IMG/VR virus record: IMGVR_UViG_3300027747_002377
Span: 18,373 to 82,372 of that record
DNA from: a virus
Length of the DNA stretch: 64,000 nt
Reading direction: 5' to 3' (one strand)
The position numbers and the translations under genes are program-made. Each line of letters opens with the position of its first letter. Positions within the stretch are counted from its first letter, which is position 1. The notes under the pieces were generated by a model. That model worked only from the letters and a program-made list of their open reading frames with translations, was not told the DNA's origin and made no database searches. Shown in pieces: positions 1-64,000 of the stretch.

Positions 1-540
1 TTCTTTTTTAAATTCTTGGTACGGTAATATTTGACTACGTTGTCCTAGCCCGTAGCGCAAGGTTGCTTCAAGTAAAGGAGATTGAGAAGTGCGTCCGGTG
101 GGATCTTCTTCTTTTGAAACAGGTGCAACAGCTTTATAGCCAAGTGGCCGCAAGCCTTGTTGTACGGGGCCACGTACATTGCTAAGAGCAAGGAGCGTAA
201 GTGGCGCCAGCTTTCCCAGAGTTGCGCCTGTAACTGGGTCCATGCCTACGGTCTCTGCAACTCTTTTGCCTAGATCTCCAGCCATGCGAGGAACGTTTGT
301 ATATTTCCAAACATTCTTCAAACTGGCATCAGTTAAAAGATCACCAACAGCTGTAGCCGCAATTTTTTGTGGGTTAGAAGCAATGTCCTTTAAAGATGAA
401 AGTACGCTACCAGATTTAGAACCGAACCCATATTTACTTTGATATATAGACGAACGTAGTTCATCGGCCGCTGAATGAACAAACTTCTGAACAGATGCAA
501 GACTGTTTGTTAAGTAATTTGTAACAGTATTGACATTCAT
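1..540 (-). CDS. Partial CDS, unknown virion-type protein (C-terminus outside window)
   Basis: The reading frame is open from an ATG at 540-538 to base 1, giving 180 visible residues (MNVNTVTNYLTNSLASVQKF at the start) without a stop, so the gene continues beyond the left edge. The start overlaps the stop of the upstream minus-strand gene by one base (TAATG), which suggests translational coupling. The visible part is Ala/Ser/Leu-rich without a recognisable domain. Its neighbours are Gln/Ala-rich virion-type genes, so a structural or assembly role is inferred from context only. Confidence 0.75.
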   Translation of the reverse strand, partial: MNVNTVTNYLTNSLASVQKFVHSAADELRSSIYQSKYGFGSKSGSVLSSLKDIASNPQKIAATAVGDLLTDASLKNVWKYTNVPRMAGDLGKRVAETVGMDPVTGATLGKLAPLTLLALSNVRGPVQQGLRPLGYKAVAPVSKEEDPTGRTSQSPLLEATLRYGLGQRSQILPYQEFKKE

Positions 541-1091
541 TAGCCGTATTGAGGAGAATTTGCGGACACTATTCTATACATTGTATCTAGATCGGCGCTT
601 GGATTGCGGTGTACAATTTCTGTTGGTGCGCGATAGTTTTTAGCCATGGCTAGAGCAATTTCGTTATTGTAACGTTGTTGCTCAAGGTCTGCATGATATT
701 GTTGCATCTGCATTAAATCATTACCAGAAGCATAGGGCTGCTGATGTGATTCTGGTGTGATTATATTTGAAACTGCGTGAGACAACGGAGTTGCTGCAAT
801 CTGACCAGTTAGATTAGCCACTGAAGCAGGTACCCCAAGTGCTTCCATCCCACTGGAAATAGGTGCAGCAATACCTGAATGTACTGCCGCATTAATTAAA
901 GATTGAGGTATTGTCCGTTGTGGTTGTTGATTTACAAGACGTGGCAATACTTGCTGAGTAGCGGCGCCAACAGCAGTATCAAGTGCTACTTGTGTACCAA
1001 GTGCTGAAAGCGTAGCTGGATTACTGAAATGTGCCTTCATGGCTTGTCCAGCCATTCGTGCGCCAGATAGGATTGAGGATAGAGGGTTCAT
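540..1091 (-). CDS. Hypothetical Ala/Gln-rich protein, probable virion component
   Basis: 183 aa. The N-terminal two thirds are Ala/Gly/Ser-rich with mildly hydrophobic helices (residues about 18-50 and 75-105). The C-terminal third is a Gln/Met/Tyr-rich helical stretch (residues about 120-150). No family is recognised. It starts by ATGA overlap with the upstream gene and ends by TAATG overlap with the downstream gene, so it is one link of a tightly coupled minus-strand operon. Composition is typical of internal virion or scaffold-associated proteins, but this is inference. Confidence 0.7.
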   Translation of the reverse strand: MNPLSSILSGARMAGQAMKAHFSNPATLSALGTQVALDTAVGAATQQVLPRLVNQQPQRTIPQSLINAAVHSGIAAPISSGMEALGVPASVANLTGQIAATPLSHAVSNIITPESHQQPYASGNDLMQMQQYHADLEQQRYNNEIALAMAKNYRAPTEIVHRNPSADLDTMYRIVSANSPQYG

Positions 1092-1552
1092 GAGGTGGCT
1101 ACTCCATTGCTGCCTGGAATTTTTCCTGCTATTACTTTACTAGGCATATCCATTGGTTGCTTACTTTGAAATGCAGAAATTGTTGATAAATCTACTTTGT
1201 CTTCTTCTGGTATGAGCCCACGATTGACGCCAGAGGCGTATTTATTTGCCCAATCTGTTGCAAGTTCTACGTTGCGAGGATCTTTAAATTTTGGTTTCCC
1301 ATCAGCATTGTCAAATTTTTCTTGTGATGCCATGGCTGTATCCGCACTAAAAATAGCACGATTAATAAAATTTCTTCCTACTGTAGATTCACGTGCTTCA
1401 ACGTAAGGATTATTTTTTGTATAACGTGATAAAAACTTTTGTGGGTCATTTAACACATCAGGATATGGACCAGTGGTACCTGAATAAACAGGCTGACCGT
1501 CGCGCACAGCTTGGTCTCTTACCCCAAAATTATGACTATAATACTGAGTCAT
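1088..1552 (-). CDS. Hypothetical protein, probable virion component
   Basis: 154 aa, hydrophilic, rich in Asn/Asp/Lys, with no transmembrane segment or catalytic motif. It overlaps the next gene by four bases (ATGA). It follows the 67-aa gene at 1558-1761 after five bases. I do not recognise a family. Its place in the minus-strand block next to the 781-aa protein suggests a structural or packaging-related role. Confidence 0.7.
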   Translation of the reverse strand: MTQYYSHNFGVRDQAVRDGQPVYSGTTGPYPDVLNDPQKFLSRYTKNNPYVEARESTVGRNFINRAIFSADTAMASQEKFDNADGKPKFKDPRNVELATDWANKYASGVNRGLIPEEDKVDLSTISAFQSKQPMDMPSKVIAGKIPGSNGVATS

Positions 1553-1557
1553 TTTTT

Positions 1558-1761
1558 TTATTTATTTTCTCTGTGCTTGCGTAGTTTACTTAGGGTCTTT
1601 GCCAGGTTAGCTTGTTTAACGGTGGTCTTATCATATTTTTCAGGATTTGCAGTCACCTGTGCGGCAAGTTCTTTTGTAGACATGCCGCGTTCTTCTGCTT
1701 TTTTAGTAAAGGCGCCGGGATGTTTGATTGCGCCTTGTATCCAGTTCTTGTCTTCAGCCAC
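1558..1761 (-). CDS. Small basic phage protein (conserved type)
   Basis: 67 aa, Lys-rich. It begins MAEDKNWIQGAIKHPGAFTK and ends in a Lys/Arg helix. Short proteins of the same style (…KHPGAFTKKAE…, then a Lys/Arg helix) recur in many large phages and viruses, from memory of the family. No enzymatic motif is visible. It may be a nucleic-acid-binding virion or packaging accessory. It is co-transcribed with the 154-aa gene downstream and the 149-aa gene upstream. Confidence 0.7.
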   Translation of the reverse strand: MAEDKNWIQGAIKHPGAFTKKAEERGMSTKELAAQVTANPEKYDKTTVKQANLAKTLSKLRKHRENK

Positions 1762-1763
1762 GG

Positions 1764-2213
1764 TTACTTAGCAAGTAAAGATTTAACGTAAGAAATACCA
1801 ACTTTTTTATTTACAAGACCATTTACGACTTCAGTGATTTGCTTGGCAGCAAGCACTTGAGGTACTTCATATGCGGACTTGGAATATTGACGAACTTTGT
1901 CTGCTGCTTTTTGTGGCAACCAACGTTCGGCAATTAAGATTGAAATATCTTTTACTTCTTTTGGTGTAAGCGTACCGTCGCTGACGGCTTCTACTGTAAG
2001 TTGAATAGCTTGGTCAATATCCGAACCGTTCCATTTTGATAGGTTCCTATCCAGGATTGGATCGACAATATCGTAAGCTTTCTTGATTACTGGACCGTAC
2101 TTAAGGATATTAGATGCAACCTTAAGGCGATTGAATTTAGTAACTGCAACCGTAATTCCAGCTCCCACCAGGAGGAAAAAAGCTGGTATAAGAATTGGTT
2201 CGAGTCCTGTCAC
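1764..2213 (-). CDS. Hypothetical protein with N-terminal membrane segment
   Basis: 149 aa. Residues about 6-25 form one hydrophobic segment (PILIPAFFLLVGAGITVAVT). A helical, charged, soluble part follows. This suggests a membrane-anchored protein with most of its mass on one side. A holin-like role is conceivable, but a second membrane helix is missing and the lysis genes lie elsewhere (52.9-54.3 kb). It sits in the minus-strand virion-type operon, three bases from the next gene. Confidence 0.7.
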   Translation of the reverse strand: MTGLEPILIPAFFLLVGAGITVAVTKFNRLKVASNILKYGPVIKKAYDIVDPILDRNLSKWNGSDIDQAIQLTVEAVSDGTLTPKEVKDISILIAERWLPQKAADKVRQYSKSAYEVPQVLAAKQITEVVNGLVNKKVGISYVKSLLAK

Positions 2214-2255
2214 GGCAATTCCTCAGTTTTGTTCATTCTAGCCTTAGTATGCCGT

Positions 2256-4601
2256 TTAATACGGATTGAGTTTGGTACCGATGCCAATGTTTTTCATAAT
2301 TCCTGAAACCGTTTCATCGGATGGTCCGGGTATGCCTACTGGGACTTGACTTGTTTCTGAGCGCATTACACCACGAGAACGTGCTCGGCCTGCAAGGTGG
2401 CCAAAATTCTCAAGTCCTACTTGTCCTGTAGAGGTATTACGTGCAACTCCCATTAAAGTATTAAGTGCTCCATAAGCAAGTTGCGGATCATTTGCAACTG
2501 CCATGTGTATACCAGACTGGCGTAAGGCGTTATCAAATTGTTGGGCCAGCATTGGATAAGCAGATTTGCTTATACCTTTTGTATTAAAAAGTTTATTTGC
2601 GGCGTCAATAAATTCAGGATTTCTGTTTTCTATTACGCGACCATATTTAGTAACTGTGTGCGGATCAGGTAACTCTATTCCATTTGCTGCTGCATGTTGT
2701 TGTGCAACGTTTGCAAAAATAGCGTGAGCTTGATCCCCGATGCGTCGTCGGAAATCATTGGTGGTCATTGGGACTAAACCACCTTCTGTTTTTAAATGCA
2801 GAACTTGACTTGAGCTTTGTGGGCCAAGAAGTGAATTAAATGCTTTTACTCTATCTGAACTTGTTGCGTTTTCATATGTTCTTGCTGATATTTCTGGATC
2901 AGATCCTGTTGTTTGACCAGTAAAGCCTGCATACTCAATTCTTCCTTCAGCAAGGGCTTCTTTGTCAAGTGCGCTTACGTTACGCATTGTCCGACCGCCA
3001 GAGGCTGAAATAACTGCGGAAGGATTTGCAACTTCCGGAGTTACACCGTGTACATACTCAGAACTAAGGGTTTCACGTGATGCGCCTTGACGACCTTGTT
3101 TGGTTAGGCCAGCCACGTTTTCTTCTACATAACGATCAAGAAGATCTTTAGGAGTAGCGCCCCTTACTTCACCAGTACCAACTTCCATTGTGCGTCCGGT
3201 AAATTTAGTTTGCCCCGGATCAAATGTTTCTCCGCCAAGTGCAACATTACCTGTTTTCTCATAAGCTTTTTGCATTATATGGGAAAGCTCACCACTACTA
3301 ACTGCGGCGTGCGCTTGATCAAGTGAAATACGTTCTCCAGTTTTTGCAAAAACTTCTGCAACAAGGTTTGCAGCTTTCAAATCTTCTGGAGAAACATTAC
3401 GTTCAGGCCTTGCACCACGGGTATACCATGGGTCTCTGATTTCTCCTTTAATTGTTTGTACTGGAGGAAGTTCAAACCTACCTTCCCTTGCTTTCCGAGT
3501 ATGTTCTCCTGTCCATGGATCGGCTTGTTGCGTTAAACCAGAAATAAATGAATCAACTTTATCTATTGTTGAAGGAACAGTAGCTGAAGTTTGTTGTGAG
3601 ACGTTAAAAAGTTCCGGCTGCACTACATTTGCACTTTGACCAGTTAAGGTTTCTCCGCTTGATGGTTCAACTCCAGCTAGGGAACGCATCCGCGCCAAAG
3701 CATCAACTTTAGGCATTTCTGAAAGTTCTAATTGAACTGGGTCTGCTGGGTCAACGCCACGACGAATTTCTTCAAACGTTAAACCTGCTTTACGTTTATT
3801 TGCTACATCAAGAAGACGTGCAGTAGCTTCTGACCGTTGTTGTTGTGCAACAATGTCGCCGGTCTGTTCTGGAGCAAATGTCTGGCTTGAAGTGATTACT
3901 TCGCTTTCAGTTACAGGTTTTGTACTTAAAACCTCACGAACAGGCGATCCAACCGGAGATCCTTTTGCAATTTGTACTTCTTGGGTTGAAACTGGCACAT
4001 CTGCTTGGTTGTAACGTTGTGCAGTTGTTGGAGGGGTTACATCGCCAGAATTACGGATTGTGTCTGGATCAACGCCACGGTCTATCCCTAATCCCCCTAA
4101 GAAGCTTGAAACACGGTTACCAATATTTTGTGCGCTTTGTTTAATGGTTGCGCCAGCATTTTGTACAGCTTGACGACCTTCTGGAGTAACAGCAAGTGCA
4201 ACGCCACCTGCAACAAGTCCGGCGCCAAGTGCTGCACGACCTAAATTACGAACTAAATTATGTTGTTGTGCTTCATCTTCAATGCGATCTGATTCTTGAT
4301 TAATATAGTGTTCGCCAGTAAGTGTTGCGTCGTGTGTACCTACAACTTTTGAAACGTTGTTATCTGGCGTAACAGGTGAATGCAAAGCGCTATCTGCATC
4401 AAAGCGCTGCATAGAAACCGGCTGATCGTATACAATATTTGCGCCAGGGTTACTTAGAACCCTATTTGCCCCTGATTTACCAAAATTACGTACAAATTCA
4501 TGTACATGAGGCGCCATCGCCATCTTTTCTTCTGGTGTTTGAGGGTATTTATTGCCTGTAGAGGACGCCCAGAGAGCAAAATCCTGCGGTGATACGGGCA
4601 T
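2256..4601 (-). CDS. Large hypothetical virion protein (781 aa)
   Basis: 781 aa, Ala/Gln/Thr/Val-rich. A single Ala/Gly hydrophobic stretch lies at about residues 120-140 (GRAALGAGLVAGGVALAVT), followed by long low-complexity hydrophilic regions. No enzymatic domain is recognisable. It is the first gene of the leftward operon, and its start faces the 680-bp divergent control region. Length, composition and position fit an internal virion (ejection-type) or scaffold protein. This is an inference from architecture. Confidence 0.75.
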   Translation of the reverse strand: MPVSPQDFALWASSTGNKYPQTPEEKMAMAPHVHEFVRNFGKSGANRVLSNPGANIVYDQPVSMQRFDADSALHSPVTPDNNVSKVVGTHDATLTGEHYINQESDRIEDEAQQHNLVRNLGRAALGAGLVAGGVALAVTPEGRQAVQNAGATIKQSAQNIGNRVSSFLGGLGIDRGVDPDTIRNSGDVTPPTTAQRYNQADVPVSTQEVQIAKGSPVGSPVREVLSTKPVTESEVITSSQTFAPEQTGDIVAQQQRSEATARLLDVANKRKAGLTFEEIRRGVDPADPVQLELSEMPKVDALARMRSLAGVEPSSGETLTGQSANVVQPELFNVSQQTSATVPSTIDKVDSFISGLTQQADPWTGEHTRKAREGRFELPPVQTIKGEIRDPWYTRGARPERNVSPEDLKAANLVAEVFAKTGERISLDQAHAAVSSGELSHIMQKAYEKTGNVALGGETFDPGQTKFTGRTMEVGTGEVRGATPKDLLDRYVEENVAGLTKQGRQGASRETLSSEYVHGVTPEVANPSAVISASGGRTMRNVSALDKEALAEGRIEYAGFTGQTTGSDPEISARTYENATSSDRVKAFNSLLGPQSSSQVLHLKTEGGLVPMTTNDFRRRIGDQAHAIFANVAQQHAAANGIELPDPHTVTKYGRVIENRNPEFIDAANKLFNTKGISKSAYPMLAQQFDNALRQSGIHMAVANDPQLAYGALNTLMGVARNTSTGQVGLENFGHLAGRARSRGVMRSETSQVPVGIPGPSDETVSGIMKNIGIGTKLNPY

Positions 4602-5280
4602 CTTATTTAAATTCTTTGATATATCTGATTTTAAGCTCTATAAACATGCTGTGACCCCTATCGGCGCCTTAAAATAGGCCATTTTGGGGTAAAAATTACG
4701 GCAGGCATCAAGCAACTATAGCGCCAGAGGGTGGGCTGAAACAAAAAAAGAAAGGGTAGATGCACGGGTGCATTGGACGGTGCGTTAAGAGTAGGTTATA
4801 CGTTATGTATGTGTGTAGGTTGAGGCTTCCTCTGCGCTTGGGAGCGTATGTTAAGACATTTGCTTCGATTGATAGTATATAGTGCTTCGATTAAAAATTT
4901 TATTCGATGGGTGAAGCAGGATTTGTGTTTCACCTGCTGCGTTTAAACCAGGTTTACCCTGTTATACTTCCCAAACCTTAATTTATATGCCCTTCTCCCT
5001 TATTCTCCCTCCAAATCCCTTCCAGCGCAACGCATCTCAGCGTTTCCGTCAGGTGGAAAGTGGCCAGCCAGGAAAATTCGGCAGGAGCTGTGGATATCTT
5101 TTCTTGCTTTAATTTTAACTACGTTTTTATTTAGTATAACCTTTTGCTGCGTAAGATTTGTATTTATTCGGGAATTAAATTTTGTATTTAATACTACTTC
5201 GTTGTAGACGACTTCCTCCAGGCTTCGATGCTTGGATGCAGTCCTCTTGACTGCAATCAATTCTACCAAAGCTAACTCCA
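4602..5280. promoter_or_regulatory. Divergent control region between leftward virion genes and rightward early genes
   Basis: 680 bp without a convincing gene. It separates the leftward operon (start 4601) from the rightward early array (start 5281). Visible elements are a 14-bp palindrome ATGCACGGGTGCAT at 4760-4773, repeated TTCGAT boxes at 4864-4908, and an AGCAGG…CCTGCT inverted repeat near 4914-4940. There is also a hairpin TGCAGTC-CTCTT-GACTGCA at 5237-5255 just before the first early gene, and AT-rich -10-like stretches (TAGTATAAC near 5135). It is a candidate for early promoters and possibly a replication origin. Neither function can be proved from sequence alone. Confidence 0.5.
4864..4908. 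repeat. TTCGAT iterated boxes flanking a TATA-rich core
   Basis: Two copies of GCTTCGATT (4862-4870 and 4884-4892) are 22 bp apart, about two helical turns, and a further TTCGAT lies at 4903-4908. Between the first two is the AT-rich GATAGTATATAGTG. A related CTTCGAT occurs at 5223. The spacing suggests binding sites for a multimeric DNA-binding protein, either an operator or an iteron. Confidence 0.4.
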
Positions 5281-5505
5281 ATGAACAACACATCTCCTTT
5301 CCAAGATGCTTTCTTTGCTGCAGAAGAGGCTGCAGAAGAAGCTGCAATGAATGAGTTTATGGCTAAGAATGACGCCAACGCAACTCTTGCAAAGGTTGCA
5401 TTCAAAGTTGCATTCACAGCTGCAGTAGCAGGTGTTGGATACCTTGCAACACGCCCCAGAGTAAAACGAGCAGTTGCTGAACTGTTCAAAGCTGAATCCG
5501 TTTAA
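5281..5505 (+). CDS. Small early protein with C-terminal hydrophobic helix
   Basis: 74 aa. The acidic N-terminal half has repeated Glu-Glu-Ala-Ala (residues 13-22). An Ala-rich hydrophobic helix (about 40-57) and a basic tail follow. It may be a single-pass membrane or peripheral membrane peptide. First gene of the rightward array. The ATG at 5281 follows an A/C-rich leader without a Shine-Dalgarno sequence. A GGGAGG/CCTCCC hairpin begins eight bases after the stop. Confidence 0.65.
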   Translation: MNNTSPFQDAFFAAEEAAEEAAMNEFMAKNDANATLAKVAFKVAFTAAVAGVGYLATRPRVKRAVAELFKAESV

Positions 5506-5512
5506 GCGGTCA

Positions 5513-5618
5513 GGGAGGTGCAATGCCTCCCGCAGCTCTTACCAACACTACGTTTTAATGTTTTGTTGGTTCTCTGAAGTAAGTTTTGTATTTAAACTTG
5601 CTTCGTTTTATCCTTTGC
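5513..5618 (+). terminator. Three-hairpin intergenic cassette ending in CCTTTGC
   Basis: Three perfect or near-perfect hairpins follow each other. They are GGGAGG-7 nt-CCTCCC (5513-5531), ACCAACA-16 nt-TGTTGGT (5541-5570), and GAAGTAAGT with ACTTGCTTC (5576-5604). The last has loop TTTGTATTTAA and tail GTTTTAT. The CCTTTGC box follows at 5612-5618, ten bases before the next ATG. The last hairpin looks like an intrinsic terminator. The same loop and tail recur at 7099-7141 with a covarying stem. Confidence 0.65.
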
Positions 5619-5627
5619 ACCACCGGT

Positions 5628-5888
5628 ATGACCTCTACCACCGCTGTGTACAACATGATCCAGGATCTACGTATCCTGGCTCGCAGAGATTCCAGTGAGT
5701 ATCACCCTATGGTTGATCGTGACCTGGAACAATTCCGCCTCTCCTTCCTTGATGCCTTCGAGGCATTCATGGACCTAGGCAAAGGTGATCTCCAGCCATT
5801 CATTGTGGTTGGAAATAAGATCATCTCCAGTAACAAAGAGTTACTGAAATGGCTTAAGCATGAGCTTGAGCTAGAAGCTGACTGGTAA
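5628..5888 (+). CDS. Hypothetical early protein
   Basis: 86 aa from the ATG at 5628. An upstream TTG at 5586 lies inside the terminator hairpin and is not credible. Mixed helical protein with an Arg/Asp-rich N-terminal half and a Leu/Glu-rich C-terminal helix. No family recognised. It is preceded by CCTTTGC at 5612-5618 and followed by two stable hairpins. Confidence 0.65.
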   Translation: MTSTTAVYNMIQDLRILARRDSSEYHPMVDRDLEQFRLSFLDAFEAFMDLGKGDLQPFIVVGNKIISSNKELLKWLKHELELEADW

Positions 5889-5898
5889 CCAGACCAGC

Positions 5899-5942
5899 GG
5901 GGAGGTTTGAGCCCTCCCTCAGTTATTGCCCAGTAATGGGCA
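5899..5942 (+). other. Paired intergenic hairpins
   Basis: GGGGAGG-TTTGAGC-CCTCCC (5899-5918) is followed by TGCCC-AGTAAT-GGGCA (5927-5942). The first repeats the GGGAGG/CCTCCC stem seen at 5513-5531 after the previous gene. There is no long U tract, so RNA stabilisation or processing is as likely as termination. Confidence 0.5.
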
Positions 5943-5963
5943 CCAACCAAACAGGAGTACCCA

Positions 5964-6158
5964 ATGCTTTCATGGTCACCAGAAGGTTGTCCTACTCACC
6001 GGGTTACCTGGTATGGAGGACAGTCAACTCAAATACACTTTGAAATACTACAGAAAGACGAATGGCGCCAAGTGGATATCAAGACCTTAAATGAACTACC
6101 TACCGGCGTTAAAGAATTTCAAGAACTGCTTATTGACTGCTATCAAGATTTTGTCTGA
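5964..6158 (+). CDS. Hypothetical early protein
   Basis: 64 aa, with several aromatic residues in the first half (WSPEG, TWYGG) and an acidic amphipathic C-terminal part. No family recognised. The ATG at 5964 is preceded by CAGGAGTACCCA, which contains GGAG. This is one of the few early genes with a usable Shine-Dalgarno sequence. Confidence 0.6.
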   Translation: MLSWSPEGCPTHRVTWYGGQSTQIHFEILQKDEWRQVDIKTLNELPTGVKEFQELLIDCYQDFV

Positions 6159-6190
6159 TAACACTTAAAGATTTATTAACTTACCCAATC

Positions 6191-6224
6191 GCAGCCTGGG
6201 TCAGGATGCTGCTTATTCCTTTGC
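6191..6224 (+). terminator. Hairpin, U-rich tail and CCTTTGC box
   Basis: GCAGC and GCTGC (6191-6195, 6208-6212) form a short stem with a 12-nt loop. TTATT and the CCTTTGC box (6218-6224) follow, nine bases before the ATG of the OB-fold gene. This is the same order of elements as at 5576-5618 and 7099-7141. Confidence 0.45.
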
Positions 6225-6233
6225 TTTCACAAC

Positions 6234-6641
6234 ATGTCTTCAGCTAACAACGGAATGATCGTCGGTACCATCGTGTCCGACATCATTCAACGTCAACCTA
6301 ATGATCAACTCGCAGTAACACAATTCCGTGTTGCTCCAGTCGACGCCAGGAAAGAAGATTCTCCTATTCCATTAACTGCTTACAACGGTATTGGTACCAA
6401 CATCGTTGATAAGTACAATCAAGGTGATCTTGTAAGCGCTTCTTACAGATTGCGCTACCAAACCTGGCAAGACCCAGAAGGCAAGTATCTCAGCCGAATG
6501 GAAGTTGTAGTGACATCCATTACTACAATCCGTCTCGGTAAGATCAGTACTGCCAAACGAGCAGAAGCTGCAGCTGGAACTGACAATCCAACTGAACCTC
6601 AGCTCAACATCCTAGAAGAAGCTAAACTCGCTTCTTTGTAA
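6234..6641 (+). CDS. Probable single-stranded DNA-binding protein (OB fold)
   Basis: 135 aa. The pattern fits a short SSB-type OB fold: a beta strand at residues 7-17 (NGMIVGTIVSD), a strand with TQFRVAPVD (about 29-38), a GIGTNIVDKYNQGDLV connection (52-68), then SASYRLRYQTWQDPEGKY and MEVVVTSIT as the last strands. The Trp in the strand before the EGKY turn is typical of SSBs. The C-terminal tail lacks a DDDIPF-type tip, which the protein at 24736 has. It probably protects ssDNA during replication or recombination. Other OB-fold roles are possible. Confidence 0.6.
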   Translation: MSSANNGMIVGTIVSDIIQRQPNDQLAVTQFRVAPVDARKEDSPIPLTAYNGIGTNIVDKYNQGDLVSASYRLRYQTWQDPEGKYLSRMEVVVTSITTIRLGKISTAKRAEAAAGTDNPTEPQLNILEEAKLASL

Positions 6642-6660
6642 TAAATTTTCACTCTATAGG

Positions 6661-6790
6661 GTAGTTTTAGCATTTGTTGAAACTACTCCTTGGAATGAAT
6701 TCTCCTACTGATGGTCACAAGAAGGAGATCCTTTGATCCCTTTTCTGTGGTCCTCACCTGAGGCCCGCTGTGTGAAACTTAAGGTTTTCT
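6661..6790 (+). ncRNA. Structured intergenic region with three hairpins
   Basis: 190 bp between genes hold several hairpins. They are GTAGTTT/AAACTAC (6661-6686), a long imperfect stem TCACAAGAAGGAGATC against GATCCCTTTTCTGTGG (6715-6750), and GTGTGAAAC/GTTTCCACAC (about 6769-6804). The middle element has a homologue at 7391-7440 that keeps TCACAAGAAGG and TTTTCCTGTGGTTCTCACC while the stem core differs. It could be an RNA processing or stability element. It codes for nothing recognisable. Confidence 0.4.
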
Positions 6791-6832
6791 TTATGTTTCC
6801 ACACAACAAATCACTTCCTTTCCACTAACAAC

Positions 6833-7072
6833 ATGTCCAAACCTTTCATTGCTTTCGTCGGACTCACACTGACCGGAACAGTAGCTTGGCTCAAACTCAA
6901 CGAAGAACAGCAGGAACGCATCAAAGAAGTGATCAAGATTAACCGGCGCAAGCTTGCTAACCTGATTGCTCCAAGTGAAGATCTTGGTGACCTAACAAAC
7001 GCAGTAGATCCTGCTGTCCTGGAAGAAATTGCTGCATTCTGTAATGCAACTCCAGGCACAGAAGAAGCCTGA
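6833..7072 (+). CDS. Small protein with N-terminal membrane helix
   Basis: 79 aa. Residues 5-20 are hydrophobic (FIAFVGLTLTGTVAWL). A basic helix (EERIKEVIKINRRKL type) and an acidic tail follow. Likely a single-pass inner-membrane protein with a cytoplasmic C-terminus. The start ATG at 6833 follows CTTCCTTTCCACTAACAAC, a variant of the CCTTTGC leader. Confidence 0.65.
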   Translation: MSKPFIAFVGLTLTGTVAWLKLNEEQQERIKEVIKINRRKLANLIAPSEDLGDLTNAVDPAVLEEIAAFCNATPGTEEA

Positions 7073-7098
7073 CACCGCAACAATTTAATCATTTTTAT

Positions 7099-7141
7099 GG
7101 AGTGAGTTTGTATTTAAGCTCGCTCCGTTTTATTCCTTTGC
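7099..7141 (+). terminator. Terminator-type hairpin plus CCTTTGC box
   Basis: GGAGTGAG (7099-7106) pairs with CTCGCTCC (7119-7126). The loop TTTGTATTTAAG is followed by GTTTTATT and CCTTTGC (7135-7141). The loop and tail are nearly identical to 5585-5618, but stem bases differ on both sides and pairing is kept. That is covariation supporting an RNA structure. Confidence 0.65.
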
Positions 7142-7150
7142 AATCAAACC

Positions 7151-7387
7151 ATGCAACGTCAAGACTACTCCTTTCTCTATCAGAAGAACAGCGACGGTTA
7201 CCTCGTTACAATCCGTGGTGACTTTGCTGAAATGACCCGTGTGAACGTTGTTGAGAAACGTTCTCAATACATCAAACTGGAAGCTCCTGTCGATGTAATC
7301 CGCCAGTCAGTCAATCAACTGATCGGTCGAGGCTACCGACAAGTCAAAGCTCTTGAGCTAAGCTGGAGAGCACTCGCTTCCGATTGA
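7151..7387 (+). CDS. Hypothetical early protein
   Basis: 78 aa with an alternating strand/helix pattern and no membrane segment. It begins MQRQDYSFLYQKNSDGYLVT and carries a basic helix around residues 50-65. No known family recognised. Its ATG lies nine bases after the CCTTTGC box. A long hairpin (7391-7435) starts four bases after the stop. Confidence 0.65.
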   Translation: MQRQDYSFLYQKNSDGYLVTIRGDFAEMTRVNVVEKRSQYIKLEAPVDVIRQSVNQLIGRGYRQVKALELSWRALASD

Positions 7388-7390
7388 CAA

Positions 7391-7456
7391 TCACAAGAAG
7401 GGGCGTGAGTCTCATGAGTCTTACGCCTTTTCCTGTGGTTCTCACCATGAACCACA
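7391..7456 (+). ncRNA. Long intergenic hairpin, homologue of 6715-6759
   Basis: CACAAGAAGGGGCGTGAG pairs with CTTACGCCTTTTCCTGTG through Watson-Crick and several G-U pairs, with a short loop. GTGGTTC-TCACCAT-GAACCAC (about 7436-7454) follows. The outer sequences TCACAAGAAGG and TTTTCCTGTGGTTCTCACC match the element at 6715-6759. Confidence 0.45.
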
Positions 7457-7478
7457 ACCCATTTACAATCCTTTGCAA

Positions 7479-7691
7479 ATGAACCCTGTTATTGCCGCCA
7501 TTGCGTCCGGTACTCTTCTCGGTTTCGGAACAACAATGGTTCTTCAAGATCTAATCAACGTTCACGTCTCCAAAAGCTGCAACACAACGCTAAACCAAAT
7601 AGTTACCGTTCGTGGTGTAACTGGTGACGCAAAATACTGCATCTCTACAAAACTTCTTCACGGTCCCAGTAACCTCAACCTAAATCAATGA
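7479..7691 (+). CDS. Small exported or membrane-anchored protein
   Basis: 70 aa from the ATG at 7479. A TTG two codons upstream lies inside the CCTTTGC box and is not credible. The N-terminal 20 residues are hydrophobic (MNPVIAAIASGTLLGFGTTM). Two Cys (C34 and C54 region) lie in the exposed part. The stop overlaps the next start (ATGA). No family recognised. Confidence 0.65.
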   Translation: MNPVIAAIASGTLLGFGTTMVLQDLINVHVSKSCNTTLNQIVTVRGVTGDAKYCISTKLLHGPSNLNLNQ

Positions 7692-7891
7692 TCGGTTTCT
7701 CAATTGAATTCAAACGCTGGTACTTTGTACTACGTGGACCACTGGGTAGAGTTTATTTAACTGCCGGTTTTGCTTCAAGGCCGCCAGTTGTAATTCCTAG
7801 TGGCTTTACTACGTGGAAAGATTTTTTTGATAAGGAAGGACATGATTTGTGTTCACCTGACGAACAGCCTGAAGATACCTTAACTCAGTAA
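7688..7891 (+). CDS. Hypothetical early protein
   Basis: 67 aa, with an aromatic-rich N-terminal half (FKRWYFVL) and an acidic tail. It starts by ATGA overlap with the previous gene. Near the 3' end the DNA GATTTGTGTTCACCTG resembles 25375-25392 at the 3' end of the SSB-like gene. The shared peptide is only LCSP, so this may be chance. Confidence 0.6.
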   Translation: MIGFSIEFKRWYFVLRGPLGRVYLTAGFASRPPVVIPSGFTTWKDFFDKEGHDLCSPDEQPEDTLTQ

Positions 7892-7907
7892 CAACTATCC
7901 TGGCATT

Positions 7908-7945
7908 CAGCGCCAACCTGATGTAAGCCCAGGACATTCCTTTGC
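7908..7945 (+). other. Intergenic stem and CCTTTGC box
   Basis: TCCTGG (7908-7913) and CCAGGA (7929-7934) form a stem. CATT and CCTTTGC (7939-7945) follow, nine bases before the ATG at 7955. This is another instance of the hairpin-plus-box arrangement. Confidence 0.4.
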
Positions 7946-7954
7946 AACCTAACA

Positions 7955-8233
7955 ATGCTTAACTCTGGACAACAACTCGTGGCCAAGGTCATGGGTTACA
8001 ACCCCCTCTCAGAAGAGGAAGGTGCAGAACCTACAGACCTCTTCGCTTGCAACCTTCCTAACGACATCAGAGAAGGTTGGCCAGTTGTCAAATGGAAAGG
8101 CAACTGGTACAACGTTCCAACCATGGAGGAAGTAGAAGAGTGGACATTCGACTCAGTATGTTTCACCCCAGATGAAGATGAAGTCGAACCAGACGATCCG
8201 AAATCCTGGCTTTCAATCCTTGGAATGATCTAA
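7955..8233 (+). CDS. Hypothetical acidic early protein
   Basis: 92 aa, strongly acidic in the C-terminal third, with a Trp-rich centre (WPVVKWKGNWYNVP). Acidic small early phage proteins sometimes mimic DNA or inhibit host enzymes, but no family is recognised and this is speculation. Leader CCTTTGCAACCTAACA precedes the ATG. Confidence 0.65.
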   Translation: MLNSGQQLVAKVMGYNPLSEEEGAEPTDLFACNLPNDIREGWPVVKWKGNWYNVPTMEEVEEWTFDSVCFTPDEDEVEPDDPKSWLSILGMI

Positions 8234-8237
8234 CAAC

Positions 8238-8429
8238 ATGAACTTCATTGACGAACAACGCAATGCTGACATGCTTGATGCCCTGTCAGACATTGCAAAC
8301 GAACAAGAAGCTGCAATGCGTGAGTCTGATCAGTCTGACTGGGATGGTGTATGCGAAATCTCAGCAGACAAACGCAACGCCTGTGACAACTACAACGAAA
8401 GGTACGTCTTACCTGATTACAGGGTCTGA
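8238..8429 (+). CDS. Hypothetical acidic early protein
   Basis: 63 aa, helical and acidic. The start CTAACAACATG resembles the AACAACATG starts at 6231 and 6830. An alternative frame (8248-8442) overlaps fully. The 8238 frame was chosen because of this leader and its directional fit four bases after the previous stop. No family recognised. Confidence 0.5.
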   Translation: MNFIDEQRNADMLDALSDIANEQEAAMRESDQSDWDGVCEISADKRNACDNYNERYVLPDYRV

Positions 8430-8476
8430 CCTTTCTAAATAGCTTAACCAAACCTTAATATCCGCAATCAACACAA

Positions 8477-8734
8477 ATGAACTATGACTTCTACATTCCT
8501 GGTAACGTGTACGACTTAACAAATCGCTTACCTGCAGACAGGAATGGAGACCGTTTCGGTATGGTCTTATTCTTCCATCCAAAAGTTGGTTGGACCTGTG
8601 AGCCCTGGTCCGATGCAGCATACTTTCAAAGTGAAGGCTACACTTCATGGACTCACACTCCAACCATGCCAAAAGTTCTGATTCATTCTCCAATGCAATC
8701 AGATATAGCAAACCAAAACTTGATTGAAGGCTGA
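8477..8734 (+). CDS. Hypothetical early protein
   Basis: 85 aa, aromatic-rich (NYDFYIPGNVYDLTNRLP, then GWTCEPWSDAAYF). It looks like a small soluble domain rather than a membrane protein. Short conserved phage proteins with a similar N-terminus exist, but I cannot name a family. Confidence 0.6.
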   Translation: MNYDFYIPGNVYDLTNRLPADRNGDRFGMVLFFHPKVGWTCEPWSDAAYFQSEGYTSWTHTPTMPKVLIHSPMQSDIANQNLIEG

Positions 8735-8756
8735 CCTCTACTCCATTTCTAACGCC

Positions 8757-9038
8757 ATGGACATCAAAGACATCACAATTGAAGATGACATCATTACAAT
8801 CACAGCACTAATAGAAGATAAAGTCCTTCTGCGTCTTTCTGATAGTGTCAACCCAGCAGAATACGGTCCTGCAATCTGTACTGCTGTAATCGACATTACA
8901 GATGTACCAGATTGGATCAATCTATCTCTGCTATCACAAATCGAACGAATGCACGTCCTTAAAAGTCTTTTTAACTTTGACAAACTGGATTGGGAAGTAG
9001 TTGAGAATAATATTGACGATTTTAATGACGTTTATTAA
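8757..9038 (+). CDS. Hypothetical acidic early protein
   Basis: 93 aa from the ATG at 8757. A TTG at 8724 inside the previous gene is less likely. Rich in Asp/Ile, with a predicted beta-rich N-terminal half (ITIEDDIITITALIED) and an acidic C-terminus. No family recognised. Confidence 0.6.
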   Translation: MDIKDITIEDDIITITALIEDKVLLRLSDSVNPAEYGPAICTAVIDITDVPDWINLSLLSQIERMHVLKSLFNFDKLDWEVVENNIDDFNDVY

Positions 9039-9068
9039 TCACCACAACCTCACAAATTTTAATTAGAT

Positions 9069-9401
9069 ATGACTAATCAACACCCGATCACCCCACCGCC
9101 TGAACTTGTTGAGCAGTGGGTCCGTATGCTTGAGTACCTCCCAGACAAACAAGTTTTTAGTGAAGTTGCCCAATGGGGCGCCGACCAGGAGCTGGAGGCG
9201 TGTTGTGAGTGGCTTGAAGCTAATGGTTATCCTGGCACTGCTTTTGAACTCAATGATCTCCGCCGCCCCCAGCCGCCGAGCTTGAAAGAGCAGGCTTTGA
9301 CTGCGCTACACGCTGTTGCGACAGGAGCAAATGACACCCGTGAACAATACCAAGACCTTGACACCATCCGCCGCGCACTGGAGGCCCTGCCCAATGACTG
9401 A
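9069..9401 (+). CDS. Conserved-type cyanophage protein (QHPITPPPELV motif)
   Basis: 110 aa. The N-terminus MTNQHPITPPPELVEQW followed by an ACCEWL motif and a Leu/Ala-rich C-terminal helix resembles short proteins common in picocyanobacteria and their phages (from memory; not searched). Function unknown. The local DNA is richer in G+C than its neighbours. The stop is overlapped by the next start. Confidence 0.7.
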   Translation: MTNQHPITPPPELVEQWVRMLEYLPDKQVFSEVAQWGADQELEACCEWLEANGYPGTAFELNDLRRPQPPSLKEQALTALHAVATGANDTREQYQDLDTIRRALEALPND

Positions 9402-9675
9402 ACAATCTACAAAACTGCAAGATCAACACCCAATTGAACTGTTGATTCTTGCTTTCTTCTTTGTTGCCGCCGCTATCATCGACCTTTGGCAAGCTCTACA
9501 CCTGGTTTACTCCAGGGAATTAGCTTTACAAAGAAGGGAAGCTAGGACAAATGTACTAGTCCCGGTAGTAGAACAGGTCGCTCCAGTAGAAGAAATTACT
9601 GCTGCCCCACCATCCGCTAAAGTAAAGACGACCTCAAGGGCCGCCAAAGGCTTTAACACCTCTGTAAAACCTTAA
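9394..9675 (+). CDS. Small membrane protein
   Basis: 93 aa from the ATG at 9394, which overlaps the previous stop. The N-terminus has QHPIELL, echoing the QHPI of the preceding protein. One hydrophobic helix lies at about residues 14-35 (LLILAFFFVAAAIIDLW), and a Pro/Ala/Lys-rich soluble tail follows. Function unknown. The operon ends at the terminator at 9705-9741. Confidence 0.65.
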   Translation: MTEQSTKLQDQHPIELLILAFFFVAAAIIDLWQALHLVYSRELALQRREARTNVLVPVVEQVAPVEEITAAPPSAKVKTTSRAAKGFNTSVKP

Positions 9676-9704
9676 GAGAATCTAAAGATCAACTGGTTTG
9701 ATTT

Positions 9705-9741
9705 GGGGTTAAGCCTGCTGCGTTTAACCCCATTCTTTTTG
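9705..9741 (+). terminator. Rho-independent terminator
   Basis: GGGGTTAA (9705-9712) and TTAACCCC (9724-9731) form a perfect 8-bp stem followed by ATTCTTTTTG. Immediately downstream is TCCTTTTGC (9742-9750), a variant of the CCTTTGC box, and then the PcfJ-like start. Terminator and start box are again adjacent. Confidence 0.75.
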
Positions 9742-9764
9742 TCCTTTTGCGTTTAACTCTCACC

Positions 9765-11468
9765 ATGCAATTCTCCCTCCCTTCCAACCTCAAAGAACAA
9801 CTTATTGCTTACGATCCAAAGTTAAAAGCTTTGGCTAAGGCTACCGCTACTACTACAAGCAAACCCAAGAAACAACGCACTCATCTTGGCTTGCCTGATG
9901 ATATTATCCCTGCACACATTGTCACACCTAATGATTTACTTGCAGCAGTAACTGCTATTAACCAAGAAGAAGTTCCATATCGCTATCATACCTTTAGTCG
10001 TGTTACATATGATAAAGATATGGTAGCCACAACAAAACTTAAAGCTGTTGTGTACCACTACGAATCCTTGTGGATTGCAGCATGGTTACCTAATTCAGGT
10101 GAAGATTATATCTATGGGTTTACTTATGCATTCAAGAATACAGAAACTGTACGTAAACAGGTATACATTAGGAGCATAGATATAAAAGATACTACTATTA
10201 AAAAGTATGGACGCATAGAGTTCAATGTCTATACAAAGTTTGTAACAGCAGAAGATGTATCTAATGGATGTCAATCACACTATTGGGAGCATGGTAACTT
10301 CAAAGGATACAATGCAAAAGGCAAAGAGATAAGGCCACATGTAATACAACCATTTCGAGAAGCTATTGTAAATTCAATACCTAACTACACCGATGGTAAT
10401 GTATGGGACAGAATAGATACAGCTAAAAATAATTACTATGAACTATTGGAATTACGTTATGCAACAATACCAAAGAATCAAAACATTGTGCCTAGCTTTG
10501 AATTGTATATGGAAATACTAGGGGCACGGTATACCGAAGATTCAAGTAAATCATTTGCTGTTATGCAGGAAAAACTTAGCAAGCCATGGTTTAAACGTTA
10601 CATCAATGAGCAGTGTCAATTAATTATTAATACGTTCAACGATCCAGCTACTAAAACTAAGAAAGAAATTAGCTCGATACATAAAAGACTTATGCATACT
10701 CTAGGTTGGATTCTAGATATTCTTGATATATATCCTGATTGTCCTATGGATTATTTGCAGACTGGTATACAAACTAATATGTTTTTATCTGTCGGCCGTA
10801 TCTATGCAATGCATTATTACGGAAATGATTCGTCGTTAAAGGAATGGCTAACAGCTAATCTGCCAATAGCATCATTGTTTAATATGCTAAACAAGTTTAT
10901 AGAAGATGAAAAGCCAAGTAATACGTATAAAGACAGACAATTAGACTGTTATATGATTACATTCTATTCATTTAGAGATACAATGGACATGATTGTTAAT
11001 GTATTAACTGCAGGCAAAGAACTTACTCCACCTAGGCGTTGGCGTTATACTGAGTTTCATGATCACGTGCAAGCAGAAGCCTGGAAGATAAATAACCTAA
11101 ACCAAAAACTACCACAGGATTTATTTCCTGCTCCTGTCAAAGTAAAACTTGATGATGAGACTTGGACATTTATTCAACCCATAGATACCCATCAGCTTGC
11201 GCAATGGGGACAAGCAGTACGTAACTGTGTGGGTGCATCATCAGCATATGCTAATGCTGTGAAAGCTAAGAAACAATTCATTGTTTTATGTATGATTGAC
11301 AACAAGCCTGTATTCACAATACAACTTAAGGTATCTAACGGGACCATGCATGTAGAGCAGATTGCAGGACCAAGTAACAAATCATTAACATCTATAGAAC
11401 GTGAGAAATATCAAGGTATATTCCAAGAAGCTTTACGGATCCGTGAGTCTGAATTGTGTTCTGCATAA
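9765..11468 (+). CDS. PcfJ-like protein
   Basis: 567 aa from the ATG at 9765. A TTG at 9747 lies in the leader and is not credible. The C-terminal 150 residues carry the PcfJ-type signature: a Trp/Gln/Gly segment, then VRNCVGASSAYANAV, then IQLKVSNGTMHVEQIAGPSN. PcfJ family proteins are widespread in phages and conjugative elements and their biochemical role is unknown. The N-terminal 400 residues are aromatic and basic with no recognised domain. The gene is visibly more A/T-rich and uses ATA often, unlike the surrounding early genes, which suggests separate acquisition. Confidence 0.65.
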   Translation: MQFSLPSNLKEQLIAYDPKLKALAKATATTTSKPKKQRTHLGLPDDIIPAHIVTPNDLLAAVTAINQEEVPYRYHTFSRVTYDKDMVATTKLKAVVYHYESLWIAAWLPNSGEDYIYGFTYAFKNTETVRKQVYIRSIDIKDTTIKKYGRIEFNVYTKFVTAEDVSNGCQSHYWEHGNFKGYNAKGKEIRPHVIQPFREAIVNSIPNYTDGNVWDRIDTAKNNYYELLELRYATIPKNQNIVPSFELYMEILGARYTEDSSKSFAVMQEKLSKPWFKRYINEQCQLIINTFNDPATKTKKEISSIHKRLMHTLGWILDILDIYPDCPMDYLQTGIQTNMFLSVGRIYAMHYYGNDSSLKEWLTANLPIASLFNMLNKFIEDEKPSNTYKDRQLDCYMITFYSFRDTMDMIVNVLTAGKELTPPRRWRYTEFHDHVQAEAWKINNLNQKLPQDLFPAPVKVKLDDETWTFIQPIDTHQLAQWGQAVRNCVGASSAYANAVKAKKQFIVLCMIDNKPVFTIQLKVSNGTMHVEQIAGPSNKSLTSIEREKYQGIFQEALRIRESELCSA

Positions 11469-11550
11469 CTACGTTTTAAACAACTAACGTAAAGCCGGTC
11501 CTAGGTCAAGACCTTAAACTGACCTTTCCTTTGTACCTTCTACACACACC

Positions 11551-11748
11551 ATGAACCCAATAGAAATTCACAACACAACAGAAGCCATGATCCGCTTTGG
11601 TGGTGGCTTCGTCAAAACATTTGCTACTACCGTCAGAGTAGCTGACACCAACAACAGAACCCGTCTCTTCCAGGCTTTCCCAGAACTCCTGGAGAAGTAC
11701 GGTCCCAAAAGCAACTTCTACTCCTCCGTCACCTCCACAGAACAATGA
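11551..11748 (+). CDS. Hypothetical early protein
   Basis: 65 aa soluble protein with no recognised motif. It is preceded by CCTTTGTACC (11528), a variant of the start-associated box, and by a short GGTC/GACC stem. The stop overlaps the next start (ATGA). Confidence 0.6.
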   Translation: MNPIEIHNTTEAMIRFGGGFVKTFATTVRVADTNNRTRLFQAFPELLEKYGPKSNFYSSVTSTEQ

Positions 11749-12068
11749 GGCAAACTGAAATTCACTTCGAAGAATCCAAGTGGAAGTTGCGTGACGGCAG
11801 CACCCACGTCTACAAAATGCCTTCAAGCAGAAGGCTTGAACTAATCATCAAAGCTTTAAAAGATATTGTCGCCACAGAGAACAAAGTTGACTACATGTAC
11901 AGAGAGCTACCTTTCTGGGCTGACGAAAAAATTGAAGAGGCTATTGAAACCCTAGAGTTCATCACTGAGTACGACCCCACAGACGAAATCTGTGATGGGG
12001 AACCACCAATCACTGCAGCTGAAATGGCATCTGCTTCCTGGAAACAACACCTCGAATTTCATTCCTGA
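11745..12068 (+). CDS. Hypothetical early protein
   Basis: 107 aa. A basic N-terminal beta-type segment is followed by an acidic helical C-terminal half. No family recognised. Coupled to the previous gene by ATGA. Confidence 0.6.
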   Translation: MRQTEIHFEESKWKLRDGSTHVYKMPSSRRLELIIKALKDIVATENKVDYMYRELPFWADEKIEEAIETLEFITEYDPTDEICDGEPPITAAEMASASWKQHLEFHS

Positions 12069-12165
12069 TCCACTTATGACAACTGTGGACGAGCAAAGAA
12101 AGCTGCAGTACACTGCTCATGACCTGAGCATCCACGCTCAATCACCCTCATCCTCTGCACCTACC

Positions 12166-12351
12166 ATGGAAAAACGAATCCTCTCACTCACTCCAAAAGA
12201 AGCTGAAGTTGTTATCAAATATTTAGTGATTGCCATTGATGAAATGTTGGGCGATCTAAACATGGGAGAAACTTCAAACACTTCTTCCCTTCTCATCAAT
12301 GATGAAGTTGACCTACTAAACGAAATAGTAAATCAAATCAAAGGTAATTGA
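12166..12351 (+). CDS. Hypothetical early protein
   Basis: 61 aa from the ATG at 12166, chosen because CTCTGCACCTACC before it resembles the CCTTTGCA-CACC leader. An in-frame ATG at 12076 would add 30 Ser/Gln-rich residues. Helical and acidic (LTPKEAEVVIKYLVIAIDEM). No family recognised. Confidence 0.5.
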   Translation: MEKRILSLTPKEAEVVIKYLVIAIDEMLGDLNMGETSNTSSLLINDEVDLLNEIVNQIKGN

Positions 12352-12371
12352 GAACCATTTGCAATAAGCTA

Positions 12372-12527
12372 ATGCAATCCGACAGCAAGCAAAGGTTTCT
12401 TACAATTGCCGTCTGCCTAGATGGTGAATGGAAAGAAACCGTTTACCGTACAGATGACCCCAGCTGGAGGGAAGCCTTTCAAATCTTAAAAGAATCTAAG
12501 AACAAACTTAAACTTGTTTACCACTGA
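12372..12527 (+). CDS. Small hypothetical protein (51 aa)
   Basis: ATG at 12372, stop TGA at 12525. The 51 aa start MQSDSKQRFLTIAVCLDGEW and end in a Lys-rich helix. The leader CATTTGCAATAAGCTA carries the start-associated TTTGCA core. It fills the gap between neighbours with no overlap, in the same direction, so it is probably real. Function unknown. Confidence 0.55.
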   Translation: MQSDSKQRFLTIAVCLDGEWKETVYRTDDPSWREAFQILKESKNKLKLVYH

Positions 12528-12537
12528 ATCAACTCAA

Positions 12538-12753
12538 ATGAACCTTCCCATTCCACCAATCAATCCATTTCCTCCAGTCAATCCTATAAACAACTTCACA
12601 AACCTAGACATCAACACACCCCAGGGACACTGGGGTGGACATGTACTCAAGGTCGGCATCATGACCTTAACCCACTTAATTGGACCACAAAACAAGCAAA
12701 TCAATGTCCGCTCCATGGACATCGGAATTACAAAGCAGATAGATCTTTATTGA
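12538..12753 (+). CDS. Hypothetical Pro/Asn-rich protein
   Basis: 71 aa from the ATG at 12538. A TTG at 12514 lies within the previous gene. Pro/Asn/Ile-rich N-terminus (MNLPIPPINPFPPVNPINN) followed by a short beta-rich part. No family recognised. The stop abuts the next ATG. Confidence 0.55.
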   Translation: MNLPIPPINPFPPVNPINNFTNLDINTPQGHWGGHVLKVGIMTLTHLIGPQNKQINVRSMDIGITKQIDLY

Positions 12754-13071
12754 ATGAAAAACACGCCACAGTTCTTTCTGTACCGGAACAACTCCAAGGA
12801 ATTTATTCAAAACATCATGAACAACATCGAATTTCCTTCCAATAACGACGCCAAGGATCTAAGCCAGCGGGACAGCTACAGCCTCCAGCAGCTGCAAGCC
12901 ATGCAAGTAGTGGCACGCATGAAAGAAGCTGCAGACAAGGTAGGTGCTGGATTTGTTGGAGGTTTTGTCACACCAACTGGAGAACGCTTCCTTATGTCCA
13001 ACATGGATAGCGACAGCAGCCAGCTCAAAGCAATCAATGCCAAACTAAACGAACTGCAGAACAGGGATTAA
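12754..13071 (+). CDS. Hypothetical early protein
   Basis: 105 aa from an ATG directly after the previous stop. A second in-frame ATG at 12817 would give a shorter form without the first 21 residues. A helical Gln/Ala/Met-rich core (about 45-65) is followed by a Gly-rich turn. No family recognised. Confidence 0.55.
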   Translation: MKNTPQFFLYRNNSKEFIQNIMNNIEFPSNNDAKDLSQRDSYSLQQLQAMQVVARMKEAADKVGAGFVGGFVTPTGERFLMSNMDSDSSQLKAINAKLNELQNRD

Positions 13072-13104
13072 AGCTGATACAATTTTAGTAATTGCTATCG
13101 CTTC

Positions 13105-13338
13105 ATGGATTACCTCAGTAAGATCAACACGATCATCAGTACCATTGAGGAACTACAAGAGAACCCTGAGTTCTTGAGTAAACTCACAAGTGAATCGGAG
13201 ATCTCCCTTGATGAGGCCCTGGAGCTGTTCTGTTCAATCGAAGACATGGTAACTCCAACACCAGAAAAAGAAATAGATGATCCAATCAGGTGGCGTTTTG
13301 AACAAGACAAAGAAAACGAAATTGATTCTGCAAATTAA
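13105..13338 (+). CDS. Hypothetical acidic helical protein
   Basis: 77 aa, acidic, mostly helical, no motif. Leader AATTGCTATCGCTTC precedes the ATG and contains a TGCTATCG stretch resembling the extended -10 seen elsewhere, but it is too close to the start to be its promoter unless the mRNA is nearly leaderless. Confidence 0.55.
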   Translation: MDYLSKINTIISTIEELQENPEFLSKLTSESEISLDEALELFCSIEDMVTPTPEKEIDDPIRWRFEQDKENEIDSAN

Positions 13339-13390
13339 AGCACCTTTAATCGGAAATTAACCGATCATCCTTTTTACACGAGACAAAGTA

Positions 13391-13570
13391 ATGCTTACTG
13401 GACTTGCTTCTTTATGCGGATTTGTTGGGACCACCTACTTGTGTGGTCCCATTGGGATAAATCCATTTATCTACAATCCTGCTTATTTCCAACAACAAAT
13501 TTATCAACCAACTTTTCCCTGTTACAACTATGTAAAGAAACCATTAAATCTAACTACGGAAGAGCGTTAA
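13391..13570 (+). CDS. Small hydrophobic-start protein (59 aa)
   Basis: ATG at 13391 to TAA at 13568. The 59 aa begin MLTGLASLCGFVGTTYLCG, a possible signal or membrane segment, and continue Tyr/Gln/Pro-rich. The leader ATCCTTTTTACACGAGACA resembles the CCTTTGCAC leader. The frame contains a perfect hairpin GGGACCAC-8 nt-GTGGTCCC (13427-13450) and its last 17 bases overlap the convergent minus-strand gene. It could alternatively be untranslated terminator sequence. Confidence 0.4.
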   Translation: MLTGLASLCGFVGTTYLCGPIGINPFIYNPAYFQQQIYQPTFPCYNYVKKPLNLTTEER

Positions 13571-14297
13571 CGCTCATACTGTTAACATAATCTTGCAGTA
13601 GATCATTGGCTTTTTGTTTTGCATATTCTTCTTTTGCTGCTTCATTTTGGCTTTGCGTAACAGCATTGTTGTAAGCAGGCATAAGCTGCTCATTGTATAC
13701 GCGTTGTTGAATTAAACTTTGAGGAGTCTGAGAACGTGTTGTATTTGTATCTACGCCTAAATTAAAACCGTACTCTTGAGTCCCAGGTTTGCCTATTCCT
13801 AATTGAGAATCAACTTGGTGTCGTCTAAATTTTTCAAGAGCATCCGGATTGTTTTGAAAAAATTCACGCATAGCTGGATCACTCACCGATGCTAACGCTT
13901 CTTCTGAACTTACTTTTGGAGTATGAGACTTACCAAAACTAAGCATTACGCCGTAATCATTACTTCCTGGTACACCGCCAGGGTGATAAAAACCTTCTAA
14001 CGCAGCACGGTAGCCGCTCTGATGGTCACCAACTGGAATTTTTATGCTCCCACTAACTGCATTAGAACCTGGTGTGTAATTTGCTTGTATGTCAGTACCG
14101 TACTGATTAACGTACCCTCCTTTTATTTTTAAATTTTGATCAGTTCTATATGCAGGCATCGGCCTTAAAGGCCTATCAATTGGCTGTGCACCAGGGTAAC
14201 CTATTTGCGTGCTCGGCCCAGCCCCAAAGGGGCTTACTCCTCCCATCTGGGCACCTGCTTGGGACGTAATGGGAGTAAAGAAAGATGAATCTGGCAT
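13554..14297 (-). CDS. Virion-type Gly/Pro/Gln-rich protein
   Basis: 247 aa. Pro/Gly-rich N-terminus, repeated beta-type segments (residues 55-125, GYVNQYGTDIQANYTPGSN and GYGVMLSFGKS-like), and a Gln/Ala-rich helical C-terminus. No family recognised. It is a lone minus-strand gene within the rightward early array, with its own likely promoter near 14300-14340 (TGATAGAAT on the minus strand). Composition matches the virion-type genes at 1-4.6 kb and 36.3-37.8 kb, so it may be a displaced structural gene. Confidence 0.65.
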   Translation of the reverse strand: MPDSSFFTPITSQAGAQMGGVSPFGAGPSTQIGYPGAQPIDRPLRPMPAYRTDQNLKIKGGYVNQYGTDIQANYTPGSNAVSGSIKIPVGDHQSGYRAALEGFYHPGGVPGSNDYGVMLSFGKSHTPKVSSEEALASVSDPAMREFFQNNPDALEKFRRHQVDSQLGIGKPGTQEYGFNLGVDTNTTRSQTPQSLIQQRVYNEQLMPAYNNAVTQSQNEAAKEEYAKQKANDLLQDYVNSMSVNALP

Positions 14298-14351
14298 TTT
14301 AAATATTTTTACTTATTCTATCAAACTCCAACTTCAACTGGTTTACTTCTG

Positions 14352-14639
14352 ATGTACAGAACCAAAGCTCAGCACTTCTACAAGTCTCAAGATCCTGACT
14401 ACATCCACAGCAATCATGAAGGAGTGCGCAAGTTCTGGAAGATCTATCGAAAGATCAAGATGGTCATCAAAACACTGTATGATATCAGTTCAGTTCTTGT
14501 TATCATTATGAGCTTTGATAAGGTCTATAAGTATAAAAGTTGGAAGGTAATTAAAACCTGGCAAGTTGCTCAACTCATAGAAAGATTCCCGCGAATGCTC
14601 AATAATTTTAAACATAACTTCATGCCTGCCTTCCATTGA
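14352..14639 (+). CDS. Hypothetical basic protein
   Basis: 95 aa, Lys/Tyr-rich and strongly basic, with a weak hydrophobic stretch around residues 42-56 (YDISSVLVIIMSF). It may be membrane-associated. No family recognised. Confidence 0.55.
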   Translation: MYRTKAQHFYKSQDPDYIHSNHEGVRKFWKIYRKIKMVIKTLYDISSVLVIIMSFDKVYKYKSWKVIKTWQVAQLIERFPRMLNNFKHNFMPAFH

Positions 14640-14692
14640 ATCTTTTAATGTAACACAAGCTACAATTTAACCTGCTCTTAACACCATAGCAG

Positions 14693-14773
14693 ATGCAGGC
14701 AGGTATCCTGGATGAGCTAACTTCTCAGTGGTACCAATGGTTTCTACTCGCGCAACCTCGTGCAAAAGCATAG
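14693..14773 (+). CDS. Possible 26-aa peptide
   Basis: ATG at 14693 to TAG at 14771 encodes MQAGILDELTSQWYQWFLLA plus six residues, which ends in a short hydrophobic stretch. It lies alone in a 176-bp gap. Too short for statistical support. Listed because the gap is otherwise unexplained and the codon pattern looks like its neighbours. Confidence 0.2.
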   Translation: MQAGILDELTSQWYQWFLLAQPRAKA

Positions 14774-14815
14774 ATTCATGCCTCGCATAATGAGATACCG
14801 GAGAGTAAATAAATC

Positions 14816-15013
14816 ATGGAATCCACCAGCGAACCAGACCCTGCCAGCAAATCAAATCCATTCACTTCTCACCTTGTCTGGGCCATCATGACAAAGACAG
14901 CCACAGGCAAGAGTGAGGTTATCAGAATCGTCCGCAACCACGAGGAAGCCGACCAAGCCGTTCAAGATAACCCATCCATGTTCTACAAGTCAGGCCCCAT
15001 TCTGCTAGCCTAA
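14816..15013 (+). CDS. Hypothetical protein
   Basis: 65 aa with a Ser/Pro-rich N-terminus and a mixed alpha/beta C-terminal part. No family recognised. An overlapping frame from 14778 encodes a basic peptide but lacks independent support. Confidence 0.5.
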   Translation: MESTSEPDPASKSNPFTSHLVWAIMTKTATGKSEVIRIVRNHEEADQAVQDNPSMFYKSGPILLA

Positions 15014-15037
15014 TTCAGCATCAAAGTTCCCTATTTC

Positions 15038-15247
15038 ATGAAGATGCCAGTTCTTGGTTACACCGTGTTGATGCACCACCAGGGAGTGGGGACATTTGCT
15101 CCTCACTTCCCTTCCATAGATGAAGCGGAGGAGTTCAGCAACGCCATGAGGATCCTCACTGATGGCACTGCAATAAGTGAACCCATCCCAGTCGTAGCCA
15201 GTAAGAATTACATCGTCAACTTCGACGAAGCATCAGCAGTAACTTAA
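15038..15247 (+). CDS. Hypothetical protein
   Basis: 69 aa, with an alternating beta/alpha pattern and an IDEAEEFSNAMRIL helix at about residues 29-43. No family recognised. A strong terminator follows 27 bases after the stop. Confidence 0.55.
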   Translation: MKMPVLGYTVLMHHQGVGTFAPHFPSIDEAEEFSNAMRILTDGTAISEPIPVVASKNYIVNFDEASAVT

Positions 15248-15273
15248 GAACCTAACTAAACATGATTACCAGG

Positions 15274-15306
15274 GTTGTGCTATCGTTTAGGTAGCACAAC
15301 TTTTTT
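15274..15306 (+). terminator. Rho-independent terminator
   Basis: GTTGTGCTA (15274-15282) and TAGCACAAC (15292-15300) form a perfect 9-bp stem with a 9-nt loop followed by TTTTTT. It ends the 14.3-15.25 kb unit and lies only four bases before the next ATG (15311). Confidence 0.9.
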
Positions 15307-15310
15307 ATAC

Positions 15311-15562
15311 ATGGCAATAGTAGTCAGTGTTTCAGTCCCCGACGCCCTACACCAACGGTGGAAAGAATCAGAGCTAGATCTGAGTCCCTCCTCCCTATTT
15401 CAAACAGCGTTAGAAACTGAACTCAACAAAACAAATCAACACCTTGTCTACTGGAGCAACCGTGCTCTACAAGCAGAGAAAAAGCTTAAGACAATCTTAA
15501 ATCTAATCAATGCATCAGACAAGGAAGTTAAGAAGTTCTTAATCTTTGATGATATGAAGTGA
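15311..15562 (+). CDS. Ribbon-helix-helix type DNA-binding protein
   Basis: 83 aa from the ATG at 15311. A TTG at 15275 lies inside the terminator hairpin and is not credible. The N-terminus VVSVSVPDALHQRWKESELD followed by LSPSSLFQTALETEL matches the strand-helix-helix pattern of Arc/CopG/MetJ repressors. A coiled-coil-like helix follows. Likely a transcriptional regulator. Because its start follows a terminator by four bases, it must be expressed by readthrough or from a promoter within the hairpin region. Confidence 0.5.
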   Translation: MAIVVSVSVPDALHQRWKESELDLSPSSLFQTALETELNKTNQHLVYWSNRALQAEKKLKTILNLINASDKEVKKFLIFDDMK

Positions 15563-15580
15563 CCTTCACAAAGCAATCTC

Positions 15581-15608
15581 TTGACCTGGCTTGAATAAAG
15601 TATAAAAT
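15581..15608 (+). promoter_or_regulatory. Putative sigma-70 promoter
   Basis: TTGACC (15581-15586), 16-bp spacer, TAAAAT (15603-15608), 25 bases before the ATG at 15633. The same -35 hexamer and spacer occur at 26903-26930. Confidence 0.5.
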
Positions 15609-15632
15609 TGTACTGCACCAACAACACCAACC

Positions 15633-15938
15633 ATGATTAAAGAAATTGACCTTGACTTCGACACAGTAGACCTTGAGTTCGATCCTCCCCACAAGGAGGA
15701 AAGCACGGAACCACCAGCTGAAGTGATCATAACGCCAGAAGTAAAACATTCACACTTACTTACATTCAATGAAGAACAATTAGATGCAATGAATGATACG
15801 CTCCCTTTATTTAAAGAACTGGGAGTAATTTCTGAAGATGTAGATCTTGATCAATTTATAGATGAATGCTTTGTTCGTGGCCTCAATGAACTCTTTTTTG
15901 AAAGTATGTCCAAACTAAACGCATCTAGTGAATCTTAA
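15633..15938 (+). CDS. Hypothetical acidic protein
   Basis: 101 aa, very acidic in the first 45 residues (DLDFDTVDLEFDPPH), then a helical domain. No family recognised. Last gene before the 288-bp AT-rich gap. Confidence 0.6.
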   Translation: MIKEIDLDFDTVDLEFDPPHKEESTEPPAEVIITPEVKHSHLLTFNEEQLDAMNDTLPLFKELGVISEDVDLDQFIDECFVRGLNELFFESMSKLNASSES

Positions 15939-16226
15939 GACAATATAAAAATTAATAAAAAGTGAAGATTTTATTCGCACTTCCTTCCCTTATGTCACGC
16001 CCACCGCCAGGTAGAATATATAGTATATAAGTAACTATATAAAGTATATATAAACCATAGACAAAGTATAAATAAAAGGGGCCGGGCACTGTACCGGCAT
16101 TTTTATTGGCAAAAAAAGAGCCAGTCCCCCTCGGAACCAGCTCCTGAATCCTTTGCACACTTGTCATCCTACTCCAAAACCTCTATAGTGTGCAAGTCCA
16201 TCGGACCTAACCTTTGCAACCCTCCT
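15939..16226. other. AT-rich intergenic region with terminator
   Basis: The first half carries overlapping TATA/AGTATATA runs (about 16014-16070). GCCGG-8 nt-CCGGC-ATTTTTATT follows at 16081-16107 and reads as an intrinsic terminator for the upstream unit. A TGGC/GCCA stem and two CCTTTGC boxes (16150-16156 and 16211-16217) come next, the second nine bases before the ATG at 16227. The AT-rich run is a candidate for a promoter cluster or a DNA-unwinding site. Confidence 0.45.
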
Positions 16227-16673
16227 ATGAACTCCTTCTCTTTTCAGAACATTCAGTCTCTTGAGATCACTGCAGCCGATCAGCCGTCCCTGAACGTAGC
16301 AGACGATCAGTTGGTCCTCACAGCTACCCGTAACGGTAGCCGCATCATGATCACCGCTCCTCTTAGCCACATCATCCCTACTCCAGTACAGACAACTGTC
16401 AAGTCAAACTTAAAGGCTTCACGGAAGGTTAGCTCATTAAAAGGTAAAATCCTTGATCCTTCTGATGAGCGCGTAGGAGAAAAGAATGGTAATGCAAAAC
16501 TTAATGTTGGCCAGGTAAAAGTAATCAAAACAAAGCTTAAATGTGACAAATTTATGGGTGATTACAAATCAAGGACCGCAGCACACAGGGTACTTGCCGG
16601 TTGGTACGAAGTAGATACGAGCTGCATTTATCAGATCGATAACAACCTTACCTGGAAGCACGTAACGATCTGA
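16227..16673 (+). CDS. Protein with HTH-like C-terminal domain
   Basis: 148 aa from the ATG at 16227, nine bases after CCTTTGC. A TTG at 16161 would add 22 residues but follows no signal. The C-terminal part (AKLNVGQVKVIKTKL, then SRTAAHRVLAGWYEV, ending NNLTWKHVTI) resembles the helix-turn-helix modules often attached to phage homing nucleases (…I..gktWkhv). No nuclease domain is present, so a DNA-binding regulator or a remnant of such a nuclease is likely. Confidence 0.5.
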   Translation: MNSFSFQNIQSLEITAADQPSLNVADDQLVLTATRNGSRIMITAPLSHIIPTPVQTTVKSNLKASRKVSSLKGKILDPSDERVGEKNGNAKLNVGQVKVIKTKLKCDKFMGDYKSRTAAHRVLAGWYEVDTSCIYQIDNNLTWKHVTI

Positions 16674-16861
16674 TGGTTAAATTTTTTAACGTCACGGTTG
16701 CTTTTGGTGATGGATGCCCCATCCGCACCGTAGTAATGGCTCAAACTGCTTTTGAAGCACACGAGAAAGCACTCAAGCGTTACCCTGGATCCATCAGAGC
16801 CTTGGTTAAAGGGGTAACAACAGAACCAGATCCTACGAACTCACTTTGTTTTGCACCATGA
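16673..16861 (+). CDS. Hypothetical protein
   Basis: 62 aa. The ATG shares one base with the previous stop (TGATG). A strand-rich N-terminus is followed by an AFEAHEKALKRYPG helix, a pattern found in small phage proteins of unknown function. The stop overlaps the next start (ATGA). Confidence 0.6.
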   Translation: MVKFFNVTVAFGDGCPIRTVVMAQTAFEAHEKALKRYPGSIRALVKGVTTEPDPTNSLCFAP

Positions 16862-17058
16862 TCAACACAACCGTTCACGAAGGTTTGACTGTTCATTACG
16901 ATGATGGAAATGAAAATAAAGAAGTATCTTTAACATTTGAATGGGACGAAGAAACCCATCCACAATACAATTATCTTAATGAAATGACATCGGAACAGTT
17001 GATTGCCATGCTTGTAAAACGCGTAGAAACTGTATTAGATGAAACCAATAATGATTAA
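16858..17058 (+). CDS. Hypothetical protein
   Basis: 66 aa from the ATG at 16858, which overlaps the previous stop and follows TTTTGCACC. An earlier TTG at 16846 lies inside that gene. Acidic, with a strand-rich first half and a helical C-terminus. No family recognised. Confidence 0.6.
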   Translation: MINTTVHEGLTVHYDDGNENKEVSLTFEWDEETHPQYNYLNEMTSEQLIAMLVKRVETVLDETNND

Positions 17059-17085
17059 AAGTACGTTAACTTTCTGAGGTAAATT

Positions 17086-17273
17086 ATGACAGGAATGACC
17101 CCAAGGTTTAAACCTATCTTTAGGACTGTTTAGAACGAGGTATCAGTCGTGGGTACGCACGTGCCCACAAACACGTAGAAAAACCTTCAGATTCAGACAT
17201 TTTTGAGAACATTCACGACACTGTAATGAGTGAACTGTATGAGTACTTTGATTTTTTAGATTCTGACGATTAA
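17086..17273 (+). pseudogene. Small conserved-type phage gene with a frameshift (RAHKH protein)
   Basis: ATG at 17086 starts MTGMTPRFKPIFRTV and meets TAG at 17131. In the +2 frame the peptide continues LERGISRGYARAHKHVEKPS and runs in-frame to TAA at 17271. Joined, the halves give one 62-aa protein. Its Gly-x-x-RAHKH-x-x-x-P signature is typical of small early phage proteins known to me from other tailed phages. The total length is one base short of a whole number of codons. One extra T in the GTTT run (17128-17131) would restore the frame. It may be a real mutation, an assembly or sequencing error, or (less likely) programmed frameshifting. Confidence 0.6.
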
Positions 17274-17281
17274 GTTTTCAA

Positions 17282-17635
17282 ATGAACTGTTCTAAGTGCA
17301 AATCTCGCGCCACAGTTAGGGACACAAAATGCAATCTAGAGGGAGCTAAAACACGGAGGTACCACTGCAACACTTGCAGCAACCGATTCACCACAGCAGA
17401 AGTACCAATCGACTGGTTGGATGAACTAAGGGAGCTTCGGTACATACGTACTCAAATGCAGAAACTTTTAGGAAGTTCAACAGTTTCTGCAACAGTTGAA
17501 GAACCTGTCAATAAAAAAATAAAAACTTGCCAAGAATGTAGCCACTGGTGGAAAGGTGTATGTAACCTTGAAATACCAGAGGCTGGTGATTATTTTGCTA
17601 CCGAGTGCTCTGCTTACGAGGATCCTAATGACTAA
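17282..17635 (+). CDS. Zinc-ribbon protein, NrdR-like N-terminus
   Basis: 117 aa. An NrdR-type zinc ribbon occupies residues 3-38 (CSKCKS, then YHCNTCSNRFTT) with CxxC pairs. A Leu/Arg-rich helix and a second Cys cluster (CQECSHWWKGVC … C) follow at about 80-110. There is no ATP-cone, so it is not a genuine NrdR. Probably a DNA-binding regulator. The ribbon is shared with the protein at 17866-18366, and both end in a cysteine cluster with CxxCxxW or CVHWERKC spacing. They are probably paralogues. Confidence 0.6.
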   Translation: MNCSKCKSRATVRDTKCNLEGAKTRRYHCNTCSNRFTTAEVPIDWLDELRELRYIRTQMQKLLGSSTVSATVEEPVNKKIKTCQECSHWWKGVCNLEIPEAGDYFATECSAYEDPND

Positions 17636-17882
17636 ACCAGTTACAACTATCTTGACTATTGCTGTGCACTCACCTAATAGCAATCCTGTTTATGGTGCTG
17701 GTTCTTTACATGTGTCACTAGATGATGAAGCAGGTGGTGCTTATATCACCATCAAAGAACTAAGTGACGGTTCAGAACACGGTGTAGTGCGTATAGATCC
17801 TGACGAGGTTCCAATAGTATTTGAAACTGCTATGAAACTACTTGCTCAAGAAACATTGAACAAAAATGACACTGACAATTAA
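17628..17882 (+). CDS. Hypothetical protein
   Basis: 84 aa from the ATG at 17628, which overlaps the previous stop by eight bases. Beta-rich N-terminal half (ILTIAVHSPNSNPVYGAGSL) and an acidic C-terminal helix. It lies between two zinc-ribbon genes and overlaps the next start by 17 bases, so the three are translationally linked. No family recognised. Confidence 0.6.
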   Translation: MTKPVTTILTIAVHSPNSNPVYGAGSLHVSLDDEAGGAYITIKELSDGSEHGVVRIDPDEVPIVFETAMKLLAQETLNKNDTDN

Positions 17883-18366
17883 TTGTCCCCACTGTGATCA
17901 CAACCACTGCACTACACTAAGAACAGGACTTCACGCTAGTGGAGTACTTATGCGTTCACGTAAGTGCTCCCACTGTAAGCAACACTTTCCTACTTATCAG
18001 TTACCAGGAGAATCCCATCAAACAGTAGGTTATTTGCCTGATCAGTATAAAGTCTCACGAAAAAATTCTCCCCTTACATATGAAGTTGCTAATATAATTC
18101 GAACTCGTGTTGCCAATGGTGAGAACCAAATAGAACTAGCTAATGAGTTAGGCCTACATCGTTCAACTGTTGGTAAAATAGTACGTAATGTTGTATGGAC
18201 TGAAGAAAAAGTTAAACGAAAAGAAGAGGCAAAAACATATAAATTATCCCGTTGCCATGTATCAGAATGCGTTCATTGGGAACGTAAATGCACCATGGGT
18301 TTTACTGAGCTTGATGGCTACGACTGTGCATGTTATGCAAAAAAAAGAAGAGCAATGAATATTTAG
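17866..18366 (+). CDS. Zinc-ribbon plus helix-turn-helix regulator
   Basis: 166 aa. The N-terminal zinc ribbon (CPHCDHNHC at 7-15, then CSHCKQHF at 34-41) has NrdR-type spacing. A helix-turn-helix at about 70-108 (IIRTRVANGENQIELANELG, then LHRSTVGKIVRNVVW) is of the type found in resolvases and site-specific regulators. The C-terminus has a Cys cluster (CHVSECVHWERKC, YDCAC). Likely a sequence-specific DNA-binding protein that controls phage or host transcription. Confidence 0.65.
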   Translation: MTLTINCPHCDHNHCTTLRTGLHASGVLMRSRKCSHCKQHFPTYQLPGESHQTVGYLPDQYKVSRKNSPLTYEVANIIRTRVANGENQIELANELGLHRSTVGKIVRNVVWTEEKVKRKEEAKTYKLSRCHVSECVHWERKCTMGFTELDGYDCACYAKKRRAMNI

Positions 18367-18411
18367 CCTTTATTTAGCTATCGTATTGTTTAACCCCACA
18401 GCAATTTTGAA

Positions 18412-19053
18412 ATGAGTTCCGTTCACTTGGTTTGGTCTACCCCAGGGGCAGAGCAGCTGATCGTGCAGATGGCACGGGTAAGCTCACCTGAAAACGCAGA
18501 CAACATGGAAACAGCCCCAAGGCTATTGAAGTACCTAATCAATCACAAGCACTGGTCACCATTTGAGATGGCTAATATGTGTGTCATGATTAATACTGAA
18601 CGAGATATTGCCGCTCAAATTATTAGGCATAAATCAATTTCATTTCAAGAGTACTCTACACGTTATTCAGAAGCACAAGAAATTAGTTTGCCTACGTTTC
18701 GACGCCAGGATCATAAGAATAGGCAGAACAGCTTTAATGATTTAGAGCCAGAACTTGTCAGTAGTTTTGTTCGTAGGTCTTCTTATTTGCTTAAGGATCT
18801 GCGTGATCTTTACAACGAAATGATTGAAGCAGACGTTGCAAAAGAAACTGCTAGAAGGATCTTGCCTTTGTGTACAAAAACAACAATGTATGCAAATGCA
18901 AGCCTAAGGTCTTGGATTCACTACCTACAGGTCAGGACAGACCTAAGCACCCAGCAAGAACATCGAGGTATTGCAGACATGATCAAGTTGATCTTTGAAG
19001 GGCAGTTCCCAATCATTGCAGAAGCTGCCTTTGGCCCTACTTCTGCTGTATGA
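18412..19053 (+). CDS. thyX: Flavin-dependent thymidylate synthase ThyX
   Basis: 213 aa, the usual ThyX length. The family signature RHRxxSxxxxSxRY is present as RHKSISFQEYSTRY at residues 72-85 (Lys replaces the second Arg). Other conserved segments are HWSPFEMA (47-54) and ETARRILP. The enzyme makes dTMP from dUMP with methylene-tetrahydrofolate, NADPH and FAD, in the cytoplasm. With the dCMP deaminase at 24233 it completes a dCTP-to-dTTP route for phage DNA synthesis. ThyX is common in cyanophages. A hairpin follows shortly after the stop. Confidence 0.95.
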   Translation: MSSVHLVWSTPGAEQLIVQMARVSSPENADNMETAPRLLKYLINHKHWSPFEMANMCVMINTERDIAAQIIRHKSISFQEYSTRYSEAQEISLPTFRRQDHKNRQNSFNDLEPELVSSFVRRSSYLLKDLRDLYNEMIEADVAKETARRILPLCTKTTMYANASLRSWIHYLQVRTDLSTQQEHRGIADMIKLIFEGQFPIIAEAAFGPTSAV

Positions 19054-19433
19054 TTCTATGGGTTTCAGCTGACCCTTCCTGGCCAGGAACACCCCGAACT
19101 CTTGCTGCAGCCGCAAGAGTTTATTAACTTCTTTGGGACTGGAAGACCCAAAGTCGTAGCAGGCACAGGGCGCCCGCCGCACGGGCTGAGGAGCTATTGC
19201 GCTCTAACCCTGTATCTGTAACTTTCAAAAGCTTTGTAGGGAGGGACCGCACCTTGATCAGAGGCACGGCCCGTCTGTTACCAGCCAGGGGAAACCGTAA
19301 AAATCCTGACTCCCTTTTTTATGATAGGGCTGACACGGTTCTGCTTCGCCCCAGCTGCTATAATACATGAACAACACACACGCTGGGGCGTTTCCGTGTA
19401 GGATCTTGGCCCCTTTTATTATGGCCAACCACC
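19054..19433 (+). ncRNA. Hairpin-rich non-coding stretch after thyX
   Basis: 380 bp with no gene but many perfect inverted repeats. They are ACTCTTGC-7 nt-GCAAGAGT followed by TTATT (about 19099-19126), CTTTGGG-9 nt-CCCAAAG (about 19130-19153) and GCCCG-CCGCA-CGGGC. A long-range GGGAG…CTCCCTTTTTT follows near 19239-19320. There is also a bipartite stem ACACGG/CCGTGT with CGCCCCAGC/GCTGGGGCG (19333-19399), and TTGGCC-11 nt-GGCCAA before the next start. The first hairpin may terminate thyX mRNA. The rest looks like a folded RNA with a promoter embedded in the last stem-loop. No known RNA family is recognised. Confidence 0.45.
19356..19364 (+). promoter_or_regulatory. Extended -10 promoter TGCTATAAT
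   Basis: A consensus extended -10 (TGC then TATAAT, 19359-19364) lies in the loop of the perfect 9-bp inverted repeat CGCCCCAGC/GCTGGGGCG. No -35 hexamer stands at 17 bp. It probably drives the 19434 gene, with a structured leader of about 60 bases. Confidence 0.6.
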
Positions 19434-19661
19434 ATGTCAACACTCTGCAAACCTCGAAAAATTAATTCTGTTAGCTGTGATTCTGGTAGTATCTACATTG
19501 TGGACCCGTGTCATCTTGAAACTTCTTCAGGTGTCACCGGTCGCAATCCTCTTTATTTCGGTGCTAGTTTCAATACCGAAATAGGAGACGGTGAATTCAA
19601 CATTTATGAACAACGCGACAACAAGGGTCACCTTCGTCGCATAGTAATCGAAATTGATTAA
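19434..19661 (+). CDS. Hypothetical protein
   Basis: 75 aa, beta-rich, with three Cys in the first 27 residues (C5, C15, C26). No family recognised. Its ATG follows a TTGGCC/GGCCAA hairpin and the CCAACCACC leader. The stop abuts the next start. Confidence 0.6.
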   Translation: MSTLCKPRKINSVSCDSGSIYIVDPCHLETSSGVTGRNPLYFGASFNTEIGDGEFNIYEQRDNKGHLRRIVIEID

Positions 19662-19817
19662 ATGAATTCCAAGTTGTACAGTTTGATTATTTTTTGCATT
19701 TGGTTCGTCTGTAGTTTAATATTTATTTTTAATCCTGCATTGAGCGGTATTTACTTGGCAATCATCAATATTGCCTTTATGATAGCTGCGATCCTTTCCT
19801 TCTCAGATCAGTCATGA
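19662..19817 (+). CDS. Small protein with two membrane helices (51 aa)
   Basis: ATG at 19662 directly after the previous stop, TGA at 19815 overlapping the next ATG. The 51 aa form two hydrophobic helices (about 6-24, YSLIIFCIWFVCSLIFIF, and 29-47) with a short turn. Likely an inner-membrane protein. A holin-like role is possible but it lies in the early region far from the endolysin. Confidence 0.6.
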   Translation: MNSKLYSLIIFCIWFVCSLIFIFNPALSGIYLAIINIAFMIAAILSFSDQS

Positions 19818-20071
19818 ACTACTTAGATCCAAGGGAACAGCCGAACCAATGGCTTGGTGAGGTGCTTAAGAACCTTTTGAAAACTGCTATTGAAGTCAAG
19901 AACGCAGAATCCATTGAGCTTCTTGAGTTTGCCCACAAGCAACTTGCTCTATGGATTGACCCAGGGATCTTGAGTTCGGTCTTTAGCGATTGGATTGAAG
20001 AGTATGTTGATGAGATGGAAGCACAACAAAAACCAGTAAGTACGGAGGAGCTGACCGAGACTTGCACTTAA
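19814..20071 (+). CDS. Hypothetical helical protein
   Basis: 85 aa, helical and acidic, no motif. Starts by ATGA overlap with the two-helix membrane protein, suggesting that the pair is co-translated. Confidence 0.6.
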   Translation: MNYLDPREQPNQWLGEVLKNLLKTAIEVKNAESIELLEFAHKQLALWIDPGILSSVFSDWIEEYVDEMEAQQKPVSTEELTETCT

Positions 20072-20113
20072 GTGTAAGGGTGGTAAGGTGGCGGCAGATA
20101 CGCTGGTTCATCG

Positions 20114-20398
20114 ATGGAAGAGCTAATTGCCATGATTCAAGGCGACCCTGTCTTATGGGAAGTCATTGAACAACTAAAACACCAAGACGAAGACCTGGAC
20201 GACTTCATCCTTAACATAGCTCAAATGCTTAGTGTTGAGTTTGAGGAAATGCACCGCACTGATCTCAGTGATAAGCTGTCCGCTTTGTTTGGTGGTCTGC
20301 CGCCACAAGCCTTTAAGATGGCTCCTCTGTTTCTGCACATTGCCTTGGATCTATTTCTGATGCGTGCAGTGCCTGATCACGCCAGTATCAAGGATTAA
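20114..20398 (+). CDS. Hypothetical acidic helical protein
   Basis: 94 aa, all-helical, acidic N-terminal half and hydrophobic C-terminal helix (APLFLHIALDLFLMRAV). No family recognised. Confidence 0.6.
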   Translation: MEELIAMIQGDPVLWEVIEQLKHQDEDLDDFILNIAQMLSVEFEEMHRTDLSDKLSALFGGLPPQAFKMAPLFLHIALDLFLMRAVPDHASIKD

Positions 20399-20402
20399 GG
20401 TC

Positions 20403-20636
20403 ATGCAAAGAGGTTTTGTTTTCTGTAATAAAGACTTCACTAAAGTTCTTTGCATTGACTCCAAGGTTCATGGTTTTGTAATGATTTCTGTTGACGATAC
20501 GAAAGCTTTGAATAAAGCTATGTGCCTTCATGATTTGACAGAAGCTAAGAACATTCAAAGCCGCCTTGATGTCAATGGAATGAATAATGATCTAGAAATT
20601 ACTAACATTGCCCGCTTGTACAAAAAGTTCTACTAA
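20403..20636 (+). CDS. Hypothetical protein upstream of polA
   Basis: 77 aa from the ATG at 20403, five bases after the previous stop. An upstream TTG at 20364 lies within that gene. Beta-strand-rich start (MQRGFVFCNKDFTKVLCIDS) and helical C-terminus. The stop overlaps the polA start (TAATG), so translation is coupled to the polymerase. Confidence 0.6.
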   Translation: MQRGFVFCNKDFTKVLCIDSKVHGFVMISVDDTKALNKAMCLHDLTEAKNIQSRLDVNGMNNDLEITNIARLYKKFY

Positions 20637-23278
20637 TGACAAGATTTGTACTTGACCTTGAGTCCAACGGTCTGCTGCCGACCATGGACAAAATTCATTG
20701 TATTGTCCTTTATGATCTAGACAAACAAGAGTATATTAGCTGCGCTGATCAACCTGGATATAAACCATTAAGTTATGCTATTGAGTGTATCCAACAGGCT
20801 ACACTCTTGGTGGGTCATAACGTAATTAAGTTTGATATTCCTGCTCTCAAAAAGATTTACCCTGATCTCATACTGAGTCCGGATTGCACTTATTTTGATA
20901 CGCTTATCACCAGTAGGTTGTTCTGGCCGGAGCTTGAGCCAGTTGATCACGCTAAGTACAGTCACATAGAACGTAAGTACTTTGGTAGGCATTCATTGGC
21001 TGCCTGGGGTGAACGTCTTGGCGTAAGTAAAATTGACTTTAAGGCTGAGTTAAAAGAACAAGAGGAAGAAGTTAAGAACGTATGGGAATCTTGGTCCGCC
21101 ACCATGCAAACTTACTGCATGGCAGGCCACCACAAGTTTTTGCGTGACGATTTAAGTTGGGTCCCGTGCAAAGATATACACGAAGGTGACACAATTTTAG
21201 GGTTTGACGAGTTTCCAGAAAAACAAACTGGTCGGTGTTTTAAGCCTACAAAAATATTAAAAAAAACAACAGATCAAGCTGAACTGTTTCGCGTTACTTT
21301 GAAATCAGGAAAAACTTTTGATGTCACAGCTGAACATAAGTGGTTGGTAAGAAACTACAAATCACGTTCATCTTTGCAAAACCCTTTTGAAACCAGAACT
21401 CAACTAGTTTGGGCGGAAACTAAAGATTTAATGGCATCAAAATGTTTTGCAATTAAATATATGAATACTTGGGAAGATGTAAAAACATGGGAGGCAGGTT
21501 ATCTTGCAGGAATTTTTGACGGCGAAGGCAATGTTAGAAGGCATCAGAAGTGGGACCGCCTTGATTATTCTTTTGCGCAAAAACCTGGTGTGGTGCACGA
21601 TTTAGCGTGCAAAATTATTAATAATTTGGGTTTCAGATATACTACAAGAAAAGTAATGAATACTGGTGATTGCGATTGTATTAGAGTTGTAGGCACTTGT
21701 TATGAAAAGCTTAGATTGTTGGGCATGATTAAGCCTGTTCGATTAATTAAAAATGCGCAACCTTTTGAGCGCCTTGGAAGGTGTGAAGTCAAGGGTGAAG
21801 GGGATTTTGATGAAATTGTTTCGGTTATTTCTATCGGAATGGACGTAATTTATAAGATAAGTACTGATACTAAAACATTTGTTTTAGATGGCTATGCTCA
21901 CCACAACTGTGAAGGTGACATTAAAGTTTCTATACGTCTGTATGACTACATGCTCAGCCAACAAGCTGACCCACGATCAGTAGAGCTAGAGCATCAATTT
22001 GCTTTAGTAATGGCAAAACAAGAACAATTTGGATTTCCTTTTAATGAGAAAGCGGCCTTCGCATTGGTTAACACACTCAAAGCCAAGAGGACTGAGATCA
22101 ACGACCGCCTCCAGGAAGTGTTCCCATCTATCGTCGAGGAACGGTGGTCAACTAAGACGGGTAAACGGCTTAAGAACAAGGTGCAGATCTTTAATCCAGG
22201 TTCTAGGCAGCAAACTTCTGAGCGGCTTAAGGCGCTTTACCCAGAAATTACTTTCGACACCACGGAGAAAGGGAATCCTCAGGTAGATGATGATGTGCTG
22301 GAAAAGCTTGGCACAAAGTATCCTGAAGCTAAACTACTAGCTGAGTACCAAACGCTAAACAAACGACTTGGACAAATCGCAGAAGGAAAAGAAGCCTGGC
22401 TTAAGCACGTTCAGGTTTATGGCGATGGTCGAATTCATGGTGAAGTCATCACCAATGCTTGCATCAGTGGTAGGTGCAGCCACAAGCGTCCAAACATGGC
22501 GCAGGTACCCAGTGTTGGCCACGCTTATGGTTCTGAATGTCGGGCTCTTTTTTATGCTCCTGATGGGTGGAAATTAGTTGGCGCCGACGCATCAGGACTT
22601 GAGTTACGTGCACTCGGAGCATGGCTTGCCTACTTCGACGAAGGAGATTATGCAAGGCTTGTTAGTGACCCTGCTGTCGATATTCATAGTTACAACGCTC
22701 GTATGTTCGGTATTTATAGTGGTGATAACCCTATAACAAAAGCCGAAAGGGACCTATCAAAGAAGCTAATCTTTGCTCTTGCTTATGGTGCTGGCGCAAA
22801 AAAAGTTGGTAGTATCGTACTGCCTTTTGGAAGTGAAGATGAACAATATAAACAAGGTAAAAAAACAATGGAAACGTTCTACGATAACCTTCCTGCTATT
22901 AAGCAACTAAAAGATCTCATTGAGAAGCGCGTTAATGAGAAAGGATACTTAACTGGGATCGACGGCAGAAGGCTACAGATCAGATCAAAGCATGCTGCCC
23001 TGAACCAATTGCTCCAGAGTACCGGGGCAATAGCAGTTAAGAAAGCTACATGTATTTTGTATGAGGACTTAAAAACTATTGGATTAGAGTTCGGCAAACA
23101 CTGGGGTTATGTTGCACACGTCCATGATGAATTTCAAGCACTCGTTCTCCCAGCTTATGTAGAAACTTATATGAAGGTGGCAATTGATTCCTTTAAGAAA
23201 GCTGGTGAGTACTTTAACCTAAAGTGTCCACTGACAGGTGAGGCCAGGGTAGGACAGAACTGGATGGAAAGCCACTAA
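20636..23278 (+). CDS. Family A DNA polymerase (precursor with intein)
   Basis: 880 aa, reduced to 616 after removal of a 264-aa intein, a size fitting T7-like and cyanophage PolA. The 3'-5' exonuclease has motif I FVLDLES (D7, E9), motif II GHNVIKFD (D67) and motif III Y160-C-E-G-D, which is split by the intein. Polymerase motifs are A VGADASGLELR (D651), B RDLSKKLIFALAYG (705-718) and C HVHDE (828-832). It replicates the phage genome with the PrimPol helicase at 33449 and the SSB candidates. The start is coupled to the preceding gene. The polymerase parts have ordinary codon use. The inserted part is clearly more A/T-rich. Confidence 0.95.
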   Translation: MTRFVLDLESNGLLPTMDKIHCIVLYDLDKQEYISCADQPGYKPLSYAIECIQQATLLVGHNVIKFDIPALKKIYPDLILSPDCTYFDTLITSRLFWPELEPVDHAKYSHIERKYFGRHSLAAWGERLGVSKIDFKAELKEQEEEVKNVWESWSATMQTYCMAGHHKFLRDDLSWVPCKDIHEGDTILGFDEFPEKQTGRCFKPTKILKKTTDQAELFRVTLKSGKTFDVTAEHKWLVRNYKSRSSLQNPFETRTQLVWAETKDLMASKCFAIKYMNTWEDVKTWEAGYLAGIFDGEGNVRRHQKWDRLDYSFAQKPGVVHDLACKIINNLGFRYTTRKVMNTGDCDCIRVVGTCYEKLRLLGMIKPVRLIKNAQPFERLGRCEVKGEGDFDEIVSVISIGMDVIYKISTDTKTFVLDGYAHHNCEGDIKVSIRLYDYMLSQQADPRSVELEHQFALVMAKQEQFGFPFNEKAAFALVNTLKAKRTEINDRLQEVFPSIVEERWSTKTGKRLKNKVQIFNPGSRQQTSERLKALYPEITFDTTEKGNPQVDDDVLEKLGTKYPEAKLLAEYQTLNKRLGQIAEGKEAWLKHVQVYGDGRIHGEVITNACISGRCSHKRPNMAQVPSVGHAYGSECRALFYAPDGWKLVGADASGLELRALGAWLAYFDEGDYARLVSDPAVDIHSYNARMFGIYSGDNPITKAERDLSKKLIFALAYGAGAKKVGSIVLPFGSEDEQYKQGKKTMETFYDNLPAIKQLKDLIEKRVNEKGYLTGIDGRRLQIRSKHAALNQLLQSTGAIAVKKATCILYEDLKTIGLEFGKHWGYVAHVHDEFQALVLPAYVETYMKVAIDSFKKAGEYFNLKCPLTGEARVGQNWMESH
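21116..21907 (+). mobile_element. Intein with LAGLIDADG-type endonuclease inside polA
   Basis: Residues 161-424 of the precursor. The first residue is Cys161, with an intein N-block (CMAGHHKFL … GDTILGFD) and a TAEHKW block-B-like segment (231-236) supplying the Thr and His. The C-terminal block ends VLDGYAHHN with His-Asn at 423-424, and the +1 extein residue is Cys425. One LAGLIDADG-type motif is visible (AGYLAGIFDGEGNV, 287-300). Splicing restores Tyr-Cys-Glu-Gly-Asp of exonuclease motif III. The DNA is A/T-rich compared with the flanking exteins. Confidence 0.92.
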
Positions 23279-23694
23279 CCAGTAATTGGTCCGCCATATA
23301 ACCAGGCGTCACAGGTTCTGGCGCCAGCGCACTTGAATTTAAACAGCTGGCAATAACCAAGGTCAGCTAAATCTTCAACAGCATGAGGGTCTGCTGCAGC
23401 ATGTTCATTGATCCCTTCAATAATGCACTCCATTAGCTTAGGAGACTGGTCAAAAGCTGCACAGTTACAGCACTTAGCAGTCTGTGCTGTGCTCACATCT
23501 GTATGCCACATGTCAGCTTTGTTCTCCCAGAAACCTTGATCTGGATAATCTGGATTCAATGGACCATAACCAAAATTATCAATGGTCCAGTTACGGTTCT
23601 TAATATTTTCCTTGATGTCATGGGTAGGCGTAGGACAGACATCGGAAACCTGGCTTACTTTTTTGTTAAGTAAAACTTCTGTTTTGAAATTCAT
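23275..23694 (-). CDS. Cysteine-rich protein, possibly Fe-S binding
   Basis: 139 aa with Cys at the KCCNC cluster (about 74-78), further single Cys, and GYC…KFKCAGARTCDAW near the C-terminus. The spacing resembles high-potential iron-sulfur or small zinc proteins seen in phages beside DUF5872-type genes, from memory. Metal binding is inferred. Last gene of a three-gene minus-strand operon with 4-base overlaps. Its stop overlaps the polA stop from the other strand by four bases. Confidence 0.5.
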   Translation of the reverse strand: MNFKTEVLLNKKVSQVSDVCPTPTHDIKENIKNRNWTIDNFGYGPLNPDYPDQGFWENKADMWHTDVSTAQTAKCCNCAAFDQSPKLMECIIEGINEHAAADPHAVEDLADLGYCQLFKFKCAGARTCDAWLYGGPITG

Positions 23695-23897
23695 TTGTTT
23701 TTTGCCTTGTGTTTCTTGGCTAATTGTACTGCCTTAGTTGCTCTTTCGGTATTAGGTACAAATTGTTTTCCTTCTCTACTGCCTAAACGTTTTTTGCGGT
23801 CAGTCTCCTCCCTTTCTTCCTTGGATAACGAAGCCCACGCTTTCTCTGGGAGATACCTTTTTGTATAGCCAGATTGAATTGCTTTGTCAGCAGTCAT
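23691..23897 (-). CDS. Small basic conserved phage/virus protein
   Basis: 67 aa. The YLPEKAWASLSKEEREETDR-type segment and the Arg-rich GKQFVPNT region recur in phages and large DNA viruses as a conserved module of unknown function (memory). Strongly basic Lys-rich C-terminus suggests nucleic-acid binding. Overlaps both neighbours by four bases. Confidence 0.6.
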   Translation of the reverse strand: MTADKAIQSGYTKRYLPEKAWASLSKEEREETDRKKRLGSREGKQFVPNTERATKAVQLAKKHKAKNK

Positions 23898-24166
23898 CGT
23901 TTTGATTCTTTGTGGGCTTTGGCTTTAGCTTTGGCTTTAGATCTTTTTTCATATTGATCTTTTGTTTGCCACTTTTCTTCTCCCCATTTTTCTAAGGATT
24001 TTTGTTTCTCATTCTTACCACCTTTATAACCGCCTCCTTCTTTTTCATATTCCTGTGCAACAAGCTGAGCTTTACGCGCTGACCATTGACCTGGCTTCCC
24101 ACCTTTAGACCCAGCCATGATGCGTTTTTTAATTTGCTCACGCAGTTCAGGCTTAGTGTAAGACAC
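23894..24166 (-). CDS. DUF5872-like basic protein
   Basis: 90 aa. Contains the typical GSKGGKPGQWSARKAQLVAQ segment (about 19-38), a GGGYKGGKNEKQKSLEKWGE segment and a poly-Lys/Ala tail, matching the DUF5872 pattern. Function unknown. These proteins occur in phages and giant viruses, usually beside the YLPEKAW protein as here. First gene of the minus-strand operon. Confidence 0.7.
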   Translation of the reverse strand: MSYTKPELREQIKKRIMAGSKGGKPGQWSARKAQLVAQEYEKEGGGYKGGKNEKQKSLEKWGEEKWQTKDQYEKRSKAKAKAKAHKESKR

Positions 24167-24232
24167 TGTTTAATATTTCTTTTCTCTTGTAATCCTACCA
24201 AGTCCTAGTATACTCCTGTCAAATCAACTGAT

Positions 24233-24691
24233 ATGCAAATGATGGAAGCACGTGATTATGTTTGGCACCAGCGGTTTATGAAGCTGGCTGACCAAGTGGC
24301 AAAGTGGAGTAAGGATCCATCAACGAAAGTTGGTTGTGTCCTCATAAAGGATCGTCGAATTATTTCAACTGGTTTCAATGGGTTCCCAAGGGGCATCAAT
24401 GATGATATAAATAGGTTGATGGACCGTGAGAAAAAGTATGAGCTTACGATCCACGCAGAAACAAATGCGATCATTACAGCTGCAATTCATGGTGTTAGTA
24501 CCGATGGTTGTAGTGCTTATGTCACTATGCATCCATGCAGCAGGTGTTCTGCGGCACTTATCAATGCTGGAATCAAAGATGTTTATGTGAAGGGTTGTAA
24601 GGACATTCCTGAGCGCTGGTTAGAGAATTTTATTTTGGCTTCTAAGCTTCTTGAAGAAGCTGGTATACCCCTGGTTGCAGTCGATCTTTAG
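24233..24691 (+). CDS. dCMP deaminase
   Basis: 152 aa, usual length. The zinc/catalytic motif HAE is at residues 74-76 and PCSRC at 101-105. KDPSTKVGCV (28-36) is the typical N-terminal segment. Converts dCMP to dUMP, the substrate of ThyX encoded at 18412. Alternative starts at 24242 or 24245 would give an enzyme three or four residues shorter. A TAGTATACT -10-like site stands about 20 bases upstream. Confidence 0.92.
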   Translation: MQMMEARDYVWHQRFMKLADQVAKWSKDPSTKVGCVLIKDRRIISTGFNGFPRGINDDINRLMDREKKYELTIHAETNAIITAAIHGVSTDGCSAYVTMHPCSRCSAALINAGIKDVYVKGCKDIPERWLENFILASKLLEEAGIPLVAVDL

Positions 24692-24735
24692 ACTGCTACA
24701 CTGTCCACATCCATTTGCACACCTGACTTAAAGAC

Positions 24736-25470
24736 ATGAATTCTTTTGTTGGAATCGGTACCTACACCGGAGAGAGTTACCACGACAGTGGGCTCCGGTT
24801 CATGGGAATCAGCCTGCCAAAGGTAGGTAAGAGTGGTTCAGATGTACCACTTCTTATGGTACCCAATAAAGCAGCAGGCGAAACTTTTGACGTGTTCCAA
24901 CCAGGGGTACGACTCCTGCTGGGAGGAAGGCTCTACCCAAACCGTCAAGATTACAAAATGTATCTGGTGCCAAACCAGCCACTGCAATTAGTTAATGACA
25001 AATCATTACAACTGAACCGCGTAAACCTTGCTGGTGGTGTCGGGTTCATCCCAGAGCAGGCAAAGGAGGATCTGTTTACGTTTACAACCATGGTGTCTGC
25101 TCCGGCGCAGATGATCCTTGGTCACAACTGGGAAGACAGCCTCAGCTTCCGCATGGAGTCCTGGGGTGACGATGCTAAAAGGCTGACCTCCTTGCTCCAC
25201 GTGGGCCGCCAGTTGAGCGTGGAGGGAGTGTTGCGCTATAACCTATGGCAGGCCCAGGACGGCTCTCAGCGTGGCACCTACCAGATAAGAGTGCGGGCTG
25301 GAATGTACTCCGTCTTTGGCAAGAATAAGAACAGGGAGGAGCAGGCGAAGGTTAAGAATGAGTTAAGTGAGGAGAATTTGTGTTCACCTGCTTCCGTTTC
25401 AAAGCCACCTGCTCAACCGGCTCGAAAAGCCTATGCCCCTACCGTTGACGAAGACTCTGTTCCGTTCTAA
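24736..25470 (+). CDS. SSB-like protein with acidic DEDSVPF tail
   Basis: 244 aa. Two successive beta-rich segments of OB type (residues about 3-85 and 93-195) precede a Pro/Ala-rich linker and a C-terminus ending VDEDSVPF. That end resembles the DDDIPF tip through which bacterial SSBs bind partner proteins. It therefore probably coats ssDNA and recruits replication enzymes. It lies directly upstream of the 309-aa gene and in the same region as polA and dCMP deaminase. The OB call rests on pattern, the tail on direct reading. Confidence 0.65.
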   Translation: MNSFVGIGTYTGESYHDSGLRFMGISLPKVGKSGSDVPLLMVPNKAAGETFDVFQPGVRLLLGGRLYPNRQDYKMYLVPNQPLQLVNDKSLQLNRVNLAGGVGFIPEQAKEDLFTFTTMVSAPAQMILGHNWEDSLSFRMESWGDDAKRLTSLLHVGRQLSVEGVLRYNLWQAQDGSQRGTYQIRVRAGMYSVFGKNKNREEQAKVKNELSEENLCSPASVSKPPAQPARKAYAPTVDEDSVPF

Positions 25471-25495
25471 GGTCTGATCCAGTGGTGTGAGTCCT

Positions 25496-25519
25496 GCCTG
25501 TCTCGTACAGGCTTTCTTC
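25496..25519 (+). terminator. Weak terminator hairpin
   Basis: GCCTG-TCTCGTA-CAGGC (25496-25512) followed by TTTCTTCC. Partial attenuation between the SSB-like gene and the 309-aa gene is plausible. Confidence 0.45.
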
Positions 25520-25611
25520 CCCAGGCCAGTGCCAGGCAGACGTAAGTCTTGTCCTGTGTAGGTGTAACTCCTGCTCTGGGTGCCGTTCCTCTTGCCATTC
25601 CTCTGAACGTA

Positions 25612-26541
25612 ATGTCTGTTCTTGATCGCTACAAAAACACTGAGAAGTACCAAGGAGTGCTTCGTGATTTCTGCAACTGTCAGATCCTCAATGACAAGTC
25701 CAAGCCAGGGCTTTTCCTGAAGGACACAGTGCTTGCACGTATCGGCTGGTCCGGTACTGCCGACATGTTCCCCGATGCCGAGGAATATGAGCACACCTAC
25801 AACAATGGTGACTCCAATAAGGGTGTCTTCTTTAAGACCCCGCGCATGATCATCCTGCATTGCGGGTTCCGTAAGGACGTAACCTTCATTGAGAACTCAG
25901 ATAAAGGAGGGATCGAAGGCCTCTACCCACGGGATTCCATTCTGTATGACGATTGGCAAGAGCAGAACCCAGACAAGCCAAGCCCTTACAAGCGCCGTCG
26001 TCTGGTCCTGACGTTCCTTGTAAACGAAAAGGGTAGCCCGGTTCACAAGAAGCCGATGCTCCTTTCAATCCATGGGGGTGCATCTAACCTGTTCACCGAT
26101 GCTTACGGCACCTTCATCGAGCAGCTTGAATCAGCTTTTGCTGAGTACGCAGGCTCTAAAGGTGGCTCAGGGTTTGACCCCAAGCAAGCCGCTGCTGCGA
26201 TCTTTACTCCTACCTTTGGAGCACAGCAGTACGGCGAAAAACAAAAGAGCTGGATTGCTTTCCCTAAGTCTTGGGTAGTCCCTACCGCCAAGACCATTGA
26301 GCAGTTCTTCCCTGCTGCCGACGACGACATCGACTTCATTGAAGATGTCTGGGAGACCTGTCCTCCTGAGGTGTACGCAAAATCCTTCTTCCAGCAATGT
26401 GAGAAGGAGATTGGTCATCACGCAATCAAGCCAGGACTTGATTTCACACTGCCAGCCATCGGTGAATCTACTGACAGGGGTGGTATGAAGTCCCTGTTCG
26501 GCGCCAGGGATGCTGATACCGGTGAAATTGAGTTGACCTGA
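25612..26541 (+). CDS. Replication-region protein, possibly DUF5895-like
   Basis: 309 aa from the ATG at 25612. A TTG 21 codons upstream lies in the leader. Central segment RRRLVLTFLVNEKGSPVHKK followed by PMLLSIHGG and FGAQQYGEKQKSWIAFPKSW suggest a beta-rich nucleic-acid-binding fold of the type described as DUF5895 in cyanobacteria and their elements (uncertain). The C-terminus ends DADTGEIELT, also acidic. It follows the SSB-like gene and ends at a strong terminator. Possible ssDNA-binding or recombination mediator. Its start CTGAACGTAATG equals the start of the gene at 27139. Confidence 0.4.
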   Translation: MSVLDRYKNTEKYQGVLRDFCNCQILNDKSKPGLFLKDTVLARIGWSGTADMFPDAEEYEHTYNNGDSNKGVFFKTPRMIILHCGFRKDVTFIENSDKGGIEGLYPRDSILYDDWQEQNPDKPSPYKRRRLVLTFLVNEKGSPVHKKPMLLSIHGGASNLFTDAYGTFIEQLESAFAEYAGSKGGSGFDPKQAAAAIFTPTFGAQQYGEKQKSWIAFPKSWVVPTAKTIEQFFPAADDDIDFIEDVWETCPPEVYAKSFFQQCEKEIGHHAIKPGLDFTLPAIGESTDRGGMKSLFGARDADTGEIELT

Positions 26542-26560
26542 TCAACCCTCAGTAAGTAAC

Positions 26561-26586
26561 AGCCGTCCGAAAGGGCGGCTTTTTTA
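26561..26586 (+). terminator. Rho-independent terminator
   Basis: AGCCGTCC-GAAA-GGGCGGCT forms an 8-bp stem with a GAAA tetraloop, followed by TTTTTA. It separates the rightward 309-aa gene from the convergent minus-strand gene ending at 26591. Confidence 0.95.
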
Positions 26587-26590
26587 TTGA

Positions 26591-26836
26591 CTACTCAGCG
26601 TATTTTTTGAATAGTGCTTCTGTTTCTAGTTTCACTAACTTCATGCACAGCCCACGAATTACTCCCTGGCGTTGAGTAGCCAACTCAACAAGCTTACTTG
26701 CAATCTCACGTAACTCCTGCTTGCTATCAGTCTTCTCAATTGTTTGCTTTAGTTTGGCAGCAAAAAAACTATCCTCTATTGTTTCACGAAAATCTGCAAA
26801 ATCAGATTGATCCTCGACCAGCTCAAACTTTGACAT
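26591..26836 (-). CDS. Small helical protein
   Basis: 81 aa, all-helical. The segment LREIASKLVELATQRQGVIR is reminiscent of small conserved cyanophage proteins (memory only). Function unknown. It has its own promoter in the divergent palindrome at 26880-26907. Confidence 0.6.
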   Translation of the reverse strand: MSKFELVEDQSDFADFRETIEDSFFAAKLKQTIEKTDSKQELREIASKLVELATQRQGVIRGLCMKLVKLETEALFKKYAE

Positions 26837-26879
26837 AGGTGTCGAGCATTTTGTTTACTGTAAGGCAGTACGCGCAGAA

Positions 26880-26930
26880 GTCAAGTTTAAACAAAATTTA
26901 ACTTGACCTGCGCCCCTGAAACCCTAGACT
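26880..26930. promoter_or_regulatory. Symmetric divergent promoter pair
   Basis: A perfect inverted repeat GTCAAGTT-12 nt-AACTTGAC (26880-26907) places TTGAC on both strands. Rightward: TTGACC (26903-26908), 16 bp, TAGACT (26925-26930), then ATG at 26953. Leftward: TTGACT, 16 bp, TACAGT, then the start at 26836. The repeat may be only the two -35 hexamers back to back, or also an operator. Confidence 0.55.
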
Positions 26931-26952
26931 ACCACTGTCTTTTCTCGTCACC

Positions 26953-27096
26953 ATGGCATCACCAAAGAAGGCAGGATCCGGTTCTAGCTTCGTTGTCCAC
27001 AATGCAAAACGCACATCCATTGGTCAGGGTCTACGCAAGCGTGGTTCCTGGAACGTCCAACGCAAAAAGCCAAGCCGAGGGCAAGGCAAAGGTTGA
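26953..27096 (+). CDS. Small basic protein (47 aa) with RGQGKG end
   Basis: ATG at 26953, TGA at 27094. 47 aa, strongly basic. The pattern …NAKRTSIGQGLRKRGSW… ending …SRGQGKG resembles short conserved T4-type and cyanophage proteins that end K..RGQGR (memory). Likely nucleic-acid binding. It has a recognisable promoter (26903-26930) and is followed by GGTTG-ATTAA-CAACC. Confidence 0.65.
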   Translation: MASPKKAGSGSSFVVHNAKRTSIGQGLRKRGSWNVQRKKPSRGQGKG

Positions 27097-27138
27097 TTAA
27101 CAACCTAGTCCAAATACTTTGCACACCACCTGAACGTA

Positions 27139-28023
27139 ATGCTTGTACTTGAAAGTCAACTAACCAAAGCACAAAATTTAATCTATGGACGCAAAAGGAT
27201 TGTTGATTCTTTCTATCAGCTAGATCCTGACAAGTTCCATGGCCTCACGCCAACTGATATCAACTCGATTTCACTCCAGGGTGATGAGGTTGTGTGTGAG
27301 GTCGATGGTTCCCAACTCTCGTTAGGGCGCCGACATGTGCTTAAAAATTTTCTAGAGCACAGAACACGCACTCCTTCATTCTTTGATTACAAGGTTTGGA
27401 ACCAGTACAAAATTAAAGATTCTGATGATGGTATTCCTGTTGCTGCTCTTGATTACTCTGGTGATCAGACACACGCTGCTCTTGCTCCTCATATCGGTAG
27501 GCCGCCTAAAATCTTGACAGACAAAAATGGCGAACAAAAGATTTACTTCATAAAGACAAAAGAACAACAATGCAGTTGTCCTTCCTGGGCTCAATTAAAT
27601 GAACATAGGGAAGAGTTATCAGCAGAGTTTAATCAGTTCACAGGTACTGAATTTGTACCAGTTTGTAAACACATGCAATGGCATAATTCTAATCTGCAGT
27701 TAGAGTATTTACGTTTTACTGTACAAGAACAGTCCAGGAAACGTGGATACAACTTACATATGTGTGTTTATCACTTTGATTATCGACTTGGGCGCTTATT
27801 GTATCGAGTTACTAATGATGGATTGAAGGACAAAATGGAGTGGCTTCCTAAAGATCACTGGAAAGAACAAGCTGTTTATGATGCAGCGCACACTCCAACT
27901 GGTAACTGTTGGAAAGTTTTTACCAAGGCACTGTCTCATGACCCTGCTTATCAGTTAATTCAATACAGTCAATCTGTTGCCCACATCATGGGTCAAATCA
28001 ACGCACGCAACTCTACTCACTGA
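27139..28023 (+). CDS. Protein with SWIM-type zinc finger
   Basis: 294 aa. CSCPSW at residues 145-150 and CKH at 176-178 make the CxCx(n)CxH zinc site of SWIM domains, which bind nucleic acid or protein. The other parts are mixed alpha/beta with no recognised domain. Its stop is five bases from the Gp157-like gene, and together they form a small operon. Role in recombination or DNA handling is inferred. Confidence 0.55.
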   Translation: MLVLESQLTKAQNLIYGRKRIVDSFYQLDPDKFHGLTPTDINSISLQGDEVVCEVDGSQLSLGRRHVLKNFLEHRTRTPSFFDYKVWNQYKIKDSDDGIPVAALDYSGDQTHAALAPHIGRPPKILTDKNGEQKIYFIKTKEQQCSCPSWAQLNEHREELSAEFNQFTGTEFVPVCKHMQWHNSNLQLEYLRFTVQEQSRKRGYNLHMCVYHFDYRLGRLLYRVTNDGLKDKMEWLPKDHWKEQAVYDAAHTPTGNCWKVFTKALSHDPAYQLIQYSQSVAHIMGQINARNSTH

Positions 28024-28027
28024 TACC

Positions 28028-28627
28028 ATGGCTGACAAACAAAGCTACCTGCAACTTTCTGAATCCATTCAACACGTCACTTTCTTGAAGGATCTTCCTG
28101 ATGTAAGTGAAGATGAGAAGTCTGAACTACAAACACACATCAAAGATCTTGCCTCCAGGCAGGAAAATAAGTTTGATAACATCATTGGAATGATAAAGAA
28201 GTGTGATGCCTACATAGAGGCATTGGAGAATGAGATGGAAGAAATTAAAAACAACCGTGATGCGTGGAAACGCAACAAAGAAAACCTTATTAAGATCATT
28301 AAGTTTGCTTATCAACAGAACCTAATAAGTAATACGCCTACTGGTAACAAGTATCAAGCAACTATTAGGCCCGTTAAACCTAGGTTGGTTGATAACTTTG
28401 ACCAGTGGACAGATCCGGACAGAGCTGAGTACGGCCTAAGGAAGATCACAACCCTGGTACGGATCAAGGATGAGACAGTCCTGGAGTCCAAGCAGGAGGA
28501 GCTGCCTGATAAGGACCGTCTGCGGAAAGACATCCTTGCCAACCAAGAGAAGGCCCCTGCCGTAGCTCAACTTGTCCCAGGGTACAGCCTGGTCTATGAA
28601 CGGAGGAAGAGGTTAACCTCCTCATAA
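28028..28627 (+). CDS. Gp157-like protein (siphovirus Gp157 family)
   Basis: 199 aa from the ATG at 28028. An upstream TTG at 27977 lies in the previous gene. A long coiled-coil helix (about 40-95: KFDNIIGMIKKCDAYIEALE, then NEMEEIKNNRDAWKRNKENL) precedes a beta-type segment (GNKYQATIRPVKPRLV), the layout of the Gp157 family. That family is linked with phage recombination genes and superinfection or resistance effects. Followed by a strong terminator. Confidence 0.5.
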   Translation: MADKQSYLQLSESIQHVTFLKDLPDVSEDEKSELQTHIKDLASRQENKFDNIIGMIKKCDAYIEALENEMEEIKNNRDAWKRNKENLIKIIKFAYQQNLISNTPTGNKYQATIRPVKPRLVDNFDQWTDPDRAEYGLRKITTLVRIKDETVLESKQEELPDKDRLRKDILANQEKAPAVAQLVPGYSLVYERRKRLTSS

Positions 28628-28647
28628 CAACATGTTGAAATGTTAAA

Positions 28648-28680
28648 GCCCCTGGCACTCCTGCCCAGGGGCCTTTATTA
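28648..28680 (+). terminator. Rho-independent terminator
   Basis: GCCCCTGG (28648-28655) and CCAGGGGC (28665-28672) form a perfect 8-bp stem. Tail CTTTATTATG. Confidence 0.85.
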
Positions 28681-28709
28681 TGCCTTCAGTTCAACCCTTC
28701 CTTTGAGCC

Positions 28710-29081
28710 ATGAACGATCCGCTTCAGTACACACCAGAAGAATTTACTGATAGGTTCCGAACCACGAGTCGGAATACCCTCAATTTAATGTCAGTGTTCA
28801 TAGAAGAACTTGTTGTTGCTGAAACACGTTTTAAAGATTGTGCTAGTTTCTACCCTGAATACTCCTTTAAAAATCTGTATGAAGTAACAAGTGACATGAT
28901 GTACCATACCCAACGTTTGTTCAATAAAGAAGAAGAAGGAGGAGAAGAAACTAAGATTGAAGGATTTTCATGCAACAATATGGGAGAGTTTCGTGTAATG
29001 ATGAAAGGTCTTCTTTATGAAGTCGTTATGGAATGTTTTGATATCGCAATAGAAGCAGTTAATGCTGAGGAGAAAAAATGA
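28710..29081 (+). CDS. Hypothetical protein
   Basis: 123 aa, helical, acidic, with a Glu-rich stretch at 72-82. Leader CCTTTGAGCC is a variant of the start-associated box. It overlaps the next gene by ATGA. No family recognised. Confidence 0.6.
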   Translation: MNDPLQYTPEEFTDRFRTTSRNTLNLMSVFIEELVVAETRFKDCASFYPEYSFKNLYEVTSDMMYHTQRLFNKEEEGGEETKIEGFSCNNMGEFRVMMKGLLYEVVMECFDIAIEAVNAEEKK

Positions 29082-29287
29082 CTAAGCACGGTTGGAAGTA
29101 CTTTGACACAGTTGATGAAGAAGGTGTCATTACCTTTCCTGAAGAAGTCCTGAAACGTCTTGGCTGGTATGAAGGTATTGAGTTAGATTGTATTCCACAA
29201 AAAGACGGATCAATTCTTATCAGAGCCGTAGGTAACACTAATGAAAAAGAAGTACAGGGACCGACTGAGGAGACGGTTGTTGCTTAA
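29078..29287 (+). CDS. AbrB/MazE-like DNA-binding protein
   Basis: 69 aa. The segment DEEGVITFPEEVLKRLGWYE followed by GIELDCIPQKDGSILIRAV matches the swapped-hairpin AbrB pattern (…g.i.lP.evr..Lg...Gd.l…). Probably a dimeric transcription regulator. Coupled to the previous gene by ATGA. The next small gene starts inside its 3' end. Confidence 0.55.
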   Translation: MTKHGWKYFDTVDEEGVITFPEEVLKRLGWYEGIELDCIPQKDGSILIRAVGNTNEKEVQGPTEETVVA

Positions 29288-29411
29288 CATCATCTCCTTT
29301 ATTGGGCAAAAGAAAAGTGATGACTACATTCGTGGGTATGAAGAATGCCTTCGTAATGTAGAAAGTTACTTAGGGGAGGTAGAACTTTATATAAATAATT
29401 CTGCTGAATAA
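29241..29411 (+). CDS. Small hypothetical protein (56 aa)
   Basis: ATG at 29241, TAA at 29409. 56 aa with a very basic start (MKKKYRDRLRRRLLLNIISF) and acidic C-terminal half. Overlaps the AbrB-like gene by 47 bases in another frame. AGGTAA before the ATG is a weak ribosome-binding site. It occupies the whole space to the terminator, so it is probably real. Confidence 0.5.
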   Translation: MKKKYRDRLRRRLLLNIISFIGQKKSDDYIRGYEECLRNVESYLGEVELYINNSAE

Positions 29412-29432
29412 AGTTTAACTTGTAAGCACAAG

Positions 29433-29468
29433 TCCGTCTCCTCTATCATTTAAAGGGGACGGATTTTT
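29433..29468 (+). terminator. Rho-independent terminator
   Basis: TCCGTCTCCT (29433-29442) pairs with AGGGGACGGA (one G-U) ending near 29463, followed by TTTTTT. It ends the 28.7-29.4 kb unit. Confidence 0.85.
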
Positions 29469-29486
29469 TACTTCTCTGTTGCTACC

Positions 29487-29720
29487 ATGAAAAACAAAGC
29501 TAAAGCCTCATCAACACAGCCGGAATGGGTATGTAATGAGTGTGGAGAAAAGTATGGAACCTGGTACCAAGGCGGTGAGTACAGTGGACCTAAACATCTG
29601 ATGTCCACTATGCATGAGGACATGTGCGATGTCTGCCACAAAATTAGCGTATGTACTGAAGCCAGGGACTATGGTTACTTGATCAAAGCCTGGCTTACAG
29701 CAGATAGAGAAAAGCTTTAA
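29487..29720 (+). CDS. Small zinc-finger protein (conserved phage type)
   Basis: 77 aa. CNECGEKYG (16-24) and CDVCHK (47-52) give two CxxC pairs, with TEARDYGYL near the C-terminus. This W.C..CG..YG…CDvC…vTe.RDfgyl layout is common to short phage proteins of unknown function. A single zinc site is likely. Possible role in host takeover. Confidence 0.6.
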   Translation: MKNKAKASSTQPEWVCNECGEKYGTWYQGGEYSGPKHLMSTMHEDMCDVCHKISVCTEARDYGYLIKAWLTADREKL

Positions 29721-29739
29721 CACAGTGTCTGCTTATCAG

Positions 29740-31077
29740 TTACCTACTTATTTCTTCCCAATCTACAGAAGCAAAAACACTCCCGCCATTGTCACTTGCG
29801 ACGACAAGTGTTGACTCAAAAGCAGTTGAAGTAAATGTATTCCTTTCCAATTGAAACTTAAATAAAGCTTCTTTTAATATATCTACAGAAGTGGTGCTCT
29901 GATTTGATGCAGAAAAATAACCACTTGCCAACGTTCTACCGTTTGCAAAACTTGTTCCTGTAATGTTGTATTCAACAGCTGAGTCAGATCCTGCACTAAC
30001 CCAAGTGCCTGCAGTTGTTGTACCTGAGGCAATAACTTTCCAGTTATAGTTAACCCCATTACCTGTGCCCAGTAAAGATAGGGCGGTCAAAATTACAATT
30101 GCATCTAAAAAATTTGGTGATGCTTTAAGACGAATTGAAATAATTGGATAGTACGTACCAGCAGTTGAAGTTGTTCTTGCCGCTGTAATAGGTATTGATA
30201 CTGATTGCTGTAATCCGCGTAGCTCGTAGCCACCTTCTGATATTACAGTGGAACAAATCTGTTTTAGTATGCTGCTGCCTGATGTTGTTCCAGTGTTCTC
30301 AATCTCGTAACGCAACGGCAGCGATGCAGTTGTAATATAGGTTGACGTTATTAAATTTGCGTGATGGAATTGATGGCAAAGTATGAATTTACCGTCAATA
30401 ACAAAGCCCATTCTTACCGTACCTAAACCAAGCCACTCGATATCCATCCATAAAATCTGTGCCTTAGTAATATCTAAGGTCATTTTTGATGGTCCTGTGC
30501 CATCCATCTTGTCGTAATTCCAAGATGATTGATTTACTTTTGTATCTACAGTAGATCCAGACACATAACTACGTTCAACAAATGACAGAACTGTTCCACC
30601 TGTTCCATCTAGCTCCAGAAACATTCCATTTTGATCCCCGTAGTAACCTAACCGCTGCCTAAGGTTTGCTTTTGCTGAAGACATTACAAATGTAGTCATC
30701 ACCAGTAAAGACTTACCAGGTAAATAGGGTAATACTTTTGTTGTTTCTCGGTAAACTTTGGAACCAGAAGTAGTTGTAACGCTTAGCTCTACTAGACCTT
30801 GATTTGCACTAAATGCTGCTGCACCACCGGTTGCCGTTAACGTGTTCCAAAGTCCGTTGTCTTTATAACGATGGCTAGAATCGAACAACGTTAGCGGATT
30901 AGACACCCTGAGGCGACCAAAAGCATCCAGTGCTGCTGACTTGGTTCCGGTGCCAGGGTCTGTAGTTACACTGATTGGCTGGCCAGTAAGGGCAACGTTT
31001 GTAGGGGCATCGTTATATGGGGACATCTTGATGACTTCATAACGATTGAAGTCCGTTGAATCGATAATGGTTGCCAC
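29740..31077 (-). CDS. Virion structural protein (FGRLRVSNP type)
   Basis: 445 aa, beta-rich. Contains DAFGRLRVSNPLTLFDSSHR (about 51-70) and LPYLPGKSLLVMTT (about 116-129). These are hallmarks of a widespread marine-phage virion protein usually described only as structural (memory). A tail or capsid surface role is likely. It is a lone minus-strand gene in the replication region, convergent with the zinc-finger gene and divergent from the gene at 31143. Confidence 0.65.
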   Translation of the reverse strand: MATIIDSTDFNRYEVIKMSPYNDAPTNVALTGQPISVTTDPGTGTKSAALDAFGRLRVSNPLTLFDSSHRYKDNGLWNTLTATGGAAAFSANQGLVELSVTTTSGSKVYRETTKVLPYLPGKSLLVMTTFVMSSAKANLRQRLGYYGDQNGMFLELDGTGGTVLSFVERSYVSGSTVDTKVNQSSWNYDKMDGTGPSKMTLDITKAQILWMDIEWLGLGTVRMGFVIDGKFILCHQFHHANLITSTYITTASLPLRYEIENTGTTSGSSILKQICSTVISEGGYELRGLQQSVSIPITAARTTSTAGTYYPIISIRLKASPNFLDAIVILTALSLLGTGNGVNYNWKVIASGTTTAGTWVSAGSDSAVEYNITGTSFANGRTLASGYFSASNQSTTSVDILKEALFKFQLERNTFTSTAFESTLVVASDNGGSVFASVDWEEISR

Positions 31078-31142
31078 GTTTGTGCTGCTTGAGTTGTTCT
31101 AAGTGTAGAGCATTATGCTGATGGAGTAGTTGCTGCCTCACC

Positions 31143-31379
31143 ATGAGGGACATCAAAAAGCTTAAGTACCGTGGTCAAGCCTCAGAAATCCTGGATTCTA
31201 TTGAGTTCGAGGGTTACGAGATCAAATCTCTGCGCCACGGGAACACCAATCACGTCCTGTACTGCTATCCCAGGGCTGAGGATGGTGAACCCTGCTGGGG
31301 TATGGACCTTGAAACTGCTAAGAAATGCGTTCTTAAAAATAAAAAGCGCAAGGTTGTTGTTACAAACGAATGTGAATAA
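31143..31379 (+). CDS. Hypothetical protein
   Basis: 78 aa, basic, alpha/beta. Segment GNTNHVLYCYPRAEDGEPCW in the middle and a Lys-rich end. No family recognised. The start follows CTCACC without Shine-Dalgarno. Confidence 0.6.
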   Translation: MRDIKKLKYRGQASEILDSIEFEGYEIKSLRHGNTNHVLYCYPRAEDGEPCWGMDLETAKKCVLKNKKRKVVVTNECE

Positions 31380-31424
31380 ACTCCTATAGAATCAAAATGT
31401 AACGTTAACTTTGGAATAGGACCA

Positions 31425-31688
31425 GTGGCAAGACCTAGCATGAACCATGAAGCACTTATGGACGATCTGGCTTACCAGATCCATGAGTTCTTAATGGAAG
31501 AAGCAACTGAGTATAAGGGTGATCACCTGGTCCTTATTCCTGTAACAGCAATCGTGAAGAAATTTGGGCGTAACCATAGAACAATTGCTCGCCGGTTATC
31601 TGCACTTAAGGATCATGGGTTGCTGTTGCCTATTATAAAAAAAGATTACACTACTCTTTACTACGTAAAAGAGGAAGAGGAAAACTAA
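31425..31688 (+). CDS. Winged-helix type DNA-binding protein
   Basis: 87 aa from GTG at 31425 preceded by AGGACCA. An ATG at 31440 is an alternative. Residues about 38-70 (PVTAIVKKFGRNHRTIARRL and SALKDHGLLL) form a helix-turn-helix, and a beta wing follows (TTLYYVKEE). Likely a small transcription regulator. The stop overlaps the next ATG. Confidence 0.6.
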   Translation: MARPSMNHEALMDDLAYQIHEFLMEEATEYKGDHLVLIPVTAIVKKFGRNHRTIARRLSALKDHGLLLPIIKKDYTTLYYVKEEEEN

Positions 31689-31996
31689 TGGTTGAAGAAC
31701 CCGGCAAAAACAATGGTAATCCTGCAGCAGATATTGCATATTTGCTTGCATCTTTTTCTGATAACGGAAGATCTTTACGTTCTTTTATAAATCATCCCCA
31801 GGAACTTGGGGTCTGCATTCTGACTGCAGGGCTACTGGCTAACTCGAAGCTCATGATCAGCCCTGAGGATGCAGTAAGAAGTAGCTTTGACATTTATACC
31901 AAGATCCAGGGGCACGTTGCCCGTTATCAGAATATGCAGTTTGCGAATAATATTGAGGGTTGTTTTGAGCGTCATCCAGAGGTGGACGGGGACTAA
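31688..31996 (+). CDS. Hypothetical protein
   Basis: 102 aa, mostly helical (DIAYLLASFSDNGRSLRSFI and further). Co-translated with the winged-helix gene. No family recognised. Ends facing the convergent speD gene. Confidence 0.6.
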   Translation: MVEEPGKNNGNPAADIAYLLASFSDNGRSLRSFINHPQELGVCILTAGLLANSKLMISPEDAVRSSFDIYTKIQGHVARYQNMQFANNIEGCFERHPEVDGD

Positions 31997-31999
31997 CCC

Positions 32000-32371
32000 T
32001 TAAGCCTCATTGGGCACCGGGATCGCCCTGCTAAAAATTTTGGTGACGCTTCCCCCTGCTTCCAGTTCCTGTTTTAGTACCTCACAAGCCGCATCGGGAT
32101 TTGTGTGTTGACCGCAGGTAAAGACATCAATTGCTGCGTAATTTAGTTCGGGCCAGGTATGGACGGATATGTGGGACTCTGATAGCAGTGCTAGCGCCGT
32201 GACCCCTTGCGGTTCAAATTTGTGACTTATCAATTGCAAAAGCGTTGCGCCGGAACGGGTTACAGCTTTTTGAATAGCTTCTTTGATGAAGTCTTCGTTG
32301 TTTAAATGGTCAGGGTTGCTGTCGTACACCTCAAGGATACAGTGACGACCAAGCGTTGCTACCTCATGCAC
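32000..32371 (-). CDS. speD: S-adenosylmethionine decarboxylase proenzyme (SpeD)
   Basis: 123 aa, bacterial class 1B length. LLSESHISVHTWPE (62-75) contains the autocleavage site Glu65-Ser66, where Ser66 becomes the pyruvoyl group. His71 and Cys86 (FTCG) match the two processing/catalytic residues of the family. Makes decarboxylated AdoMet for spermidine synthesis. It is a known auxiliary gene of cyanophages, probably supporting DNA packaging or host polyamine balance. A lone minus-strand gene between replication genes. Confidence 0.95.
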   Translation of the reverse strand: MHEVATLGRHCILEVYDSNPDHLNNEDFIKEAIQKAVTRSGATLLQLISHKFEPQGVTALALLSESHISVHTWPELNYAAIDVFTCGQHTNPDAACEVLKQELEAGGSVTKIFSRAIPVPNEA

Positions 32372-32465
32372 TTCTACAGGACACGCATTTTTTTGCCATT
32401 CTAAGGTCCAGAATCCTCGCCAAGATACAAAAATCGGTTACTGTACCGGTAGGTGAATTCTTTTC

Positions 32466-33389
32466 ATGCCTACCGCGTGCCTGGATATTGACGTGGAGGT
32501 GCTTGAAAGCATCTACCTAGAGCGCAAAATTCACCCCTTGTACTCTCGAACTGCGCCTCATACTCAGTTCTTGCAGTACCGCAGCGAAGGAGATACCCGA
32601 CTCACCATCAACGGGAGTCGGCACTACAAGACTCCATACGGTGCACTTCCGTCTGTAACTACCATCCTCTCTGCAACGGGTGGTAATAAGGCTGCCCTAG
32701 AAAGATGGGCAAAGAAAAATCCTGGTGGTCGTGAAGCTGCTGCCGCCAGGGGGACTCGGGTTCACAGCTTGATGGAGGAGTACCTCCTTGGTGTAGAGAA
32801 GAATCCGGTCATTGATGATCCAGAAATTGAGGCGTTCTGGAATGGATTGCCGGAGAAATTGGACAAGCTTGGACGTGTGTTATGGGCTGAGAACCCAGTC
32901 GGTGACAACTTTTCTTGGACCATTGGTGGTGATGGGGTGAGTCGTGTTTGGCATCCAGGAATCAATGAGAGTGAGAACTGGGGATGGGCAGGCGCACCAG
33001 ATATTGTTGCTGAGTACAAGGGCAAAATTATTCTTGGTGACCTAAAGACTTCAAATGGTCCTTACTACAGTCGTTGGCCGGGGTCTGAGACGTTGAAGAG
33101 TGAGTACGCCATGAGGCGCTCTGGATTTATGAAGTATCAGAAGTGCCAGATGCAGCTAGGTGCCTACGCGCTGGGCCTGGAGCACACCATTGGAGTGGTG
33201 CCTGAGGTCTTCATGACGTTCGTTGCTACCAGGGATCGGACGCAGGTTTTTGCTGTGCAGGGAAGCACGATTGAGAAGTACAAGAACAAGTGGCTGGAGG
33301 CTGTGACAAAATATTACAGTGAGATTCTTCCGGCTCAAAACGAGATCGACATGGAAGCTGTAGATGGCGACAAGGCTGAAGGGGCTTAA
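32466..33389 (+). CDS. PD-(D/E)XK exonuclease (RecB/Cas4-like)
   Basis: 307 aa. The nuclease core is GAPDIVAEYKGKIILGDLKT with Asp179 and D192-x-K194, then a Gln-rich helix KYQKCQMQLGAYALGLE (about 222-238). RGTRVHSLMEEYLLG (95-109) supplies the conserved N-terminal His/Glu helix. In phages this type of nuclease degrades host DNA or processes ends for recombination. It sits immediately upstream of the primase/helicase. Confidence 0.85.
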   Translation: MPTACLDIDVEVLESIYLERKIHPLYSRTAPHTQFLQYRSEGDTRLTINGSRHYKTPYGALPSVTTILSATGGNKAALERWAKKNPGGREAAAARGTRVHSLMEEYLLGVEKNPVIDDPEIEAFWNGLPEKLDKLGRVLWAENPVGDNFSWTIGGDGVSRVWHPGINESENWGWAGAPDIVAEYKGKIILGDLKTSNGPYYSRWPGSETLKSEYAMRRSGFMKYQKCQMQLGAYALGLEHTIGVVPEVFMTFVATRDRTQVFAVQGSTIEKYKNKWLEAVTKYYSEILPAQNEIDMEAVDGDKAEGA

Positions 33390-33448
33390 TGCCAGATTCA
33401 TGCGCTGTAATTTGAAATTTATAGGAAACGCCGCTAAACTGAGCCAAT

Positions 33449-36037
33449 ATGTCCCTTGCTGCTATGGATTCCAGGCCCCCTAGGAAGGCACTCCAACCTG
33501 GGGAGATCAACCTGGATCTTATCCCAGAGGACTGGGCTTTAACTCCTCTTAATGGGAAGCGGGCTTATGTCAGTGGTTGGACTTCTAATCCATATACTAT
33601 TAATCAGATTAAGGAAGAGTTAAGCGCTGGTCGTGCTACCGGCATTGGTCTACTGAGTGGCCAGCACTGCAATGAGTATGGGCTCATCTGGGTAGACATT
33701 GACGGAGAAGAGGCGATACCAGCTATTGAGGCCATGGGTGGTGGTCCTCTTGATTCAATCTTTCCGCCAACACTGACCATCACCAGTGGGAAGCCGGGTA
33801 AGTCACGGATGCTGTTCCGTGTGCCGAACCACAAGGTAGAGATGTTGCCAGATAAGGCTACCTTGAAGCTCGATAAGGGGCCATGGGAGATCCTTTGGAG
33901 GAGCAGGCAAGGCGCCTTGATGGGTGCTCACCCCGATACAAATGGCTACCATACCTCCCCTCATGGTGGGTTTGAGTACGCAAAAAATTTGCCCGAGATG
34001 CCCGACTGGCTCTACAAAGCAATCAGTGATGCGTACCCCTCCAGTAAGTACCGCCGCAAAACAACTGGAGCGGGACACTATTTGGCGAAGAATATCACCC
34101 TTAATTATGAGGAGGATAGTACATATCAACTAGAGGTAATTATTGGTGAGGCGCAGCAGTACCTTGAGGCCATGTCCCCAGAACGGGCAGACGACTACGA
34201 AGAATGGGTTGCCGTTGGCATGTCCCTCCACCAAATTGATGACAGCTTATTGATTGATTGGATTGAGTGGTCAATGCAATCTGAATCTTTTGAGGAAGGT
34301 TGTTGTGAAGGTAAATGGGAATCATTTGAACGTCTGCCAGGTGGACCAAACCCTGAGGGAGCCCGTGGTCTTAAGACGTTACGAGCTAAGGCAAAGGAAG
34401 ACGGGTTCATTGATATGCACGGCTTTACCGCCCCAAGCATTGAAGAAGTTGCAAAGAGGATTGCAGCTGAAAGCAATGAAGCTTTTGCTGATTATGTGGC
34501 TTCTGGTGGTCAAGATTTCGATGGTGAGGAAGATGAGTACGTATCCGACGTTGGTGATTTCTTGAATTCTCTTGGGGCCAAGGGGAAGAACGGTAAAAAG
34601 TCCACCCGAAACCCTCCGCCGTCTGAGATTGCGGATTTTGTTATGCCGCTTTGCAGGAAGAACGGTTGGCTGTATGATCCACGGTTCGACGTTTTTATGC
34701 GCTATGACGAGAAACGCGGGATCTGGTCACGCCAAGGGTATAGCAAGGACTTTAAGCACGAAGTTCAGTTCACACTCTGTAACTTGCCACTGCCTAATGG
34801 TTATAGCAATAACCTCATTAATGATGTTTGCGGACTCCTCGAAGGCCACCTCGCTCATACCGACTGGAACGATGACGCGTCTATGCTGGCCTTCCGTAAC
34901 GGTGTTCTTGAACTCGATTCGGGTAACTTCCTAGAGCACAGCCGCAACAACTACATTACGTGGGGCCTTGATTTTGATTACAACCCACAGGTTCTCCCTG
35001 GTCCTATTGTTGACTGGCTTTCACGTACACAATATGGTGATAATGACCGAGTTCAGGTGCTGAGAGCCTGGTTGAGGGCCTGTTTGGTTGGTCGGGGTAA
35101 TGAGTTGCAACGGTTCCTTGAGGTCATTGGACCCGGTGGTCGCGGTAAATCTACCTATGCCAACCTATGTTGCGCCATGGTGGGGGCCGGGAACTACGCT
35201 AGTACCTCGCTCAACCAGCTGGAGCAGAGTAGGTTTGAGCTGTCCTCTATTAAGGACAAGCGCCTTACCTTAATCAATGATTCAGAGCGGTACGGTGGCT
35301 CAGCGCAGACCTTCAAAGCATTGACTGGTGGGGATTCCCTGCGTTATGAAGAAAAACTGAAGGCAATCGGTGAACCGTTTGTGTATACAGGGATGGTCAT
35401 GGTTGCTGCCAATGAACCGATTCAGACCACTGATAACACCAGTGGACTAGCCCGCCGTCGCCTCACCATTGAGTTCAACCGCAAGCTCTACGATAAGAGT
35501 AGCGAAGCTAAAGACATGATTAAGATCGATAAAGGCAGCATTAGTGGCGTATGGAAAGATTATCTTCCCGGTCTTGTTAATTGGGTTCTCGAAATGAGTG
35601 AAAAAGATATGCGTCGTTATCTGCTTGATACTGTTGAAATGGTTCCTGCCCTGCGTCGTGTCCGCAACAACATCCTTCTCAGCAGTAATAACTTAATTGA
35701 GTGGCTGCAGTCGGAAGTTGTTCTTGATAAAGATAGCGTGACTGCCGTAGGTAAGAAAGTTCCTGCCGCAAAAGATAGTAATACCCGTTACTACAATACG
35801 CACTCACACCTGTATCCAAGTTACTGTGAACATTGTGACTCCACAGGGTCTAAGCCCGTTGGTCAGAAGCGTTTTGTTAACTTGCTACAAGATTGCTGCA
35901 AGAATCAGCTTAACTTAGACGATGTTTATTCTTTCAACAAGGCAGGACGTACATTCTTTAAGGGCATTGCAATCCGTGCTTCTGAACAATCCTTTAGGGA
36001 TCTGCCCACTATTCTTCCCGAAGGTAAAGATCAGTAA
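33449..36037 (+). CDS. PrimPol-D5 type primase/helicase
   Basis: 862 aa. The N-terminal AEP/PrimPol domain has WVDIDGEEA (D83, D85) and a later basic/His region (about 130-195). The PriCT-2-like domain is at about 235-300 (DDYEEWVAVGMSLHQI and WIEWS). The D5-type C-terminal SF3 helicase has Walker A GPGGRGKST at 561-569, Walker B region LTLINDSERYG and a sensor FVYTGMVMVAANEP. One protein thus primes and unwinds for PolA. Starts alternate ATG at 33449 or 33464. Confidence 0.92.
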   Translation: MSLAAMDSRPPRKALQPGEINLDLIPEDWALTPLNGKRAYVSGWTSNPYTINQIKEELSAGRATGIGLLSGQHCNEYGLIWVDIDGEEAIPAIEAMGGGPLDSIFPPTLTITSGKPGKSRMLFRVPNHKVEMLPDKATLKLDKGPWEILWRSRQGALMGAHPDTNGYHTSPHGGFEYAKNLPEMPDWLYKAISDAYPSSKYRRKTTGAGHYLAKNITLNYEEDSTYQLEVIIGEAQQYLEAMSPERADDYEEWVAVGMSLHQIDDSLLIDWIEWSMQSESFEEGCCEGKWESFERLPGGPNPEGARGLKTLRAKAKEDGFIDMHGFTAPSIEEVAKRIAAESNEAFADYVASGGQDFDGEEDEYVSDVGDFLNSLGAKGKNGKKSTRNPPPSEIADFVMPLCRKNGWLYDPRFDVFMRYDEKRGIWSRQGYSKDFKHEVQFTLCNLPLPNGYSNNLINDVCGLLEGHLAHTDWNDDASMLAFRNGVLELDSGNFLEHSRNNYITWGLDFDYNPQVLPGPIVDWLSRTQYGDNDRVQVLRAWLRACLVGRGNELQRFLEVIGPGGRGKSTYANLCCAMVGAGNYASTSLNQLEQSRFELSSIKDKRLTLINDSERYGGSAQTFKALTGGDSLRYEEKLKAIGEPFVYTGMVMVAANEPIQTTDNTSGLARRRLTIEFNRKLYDKSSEAKDMIKIDKGSISGVWKDYLPGLVNWVLEMSEKDMRRYLLDTVEMVPALRRVRNNILLSSNNLIEWLQSEVVLDKDSVTAVGKKVPAAKDSNTRYYNTHSHLYPSYCEHCDSTGSKPVGQKRFVNLLQDCCKNQLNLDDVYSFNKAGRTFFKGIAIRASEQSFRDLPTILPEGKDQ

Positions 36038-36044
36038 TTAAAAA

Positions 36045-36176
36045 CTACTTAGGGCCTGGATCTTTTCCTTTCATTACTACTTCACAGGCCCTTCTGTAGT
36101 AATCACAGTTAGTTTTCCCTGCTGTCTCCAGGGCAGCCTTTACTTTCTTCCAGTTATCAATTGTGTGTTGCTCCAT
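36045..36176 (-). CDS. Small hypothetical protein (43 aa)
   Basis: ATG at 36176-36174, TAG at 36047-36045. The 43 aa contain TIDNWKKVKAALETAG and CDYYRRACEVVMKGKDPGPK. Short helical proteins with this LE-AGKT … YRRA pattern occur in cyanophages (memory). Overlaps the upstream minus-strand gene by 20 bases, as the other genes of this operon overlap. Function unknown. Confidence 0.6.
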   Translation of the reverse strand: MEQHTIDNWKKVKAALETAGKTNCDYYRRACEVVMKGKDPGPK

Positions 36177-36339
36177 TAGGTTCTATGGGGTCAATGGGCA
36201 TCTCATGTTTAGACTGACACCAGGTTCTGTCGTGTGGTATCGTTTCCGTACCGTACTCCCAGTCATCGTAGGTGTCAAGATTCCTGAGGAGTGTGGCTAA
36301 ACTTTCGATTAGTTGACGTTCGTCAGGTGTTAAGTTCAT
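36157..36339 (-). CDS. Hypothetical small protein
   Basis: 60 aa, acidic, with a helical N-terminus (LTPDERQLIESLATLLRNL). No family recognised. Four-base overlap with the upstream gene. Confidence 0.6.
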   Translation of the reverse strand: MNLTPDERQLIESLATLLRNLDTYDDWEYGTETIPHDRTWCQSKHEMPIDPIEPNGATHN

Positions 36340-36659
36340 ACCCCTTTTATTTTGCTGTATTGTCTTACCTGATCTTCTGTCCAGCTGTCAGGACGTCCTA
36401 ACTGTCTTTTGGCATAATTTATTCTTCTAGTTAAGCCTGGTAAGTATATATCTGGGTCGATGGAAGGCTTCTCATTTATTTCAAAGCTTGGTGTACTTGA
36501 AATAAGTTGCTGCCCTACAAGTGGTCCGCCGCTCTCTTGTGCATACTGATCTTGAAGTCGTAATGAAGGAATATCGCTGCCCGCTTGGCTATAATCCTCC
36601 ATTCCTTTTACGTATTGTTGAAGGAACCCTACTGCAGGAAAATCGTTATCTCCCATCAC
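36336..36659 (-). CDS. Virion-type hypothetical protein
   Basis: 107 aa, Gln/Ser/Pro-rich without a recognised domain. The C-terminal helix contains LGRPDSWTEDQVRQYSKIKG. Overlaps both neighbours by four bases. Confidence 0.6.
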   Translation of the reverse strand: MMGDNDFPAVGFLQQYVKGMEDYSQAGSDIPSLRLQDQYAQESGGPLVGQQLISSTPSFEINEKPSIDPDIYLPGLTRRINYAKRQLGRPDSWTEDQVRQYSKIKGV

Positions 36660-36892
36660 CGCCCCATGCTATGTAGGAATTGGGTTACTCGATCTCCCAC
36701 CGGCATTTGTGAAGCCGCATTCTGTGGGTTGGTCTTCATGGCAGCCTTCTGGTTTGCCATTTGGTACGGTGCACTCACCGCCTGACCTTGGTTAGACCAC
36801 CCACCAGGGAGCATGCCTTGACGTTGAACGCCATCTACATGCCCCATCTGGCTGTAATCAAATCCCGAAGGGTTGTACTGTTGGTGCATCAT
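36656..36892 (-). CDS. Virion-type Gln/Met-rich protein
   Basis: 78 aa, Gln/Gly/Met-rich and probably disordered. It ends GDRVTQFLHSMGR. The preceding gene's protein ends NEKVQAFLNMLTGVGQGR. The shared (D/E)(R/K)V-x-x-FL-x-x-M/L end suggests a common short binding motif or partial duplication. Confidence 0.6.
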   Translation of the reverse strand: MMHQQYNPSGFDYSQMGHVDGVQRQGMLPGGWSNQGQAVSAPYQMANQKAAMKTNPQNAASQMPVGDRVTQFLHSMGR

Positions 36893-37770
36893 CGTCCTTG
36901 TCCAACTCCAGTGAGCATGTTGAGGAAGGCTTGAACTTTTTCGTTGGTGCTGCCGGTACGATCTTCTCCCATCTCAGGCTGAGCCACTTGAGCTGGTTGT
37001 TGCTGTTCTGGGTTCCACGCATTGGTGGCACCAAGTACCGGTTGTTGCATTGACCAAGGCATTGAGACAACGCCTTCTGGTTGGCCAGGTTGACGGATGC
37101 CTTGCTTCTGTATTACATCATAACCGGCTTGACCAGGGCGAACCTTAGCGGCTAGATCAGGGTGTGCCTGTGCCCATATCTGCATACCCAGTGCTTCTTT
37201 AGAGGGGCCTGCAACTGTGTTTGCGTATTGAGCCAGCTCAGATTTGTATTGATCGCTCTGTGACCAGTCAGGAGTTACTCCGTCCCTTGTTCCCATGATA
37301 ATGGGAGTAGGACCTGTTAGAGGTGCAGGCTGTTGGTTGGGAGCAGGAGTAAAAGCGCGGCCTGTGTAACCACCCATATTACCGCCGCCTAGGCTGCCAC
37401 CACCCGCACTACCTTCTCTGCCGGTACCGATTTGAGATGCCCTAGCTTTTGCTGCAAGAACTAGTTCATCGTGGGTATAGCCTCTGGGAAGACTAGAAAC
37501 ACCACCACCTGTGTACGGAAGGCGTCCACCAAAAATACTTTTACCTATATAATTTAATTCGTTTAATGCACCTCGACCAAGATCATTTGATTTTGTTGAA
37601 GGAATAGCCCGTAAGGATTGATCAAGTAAAGATCCGGTTTGTCCTTGCTTGAATAGCTCAGAACCTAAATATGTAGCTAATCCGTTACCCAACCCTTTAC
37701 CCAACGTACTTTTAAGTCTCCTGTAATGAGAGGTATCCCAATCAAATTGATCCATCTCTGCTTGATTCAT
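36889..37770 (-). CDS. Virion-type Gly/Gln/Pro-rich protein
   Basis: 293 aa. Helical N-terminal 40 residues (SHYRRLKSTLGKGLGNGLA), Gly-rich low-complexity centre (about 115-150) and a Gln/Pro-rich C-terminal part. First gene of the five-gene minus-strand operon. Composition matches 540-4601, 13554-14297 and 40679-41668. Inferred virion or scaffold accessory. Confidence 0.65.
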   Translation of the reverse strand: MNQAEMDQFDWDTSHYRRLKSTLGKGLGNGLATYLGSELFKQGQTGSLLDQSLRAIPSTKSNDLGRGALNELNYIGKSIFGGRLPYTGGGVSSLPRGYTHDELVLAAKARASQIGTGREGSAGGGSLGGGNMGGYTGRAFTPAPNQQPAPLTGPTPIIMGTRDGVTPDWSQSDQYKSELAQYANTVAGPSKEALGMQIWAQAHPDLAAKVRPGQAGYDVIQKQGIRQPGQPEGVVSMPWSMQQPVLGATNAWNPEQQQPAQVAQPEMGEDRTGSTNEKVQAFLNMLTGVGQGR

Positions 37771-37817
37771 CTCTGCACTTAGCTTTCTTACAATAATACT
37801 ATCTCAAAACTTTTTTG

Positions 37818-38015
37818 ATGGAAGAAATTGTAGTTCAAAAATACGATAGCGGTGTCAAGATAATTCAAGCCCAGGATTCTAGGGGGCTAGATGTTTACCT
37901 TGTGTGCGGGGCCAAGGTGAATAGTTGTCGTTATTGCGATTCTTTTCATATAGCCCTTGCATATGCCAAAGAATTTGATGATGAAACACAGAAAGATTTG
38001 GAGGGGCAGCCCTGA
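37818..38015 (+). CDS. Hypothetical protein upstream of inverted-repeat element
   Basis: 65 aa from the ATG at 37818. A beta-rich N-terminus and CGAKVNSCRYCDSFHIALAY with three Cys (about 31-41) suggest a small metal-binding or disulfide domain. No family recognised. The 288-bp inverted-repeat element begins 28 bases after the stop. Confidence 0.55.
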   Translation: MEEIVVQKYDSGVKIIQAQDSRGLDVYLVCGAKVNSCRYCDSFHIALAYAKEFDDETQKDLEGQP

Positions 38016-38152
38016 AATTGGTAGTACAACAGTTCTATAGGTGAGTTGATAGGGGTCGGAGACTGTTAGACAGTTCCTTGCGCTGCAACGGGTTTCAGGG
38101 AAGGGTTTTGACCCTTTTGAAAAGGTGATGCCGCTGAAAACTCCTAATGAAG

Positions 38153-38223
38153 AAAAAAGGGTTACTGCCTAGCAGGCAGTAGTAGGGGTGTGAGGGTGTC
38201 TGCTAGTCAGTAACCCTTTTTTT
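38153..38223. terminator. Very strong bidirectional terminator palindrome
   Basis: AAAAAAGGGTTACTG (38153-38167) pairs perfectly with CAGTAACCCTTTTTT (38208-38222). An inner stem CTAGCAG/CTGCTAG (38169-38175, 38200-38206) is separated by single mismatched bases. U tract on both strands, so termination works in both directions. Confidence 0.9.
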
Positions 38224-38276
38224 CTCTATAAGAATTAATAGAGGCCGCAGTTTTTTGCGTTCTTCCAAGACGATCC

Positions 38277-38313
38277 TTGACATCCCTTGCAGCGCAGGCT
38301 ACTGTCTAACAGT
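38277..38313 (+). promoter_or_regulatory. Promoter overlapped by an ACTGT-nnn-ACAGT palindrome
   Basis: Consensus -35 TTGACA (38277-38282), 17-bp spacer, weak -10 TACTGT (38300-38305). The 13-bp palindrome ACTGTCTAACAGT (38301-38313) covers the -10. Its partner ACTGTTAGACAGT lies at 38062-38074. Transcription would start beside the TTG codons of the HNH gene. Confidence 0.45.
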
Positions 38314-38315
38314 AT

Positions 38316-39473
38316 TTGTCCCCTATCAACTTGCTCAACGCCAAAAAAACGGGTCAGTTCTTCGCTGACAGGGGTCTTGGTACCGAAGATTTGATCTGGC
38401 TACTGAAATGCACGAAACTCCTACGTGATCGCCTCCCTGGTGACCGTTGCTGGTGCCTGGACAAGATCAACCATCCGTTCTTCCATGGGTTTACACTCCA
38501 GGGGAGAGGGGCGCTCAAGGGGGCTCAGGGGGACGCTGATAAAGCCTCAGGCAAAAGACCCATGTATAGAGGCAGGGACGCCCGCTCCTTGATCCTGGCG
38601 ATCACAGGACGTTATGGAGAGCCTGGGAAGGTGGTTGTGCGTACCGCTGCCTGCGAATCTTTTTATTGCATCAATCCCACCCACTATTACTGGGGCACCA
38701 AGGGGGACGTTCAGTTGGAACGCCTAAGGCGCGGAGGAACTGACCTACCTAACGAGACGATCAAGCAGATCAGGGAAGCAAGGCAATCAAATGCTCAGAT
38801 CTATACCTACCAAAAACTGGCGGAAGAATTTGACCTTTCTTATAGCGTTATACGTGGGGTATGTACCAAGGGTAATTACCAGACGACAGAGGCGGCTGCA
38901 CAGGAAACTGTTATAGTGCCAGAGAAACTAGGTTTAAATATGGAAACCCTTGCAATTACTGAAGACGACACCATGGATTACTCAAGTATTGAGTGTATCT
39001 GGGGGCACAAGGGACGGTTTGGAATGATGGGTGAGTGCCTTGATTGCATGGATGAGATAGCCAAGGGGAAATGTGAAATAAATCTTAAATCTTTTGCCTT
39101 TGATAAGTACTGGACCGTACGCAGCTTCTGGGACAAAGTCAACATTCCTAAAGATCAGGACACAAAACAGTGTTGGTCATGGGGTGGGGGCAGGAAACCC
39201 AGCAATGAAACGGTTGCTTATATGCCAAGTCCATTCCACTCAGCCAAAGCTCAGACTGCTCCACGGGTGGCGTTCTGGGTAGCCCGAGGTTACACTGGCA
39301 AATACCGGATTCAACACGCCAACAAAGACTGTGAATCTGGTTGCTGCAATCCGACTCATCTAACCATTAAAGGGTTACAGTTAGTAGAGCAACCAGATAA
39401 ATTAACTGTCTACGATCTGTCCTATGGAAACATCTTTGAGCAAGTCAGGAAAGCCAGCGCAGAAACGAAGTGA
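38316..39473 (+). CDS. Double HNH-like endonuclease with HTH module
   Basis: Up to 385 aa. The frame opens with TTG at 38316 or 38331, both next to the right arm of the inverted repeat. No ATG is available until residue 83. Module 1 is CWCLDK … ESFYCINPTHYYWGT (45-127). A helix-turn-helix follows (about 146-188, ETIKQIREARQSNAQIYTYQ … SVIRGVC), then a Cys pair region (CIWG … CLDC, 227-244). Module 2 is CWSWGGG (286) … RIQHANKDCESGCCNPTHL (331-349). The C.W…H..C…C-NP-x-HL pattern is that of HNH homing or DNA-modifying nucleases. Module 1 lacks a clear metal-binding middle His, so it may be inactive. Confidence 0.65.
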   Translation: MSPINLLNAKKTGQFFADRGLGTEDLIWLLKCTKLLRDRLPGDRCWCLDKINHPFFHGFTLQGRGALKGAQGDADKASGKRPMYRGRDARSLILAITGRYGEPGKVVVRTAACESFYCINPTHYYWGTKGDVQLERLRRGGTDLPNETIKQIREARQSNAQIYTYQKLAEEFDLSYSVIRGVCTKGNYQTTEAAAQETVIVPEKLGLNMETLAITEDDTMDYSSIECIWGHKGRFGMMGECLDCMDEIAKGKCEINLKSFAFDKYWTVRSFWDKVNIPKDQDTKQCWSWGGGRKPSNETVAYMPSPFHSAKAQTAPRVAFWVARGYTGKYRIQHANKDCESGCCNPTHLTIKGLQLVEQPDKLTVYDLSYGNIFEQVRKASAETK

Positions 39474-39768
39474 AATACTGCGAACTTGTTATCATAGGGA
39501 AGACTTTAAGTGGATAGGTCTTGTAACAATTGGACCAGATAATTTCTGGACGACACCTAGCCCCAACAAAGAAGAAGTTGCAAGTGACCTGCGTTCACTT
39601 GAGAAGCAACTTAATTATGAATTGATTGAAACTGTTGAAATGGAAGGAGTATATCCTAAACGCGCTACAATAATAGAAGAAAAGTATCAAGCTAGTGGCA
39701 GGACCAACGGCTTGTACATAGGATTAAACCTGAAAAATGGCGAGATACTTAACGACACTACCAAGTAA
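39424..39768 (+). CDS. Hypothetical protein
   Basis: 114 aa starting at an ATG inside the 3' end of the HNH gene (50-base overlap, different frame). Basic N-terminus, then mixed alpha/beta. No family recognised. Its own 3' end overlaps the next start by 32 bases. Confidence 0.5.
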   Translation: METSLSKSGKPAQKRSEILRTCYHREDFKWIGLVTIGPDNFWTTPSPNKEEVASDLRSLEKQLNYELIETVEMEGVYPKRATIIEEKYQASGRTNGLYIGLNLKNGEILNDTTK

Positions 39769-40432
39769 TCTTGGTTACGTAAATCTTGGCACTGTCCAAG
39801 CTTACCCAACTGGTGGCACTGGGCCCACGGCTTATGGGCCTACCAGTTATTTCGGTAGTGATCCGCTTCCTCCACGGCCAGGGGACAACATCAATAACCC
39901 AGTTGACCTTGGGGACATTAGTACATTTGATTCACTTTTCAAAACACTTACGCTAACCAATACGCACGGCGGTTTAACTCGAATACAGACAACGTTCTAT
40001 AAAGTACGCCTTCTAAAGCCGCGTTCAATTCAATTTACACAGAACTACAGCCAAACTTCTTACGAATCAAAAACAAACAGAAACACTATAGTTTCAATTT
40101 ACTCTGTTGAGGATGGGAACCACAGAAGAGAATTACCAATTAACGACAATGGATACGTTTATACAACCTCAGCAATCCCTTATTCTGATTCGGACACCGA
40201 CATAATTGAAAGCCGTACGGCAGACTACCCAAACACAATTCTTCCAGAGGGGAATTATTTATTCTTAATCACAAACGACATCCGTTTTATTGAAACTACT
40301 TATTCAATCTCAATAATAATCTCATTAACTGACTGGCGTTATACGGATGAGCCAGTGGAGAAAGCTATTGACTTCGGTTCCATAACAGCCCCAGTGGATA
40401 CCTCTTTTGATTTCGGTGGTATAGCGGCATAA
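39737..40432 (+). CDS. Beta-rich virion-type protein
   Basis: 231 aa, Thr/Ser/Tyr-rich, all-beta in character, with FLITNDIRFIETTYSISIII near the end. The C-terminus repeats IDFGSIT / FDFGGIA. Fits a surface or fibre protein of the virion, but it is read rightward, unlike the other virion genes. No family recognised. Confidence 0.6.
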   Translation: MARYLTTLPSNLGYVNLGTVQAYPTGGTGPTAYGPTSYFGSDPLPPRPGDNINNPVDLGDISTFDSLFKTLTLTNTHGGLTRIQTTFYKVRLLKPRSIQFTQNYSQTSYESKTNRNTIVSIYSVEDGNHRRELPINDNGYVYTTSAIPYSDSDTDIIESRTADYPNTILPEGNYLFLITNDIRFIETTYSISIIISLTDWRYTDEPVEKAIDFGSITAPVDTSFDFGGIAA

Positions 40433-40433
40433 G

Positions 40434-40442
40434 TGCTACACT
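40434..40442 (+). promoter_or_regulatory. Extended -10 TGCTACACT
   Basis: TGC plus TACACT, 24 bases before GTG at 40466. One of a series of TGCTANNAT-like sites in front of separate units. Confidence 0.4.
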
Positions 40443-40465
40443 ATTAGCAGCAAACCGTCTGCACC

Positions 40466-40669
40466 GTGAAAGTCATTACTGTTGAGCAGTTTGAGCACGA
40501 TTTTGACGCCATAATGGATGACGTGTGTAGTAATTTAGAGCACTATAAAATACTTACGGAAGACTCTGCGGTTATGCTTATACCAGTAGCAGCTTATGAC
40601 TTTTTAAAAGACACGTACAAAGAATGGGTAAACGAATCAAAAACCGCCCCTGTTGAGGGCTTTGATTGA
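40466..40669 (+). CDS. Phd/YefM-like small protein
   Basis: 67 aa from GTG at 40466. MKVITVEQFEHDFDAIMDDV, then ILTEDSAVMLIPVAAYDFLK, resembles the Phd/YefM antitoxin fold (…f…….v……i……aV.ip..ey..l). No toxin gene is adjacent, so a stand-alone regulator is likely. Confidence 0.55.
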   Translation: MKVITVEQFEHDFDAIMDDVCSNLEHYKILTEDSAVMLIPVAAYDFLKDTYKEWVNESKTAPVEGFD

Positions 40670-40678
40670 TTTTATTTT

Positions 40679-41668
40679 TTAAGCAGTGGCGACGGCTGCT
40701 TTATCGGCGGCTTGTTTTTTAGCCAGGGTATCAAGATAGTCTTGAGAAGCGGTTGAAGGAAGTTTAAATTCGTCTTTTGGAGCTGCAGAGCCAGGCGTAG
40801 CACTGGTAGCGGCAGTAGAGCTTCCATCGGGTGCATAAAAATCACCAGCAGCTTCTCGCGTAAATTCTTTATTAGCGGCTAAAGCTTCTTGTTCTTTAGT
40901 ATCTGCCGAATAAACATGCTGCCCAGAAATAACGTTCATGTATCTTTGAACGTGTTTAGATCCTTCGGCACCTGGTGTTTTAAGTGCACGACCTAGTACG
41001 CCTTCACGTACGTAACCTCCTTTTTGTGCAGACTCAATTTCACCGGGATCAGAAGTAAGAAGATAATCATTAAAATCGCCCCTTCGCAATCTAACTATAT
41101 CAACTGCGTCAGGAGATTTATCTTCTTGTCCGAAAAGTTTAAAGGCTTCACCTTCTTTGGTCCATCCAGTTCGTTGAGCAGCTGCTGCTTCATCAGCGTT
41201 TTCTATATATACGTGAGCACCAGTAAGTGGGTTAAGTAGCCTATTTATTTGTTTAGAAGAAGAAGAAGCTGCCGGTGTAGATGCAGTAGCAGCGGTAGCA
41301 GCAGCAACATCTCTTTTTTTATTTACAGCCTCAACATAATCTTTTTGTGCTTCACTTGTAATACCTGTCCAAGTTGAACGTGCTGTTTTCCAAGGATCGA
41401 CACCACCGGTATTAGCTGAGGTATATTTATCAGCAATTGGAAGGGATGACAGGTAATTAGCAGCTTCTCCGGCCTGCCTACCACGTTCACGAGCAGCTTG
41501 TTCTTCTGGCGTACCGTATATTTGGTATCTACGATTTCGAAACTCTTCTGTTTCTGATTTAATTTTAGCTTTTAACTCAGCGCTACGTTGAAAGTCTGCT
41601 TCAGGAATTACAGAAGTGTAAAGCTTGGGGGCAGCTGGTGCTGGCAAAAAGCCGTATGTCGTGGCCAT
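40679..41668 (-). CDS. Virion-type protein with DUF5648-like repeats
   Basis: 329 aa. Helical Ala/Arg-rich N-terminal part. At about 139-285 there are three repeats with INRLLNPLTGAHVYIENADE, DIVRLRRGDFNDYLLTSDPG and QRYMNVISGQHVYSADTKEQ, each followed by a G-W/Y-x-x-EG-like turn. These match the DUF5648 pattern (…R.yn..tg.H.yt….E…l…G…EG.af). The Ala/Pro-rich tail is disordered. DUF5648 occurs in extracellular and virion proteins with unknown ligand. Confidence 0.6.
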   Translation of the reverse strand: MATTYGFLPAPAAPKLYTSVIPEADFQRSAELKAKIKSETEEFRNRRYQIYGTPEEQAARERGRQAGEAANYLSSLPIADKYTSANTGGVDPWKTARSTWTGITSEAQKDYVEAVNKKRDVAAATAATASTPAASSSSKQINRLLNPLTGAHVYIENADEAAAAQRTGWTKEGEAFKLFGQEDKSPDAVDIVRLRRGDFNDYLLTSDPGEIESAQKGGYVREGVLGRALKTPGAEGSKHVQRYMNVISGQHVYSADTKEQEALAANKEFTREAAGDFYAPDGSSTAATSATPGSAAPKDEFKLPSTASQDYLDTLAKKQAADKAAVATA

Positions 41669-41686
41669 AACCTTTTATTTTTTTAC

Positions 41687-42073
41687 GTGAAACTCTATAC
41701 TGATCTTACTACCAATAAATTGAGCCAGGTGCTGGATCCCTACAACCCCCAAGGGGCCGAGAACGATGATCAAAAAAAGCTCGGCGTAGGTAATGGGCCT
41801 TTTCATGAGGAGGAAGTTTTGCAGTACATGGTCCAGTTTAACGAACTATTGGCCAGTATGTCTACAAAGGTTATGTACTCGTTAATGACTTGGCAGCAAA
41901 AGCAGGTAGCGAAGTCCTGGTGGGAGGCCTGTAATTACGGCGGTAAGCCTAAGCCAGGTGATTTAAAACACATGGAAGACAGACGCAAATATTATGAGTG
42001 GGTTTTACGGTTGGACCATATAAGACAGTGGGAATTTGCGCTAAAAAACGTTAAGATACCGGCAGAACCGTAA
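41687..42073 (+). CDS. Hypothetical protein
   Basis: 128 aa from GTG at 41687 (an ATG is absent, and an in-frame TTG at 41588 would be antisense to the DUF5648-like gene). Helical, Trp-rich (MTWQQKQVAKSWWEACNYGG). No family recognised. Adjacent to the 195-aa gene, possible operon. Confidence 0.6.
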   Translation: MKLYTDLTTNKLSQVLDPYNPQGAENDDQKKLGVGNGPFHEEEVLQYMVQFNELLASMSTKVMYSLMTWQQKQVAKSWWEACNYGGKPKPGDLKHMEDRRKYYEWVLRLDHIRQWEFALKNVKIPAEP

Positions 42074-42083
42074 AATTTCTTTC

Positions 42084-42671
42084 ATGTTGTCGGACATCTG
42101 GCTTGAAGAGGAGATACCTGTAAGTCCGAACAAGGCTGCCGCTCCTATTGACCCTAATAAATACGTTAGTTATAGGTTCAACGGGCTTGATATACCTGAG
42201 GTAACCATAGAAAACCATGAAGAAAAGCTGGTACCGTCCCTGGCAAGACAGGTAGAAATGTTTTTACCGCCCTCAGGAAGCTTTGAGGAGGCTGATTTAA
42301 GGCGTTACCTAGAGCTTGTGCGTAGCTATGAGACCTCTACAAACGACCTTGTACTTGGGCTTTCATTGGCAGATCAAATACGCATATGTTTTAGCGACAT
42401 GGTGCCAGCAAAGATCTGTTCTAAGTTTCCTGACATCGATCTAGCCACAAAACGCAGGTATCGGTGCGTTGCTGAGTACCTTATACGCCAGGAGGAACTG
42501 ATCAAGATGAGGGATACATCAGGAAAACTGATAAAAGAAGTAGGCAACCTTGGGAAAATGGTAGTAATCTATCGTCCACTGCCAAAAATAAGGGAAACCT
42601 TAAGGCGTTCAGGTCTAGCTAACTTCATTAAGCCTTCGCCAAGGGAGCAGGCAGAGCAAGCCGTACAATAA
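42084..42671 (+). CDS. Hypothetical protein
   Basis: 195 aa, helical in the second half, basic C-terminus. A segment LSLADQIRICFSDMVPAKIC precedes a basic helix and GNLGKMVVIYRPLP. No domain recognised. Follows the 128-aa gene after ten bases. Confidence 0.6.
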   Translation: MLSDIWLEEEIPVSPNKAAAPIDPNKYVSYRFNGLDIPEVTIENHEEKLVPSLARQVEMFLPPSGSFEEADLRRYLELVRSYETSTNDLVLGLSLADQIRICFSDMVPAKICSKFPDIDLATKRRYRCVAEYLIRQEELIKMRDTSGKLIKEVGNLGKMVVIYRPLPKIRETLRRSGLANFIKPSPREQAEQAVQ

Positions 42672-42707
42672 TTTTCAAGGTATCCGAATCAATTTTTTCT
42701 TTTTTCT

Positions 42708-42716
42708 TGCTATCAT
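42708..42716 (+). promoter_or_regulatory. Extended -10 TGCTATCAT
   Basis: TGC followed by TATCAT (42711-42716), 26 bases before the ATG at 42743. Preceded by a T-rich run (CAATTTTTTCTTTTTTC), which may act as an UP-like or terminator tract. Confidence 0.5.
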
Positions 42717-42742
42717 CTTAAACAACCACACTTAAACAGCAT

Positions 42743-43150
42743 ATGACTAACTACAAAGCAAAGAAACTATCAAAGCTACTGGGAACAGCTTCGACCCAGA
42801 CGGAACGCTTGATGGCAGAGCTTGCCGTTGAAAGGGTTTGCGATGATATGTGTGATTTTTACGATAGGTTCTACTTCTTTGAGGGGCCAGGTGCAATGGT
42901 GTACGTGCCGATGGCCAAGGAAGAAAAAGATACTATGTTCTACATGACTGTTGCTGCGCTTATTGCAGCCAAAGCAGACTTTGAAAGTAAAGATATGGAT
43001 GGACTTGCCGAAGTAATGCGTAAGGCGATTGTTAAGGCGGAAGCCCTTGATCAAGAGAAGGAAGCTTTATTCATTATTCAGGATCCAGAGCACATGTCCC
43101 TGCTCCACTACAACCGTCAGAAGGGTGCGTCTGGGTTTGCTATGGCATGA
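42743..43150 (+). CDS. Hypothetical protein
   Basis: 135 aa, helical. QTERLMAELAVERVCDDMCD and EALFIIQDPEHMSLLHYNRQ segments. No family recognised. Overlaps the Dam-like gene by ATGA. Confidence 0.6.
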   Translation: MTNYKAKKLSKLLGTASTQTERLMAELAVERVCDDMCDFYDRFYFFEGPGAMVYVPMAKEEKDTMFYMTVAALIAAKADFESKDMDGLAEVMRKAIVKAEALDQEKEALFIIQDPEHMSLLHYNRQKGASGFAMA

Positions 43151-43767
43151 GTTACTACAAAAACCTACCTCGATACCTATTCCTCACCAGGATCTTAAGG
43201 ATAGAGGAGGACTGGTTAACTCCTGTTGAGTATTTACCATATATTTATGCATTGCTTGGTGACATTGACCTTGATCCATGCACAACAGAGCATGCAAACA
43301 AAGAGTACCTACGCGCAAAGAAAATATACACATTGAAAGAAGACGGGCTAAATACCCATGAACCTTGGCTTGGTAAGACTTATTTATTCCCTCCAACATA
43401 TGGACGTTGTTCTTTCAGTAAAGAGCGTGGAACCTGGAGGTGGGGATTAAAGGGCGGCCATAGGGGTAAATCCCCTTCTGTTGTATGGTTTAATCGTTTA
43501 GAAAAAGAGTGGAAGCTTCGGAATGTATCTGAGGCTTTACTTTTTTCTACGAGCCACGAAATATTAAGAAGCTGCCCTACGCTTTGGGATTACCCAGTTT
43601 GTATACCAAAAGATCGAGCCAGGTTGATACACGGAAGACTTATGTGTACACTTGGGGCACCGTTCACGTGGGGTTTCTTTGTTTATTTACCTGGGACAGA
43701 CCTTGGGTTTAATCAAGTAGACAGGTTTAAAGAAATTTTTTCCCACATAGGAAAAGTTATCTGTTAA
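43147..43767 (+). CDS. Phage Dam-like N6-adenine methyltransferase homologue, altered motif
   Basis: 206 aa. WLTPVEYLPYI … GDIDLDPCTTEHANKEYLRA … DGLNTHEPWLGKTYL follows the pattern of phage DNA N6-adenine methyltransferases (D-l-DPC …n… dGL…W.G). The catalytic NPPY motif is replaced by FPPTYG at 81-86. Catalysis is therefore doubtful. It may be a pseudo-enzyme or bind DNA or AdoMet only. It is encoded with the preceding 135-aa gene. Confidence 0.55.
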   Translation: MSYYKNLPRYLFLTRILRIEEDWLTPVEYLPYIYALLGDIDLDPCTTEHANKEYLRAKKIYTLKEDGLNTHEPWLGKTYLFPPTYGRCSFSKERGTWRWGLKGGHRGKSPSVVWFNRLEKEWKLRNVSEALLFSTSHEILRSCPTLWDYPVCIPKDRARLIHGRLMCTLGAPFTWGFFVYLPGTDLGFNQVDRFKEIFSHIGKVIC

Positions 43768-44011
43768 ACAGAGGGGCACGGAAGGCATTCTTAAAGCCGT
43801 AGGTACTGTCTCCAGGGCCAGATATAACAAAACGATTATCTTCTCTGCGCTCAGGGGTTATATTTTGCTCATTTGCGTCCTTACTTTTTTCTATATACTC
43901 TTTTAAAAAACGCTTACCAGAAATATTATCCGAGACATTTGAACCATTGGGCCCATCTGTTTCCTGGTACCTGTTATCAACGTCGTAGTCCTGACTTGTT
44001 TGTAATTTCAT
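43757..44011 (-). CDS. Hypothetical virion-type protein
   Basis: 84 aa, Asp/Asn/Gly/Arg-rich and probably disordered (DVDNRYQETDGPNGSNVSDN). The 3' end overlaps the Dam-like gene by 11 bases. The start lies beside the promoter of the DUF3310 gene. No family recognised. Confidence 0.5.
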   Translation of the reverse strand: MKLQTSQDYDVDNRYQETDGPNGSNVSDNISGKRFLKEYIEKSKDANEQNITPERREDNRFVISGPGDSTYGFKNAFRAPLFNR

Positions 44012-44019
44012 GCTAATAT
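44011..44019 (+). promoter_or_regulatory. Extended -10 TGCTAATAT
   Basis: TGC followed by TAATAT, 23 bases before the ATG at 44042. Same TGCTANNAT form as at 19356, 42708 and 52324. Confidence 0.45.
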
Positions 44020-44041
44020 TTGGGCAGCTACCTGCACTGAC

Positions 44042-44398
44042 ATGATTACTTTCCAGTCTACCCCAGCTGAAGACACCATTTTTTTTGGCGCAAGCAAGTC
44101 AAACAATTACTTTTCTGACAACAATTTTTGGTTTGATCAGGACAGCTCATTTACTTGTGCGCCTGCTAGTACGTCAAGTGATCGGATCAATTCGCCTACA
44201 CACTACAATAAAGACGAGGACATTGAGTGCATAGAAGCAATTAAGGCTGCACTAGGTACAGAGAAATTCCGTGGTTTTTGCCAAGGCAATGCAATCAAGT
44301 ATCTGTGGCGTGCTGACCATAAGAACGATACGGTTGAGGACCTAAAAAAATGCCGTTGGTATCTTGATCGTTTGATTGCATCGCACGAAAATATTTAA
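44042..44398 (+). CDS. DUF3310 / T7 gp1.7-like nucleotide kinase-type protein
   Basis: 118 aa. The DUF3310 core is complete: SPTHYN (51-56), DIECIEAIKAALG (60-72), FCQGNAIKYLWRADHKND (79-96), EDLKKCRWYLDRL (99-111). T7 gp1.7, the characterised member, phosphorylates dTMP and dGMP. An additional 45-residue N-terminal extension is Ser/Phe-rich. Fits the ThyX/dCMP-deaminase dTTP route. Confidence 0.85.
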   Translation: MITFQSTPAEDTIFFGASKSNNYFSDNNFWFDQDSSFTCAPASTSSDRINSPTHYNKDEDIECIEAIKAALGTEKFRGFCQGNAIKYLWRADHKNDTVEDLKKCRWYLDRLIASHENI

Positions 44399-45141
44399 AT
44401 GGTTTTACTGGAACCGAGGCCACCTTGTTCTTGGTTCCAGTATCGCCAAAATCTACGTAAGGTTTCCTGGGAAGGATCAAACTCAAGGAGTTTACGCTCT
44501 AAGTATTCAATTGCCTTAACTTGATTTGGTGTACCAAGATAACTTTCTCCAATATTAAGCAAACATTGATTAAGTTGGCACTTGTGCTCAAAGAATAAAG
44601 GTACTTTCTTGTCTGCCGCCAGGAAAAGATTAAGTTCTACGCGTCTACGGTTCATTAACTTTTCACCTGCGTTTAGATAACAAGGATTAATCAGGGGACT
44701 CCACTCCTTAATAATGGCCTTCTTACTGGCAAATGTATTTATTAACTCCAGCAAATAAGAATTTTTAAATGCGGCAAGTCCGACACTATGCGCATAACTT
44801 AGTACAGCTGCTTTCTTTTTATCGTTTAAATTAACAAATACATATTCTTGAACTTGTTTTGAAAACCCTTTGAGGTCTTCTACTAATTGTTTATTTACTT
44901 CTTCTGTGGTTGCCTTAGTAAAAAAATTAACCGCACGTTTATTTATGCGACAACTTTCGTATCCAATCTTATAGCAGTCATCTCCTTCATTCTTGTACGA
45001 ACCAAAACGCCCAAAACCTAAGTAGATTCTGGGCGTTGCGTAACGTTGAATTACATTTATTCCGTCTTGATTTAAGAACGGCGGAAAAACTTCCTCAGGG
45101 GACGACGACGCTGCCGTTGTAGCTGACTTCCGAGTAACCAT
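44395..45141 (-). CDS. GH24 lysozyme-like protein lacking the catalytic Glu
   Basis: 248 aa. The body aligns by eye to phage GH24 lysozymes: CYKIGYES (TIGYG region), AAVLSYAHSVGLAAFKNSYL (ALVSFTYNVG…STL region), LMNRRRVELNLFL (LARRRGAEVDLF). In the N-terminal catalytic segment the Glu is absent (NVIQRYATPRIYLGF). A 90-residue C-terminal helical domain follows. Probably a non-lytic virion or cell-wall-binding protein derived from a lysozyme. The intact paralogue is at 53109-54347. Confidence 0.55.
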   Translation of the reverse strand: MVTRKSATTAASSSPEEVFPPFLNQDGINVIQRYATPRIYLGFGRFGSYKNEGDDCYKIGYESCRINKRAVNFFTKATTEEVNKQLVEDLKGFSKQVQEYVFVNLNDKKKAAVLSYAHSVGLAAFKNSYLLELINTFASKKAIIKEWSPLINPCYLNAGEKLMNRRRVELNLFLAADKKVPLFFEHKCQLNQCLLNIGESYLGTPNQVKAIEYLERKLLEFDPSQETLRRFWRYWNQEQGGLGSSKTI

Positions 45142-45484
45142 CTAGCTCCAGGAGAACAATGTAATCCTTGCTTGCATTGGTTACGTTAACAGCAACTACA
45201 CCTTTGCCGCGACCATCTTTCACGATGTTAGCATAAACTTTGTAGCCAGATGGAGCACTAGACCCAGTATAAGCGTCTTCTTGGAAGATTTCCATCGTGT
45301 TAACACCGACGCTACGGTCAATGGTTACGATCAGATTTCCTGTGCTAGCTGGGTTTACACGGAAGCCACGAATGTTTAGGCCAGGGGTTGAAGAGGCTGT
45401 GGTTGTTCCTTGGTAAACAACTTCACTGCCAGCATTGACAAAAAAAGTATCAAGCGTTCCTTTGATAGTACGAGTAACAGCCAT
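45095..45484 (-). CDS. Beta-rich virion protein
   Basis: 129 aa, Val/Thr/Ser-rich with regular beta strands (IKGTLDTFFVNAGSEVVYQG, then NLIVTIDRSVGVNTMEIFQE). A head-decoration or tail-surface role is inferred. Overlaps the lysozyme-like gene by 47 bases in another frame. Confidence 0.6.
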   Translation of the reverse strand: MAVTRTIKGTLDTFFVNAGSEVVYQGTTTASSTPGLNIRGFRVNPASTGNLIVTIDRSVGVNTMEIFQEDAYTGSSAPSGYKVYANIVKDGRGKGVVAVNVTNASKDYIVLLELDGYSEVSYNGSVVVP

Positions 45485-45489
45485 GGCAA

Positions 45490-45711
45490 TTAAGAGAGTT
45501 GGCTCCCAGTAAGGTAGTTAAATTTAATTTCGGCATCGATGCCGTGTTCTTTCATAATACTGAAGAACATTTGTTTATCCATCATTTTTTGATGGAGCAT
45601 GTCCATAAATGCCTCTTCCAGTTCATCCCGGTCGAGTTGTTTCAGACTCAGCGCCGCAGCGTGCAGAGCAAACTCTTCATCTATGGGTAGCTCTAAAGCA
45701 TTGGCTTCCAT
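45490..45711 (-). CDS. NblA-like phycobilisome degradation protein
   Basis: 73 aa. LPIDEEFALHAAALSLKQLD, then REDELEEA-type helix with MDMLHQKMMDKQMFFSIMKE, matches NblA (E-F-x-L … r-e-x … l….m….n.…llk). NblA links phycobilisomes to the Clp protease. NblA genes are known in some cyanophages, where they probably release amino acids and lower light capture. It has its own TGCTAAGAT promoter (45734-45742). Confidence 0.65.
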   Translation of the reverse strand: MEANALELPIDEEFALHAAALSLKQLDRDELEEAFMDMLHQKMMDKQMFFSIMKEHGIDAEIKFNYLTGSQLS

Positions 45712-45733
45712 TTGTTGTCCAATCCATACTGTT

Positions 45734-45742
45734 ATCTTAGCA
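45734..45742 (-). promoter_or_regulatory. Extended -10 TGCTAAGAT (minus strand)
   Basis: TGC plus TAAGAT on the minus strand, 23 bases before the NblA-like start. No -35 hexamer at 17 bp. Confidence 0.45.
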
Positions 45743-45770
45743 GTTCTAAGTTATGCCGTCACCCCTACCG

Positions 45771-45920
45771 CTACATTGGCACTGAGGAAGGTCTGTACCG
45801 CTGATCAATAGTAAAATCAGGCAGATCAGGAACCCCTTCAATGTAACCTGGGACTAGAGCCGGTAACCGTTCTGTAATGTACTCTTTCAGGTAGTTTTCT
45901 GTTGCAGGGGTAGCAGCCAT
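45771..45920 (-). CDS. Small hypothetical protein (49 aa)
   Basis: ATG at 45920-45918, TAG at 45773-45771. The 49 aa begin MAATPATENYLKEYITERLP and end Pro/Arg-rich. It lies alone between the NblA-like gene and the 40-aa gene, on the minus strand like the neighbouring virion genes. Function unknown. Confidence 0.5.
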   Translation of the reverse strand: MAATPATENYLKEYITERLPALVPGYIEGVPDLPDFTIDQRYRPSSVPM

Positions 45921-46062
45921 CTTTATTCCATTTTTTATTTAAAAGAAGAGTGCTAAAAGCATAGGTGCTTCCAAAAACCAATCCGAATAGCAAAATGATC
46001 GGTTCCACTTGCGCTTTTGCTTTTGAACTACTATATTTTAAACAGCCCCATACTCAAAAGCA

Positions 46063-46185
46063 ATGTCAGATGATACCGTAATTAGGAAGCTAATGCAGGC
46101 AGCGGTAAGCGGGGCCAGTAAGCCACGGGTGTTTCGACACATAAAAGAAAAATACAAGTTCAGTGGCTTAGGAGCTAAAACTTAA
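46063..46185 (+). CDS. Small basic protein (40 aa)
   Basis: ATG at 46063, TAA at 46183. 40 aa, basic (MSDDTVIRKLMQAAVSGASK, then a Lys/Arg helix). A lone rightward gene, tail to tail with the gene ending at 46187, one base apart. Function unknown. Confidence 0.45.
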   Translation: MSDDTVIRKLMQAAVSGASKPRVFRHIKEKYKFSGLGAKT

Positions 46186-46186
46186 T

Positions 46187-46531
46187 TTAGTTAGCGGCAA
46201 TTTGAAATGTTATTCGAGCATTGTTTCCACCAGTTTCTTTTAAAAAATTTGCACGTACCCTGCGCATTGGGAACCCTGTAACGTTGTAAGCATAAACTCC
46301 GTTTTCAGTTATAGTATTGGAAAGCATAGCAGCATAGTTAGTACCGTCTGTACTACCTTCTAAGCGCACTACCACACTGGTATCAATGTCTTGCACGGTA
46401 ACCATTATGGTGTAGTTACGTGTTGATAGATAGTTGGTGACATAGACCTCATACGACTCAGTAACGCCAGGAATAGCAAGCGTGCAGGGTTCAAAGAATA
46501 ACGTCTGCTGGTAACCTTCGTAAAAACTCAT
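46187..46531 (-). CDS. Virion beta-domain protein, paralogue of 50623-50970
   Basis: 114 aa, beta-sandwich type. SVVVRLEGSTDGTNYAAML, NGVYAYNVTGFPMRRVRANF and ARITFQIAAN correspond in order to VVVRIEGSLDGTNFFNL, NGTYFYNYADRPLRQIRGN and VTFVISAK of the other protein. Probably a tail or capsid surface domain. Confidence 0.7.
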   Translation of the reverse strand: MSFYEGYQQTLFFEPCTLAIPGVTESYEVYVTNYLSTRNYTIMVTVQDIDTSVVVRLEGSTDGTNYAAMLSNTITENGVYAYNVTGFPMRRVRANFLKETGGNNARITFQIAAN

Positions 46532-46570
46532 TGCGGAACTACTAGTAGTAACAGTTTATCAAAGGTGGCG

Positions 46571-48184
46571 TCAGTTTGTTTTTTTAAATACCATAAGGTT
46601 TTGAGCAAACCATCCCATGTGGTATCCATTCTTGATGTAGGTCAGCAGTTCTTCCTCCACATCAATTAAACGCTTGACAGGTAATTTTAAAAATAACTGT
46701 TCCCAGTACTCTTTGGTTTGACAGTTTACGTGACCAACACCTCCTTGCCCTGGGGCAGCCGCACTCCAAATTAAAACTCCATTAGGTTTTAAGCAGCTGA
46801 CGAGTGCTTGTGTAATTTCTTGATTTCTGCCCGCATCAATATGCTCTGCTACTTCCAAACAGATGACAACATTCCCGGTGTCTTTAACATCAAACAAACT
46901 TTGTTGTGTTAAATAAGGTTTATTTTTTACACGATCATCAATATCGTAGCCAACTGCATTTAAACCTTGGTTTTGCATTTCCTCTACGTACGTACCTGGT
47001 CCACAACCAACGTCCAAAACTTTGTCAGGTTTAAGTACATCAAAAATCCATGCGCTTAACCGCTTGGCAAACGGTTGTTCTTCGTTGTGCATGTAAGTAA
47101 AGTCCAGTTTGTTATTTACTGGCATTTCATACCAACCTTTTCTCCAGAGATTGTTGATATCTTTAAATATTTTGTCATATTTTTTACCGCAAGCTTCAAG
47201 GCTATACCGTGACCTTGTAATATTTGCCACCATCTGTCGAGAGAGGTCACCTGAATCATTAACAGCATTGACCCAATCTTGAAGAGTATGGCAACGGAAC
47301 CCGGTGACACCATCAAGGATGGTTTCCGTAAACGCACCGTAGTCAACAGCAATTAAAGGAGTGCCACACAACATTGCTTCCACGCCGCTGCCACCGAACG
47401 GTTCGGTAAAGTTTGTTGGCATCAATGCTGCTCGTGCATTGCGTAAGAATTCAGATCGCGCTTTACCTGTAATTGGACCACGATATTCAATGTTTGGGTG
47501 CTCCCATGGGGTTGGATCTCCTTGTCCATGTAAAATAATTGGCCAGGTACTGTAGTTGGCAATCTCTTTAATAGTATCTAGCCCCTTGGCAGAACAAATG
47601 CGGCCAAGAAAAGCTAGATATCGACCAGGTTCATAAGAGGGTTCCCAGTCATCTAGATCAAAATAATTAGGAACAACCCATTCATAATTTTTACCTTGCC
47701 GGTCTTCTTTGCCTTGGTGATAATGCATCCACGCATAGCTTTCAAAAACGCGAAAACTGTTTGGCATTAGTGTTGGGTAACCAATACCTGTTTCAACATG
47801 GTGGTGCTCAGGAAACTCAGACAATAAACGACTATGCGCATGCCCAAAAGGATGGCAAATTATATCTTTTTTTTCTAAATTTATTTTTAAAGCTGTTATT
47901 AGACGTTCTTCAAATAAAGCGTGACCCTTGCTGCCTACCGTAGCATCATCACCGTAAAAATCAACGTCTTTCCTTTTTCCATACAGAGTACTAAATTCAT
48001 TTTTAGTCAACATAGAAACATGTTTATTTGCTGTTGATTCGCTGCCCTCATTGGAATATTCAATTACCTCGTACCCATGAGCCTGCATCATCTTAGGAAA
48101 ACGCAAGACTTTGCCAGTAAAGGCGCAGTGGGAGTACTTGCTACTCGTTATAGTATGAAACAGACCGATTAGGTGAAGGCGCAT
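46571..48184 (-). CDS. Glycosyltransferase (GT4-like) fused to SAM methyltransferase
   Basis: 537 aa. Residues 1-~340 are a GT-B glycosyltransferase of family 4 type: LAFLGRICSAKGLDTIKEI, ILHGQGDP, EPFGGSGVEAMLCGTPLIAV. Residues ~380-537 are a class I methyltransferase with motif I VLDVGCGPGTYVEEM, VVICLEVAEHID and LKPNGVLIWSAA. The fusion could glycosylate and methylate a phage or host surface glycan, or modify DNA bases. A TGCTATAGT promoter lies just upstream. Confidence 0.8.
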   Translation of the reverse strand: MRLHLIGLFHTITSSKYSHCAFTGKVLRFPKMMQAHGYEVIEYSNEGSESTANKHVSMLTKNEFSTLYGKRKDVDFYGDDATVGSKGHALFEERLITALKINLEKKDIICHPFGHAHSRLLSEFPEHHHVETGIGYPTLMPNSFRVFESYAWMHYHQGKEDRQGKNYEWVVPNYFDLDDWEPSYEPGRYLAFLGRICSAKGLDTIKEIANYSTWPIILHGQGDPTPWEHPNIEYRGPITGKARSEFLRNARAALMPTNFTEPFGGSGVEAMLCGTPLIAVDYGAFTETILDGVTGFRCHTLQDWVNAVNDSGDLSRQMVANITRSRYSLEACGKKYDKIFKDINNLWRKGWYEMPVNNKLDFTYMHNEEQPFAKRLSAWIFDVLKPDKVLDVGCGPGTYVEEMQNQGLNAVGYDIDDRVKNKPYLTQQSLFDVKDTGNVVICLEVAEHIDAGRNQEITQALVSCLKPNGVLIWSAAAPGQGGVGHVNCQTKEYWEQLFLKLPVKRLIDVEEELLTYIKNGYHMGWFAQNLMVFKKTN

Positions 48185-48207
48185 TGTTTCTTGTCAACTG
48201 TTGCTTG

Positions 48208-48216
48208 ACTATAGCA
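48208..48216 (-). promoter_or_regulatory. Extended -10 TGCTATAGT (minus strand)
   Basis: TGC plus TATAGT on the minus strand, 24 bases before the glycosyltransferase fusion start. It lies between that gene and the collagen-like gene, so the two are separate units. Confidence 0.5.
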
Positions 48217-48227
48217 ACTAAATCAAG

Positions 48228-50282
48228 TTACGCCCACGGCCCCACTGAGGTATTGGCGCCAGCAGCGCCGATAGGCCAGATGTAAAAGGCGGAACCGGCA
48301 AGGGTGGAATAAGCGGCGCCTGGTGCTGCACTCAATGTGTATTCAGGAATAAACGTACCGCTTCCGTTAATACTAACAGTTCCATTAAGTATAAATTGCA
48401 CTGTTTGTGAACTACTTGCAATGGTAGACACGGCTTGAAAGGCGGTTTTTGATTGCGCAAAGATTGATCCTGCTGAGGAAATATAATCTGAAGTAGGAGT
48501 CAAACCTTCTCTATTGTATAAACCTTGATATTGGATGTTGTTAACAGTTGCCGTACCGCCAAAACTAAGACTAAAATAGTGCGAAAATGCGCCCGTAGAC
48601 TTGTTGAATAGGTACAAGGCGTTAAAAGCATATACTGTACTAGCGGCAAGAGTTACCCCAACACCAAAAACTTTTTGTGTTGCAGTGCTGTTTGCTCCCG
48701 CAAGGAAGGCATCAAGCCTATAAGTCATCATCGACGGTGACACGCCCCGCGCTGTTGGTGTCGAGTAGATCACCTTGCCGTCGTACTCCAACGCTCCAGC
48801 AGTTGCGCTGGTCAGGTTTGTGCCTGATTGAAATGTCAGCGGTGATAGTGATGTTGTACCTGCTGCAACAGTCAGGTTGCTGGTTAACGTGCCACCTGTA
48901 AATGAACCACTGCCTCCTGCGCCAGTAGCTCCTTGGGGGCCTGTAGCCCCAGTCACTCCGGTTGCACCAGCAGTGCCTACACCAGTAGCACCTTGCACGC
49001 CTGTAACGCCAGTGGGGCCTTGAACTCCGGTACTGCCTTGCACGCCTGTAGCACCCGTTATACCTTGGACGCCAGTTGCGCCTGTGGCGCCAGTAGCACC
49101 TTGCACGCCTGTAACGCCAGTGGGGCCTTGAACTCCGGTACTGCCTTGCACGCCTGTAGCACCCGTTATACCTTGGACGCCAGTTGCGCCTGTGGCGCCA
49201 GTAGCGCCTTGCACGCCAGTAGCTCCAGTAGCTCCTTGGACGCCAGTTGCCCCCTGCACACCGGTAGCACCCTGCACACCGGTTGCTCCAGTAACACCTT
49301 GGATTCCAGTGGCACCCGTAGGTCCAGCAACACCACTTGCACCCATTGGCCCAGTGGCACCTTGAGCACCATTAACAAGAGCGAGAAAAACTGCTTGATT
49401 ATTTGAAAAATTAGTTGAGCCAGTGCCCCCCGAACCTGTAAGTGTAACTGGATATGTCCAATAACTATTTACTGTTCCCGAATTTGTGTTTGTTGGGGTA
49501 CCATTAACAGTCCAAACTTGATAATTAGAGCTGCTGCCTTGATCTTGAATTGTAATAACTTCTGTGTTTTCTATTTGTGCAAGAAAAATATCAATATCAA
49601 TACTGTCATTTGTAAGGTGATTAACAATAATTTGCGTAGAACTTGTTTGCGTTACATTGTTCCATAACAAATAACCGGCACCAGGGTTCCCACTTGTTGC
49701 CGTGGTATTAGTAGTGTATTTAAACAAGCTAGAAGAATAACCTTGAGGACCGGTTGCACCTGTAGGTCCAGCAATACCAGTTGCGCCTGTAACTCCTACT
49801 CCCGTCGCACCTGTAGCGCCTGTTGCGCCGTTAGCGCCAGTGGGGCCTTGAACACCGGTCGAACCTTGTACACCAGTGGCACCGTTAATACCAAGGGATC
49901 CAGTTGCACCTTGAGGGCCGGTTGAACCTTGTACCCCAGTAGCTCCAGTAGCACCTTGCACACCAGTAGCACCTTGAGGCCCTGTTGAACCTTGTATTCC
50001 AGTGGCACCTTGTACTCCAGTAGATCCAGTAGGGCCTTGCACGCCTGTCGCACCGCTAGGTCCAGTCGCGCCTTGTGTACCAGTAGATCCAGTAGGGCCT
50101 TGTGCACCAGTAGGGCCTTGAACCCCTGTTGGCCCAGAAACACCAGCCGGACCTGTCGCACCGGTAGCACCTGCTGGCCCCTGAGGACCCGCTGTAACAA
50201 CATCAACAACTTGCGTCGATGTCACTTCAACAACGACACTACAATCATCTTTGGTTATAACAACTGTTCCGCAACACGTCAT
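48228..50282 (-). CDS. Collagen-like fibre protein
   Basis: 684 aa. Two Gly-X-Y blocks, residues about 32-181 ([10 protein letters not shown]…) and about 305-455, are separated by a globular beta domain (182-300) and followed by a C-terminal globular domain (460-684, [12 protein letters not shown]-type beta strands). The N-terminal 30 residues form a small anchor domain. Collagen-like triple helices are common in phage tail fibres, so this is a trimeric fibre or adhesin. Its start overlaps the BppU-like gene (ATGT overlap at 50279-50282). It contains a perfect 108-bp tandem duplication. Confidence 0.85.
48983..49198 (-). repeat. Perfect 108-bp tandem duplication in the collagen block
   Basis: 48983-49090 and 49091-49198 are identical in sequence, 108 bp each, 36 residues of Gly-X-Y. 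As synonymous positions are identical too, the duplication is recent. Confidence 0.85.
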
Positions 50283-50617
50283 GTTGTATATCCCTCAGAA
50301 ACGTAAAAAGTTCCTTCCAAATAATATTCTTTTCTACCCGTTGTATCAGTCAATAACACATCATAATAACAAGTATCAGGAAGTGTTGTTGTTTGCGCAT
50401 CTGTTAAAGAAATTTTAATTAAGCCGGTTACACGGTTGGTATAAGTAACGGTAAAATCTACATATTTAACTGTTCGTGCTTTATCCCATATTTGCGCTGC
50501 CACAGTCCATCCTGTAAGATTAATTGAATTGTTATCAACATCTTTAAATTGCAACGTCAAGTCATAAACGGCTCGACGTTGAATTGTGTCATCATAACGA
50601 CCAGGATGGATCGACAT
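50279..50617 (-). CDS. Baseplate upper protein-like (BppU N-terminal type)
   Basis: 112 aa. Beta-sandwich with [34 protein letters not shown] and [19 protein letters not shown]. The layout (y-D-l-t-l-q-f …L-t-g-w…YDl…G…y.eG) is that of BppU N-terminal domains. Likely a host-attachment scaffold that holds the collagen-like fibre, whose gene follows immediately. Confidence 0.6.
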
Positions 50618-50622
50618 TGCGT

Positions 50623-50970
50623 TTACTTAGCAGAGATCACAAATGTGACAGTAGGAGTACCAGTAAGTATTGAAACCAAGTTGCCTCGGATTTGTCTCAA
50701 CGGACGATCAGCGTAGTTATAAAAATATGTTCCGTTTGCAGTCAGTGTTTTGTCTGAAGCATCCAAATTAAAAAAGTTGGTGCCATCAAGGCTTCCTTCA
50801 ATACGCACCACTACGTTCGTGCCTACAGTTGCCACGTTCACTTGCACACCAAACGTAGTAGCAGCTACCACATCTTGAACTGCTACACTAAGAGCAGCAG
50901 TAGTACCTGCAGAAGTTAATGCTGTCGGATAGTAAAAAACTGTATCCGAAAAAATAGGACTTACTGACAT
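50623..50970 (-). CDS. Virion beta-domain protein, paralogue of 46187-46531
   Basis: 115 aa. Beta-rich. VVVRIEGSLDGTNFFNL and the NGTYFYNYADRPLRQIRGNL segment align with the 114-aa protein at 46187. Probably a tail-associated or decoration protein. The start shares one base with the Dps-like stop. Confidence 0.7.
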   Translation of the reverse strand: MSVSPIFSDTVFYYPTALTSAGTTAALSVAVQDVVAATTFGVQVNVATVGTNVVVRIEGSLDGTNFFNLDASDKTLTANGTYFYNYADRPLRQIRGNLVSILTGTPTVTFVISAK

Positions 50971-51440
50971 TACTTTTTGTAATCTAAGTTGCTCTTAAGA
51001 AGCCACTGGTTCTTCTTGTGTATTCTACCGCGCTCCACGCCAAGGTCAAGGGTCAATTGATCGCCAATTGCGTTGGACATAGTAATCAGTTCATTAAAAC
51101 ATTCAGCAAGTTCATTATGGTTTGTCGCCAGCTGTAGGATGATGCCTTCCTGATTGAAGCAATTTTCAAAAGGAAGTTCGGGAATATTTGAATATGTAAG
51201 GTCCATCACCGTCTTAGGTGTGGCAATATCAAGGGACCTTATGTGTTCAGCAATGGTATCAATACCTTCTTCCATTTCTTTATAGATTCTTTCTGTTAGA
51301 AGGTGCAGCTCATAGAACTTGCCACCCATCAAACCCCAGTGCACAAGCTGTGTCTGGTGGTAAATGTTGACAGAATCGCGCAGGCACTGCAACAAGAGGC
51401 AGTAACAAGGCGTCGTCTTATCAGTAGTTGCTTTTGCCAT
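50970..51440 (-). CDS. Dps-like ferritin
   Basis: 156 aa from the ATG at 51440, two bases after the previous stop; an ATG at 51461 inside that gene is less likely. A four-helix ferritin. The Dps ferroxidase residues are in place: His34 (LVHWGLMG), His46 (FYELHLL), Asp61 and Glu65 (IDTIAEHIRSL), at spacing H-12-H-15-D-4-E as in Dps. Dps oxidises iron with hydrogen peroxide, stores it and protects DNA. In a phage it may limit oxidative damage in a light-stressed host or handle iron. Confidence 0.8.
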   Translation of the reverse strand: MAKATTDKTTPCYCLLLQCLRDSVNIYHQTQLVHWGLMGGKFYELHLLTERIYKEMEEGIDTIAEHIRSLDIATPKTVMDLTYSNIPELPFENCFNQEGIILQLATNHNELAECFNELITMSNAIGDQLTLDLGVERGRIHKKNQWLLKSNLDYKK

Positions 51441-51442
51441 AA

Positions 51443-51715
51443 TCACCACAAATCGTTGCAAGCCCAGAACTTAGGCGTATTTTTGTCCATGGGCTTGTCG
51501 CATCCCATTCTAGACCTGAAATTCTTTCTACGGTCCTTGTCGTGGTGTTGCGTGTAATCCTCGTAACCGCGCCTACCGTAACGTACAATTTTCTCCTCTC
51601 CATCGTGACAGGACTTAACAACCCACTTATGGGTGTCCCCAGATGGAGCACGTTGCGGCTTGTTGCACTTCATGTGCTCTTTTGCAAGCCGCTTAGCCTT
51701 GGCGTGGTCAGCCAT
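51443..51715 (-). CDS. Small basic conserved phage protein
   Basis: 90 aa, Lys/Arg/His-rich. HKWVVKSCHDGEEKIVRYGR, an FRSRMGCD region and a TPKFWACNDLW ending resemble small phage proteins with a (K-t-p-yWac…LW) end, known to me only as conserved. DNA binding is plausible. Two bases before the Dps-like start. Confidence 0.6.
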   Translation of the reverse strand: MADHAKAKRLAKEHMKCNKPQRAPSGDTHKWVVKSCHDGEEKIVRYGRRGYEDYTQHHDKDRRKNFRSRMGCDKPMDKNTPKFWACNDLW

Positions 51716-51717
51716 GT

Positions 51718-51885
51718 CTAACTCACAAAGGAGGGTGCGTACACTTCTTCTCCCTTGGTAGCCACATCAAAGCCAGAGGGAAGGCGTTCTTTTTGTAGGC
51801 TACGGATACCAGAAACATATCGCGCCAGGAAGTCAGCCGTTTTATTCTGATCTTGCTCTTGATCAGGTTGCGATCCATCCAACAT
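51718..51885 (-). CDS. Small hypothetical protein (55 aa)
   Basis: ATG at 51885-51883, TAG at 51720-51718. 55 aa with an acidic Gln-rich start (MLDGSQPDQEQDQNKTADFL). It overlaps the HNH gene by 23 bases and fills the gap to the next gene. Helical, soluble. Function unknown. Confidence 0.55.
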   Translation of the reverse strand: MLDGSQPDQEQDQNKTADFLARYVSGIRSLQKERLPSGFDVATKGEEVYAPSFVS

Positions 51886-52273
51886 AAGCGTCCTCACAGA
51901 TATACGGAATAGCTTGATGCACAGTAGCCAGGTTTAAAGACCTTGGCCTCTGCTCAGTCCATTCCTTAATCTTATCAGCCCTTTCTTTAGTATATTTAGG
52001 ATGTTCATCTGTGTACCAAAGCTCAAATTTTTGTGAAGCTTTAGCAGAGTTACAAGAGTTACAACAGCAAGCAAGGTTGTTTCTTGAACTGTGGCCACCT
52101 TTGTGCTTGGGAACAATGTGATCAATCGTGGCAGTATCTGAACATAACTGCCGATCACAATAGGCGCATTTCCATTCCCAGGCTTCAAAAATACTTTGCC
52201 TAAACTTCTTTCGAGCAAGCTTAGGCGTAAGAACAATCAGCTCAGCTAGAAGTTCGTTCTCAGTGTGAAACAC
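51863..52273 (-). CDS. HNH endonuclease
   Basis: 136 aa. CAYC (36-39), DHIVPKHKGG (51-60), NNLACCCNSCN (65-75) give the HNH/zinc site of McrA-type HNH nucleases, with D51-H52, N66 and the second CxxC. It may act as a homing nuclease, in genome packaging or in host DNA attack. It is separated from the terminase genes, which are not in the window. Confidence 0.9.
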   Translation of the reverse strand: MFHTENELLAELIVLTPKLARKKFRQSIFEAWEWKCAYCDRQLCSDTATIDHIVPKHKGGHSSRNNLACCCNSCNSAKASQKFELWYTDEHPKYTKERADKIKEWTEQRPRSLNLATVHQAIPYICEDAYVGWIAT

Positions 52274-52323
52274 GGTAGGCTCATGCTTCTAAACAAAAGA
52301 TATGGCGCATACATCTGTCTAAC

Positions 52324-52332
52324 TGCTATGAT
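52324..52332 (+). promoter_or_regulatory. Extended -10 TGCTATGAT for the tRNA
   Basis: TGC plus TATGAT (52327-52332), 21 bases before the tRNA. Would start transcription about 15 bases upstream of the mature 5' end. Confidence 0.5.
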
Positions 52333-52353
52333 CAAAACGTGATACAGGTACTA

Positions 52354-52429
52354 CGGAGTATCGCCTAACTTGGTCATGGCACCTGCTTTGGGAGCAGGAA
52401 TAATCTCAGTTCAAATCTGAGTACTCCGA
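52354..52429 (+). tRNA. tRNA-Pro (UGG)
   Basis: 76 nt. Acceptor stem CGGAGTA/TACTCCG, D arm GCC…GGC with GG in the loop, anticodon arm CCTGC-TTTGGGA-GCAGG with anticodon TGG at the loop centre, T arm CTCAG-TTCAAAT-CTGAG, discriminator A. CCA is not encoded. A full cloverleaf. It is read rightward while all neighbouring genes are leftward, and its last 24 bases overlap the 3' end of the gene at 52406. Confidence 0.95.
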
Positions 52430-52639
52430 TTGCCAACTCATATCTTCTGCGGGATCGTACTCAGCTTGCTCCAGGAGGCGCAGTATGTAGTAATGCAGCC
52501 GATCCGTTACCCAACGGAGGTCTTCATCCGACACGTCGCATACAATGGCGTCCAAGCGTAACTCACGGGTCGGTTGACGTACGTGGTCCGCCACGAGTTC
52601 CAATGCTTTATAGCGCCCACGGGTGAAGTCTCCTAACAT
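52406..52639 (-). CDS. Hypothetical protein overlapping tRNA-Pro
   Basis: 77 aa, Arg/Leu/Glu-rich, helical (GRYKALELVADHVRQPTREL). No family recognised. The last codons lie opposite the T arm and acceptor stem of the tRNA. Next to the 71-aa coiled-coil gene after one base. Confidence 0.6.
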   Translation of the reverse strand: MLGDFTRGRYKALELVADHVRQPTRELRLDAIVCDVSDEDLRWVTDRLHYYILRLLEQAEYDPAEDMSWQSEYSDLN

Positions 52640-52640
52640 A

Positions 52641-52856
52641 TCAATCCGGACTAAGGGCGCGGTAGGCTTCGATCATTTTTTCTTCCTTCTCAACCGAATT
52701 CTGCTTAAGAACATTAAGAATTTCTAAAGCTCCTTGAACTTTTAAGTACCCTTCCTTGGTAGCCATGAGGTTAGCTTCCATGGTACGGATGTCTTTGGTT
52801 AAGGTTGCAAGCTGTTCCTGCAAGCCTTTTTCCAGTTCAGTTACGTGGCTTTCCAT
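52641..52856 (-). CDS. Small coiled-coil protein
   Basis: 71 aa. A long heptad helix (SHVTELEKGLQEQLATLTKD, then IRTMEANLMATKEGYLKVQG). Such short coiled coils are common beside phage lysis genes. Function unknown. Confidence 0.6.
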   Translation of the reverse strand: MESHVTELEKGLQEQLATLTKDIRTMEANLMATKEGYLKVQGALEILNVLKQNSVEKEEKMIEAYRALSPD

Positions 52857-52886
52857 TTGTGGATAAGATCTTTAACGATCTTAACA

Positions 52887-53096
52887 CTACCTTTTGGCCA
52901 GTGGGGTAAAAAGTCCAGCAAAAACTTCTATGATCCTGTAAAGCTTAGATAGAAAAAACTGAACAAGAGTTGAATCCCATTTAGATTTTGGCGTAGGAGT
53001 TAAATTAATAATGACAATAGCCAGCCCATGTAGAGCCAGAATTACGTCAGTAATGCTTTGTATATGACCGGTAAGTTGCTTTAAAAAATCGTCCAT
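52887..53096 (-). CDS. Small membrane protein next to endolysin, possible holin
   Basis: 69 aa. One strong hydrophobic segment at about 16-34 (TDVILALHGLAIVIINLTPT), then a basic loop with TPTPKSKWD and an amphipathic C-terminal helix. Directly downstream of the endolysin. A (LTPTP.…Y.iIE…aG) pattern recurs in small phage proteins beside lysis genes (memory). A holin or lysis accessory is likely but unproved. Confidence 0.5.
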   Translation of the reverse strand: MDDFLKQLTGHIQSITDVILALHGLAIVIINLTPTPKSKWDSTLVQFFLSKLYRIIEVFAGLFTPLAKR

Positions 53097-53108
53097 GCCG
53101 TTAAATTT

Positions 53109-54347
53109 TTATTTAAAAATCCAACCCCAGCCGCTTGCACCACCACCGTAGAACAAACGTGGGTCTAGGTTTTTAAAACTGTAATGTTTGTTTCTACCTG
53201 CTCCAGGCGCTTGATTTTCCCATACACCATTGATCAAATCAAGGTCACCGTAAGGATCTTGGACTAACCAGTAGCTATCACTATAACCAGTTATTACAAT
53301 AAAATGTCCACCTCCATTAGGTGCACTTACTAAACCGTGATGAAGAATACCTACAGCAACAGGTTTTCCTTTATTAATCTGTTGTTTGATATCTTGCGGA
53401 TCTAAGTTTGTATAAAATTTAGCATTAACTTTTAGAGAACTTAAAGCCCCGTAATGAGCGTCTCTGGTAGTTGTATCGCCATATTGATTGACAATTTTTA
53501 AATAATCTGTATCATCATTAATTCCTTTTACTTTTAGATACTTCAGACACATAGCCAAAGAACTTGTTTGACATTGCCTCCAGCCTTCAGGACCGTTATC
53601 TTTCTGATCAAAGAACGGAAAGTCACGCAGATAACGTAAGTTTCCATCTTGAGCATAAGGATTGATCTTAGGTGTAAGGCCACTCCAGTGATCGTCATAA
53701 ACCCACCACTTACCCAACTTAAAACCCAACTCAAGCAGCGTATGTCCGTCACGTTTCTCAAGTATTTGATTTACCGGGTATGTTCTACCTTGATATACCT
53801 TGGCTTTTAAATCGTTTGAAAGTTCTGATATTGGTTTAGGTTCTTTTTTAAACCAAGTCTGCTGCAAAGAAGTAACATCACTAAGTTTTACAGCAGGCTG
53901 AACAGAAACAGGCTTACAAAATAAGTCAACCTCAGCACCACGACGCCTGGCTAACCCTTCAATAACTTCTCCGTTACCTCCCTTAGCCCAACGTGGTAGC
54001 TCCTGACTTGCTGCAATATTAGGTTTTTCTCCACTATTAAGTCGCTTACGTAAGGTAGATTCTTCAAGCGCACCTTCACCAACGTTATAAGTAAAGCTTA
54101 CAAGTGCATCAAATTGATTCTGATTTAAGGGTACTGTGATCAATTTATTAACTGCTTGCTCAAATCGCGCCAGGTCTTTTTGAAGTAGCTGTTCTGCCTG
54201 AAGTTCTGTTATTGTTAGACCTTCATAAACGTCGTCACCAGTATGACCATAACCTATGGTCAAGACGCCAACCACGTCATAGTAAGCAGTAAGACGCAGT
54301 CCTTCAAACCCTTTTATCAAGTCTAGGCCTGGTTTAGATGTCTTCAC
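53109..54347 (-). CDS. Endolysin: GH24 lysozyme plus C39-like peptidase
   Basis: 412 aa. The N-terminal GH24 lysozyme has the catalytic triad E15, D24, T30 (GFEG … YYDVVGVLTIGYGH) with spacing identical to T4 lysozyme E11-D20-T26. Residues about 180-225 form an SH3-like linker. The C-terminal C39-like peptidase has Cys259 (QCQTSS), His348 (GGGHFIVITGY) and Asp364 (VQDPYGD). The enzyme should cut both glycan and peptide links of the cell wall. Confidence 0.85.
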   Translation of the reverse strand: MKTSKPGLDLIKGFEGLRLTAYYDVVGVLTIGYGHTGDDVYEGLTITELQAEQLLQKDLARFEQAVNKLITVPLNQNQFDALVSFTYNVGEGALEESTLRKRLNSGEKPNIAASQELPRWAKGGNGEVIEGLARRRGAEVDLFCKPVSVQPAVKLSDVTSLQQTWFKKEPKPISELSNDLKAKVYQGRTYPVNQILEKRDGHTLLELGFKLGKWWVYDDHWSGLTPKINPYAQDGNLRYLRDFPFFDQKDNGPEGWRQCQTSSLAMCLKYLKVKGINDDTDYLKIVNQYGDTTTRDAHYGALSSLKVNAKFYTNLDPQDIKQQINKGKPVAVGILHHGLVSAPNGGGHFIVITGYSDSYWLVQDPYGDLDLINGVWENQAPGAGRNKHYSFKNLDPRLFYGGGASGWGWIFK

Positions 54348-54378
54348 TGCAAGCGGTTGGTAGTGATCTCACTCAATA

Positions 54379-54921
54379 CTAACCGATACCTGCGCTCGTG
54401 GTTCCAGAATTAAATGCAATTGTATCTATACCGGCAGAGGTTGTCCCGGTAGTACCAAGAGTTACTGGAGGAAAGTCCTCACCAAGAGCTGGCCAAGAAG
54501 AGTAATCAGGGGAAGTAACAAAGGAAGCAAGATCTTCTGTAGTCTTGGTTGCTTTAATTGCTGAAATCTTGATGCCTGAGGAAGTACGAATATTTTCTCT
54601 CCAGGTTTTAACAGCCGGGTCGGCTGCTTTGCCGTTATCAACTGAACGAACAATCATCCAATCAGTAGGACTAAGAAGCGTATTTGCTGTATAACGTGTC
54701 TGGTCAACCCACTGAACAACAAGTTGATCGTGGTCTTTTGAAAGCCCTGGACCGAAATAAAAACGTTGATCGTAGTACGGGGGATCAGGTACTTCAGTAA
54801 TACCAATAGCTTTTCGATCTTCTGGTGACGCCAAGCGGAGCCAGTTCGCAGGGTACTGTGTTCCATCGGGAGTAACAAAAGGAACATCAAGTGCTAATGG
54901 CTTGCCGTTTAAGAGGAACAT
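54379..54921 (-). CDS. Tail-fibre associated protein (PANWLRL type)
   Basis: 180 aa. DVPFVTPDGTQYPANWLRLA, PEDRKAIGITEVPDPPYYDQ and LLSPTDWMIVRSV match the pattern of proteins encoded beside phage tail fibres (…PanWLrla…aiGi.ev.d…tDW…R). The C-terminal Gly/Thr repeat is TSAGI. Tail-fibre assembly or virion role is inferred. Confidence 0.65.
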   Translation of the reverse strand: MFLLNGKPLALDVPFVTPDGTQYPANWLRLASPEDRKAIGITEVPDPPYYDQRFYFGPGLSKDHDQLVVQWVDQTRYTANTLLSPTDWMIVRSVDNGKAADPAVKTWRENIRTSSGIKISAIKATKTTEDLASFVTSPDYSSWPALGEDFPPVTLGTTGTTSAGIDTIAFNSGTTSAGIG

Positions 54922-54934
54922 TTTGGTATGGTTT

Positions 54935-55138
54935 TTAGTTATTGTAAGCCTTGTAAAGCTTGGTGGCGCCTTCTATCTTATAATTATCGTTCCAGTGCCT
55001 TATTACACCTGCAACAATAACCAAATTAGTTAGTAAATAACTAAGGAAAATAACAGTACGAATCAAGGCTATTAAGTCTGATTCTTTATCACATGCTGAA
55101 GATTTTTCCCCCAGGGCTTTGCACCAAAGTCTCCACAT
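54935..55138 (-). CDS. Small membrane protein
   Basis: 67 aa. Positive N-terminus MWRLWCKALGEKSSACDKES, one membrane helix at about 22-44 (LIALIRTVIFLSYLLTNLVI). Small one-helix proteins of this kind are common in tail-fibre regions. Function unknown. Confidence 0.6.
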   Translation of the reverse strand: MWRLWCKALGEKSSACDKESDLIALIRTVIFLSYLLTNLVIVAGVIRHWNDNYKIEGATKLYKAYNN

Positions 55139-55186
55139 AATTAGAGGTTCAGACTACTGGGCTAGCAGAGAACTCGTGTCCACTAC

Positions 55187-58100
55187 TCACCTAGCGCGGG
55201 AGTAGTTGAAGGGTGATTCCGCAAATGCTGCGTAAATGTAGGTGCCACCGCTGCTATTGAAATCTGCGGTGTTATATCTAATTTTAACTCCGTTACTCAG
55301 AAAATCTGCCAAAGCAACGCTTCCTTCTGCCCCCGAATAATTTGGAGACAAATAGTGACTTGCCACGTTGTAGGTATCTCTAACTGAATCCAGTGTTTGC
55401 CAATATTCACCACCGGCATCAGAACGTTTTATCATAAAAAACTTCGGCCTAAATCCGGTATAAATAAACGGCCCATCTGAGCTTCCATTGCCGGTGTAAC
55501 TGCCGAAACTAGAGTACCCGACTACACTGCTGAAAAAATATCCTACATAATTTGCGGATTCATTTCCGTAAGTACCAATCGTTGCGACCGTGGACGTTGG
55601 CGCAGTGTTGTTCCAGTAATTGCCATCAAAACCTGCCTGTGTTGTGAGGTTTAACTGAATGCCGCCGGTTGGTCCGATGCTTGTGTGGTAAACCAGCCAA
55701 TTTCGAGCGTTACTCCGGTCTTTAACAATGAAGAACCGAGGTGCAACACCAAGGCCATGACCAACTGTGGCACTACCAGATCCTGTTCCTGTCCATGTGG
55801 CCACGGAAAACCCCGCAGTTGCATTCGCCCGCACCTGACTAGTGATGCTGCCTTGTGTGTTGGATACGGTTGAGGTACCTGCGTCCCACGCCCAAGCAAC
55901 AACAGAAAGTCCGTTCCCATTAGGACTGCTCCAATTTTGAGGCGCACCGACCGTAAAACCAGCACTATCAAATGAAGCTAAATCATTGCCAGCCGAACTT
56001 GTGTATTCCGCATCCGTTCCGTTAGATCGCATCCCAGCGGCTCTACCTCTAACTGCATCAAATAGAACATGATCATTTGTAGAACTTCTACTTTTGAACC
56101 ATAAAAAGTCGGGGCTAAAATTCAAACTACTTATGGATTGTGTGCTGCCATTGCCCGTATAAAGCACCGCATCCATCACCGTATTAGACTTCGTGACTAA
56201 TGGGGCTGGCAGGTTCTGTGTGCAGAGTGCCTTGAAGCCTGATGGTGCGGTGTAGGCAAATGCGCGTTGGCCGAAGTTGACACTAAATGTAGTGTTATAC
56301 GTCATTGCATATGGGAAATATTGATAGCCAGTGGACGGAGTGACTGATCCTTGTGAGGTATTATTTTTGTAAAAAGTAAGAGTATTTGTGTCGCAATTAT
56401 ATGCTATGCCAATAATATCGCCATTCCCATAACTAGCTTGACCACCTGTCTGAACGCCATTTTTTTCAAAGTTTCCATTTTCAGTGTATATTACGTATGT
56501 TCCCGTACTTTGATCCGTTAAAGTTTTATTAGCGGCAGCTATTCCAGGACCCTGTTGTGCATTGCCGCCAGTAATTGTAACTTCGTAATACCATTTACCG
56601 GTTGCAGGATAAGCAAAAGTAGCGCGAACATTTCTATGTGTGCTTGCAGTATTTGATGCGTCAAGACTGCCGTTTGACAAGGTAAGACTTGAGTTTGCAT
56701 CTAACGGATTCCAGGTGCAGTAATTCCCCCTAACCTCGCCGCCCACGCCGGTGTCGGTCCCGTAATTAGTGGGGGAGTCTACTAAGCTGTCATTGCCTGC
56801 AGCAATCGTTGGATTTGCGGTAGATGATGGAGGGTTAAAGTTGCCGGTGTATTTGGCAACGCCTTTATAAACACGAACATCTTGAAGGTATCCATTAAAA
56901 TCTTCCCCCGTGGTATGTACTGCACGACCAACATAAGTTGTAGCAGCCGGGATTGAATAAGAAGAAGTGCCACTTACAACTGAAACACCGTTAACATAAA
57001 TACTTATTGTACTTCCTGAGCGAACAACAGCAACATGTGTCCACTGTGATGCTTTAATTGCGCCTGACGCAGACAAGGCAACTTGAGAGTTGTTAATGTA
57101 AATTGTTATTTTACTTAGATCGCCGCTTTCCCCTGTTCTAAAATATAATCCGCTGGTATATGAACCAATTGAAAAAATTGCATTGTTATTAGATAATGCC
57201 GAATACATCCACGCTTCAATTGTGAAATCCCCAGGTAGCGCAAAGTCTGTTGTAGGTGTTATGTCAAGGAAATCGCCAGTTCCATCAAATAATCCACTGC
57301 TTCCGTAAAATTTACTCTGTGCTGTACTGGTATTACTATTACCATTTACAGTTACCGTTTTAGCACTACCACTGCCTTTAATTATTGCGCTTTGATCGCC
57401 AAATGATGTCCCGCCGTTGGTGCCATCCATTGGCAAGGCCAGCACAATAGATGCGCTATTTGCATCAGTTCGAGTTCCAGTGCCTTTGACCGTACCGTAA
57501 GTATCAGTAGTATTAAAAACCGGTAATGCACCAGTGGCTGCAGCGACTGAAGTTGGAGCACCCGATGAAACACTAAAATTATTCGGAGTCCAGTTATTAC
57601 TGTTGCCACTAGTGTCCTTCCCTAATGTGCTGGCAGTGTTGCTGGAATTATCAGCGAATTGTAGATAGAAGCCATTTGTTCCATAACTGCCGGTGTATGT
57701 TTTTGGTATGAGTTGCCCAGTAGTGGCATCGGTTTCGGTGAAACTGCTGGGGGTAAGTGCTTGACCGTCGATGAAGTGGATATTGGCTAGATAGCCATTG
57801 AAGTAAACAGTACGATAACCGATTAACGCTGTATTTGCTGTGGTCATACCACTAAAGTCAAATGACGGACTTGGCAAAACACTACTGCTGAAATTAGTTA
57901 AGCGTACATTATTGACATACAATCTCAATCTGTCGGACTGCGTGGCGTTTGTTGTGTCCACAACGGCAACAACATGCATCCAGGCAGATGGATCCCGGTA
58001 CACTGAGCTTGAAATTATATACGCTGCTACTGAACTAGAGTTTCTGCCGTAAAACTCAAGAGAGCCTCCACTCTGATATACAAGCTGAAAATACTTAGAA

Positions 58101-58306
58101 CCACTTGCGGAATTTGCAAACAAATCACCATAGCTACAATTTTTTACCCACCCACTCCAAGTCCAAGTGGTTTCCGACCCATTGGAAGCCCAAGACTTAG
58201 ACAAATATGAACCTGAGCTGGGATCGAAGCGGAGGGATCTACTTACCTGGAAAGCCCCGGCGTCACCGTACATCAACAGCGGATTAGAGCAACCTGGAAC
58301 CGTCAT
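55187..58306 (-). CDS. Large tail fibre/adhesin with LamG-type and SPRY-type domains
   Basis: 1039 aa. Two concanavalin/LamG-type lectin domains (about 15-200 with WTWSGWVKN, MHVVAVVD, NGYLANIHFIDGQALTP; and about 340-495 with FTIEAWMYS, THVAVVRS, FNGYLQDVRVY). An SPRY-like domain lies at about 550-700 (WYYEVTITGG, GDIIGIAYNCDTNTLTFYKN). A C-terminal region with LNFSPDFLWFKSRS (…HVLFDAVRG) is of a type found at phage tail-fibre ends (DUF7483-like, memory). Probable receptor-binding protein for cell-surface glycans. Confidence 0.8.
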   Translation of the reverse strand: MTVPGCSNPLLMYGDAGAFQVSRSLRFDPSSGSYLSKSWASNGSETTWTWSGWVKNCSYGDLFANSASGSKYFQLVYQSGGSLEFYGRNSSSVAAYIISSSVYRDPSAWMHVVAVVDTTNATQSDRLRLYVNNVRLTNFSSSVLPSPSFDFSGMTTANTALIGYRTVYFNGYLANIHFIDGQALTPSSFTETDATTGQLIPKTYTGSYGTNGFYLQFADNSSNTASTLGKDTSGNSNNWTPNNFSVSSGAPTSVAAATGALPVFNTTDTYGTVKGTGTRTDANSASIVLALPMDGTNGGTSFGDQSAIIKGSGSAKTVTVNGNSNTSTAQSKFYGSSGLFDGTGDFLDITPTTDFALPGDFTIEAWMYSALSNNNAIFSIGSYTSGLYFRTGESGDLSKITIYINNSQVALSASGAIKASQWTHVAVVRSGSTISIYVNGVSVVSGTSSYSIPAATTYVGRAVHTTGEDFNGYLQDVRVYKGVAKYTGNFNPPSSTANPTIAAGNDSLVDSPTNYGTDTGVGGEVRGNYCTWNPLDANSSLTLSNGSLDASNTASTHRNVRATFAYPATGKWYYEVTITGGNAQQGPGIAAANKTLTDQSTGTYVIYTENGNFEKNGVQTGGQASYGNGDIIGIAYNCDTNTLTFYKNNTSQGSVTPSTGYQYFPYAMTYNTTFSVNFGQRAFAYTAPSGFKALCTQNLPAPLVTKSNTVMDAVLYTGNGSTQSISSLNFSPDFLWFKSRSSTNDHVLFDAVRGRAAGMRSNGTDAEYTSSAGNDLASFDSAGFTVGAPQNWSSPNGNGLSVVAWAWDAGTSTVSNTQGSITSQVRANATAGFSVATWTGTGSGSATVGHGLGVAPRFFIVKDRSNARNWLVYHTSIGPTGGIQLNLTTQAGFDGNYWNNTAPTSTVATIGTYGNESANYVGYFFSSVVGYSSFGSYTGNGSSDGPFIYTGFRPKFFMIKRSDAGGEYWQTLDSVRDTYNVASHYLSPNYSGAEGSVALADFLSNGVKIRYNTADFNSSGGTYIYAAFAESPFNYSRAR

Positions 58307-58308
58307 GT

Positions 58309-59139
58309 TTACTGCTTAAGATCGTTGAGGAGTTGGCAAGCAATGCTTGTACTTGTACGTACAGTATAACCAATTAAGTCGATTGCGTTCGCAGCAGTGC
58401 TAAGGCTTTTTGCAGATTGACCGTTTGGGAAATTCCAGTAACTACCGTAACTCATGGTTCGGCTACCGGTCGCGTCCTGAATTACATATATCAATCCACT
58501 CTGTCCAACCGTCATGTTTGTCGGGTTGGCCAAAGTTCTAGGTGAACCGGTAAGCGTTACTGTGAAATTATTTGCAACGCCAAAGTTTGGAGTAATTGTA
58601 GAGCCGTCTGTCAGTGTTGAAATATTCATTGCAGCTGTACCATTGACATAGATTTTTGTTGCACCAACAGATGCACCTACGACAAAGTTACCGTTTGCAT
58701 CAAAAACCGCACGCTGAACTCCGCCAGTGGTAACGCTAAATTCATTTGAACCGCTACGATAAAACCCAGTAGTTAGGGCATTGTCAAACGTAATACTGGG
58801 TACGCTATTGGAACCATCAGGAAAGCTCGCGCCAACTGCAACAAAATCAGAGCCAGCAAGAACAACACCGAAGAATGCCCAACCGCCAGTTGGTGCAGAT
58901 GCGAAAACAATATTTGTACCTACCAAATTAAATCCGGACGCCCCAGTTGGATCTGGCTTTTGAATTACACCATTAACAGAAATCAAACACTGTTGTGGGT
59001 TAAGCGGGAAAGGTACAGGCGCAACACCAGCAATCCTAAGAGGAAATGTTGTAAGTACACCATTAAAGCTACTGCTAATATTATCAATATTCCGATAACT
59101 AATACCTGGAGTTAATGTTGTGTTACCTATATAGCGCAT
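58309..59139 (-). CDS. Tail-fibre protein
   Basis: 276 aa, Gly/Thr/Ser-rich. The N-terminal part includes SSSFNGVLTTFPLR. The last ~100 residues (STITPNFGVANNFTVTLTG …, DATGSRTMSYGSYWNFPNG) match the C-terminus of the fibre at 60311. Virion attachment fibre. Confidence 0.75.
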   Translation of the reverse strand: MRYIGNTTLTPGISYRNIDNISSSFNGVLTTFPLRIAGVAPVPFPLNPQQCLISVNGVIQKPDPTGASGFNLVGTNIVFASAPTGGWAFFGVVLAGSDFVAVGASFPDGSNSVPSITFDNALTTGFYRSGSNEFSVTTGGVQRAVFDANGNFVVGASVGATKIYVNGTAAMNISTLTDGSTITPNFGVANNFTVTLTGSPRTLANPTNMTVGQSGLIYVIQDATGSRTMSYGSYWNFPNGQSAKSLSTAANAIDLIGYTVRTSTSIACQLLNDLKQ

Positions 59140-59147
59140 GACAACAC

Positions 59148-59549
59148 CTACTTGCTTTTTTTCGAGTGCGGACCAGCCGTTGAGGGGGCCTTGGGCCAGC
59201 GAACTTCACTTAATTTTACACCGGCAAACGTTTGTGGAAGGTCACGGAGCTGTTGTCTATAAGATACCCAAGCAGCTTGATCGACTGTAGAACCAGAAGT
59301 AACAGTCCAATCTGTTGACTTGAGCAAGTAATCACGCTTTAGTTTAATATTTTTCCAGGAAGAATCATCAATCAAAAGAATGCGTTCTTCAAAAACACGT
59401 AATTCTAACTCTCTAAGTCTTTCTAAGATGTGATCGATTGTGTCTGAATACTCGACATCCCTTAGTTCTTCTTTACTTTCAAGATCTTCTTTTAAATCCT
59501 GTACTTGTTTGTACAGAATATCAATATCACCAATCGTTGTAAGTCCCAT
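59148..59549 (-). CDS. Tail assembly chaperone-like protein (Phage_tail_APC type)
   Basis: 133 aa. Coiled-coil N-terminal half (residues 8-60), then LKRDYLLKSTDWTVTSG, AAWVSYRQQLRDLPQ and VRWPKAP, the signature of phage tail assembly chaperones (R..LL..sDW…W..YRq.LRd.P…WP). Likely needed for fibre assembly. Confidence 0.65.
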   Translation of the reverse strand: MGLTTIGDIDILYKQVQDLKEDLESKEELRDVEYSDTIDHILERLRELELRVFEERILLIDDSSWKNIKLKRDYLLKSTDWTVTSGSTVDQAAWVSYRQQLRDLPQTFAGVKLSEVRWPKAPSTAGPHSKKSK

Positions 59550-59554
59550 TGTTA

Positions 59555-59899
59555 TTAGGTTTGCTCCAGGTAGTTGACAATGATATCAAGCGCAGAGCCA
59601 GTGTCAGAGCTTGCACGCAAGACATCTGACGAATTCATAATATATTTATTGCCTTGAATCAATTCAAGAGAAGTACCGGCTGGCACAGGGCCGTTTTTTA
59701 GGAGAAAGATTGAGTCACCTGTGGCAGGTACCATGTATACATTAGCGTTTGCACTGCTGCCGGTTTTATTGGCAATAAGCACGCTAAGAAGAACAAGAGT
59801 CGCTGTTCCTCCAGCTGTCACAATATTTGTAGTCGCACTGGAAGTCACGTCTGCTGTTAAAAGGCTGGACTTTGTATTTTTCTTAAAAGTGTTTGCCAT
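59555..59899 (-). CDS. Beta-rich virion protein
   Basis: 114 aa, Ser/Thr/Val-rich. TKSSLLTADVTSSATTNIVT, then GSSANANVYMVPATGDSIFL. Similar small beta proteins accompany tail fibres. No enzymatic feature. Confidence 0.6.
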   Translation of the reverse strand: MANTFKKNTKSSLLTADVTSSATTNIVTAGGTATLVLLSVLIANKTGSSANANVYMVPATGDSIFLLKNGPVPAGTSLELIQGNKYIMNSSDVLRASSDTGSALDIIVNYLEQT

Positions 59900-60304
59900 T
59901 TAACTTAGAGCAATGATTAGGGTAAGTGTATCAGATGAGGTGGTAGTACCTGCAACAACTAGACTTCCGTTGACGGTCAAGTTACCAGAGAAGGTTGCGC
60001 TTCCTGACGAATCTATTATAAGCCTTGAAGTACCGTTTGTCACCAGGGCAATCTGACCTTGTCCTGGACTGATGATCCCTGTGTTAGCACTGTTAGCAAA
60101 CTTAAGAGCGCAACTGGTTAAGGAGCCTGGAGAAAGAGCAGAGTTGGTACCGTCTTCTCTTAGAAGCGGAAGCCCACCCAAGGTAAGCGCATCGTGTACT
60201 ACTGTTGTTAGCTTTACTGTGTCAACAGTAACTTCACCAAGAGCACCAATAAATGAGGCTGTTTGGGCTGTAGTACCGCGCCTGAATTGTACTTGAGTTG
60301 CCAT
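59900..60304 (-). CDS. Tail-fibre protein with QFRRGT start (Mtd N-terminal type)
   Basis: 134 aa. MATQVQFRRGTTAQTASFIG, then ALGEVTVDTVKLTTVVHD, is the start domain of major-tropism-determinant type fibres. GNLTVNGSLVVAGTTTSS is a typical shaft repeat. Short fibre or a fibre adaptor. Confidence 0.75.
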   Translation of the reverse strand: MATQVQFRRGTTAQTASFIGALGEVTVDTVKLTTVVHDALTLGGLPLLREDGTNSALSPGSLTSCALKFANSANTGIISPGQGQIALVTNGTSRLIIDSSGSATFSGNLTVNGSLVVAGTTTSSDTLTLIIALS

Positions 60305-60310
60305 GATTTA

Positions 60311-61729
60311 TTATGACACGTTTGTTACTAGTTTAGCCGTAATCCTTGTTGATGATTCGACATAATAAACCAAAACATCAACGGCATTGGCAGTAGTTGT
60401 TGCAGTAGGTGTGCCGCCAGAGAACTTCCAATATGAACCGTATGCAACAGTCCTGGAGCCTGTGCCATCTTGAGTTAGTACAATTGCACCACTCTGTCCA
60501 GCAGTAAGGTTTGATGGGTTAGCAATTGTAGTGTTGGTACCGAGTGTGACGGAGAAATTATTAGCTACAGCAAAATCTGGTGTAATTGTTGATGCACTTG
60601 TTAAAGCACTAACAGTTCCTCTTTGTGCGGCACCGTAGCTTTGTGCAAGGCCAAGAACAGCAACTGTACTTGTAGCGGCTGGCAGCGTTAATGTTCCTGA
60701 TGCAACAGCCGTAGCAACAACTGTTGTTGTTCCAGACGTAGCTCCAGTGAATACGTTACCACCGGTACCAGCTGTTAGTGTTGTTGACGTAAGAGCAGTT
60801 AGTCCGGAAATACTTGTTGCGGTACTACCAAGTGCTACAGCAGTGGAACCGATAGTTACACTGCTATTGGCAAGTTGTGCATTAGGTATTGCGCTTGTTC
60901 CGAGAACACCAGTGCTGCTGTTATAGCTAAGGCCTGAGCCAGCAGCAACACTTATTGCACCCCGTATGTTTGCATCTGTAACTACGCTATAAGTGAAGAC
61001 GCCAGTAGTGTTGCTGTAGCTCAGAGAGCCATAACCGGTGCCGCTTGTACTGGCACTCAGGGATGTCAGTAGGGCAACAGTACCAGTCGCAGCTGGCAAT
61101 GTGATTGTGCCGGATGCAACAGCCGTAGCAACAACTGTTGTTGTTCCAGATGTGGAACCAGTAAATACGTGGCCGCCGGTTCCAGCTGTCAGTGTTGTAG
61201 CTGTCAGTGCGGTTAAACCGGAAATGCTACTGGCAGTAGAACCGAGAGAAACTGAAGTGCTACCAAGTGTTACAGAACTGTTGGCAAGCTGTGAATTTGG
61301 TATTGCACTTGTACTTATAATTCCTGTGCTGCTGCTATAAGTAAGACCTGAGCCAGCACCGACACTTATGGCACCACGGATATTTGCGTCGGTAACTACG
61401 CTGTAAGTGAAGGCACCAGTAGCTGTACTATACGAAAGACTTCCGTAACCAGTTCCGCTATTGGCTGTACTTAGTGAGCCGCGAATGTTTGCGTCTGTGA
61501 CTACAGAAAATGTGAATACACCAGTCGCGCTGCTATAAGCTAAAGAACCGTAACCAGATCCGCTGTTTGCAGCTGAAACAGACGCACGAGCAAGAGCATC
61601 AGTGTAATATTTATTTGTTCCTTCTGCTAGGTCAGTTGTAGTATTCCCTGCAAAATCTAGTTTATCTGTTGGCGTATTTACTTCCTGGAAGTAACCACTA
61701 ATAAGGGCGATTGCTTTACGAGTTGCCAT
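60311..61729 (-). CDS. Repetitive tail-fibre protein
   Basis: 472 aa. The segment SGYGSLAYSSATGVFTFSVV, TDANIRG recurs four times, and a longer block (SSVTLGSTSVSLGSTASSIS … TTTVVATAVASGTITLPAAT) twice. The C-terminal 95 residues equal the end domain of the fibre at 58309. NKYYTDALARASVSA near residue 45 resembles a coiled fibre start. Trimeric shaft protein. Confidence 0.75.
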   Translation of the reverse strand: MATRKAIALISGYFQEVNTPTDKLDFAGNTTTDLAEGTNKYYTDALARASVSAANSGSGYGSLAYSSATGVFTFSVVTDANIRGSLSTANSGTGYGSLSYSTATGAFTYSVVTDANIRGAISVGAGSGLTYSSSTGIISTSAIPNSQLANSSVTLGSTSVSLGSTASSISGLTALTATTLTAGTGGHVFTGSTSGTTTVVATAVASGTITLPAATGTVALLTSLSASTSGTGYGSLSYSNTTGVFTYSVVTDANIRGAISVAAGSGLSYNSSTGVLGTSAIPNAQLANSSVTIGSTAVALGSTATSISGLTALTSTTLTAGTGGNVFTGATSGTTTVVATAVASGTLTLPAATSTVAVLGLAQSYGAAQRGTVSALTSASTITPDFAVANNFSVTLGTNTTIANPSNLTAGQSGAIVLTQDGTGSRTVAYGSYWKFSGGTPTATTTANAVDVLVYYVESSTRITAKLVTNVS

Positions 61730-61733
61730 GATA

Positions 61734-62261
61734 TTACCTTAATTGAATAGGAAGTTCAGGCCTAACAGCCAATTGTGTAGAAGCCCCTGCTTCTCCAACT
61801 CTTGTTACAAATTGGCCAGCAGTAGAAGGTGGAGTAGCAGTAATTGAGCCTGCAGATGCTGCAGATAAGAAATAAGGTGTTCCTGGACTTAAACCTGACG
61901 TAGCCAAGACACCGCCAACCAGGATGTCAGTTGTAGCGCCAATAAGAGTATTTTCTCGTGTAAATCCTAGTACAGTGGCTTCATCAACTGTTGAGTTGGC
62001 TATTGCTTTAAAAATATTGCCTGTTGGTGCATCAAGGTAGACTGCCTGTCCAGTCGTAATTGCCTCGCCTGTAACGCATCGAACAACAAGCTTACCGCCA
62101 GTCTGGGACGGCAAACCTTCCTTTAGATCAATCAGTGCATCTACCAGGCCCCTGTAGTTAGGTGCGTAAGGCTGACGTGTCATAGTAAGGCCCAGGCCTG
62201 ACATTAAGTCAACGAGAACAGTAATAGCCCCTTCTATATTGGGATCGTATCCTGTTGACAT
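61734..62261 (-). CDS. Virion protein, DUF2190-like end
   Basis: 175 aa. Residues about 60-160 (KLVVRCVTGEAITTGQAVYL, then VLGFTRENTLIGATTDILVG) form a beta-barrel-like pattern similar to capsid-decoration or DUF2190-type domains. The N-terminal 50 residues are helical. Tail or head surface role inferred. Confidence 0.55.
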   Translation of the reverse strand: MSTGYDPNIEGAITVLVDLMSGLGLTMTRQPYAPNYRGLVDALIDLKEGLPSQTGGKLVVRCVTGEAITTGQAVYLDAPTGNIFKAIANSTVDEATVLGFTRENTLIGATTDILVGGVLATSGLSPGTPYFLSAASAGSITATPPSTAGQFVTRVGEAGASTQLAVRPELPIQLR

Positions 62262-62330
62262 AATAATTTTTTTCCTGGTGTTATTCTAAGTTGTTAAATC
62301 CTTTAGAATAGATAGAGGAGCAATAAAACA

Positions 62331-62570
62331 ATGCCAATAGAAACTGTTTTCACAGGGCTTTCTGCTGGCATCGCAGCTTTTGCCGGTCTTTCAAAAGCAC
62401 TTCACAATTCTCAAGAACGTCTTAACAGGCGTTTTGAAAAGATTGAAAACAATCTCGACATACTAGAAGATCGTGTGATCCGAGATTATGTTTTGAAAGA
62501 AGACTTTCTCAGGGAAGTACAGGCCGTACATAGTAAACTTGATCGCATTCTTGATCGAGTAATGCGTTAG
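62331..62570 (+). CDS. Small membrane-anchored coiled-coil protein
   Basis: 79 aa, rightward among leftward tail genes. Residues 4-24 hydrophobic (ETVFTGLSAGIAAFAGLSKA), then a charged coiled coil to the end. Stop overlaps the end of the convergent gene at 62567 by four bases. AGAGGAGCAATAAAACA before the ATG holds a GAGGAG ribosome-binding site. Possible spanin-like or membrane-scaffold role. Unproved. Confidence 0.55.
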   Translation: MPIETVFTGLSAGIAAFAGLSKALHNSQERLNRRFEKIENNLDILEDRVIRDYVLKEDFLREVQAVHSKLDRILDRVMR

Positions 62571-63004
62571 ATTGCGACCCAGCTTGCGCTACTTGTTAGG
62601 TAAATAAATAAACGGGGGATAGCGAAGTCGTAGTGCAGCTGACCGTTTATAGGATTAGATGGTTTTCCTGAACTGACTGACGCCACGGCATTGGTTGCTT
62701 GCCAGGTGCTGCCATCATAGACTTTAAAGATCTTTGTGCTGGCTGTATCGAGCCAGGATTCCCCCTTGGAGAGGGTGGTATAGCCAGTTGGCGTTAGGTT
62801 CGGGGCGGTGCTGCCCACAAAGGTTGGACCAACCTTGATGAGCCCTCTGCCTGATCCTGAGGTGCTATCGGCAAAGTAAAGTCCTGGGTCCCCTGGATTA
62901 TGGTTTAAAGCCATCTCAACACCGTCCGCAAACACGCCAAGTCGTGTTGGGAAGGGGCGATCATAAAGAAGATCGGAGAAGCGGCTGAGTATTTGAACGG
63001 TCAT
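62567..63004 (-). CDS. Tail-fibre type protein
   Basis: 145 aa, Gly/Ser/Thr-rich. LSKGESWLDTASTKIFKVYD, then GSTWQATNAV, is a repeat type seen in phage tail fibres. No enzyme motif. Precedes the 175-aa gene across the rightward insertion. Confidence 0.65.
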   Translation of the reverse strand: MTVQILSRFSDLLYDRPFPTRLGVFADGVEMALNHNPGDPGLYFADSTSGSGRGLIKVGPTFVGSTAPNLTPTGYTTLSKGESWLDTASTKIFKVYDGSTWQATNAVASVSSGKPSNPINGQLHYDFAIPRLFIYLTSSASWVAI

Positions 63005-63006
63005 GG

Positions 63007-64000
63007 TTAAACGTTGATGTAACGACCAGAGGCAACAACAGTATCCTGTTGAACGTATGGATCGTAGGTTGAGCAGTTGATTGTTGTTACTGTAGCCGGA
63101 TCCTCTGTAGGTGCGCCATTGAGGTAGGAGCCGCCCCGTATCAGGCCTGATTCAAACGAAGGTATATAGTTGATCAACGGCTCATCGAGCATAGCAAACT
63201 TAGTACCAAGAATGTATTCCGGTTGAAGGTTTAATAATTTACTAATCATTGAAATCATTCTTTGCGTACTGTTTTGAAGAACACCTTCGTTATCTAACGC
63301 ACCCAGTTGACTACGACGTATTGCGTCAGTCATTAACATTACTAAAAGTTGAGGATCAAAATTTGCAATATCCTGTGGAAGATTCCTAGAACCCGTAACT
63401 TCTTGAGTGCCTACCCATTTTGCGCCTTGTTTTACAATTGCAAGCCGTTCCGCTGCTTTGCGTAGATCTTTATTTTCTTTATCAAATGCAACATAAAATG
63501 TATCTAGATCATCACCAACCGGCTTATCACTGGGCTCCATGAGCCAAGATTTAACGTAATCGTGTTCCCTTAAATTTTCAACAACACAATAGCCACTTGT
63601 ATTATTTGAGAAAGGATACACAATAACAAAACTATTTTTATCAATGACCTGTGTTATGGTGTACTGCCCAGATATAGCGCTTCCGCTCGTGAATGCAAGT
63701 TGCACTTTTGTGTTTGCCAGCAGACCGTGGTTCTCGGCTGTAATTGTAATGTTTACATTGGTTTGAACATATTTTGCATTGATTGCAATTGGAGAATTAC
63801 CTTCATCGTGTTTTAAAGAAAATATTGCTGCATATATATGTTTGCACCAGCGGAGCTGATAGTACATTAAATTTGGGAATGAGGTATCCGTTTTATCTTT
63901 ATAATCTGGTATTTTGTAGAAATTATTAATTGCTATATAACCAAGGTCTCCAAAAACGCCTACACTGTCTCGTTGGTTGGTAATGCTACCATCTTTATTT
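63007..64000 (-). CDS. Partial CDS, tail/baseplate-type protein
   Basis: The frame is open from 63007 to the right edge with no stop, so the gene continues beyond the window. 331 visible residues. An internal ATG at 63867 is not the start, as the frame upstream (NKDGSITNQRDSVGVFGDLG…) is also coding-like. Contains YVQTNVNITITAENHGLL beta segments and ALDNEGVLQNSTQRMISM helix. Structural tail or baseplate protein by position. Confidence 0.7.
   Translation of the reverse strand, partial: NKDGSITNQRDSVGVFGDLGYIAINNFYKIPDYKDKTDTSFPNLMYYQLRWCKHIYAAIFSLKHDEGNSPIAINAKYVQTNVNITITAENHGLLANTKVQLAFTSGSAISGQYTITQVIDKNSFVIVYPFSNNTSGYCVVENLREHDYVKSWLMEPSDKPVGDDLDTFYVAFDKENKDLRKAAERLAIVKQGAKWVGTQEVTGSRNLPQDIANFDPQLLVMLMTDAIRRSQLGALDNEGVLQNSTQRMISMISKLLNLQPEYILGTKFAMLDEPLINYIPSFESGLIRGGSYLNGAPTEDPATVTTINCSTYDPYVQQDTVVASGRYINV

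Follow-up and report, generated by a model that had tools for sequence, protein, structure and literature searches.

A gene for a Dps-family protein among the lysis and tail-fiber genes of a phage raises the question of what such a protein would do during infection. Dps is a small iron-binding protein that serves bacteria in defense against iron-and-peroxide damage. In its 12-subunit cage, Fe2+ is oxidized by H2O2 at sites between subunits, and both reactants of the Fenton reaction are thereby removed. The gene considered here lies in a 64,000-nucleotide stretch of viral DNA (the window), which corresponds to bases 18373 to 82372 of an 82,372-bp virus record (IMGVR_UViG_3300027747_002377).

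The Dps gene and its product

The gene lies exactly at the coordinates given in the original prediction, running on the minus strand from ATG to stop (Table 1), and its reading frame of 156 codons is complete and intact. Packing is tight: the stop codon of the DUF5754 gene lies 2 nt ahead of the Dps ATG, a GGTGA motif is a possible ribosome-binding site, and the Dps stop shares bases with the start codon of the following gene, for a 115-aa protein (TAATG). Lysis genes lie upstream and fiber genes downstream. The placement of a Dps gene in a tail/fiber block had been called unusual, and the lysis/fiber setting is indeed real, but it is not a one-off: the locus is fixed in dozens of related contigs, with the recurrent order endolysin, small genes, HNH endonuclease, small gene, DUF5754, Dps, and fiber-region genes, and Dps genes had already been annotated in several phages.

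Table 1. Features at and around the Dps gene, in positions of the window
Feature	Coordinates	Strand	Remarks
Glycosyltransferase-methyltransferase fusion	46571..48184		adjoins fiber genes
Collagen-like tail fiber, 684 aa	48228..50282	-	phrog_5073 and others
LtfC-like/L-shaped tail fiber assembly-like protein, 112 aa	50279..50617	-	phrog_1084, phrog_3304; LtfC below cutoff
115-aa protein	50623..50970	-	no family match; start overlaps Dps stop
Dps-family mini-ferritin gene, 156 aa	50970..51440	-	ATG at 51440, TAA stop ending at 50970
Glu65 codon, ferroxidase residue	51246..51248	-	sequence; invariant in 78/78 rows
Asp61 codon, ferroxidase residue	51258..51260	-	sequence; invariant in 78/78 rows
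His46 codon, ferroxidase residue	51303..51305	-	sequence; invariant in 78/78 rows
His34 codon, ferroxidase residue	51339..51341	-	sequence; invariant in 78/78 rows
C19, start of helix A	51384..51386		in 58 of 78 rows
C12 and C14, start of helix A	51399..51407		in 52 and 42 of 78 rows
DUF5754 protein, 90 aa	51443..51715	-	Pfam PF19058
HNH endonuclease, 136 aa	51863..52273	-	syntenic marker for Dps presence test
tRNA-Pro (TGG)	52354..52429	+
Endolysin, 412 aa	53109..54347	-	phrog_7, phrog_10051

The identification of the product as a Dps-family mini-ferritin is confirmed. The protein scores above the cutoff of the Pfam Ferritin model PF00210 (34.9 bits versus 24.5, E = 1.8e-8) and matches phrog_3636 (PHROG 3636, "DNA binding protein"; E = 1.7e-16). 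Its top sequence matches in the PDB are nearly all Dps/NAP chains, the best solved match being Pseudomonas aeruginosa Dps PA0962 (8ff9), with an E value of 5e-15 when searched with the sequence alone and 4e-18 when searched with the family profile. As judged from these sequence comparisons, the match to the Dps family is far beyond chance. The strict NCBIfam Dps equivalog models match only below their cutoffs, so the protein is a divergent member of the family.

The lack of a four-helix Dps fold in a predicted structure had been named as grounds for abandoning the assignment; the fold is present in a confident AlphaFold model of the monomer, built with 19 phage sequences (pLDDT 87, pTM 0.84; helices at residues 11 to 36, 40 to 69, 97 to 125, and 128 to 153). 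In a Foldseek comparison of this model with the PDB, all 50 matches listed were Dps-family proteins, mostly with TM-scores of ~0.8 (~0.80 to PA0962 and 0.79 to 0.82 to Thermosynechococcus Dps). The four ferroxidase residues had been correctly positioned in the original prediction: they form the inter-subunit pattern H-x11-H-x14-D-x3-E (H34/H46/D61/E65), with the canonical Dps spacing of 12/15/4. The protein thus shares with PA0962 and the Dps family the four-helix subunit, the ferroxidase residues and their spacing, and a similar length, as well as the conserved GDxxT..D and a Trp near the C terminus. It differs from PA0962 in being encoded by a virus, in its sequence (~31% identity), in its N-terminal cysteines C12/C14/C19, and in having no lysine-rich N-terminal tail.

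Conservation and distribution among S-EIV1-like phages

Searches of viral contigs recovered copies of the window-type Dps from more than 70 contigs, 51 to 99% identical. In an alignment of 78 rows (74 distinct open frames matching the family profile plus reference copies), the ferroxidase site does not vary, Trp35 is kept in 77 rows, and Asp127, Asp132, and Trp146 are kept in 75 to 77; the two aspartates lie near the expected Dps pore. Among near copies dN/dS had a median of 0.038 and reached at most 0.15; only 24 pairs were usable, because synonymous sites were mostly saturated. On this sequence evidence, purifying selection on the gene is strong and the protein is actively maintained. A chance match, a pseudogene, and a decaying passenger are ruled out by the conservation together with the dN/dS values. 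No close bacterial source was found among GTDB genome contigs with search patterns specific enough to miss distant homologs.

Presence at the locus was scored in contigs fetched by the HNH gene, so as to avoid selecting on Dps itself, which was then sought in all six frames. Dps was found at 49 of 73 HNH loci and not at the other 24, five of which were unscorable (L193 to L196, not syntenic or cut, and L165, cut); of the 68 syntenic contigs that could be scored, 49 therefore carry it and 19 cleanly lack it. In three contigs (L145, L161, and L168) a longer overlapping frame covers the gene, which the six-frame search recovered. The flanking genes are mostly retained in the 19 contigs that have no Dps, and even a close relative whose HNH gene is 100% identical (L125) has none at the site. 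Because of these absences, Dps is not essential everywhere, and from its distribution over these contigs we regard it as a common but dispensable gene of the clade. Records searched whole, themselves fragments, held exactly one ferritin in each of 13 Dps-bearing cases and no other ferritin in 7 Dps-free cases.

Two features of gene arrangement vary among these relatives. In one subclade (L043, L045, L103, L105, L108, L110, and L113), which to go by the sample series numbers includes marine samples, the Dps gene is upstream, not downstream, of the DUF5754 homolog. The collagen-like fiber region also varies among close relatives, being missing between a 114-aa homolog and the downstream genes in L007 and L015 and present in L083.

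The virus is related to Synechococcus phage S-EIV1, which kills freshwater cyanobacteria. The lineage markers, namely the terminase, portal-position, and major head proteins, all have S-EIV1 homologs, and identity is seen across the genome: 70% for the major head protein, 61% for ThyX, 55% for the 758-aa protein adjoining the terminase (portal position), 50% for the terminase, 42% for the polymerase, and 36% for the primase. AdoMet decarboxylase is encoded here as in S-EIV1. Relatives whose records contain the head protein are 67 to 97% identical in it. Since the proteins match S-EIV1 in this way, a cyanobacterial host is likely, by kinship with S-EIV1 only. A genus-level cluster of cyanophages has been described for a marine group to which S-EIV1 belongs (PMC5332604).

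S-EIV1 itself carries an annotated "DNA-binding ferritin-like protein" (AHV82153.1, 184 aa), and this second type of Dps occurs in at least 50 viral contigs. A head protein was found in 13 of 14 S-EIV1-type records tested, mostly 69 to 71% identical to that of the window, versus 87 to 97% within the window's own clade. The two proteins share the Dps ferroxidase motif, which is also intact in the sister clade, and come from phages of the same lineage. They differ in that the S-EIV1 type is extended at its N terminus by a Pro/Lys-rich segment, is ~30% identical in the matching part, and is encoded at another locus, adjoining ATP sulfurylase. No record checked held both types; in the S-EIV1-type records, a search with the window-type profile gave no hit or hit only the S-EIV1-type gene itself, and the reverse search gave a like result. 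In a tree the two types form separate clades, and a test of a single origin of both gave a p-AU of 0.355, with long branches.

Proposed function and its alternatives

Taken as a whole, the evidence makes it probable that the gene product is a functional Dps mini-ferritin with which an S-EIV1-like cyanophage, late in infection, provides a cytoplasmic sink for iron and peroxide in the host. Late expression is suggested by where the gene lies, in the lysis/tail block, and would be from the lysis/tail transcript if gene order is a guide. Twelve subunits would assemble in the host cytoplasm, and the cage would take up Fe2+ released during infection. Given the conserved ferroxidase site, oxidation of that Fe2+ with H2O2 at the inter-subunit centers is the most likely activity, and both Fenton reactants would be removed while phage DNA is copied and packaged. 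The earlier suggestion that the peroxide is driven by light is reasonable insofar as kinship with S-EIV1 makes a cyanobacterial host plausible.

Three other roles were weighed, and all rank below that of a cytoplasmic sink. Direct coating of phage or host DNA, in the manner of Escherichia coli Dps, would accord with the annotation of the PHROG family and with Lys3, Lys8, and the C-terminal Lys-Lys. Across the family, however, the C-terminal lysines are not conserved, and the subunit has a net charge of -6 and a short N terminus with two lysines; moreover, for some Dps proteins of known structure, DNA protection does not involve DNA binding, as the title of the Agrobacterium Dps entry (1o9r) has it. 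We consider this role very unlikely. The acidic subunit, devoid of a lysine-rich tail, argues mildly against DNA coating and makes the protein probably a sink rather than a coat. By the same comparison, the two phage types may differ in DNA binding, the S-EIV1 type having its Pro/Lys-rich extension where the window type has a short N terminus and negative charge.

Cyanobacteria are rich in iron, and instead of guarding against peroxide the cage might mainly salvage iron from dismantled host photosystems or build up a supply for phage enzymes or virions. The complete ferroxidase site and the conserved aspartates near the expected pore fit such a store, but a mini-ferritin usually favors H2O2 as its oxidant and stores little iron, and the genes annotated here showed no others concerned with iron; storage as the main role seems unlikely. 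The protein could instead be a component of the tail or capsid, or travel with either, and would then deliver an iron cage or shield the packaged DNA. Its gene adjoins fiber genes and overlaps a fiber-region gene, and in other uncultured phages some proteins that bear the name "prohead protease" contain a Dps-like domain. Against this, the protein has no extra virion-type domain, the Dps genes of S-EIV1 and of cyanophage S-SRM01 lie away from fiber genes, and Dps is missing from relatives that retain the neighboring genes; we find a place in the virion distinctly unlikely. A bolder and improbable extension would have the two sister clades of a widespread cyanophage lineage depend on two Dps proteins, acquired independently, encoded at different loci, and never occurring together, with the iron/peroxide cage a near-core function of infection and the acidic version, which would not bind DNA, possibly residing in or with the virion.

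If the protein is active, its strong conservation, its naturally Dps-free relatives, and a sister clade with a different Dps would offer a clean case for testing whether phages control iron and peroxide in the cells that they infect. With hosts that are probably photosynthetic, phage success in lakes and seas might also be tied to stress from light and iron.

Dps genes in other phages

Earlier annotations of Dps in phages include those of S-EIV1, S-SRM01, Lactobacillus phage Semele, PHROG 3636, and many uncultured phages; although phage Dps is thus known, the type studied here is kept unusually faithfully across a widespread virus group. In a search confined to a limited open library, no report came to light of its depth of conservation, of its fixed site and the relatives that naturally lack the gene, or of the two mutually exclusive types, and no paper there dealt with Dps of S-EIV1-like phages. 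For the Lactobacillus phage ferritin-like protein, an iron-sequestering, anti-peroxide role in oxidative protection has been proposed (PMC6669764). The Semele and PHROG 3636 proteins resemble ours as Dps-type proteins cataloged in phages but come from other hosts, and the Semele-type gene lies near replication genes, not fiber genes.

The S-SRM01 protein, annotated as a DNA starvation/stationary phase protection protein (QPX48251.1), is likewise a cyanophage Dps with an intact motif. It is unlike the window Dps in sequence (27.6% identity), in belonging to an unrelated 241-kb myovirus, and in its neighbors; the S-SRM01 paper makes no mention of starvation, Dps, or ferritin. An 89-bp stretch over the tRNA-Pro gene (Table 1) is 93% identical to S-SRM01, whose Dps gene is a few kb away from it. 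A Dps-like fold also occurs within the "prohead protease" proteins of uncultured phages (BFVD A0A6J7XDU5, A0A6J7WIS1, and A0A6J7WPK9), which hints at head-associated Dps elsewhere.
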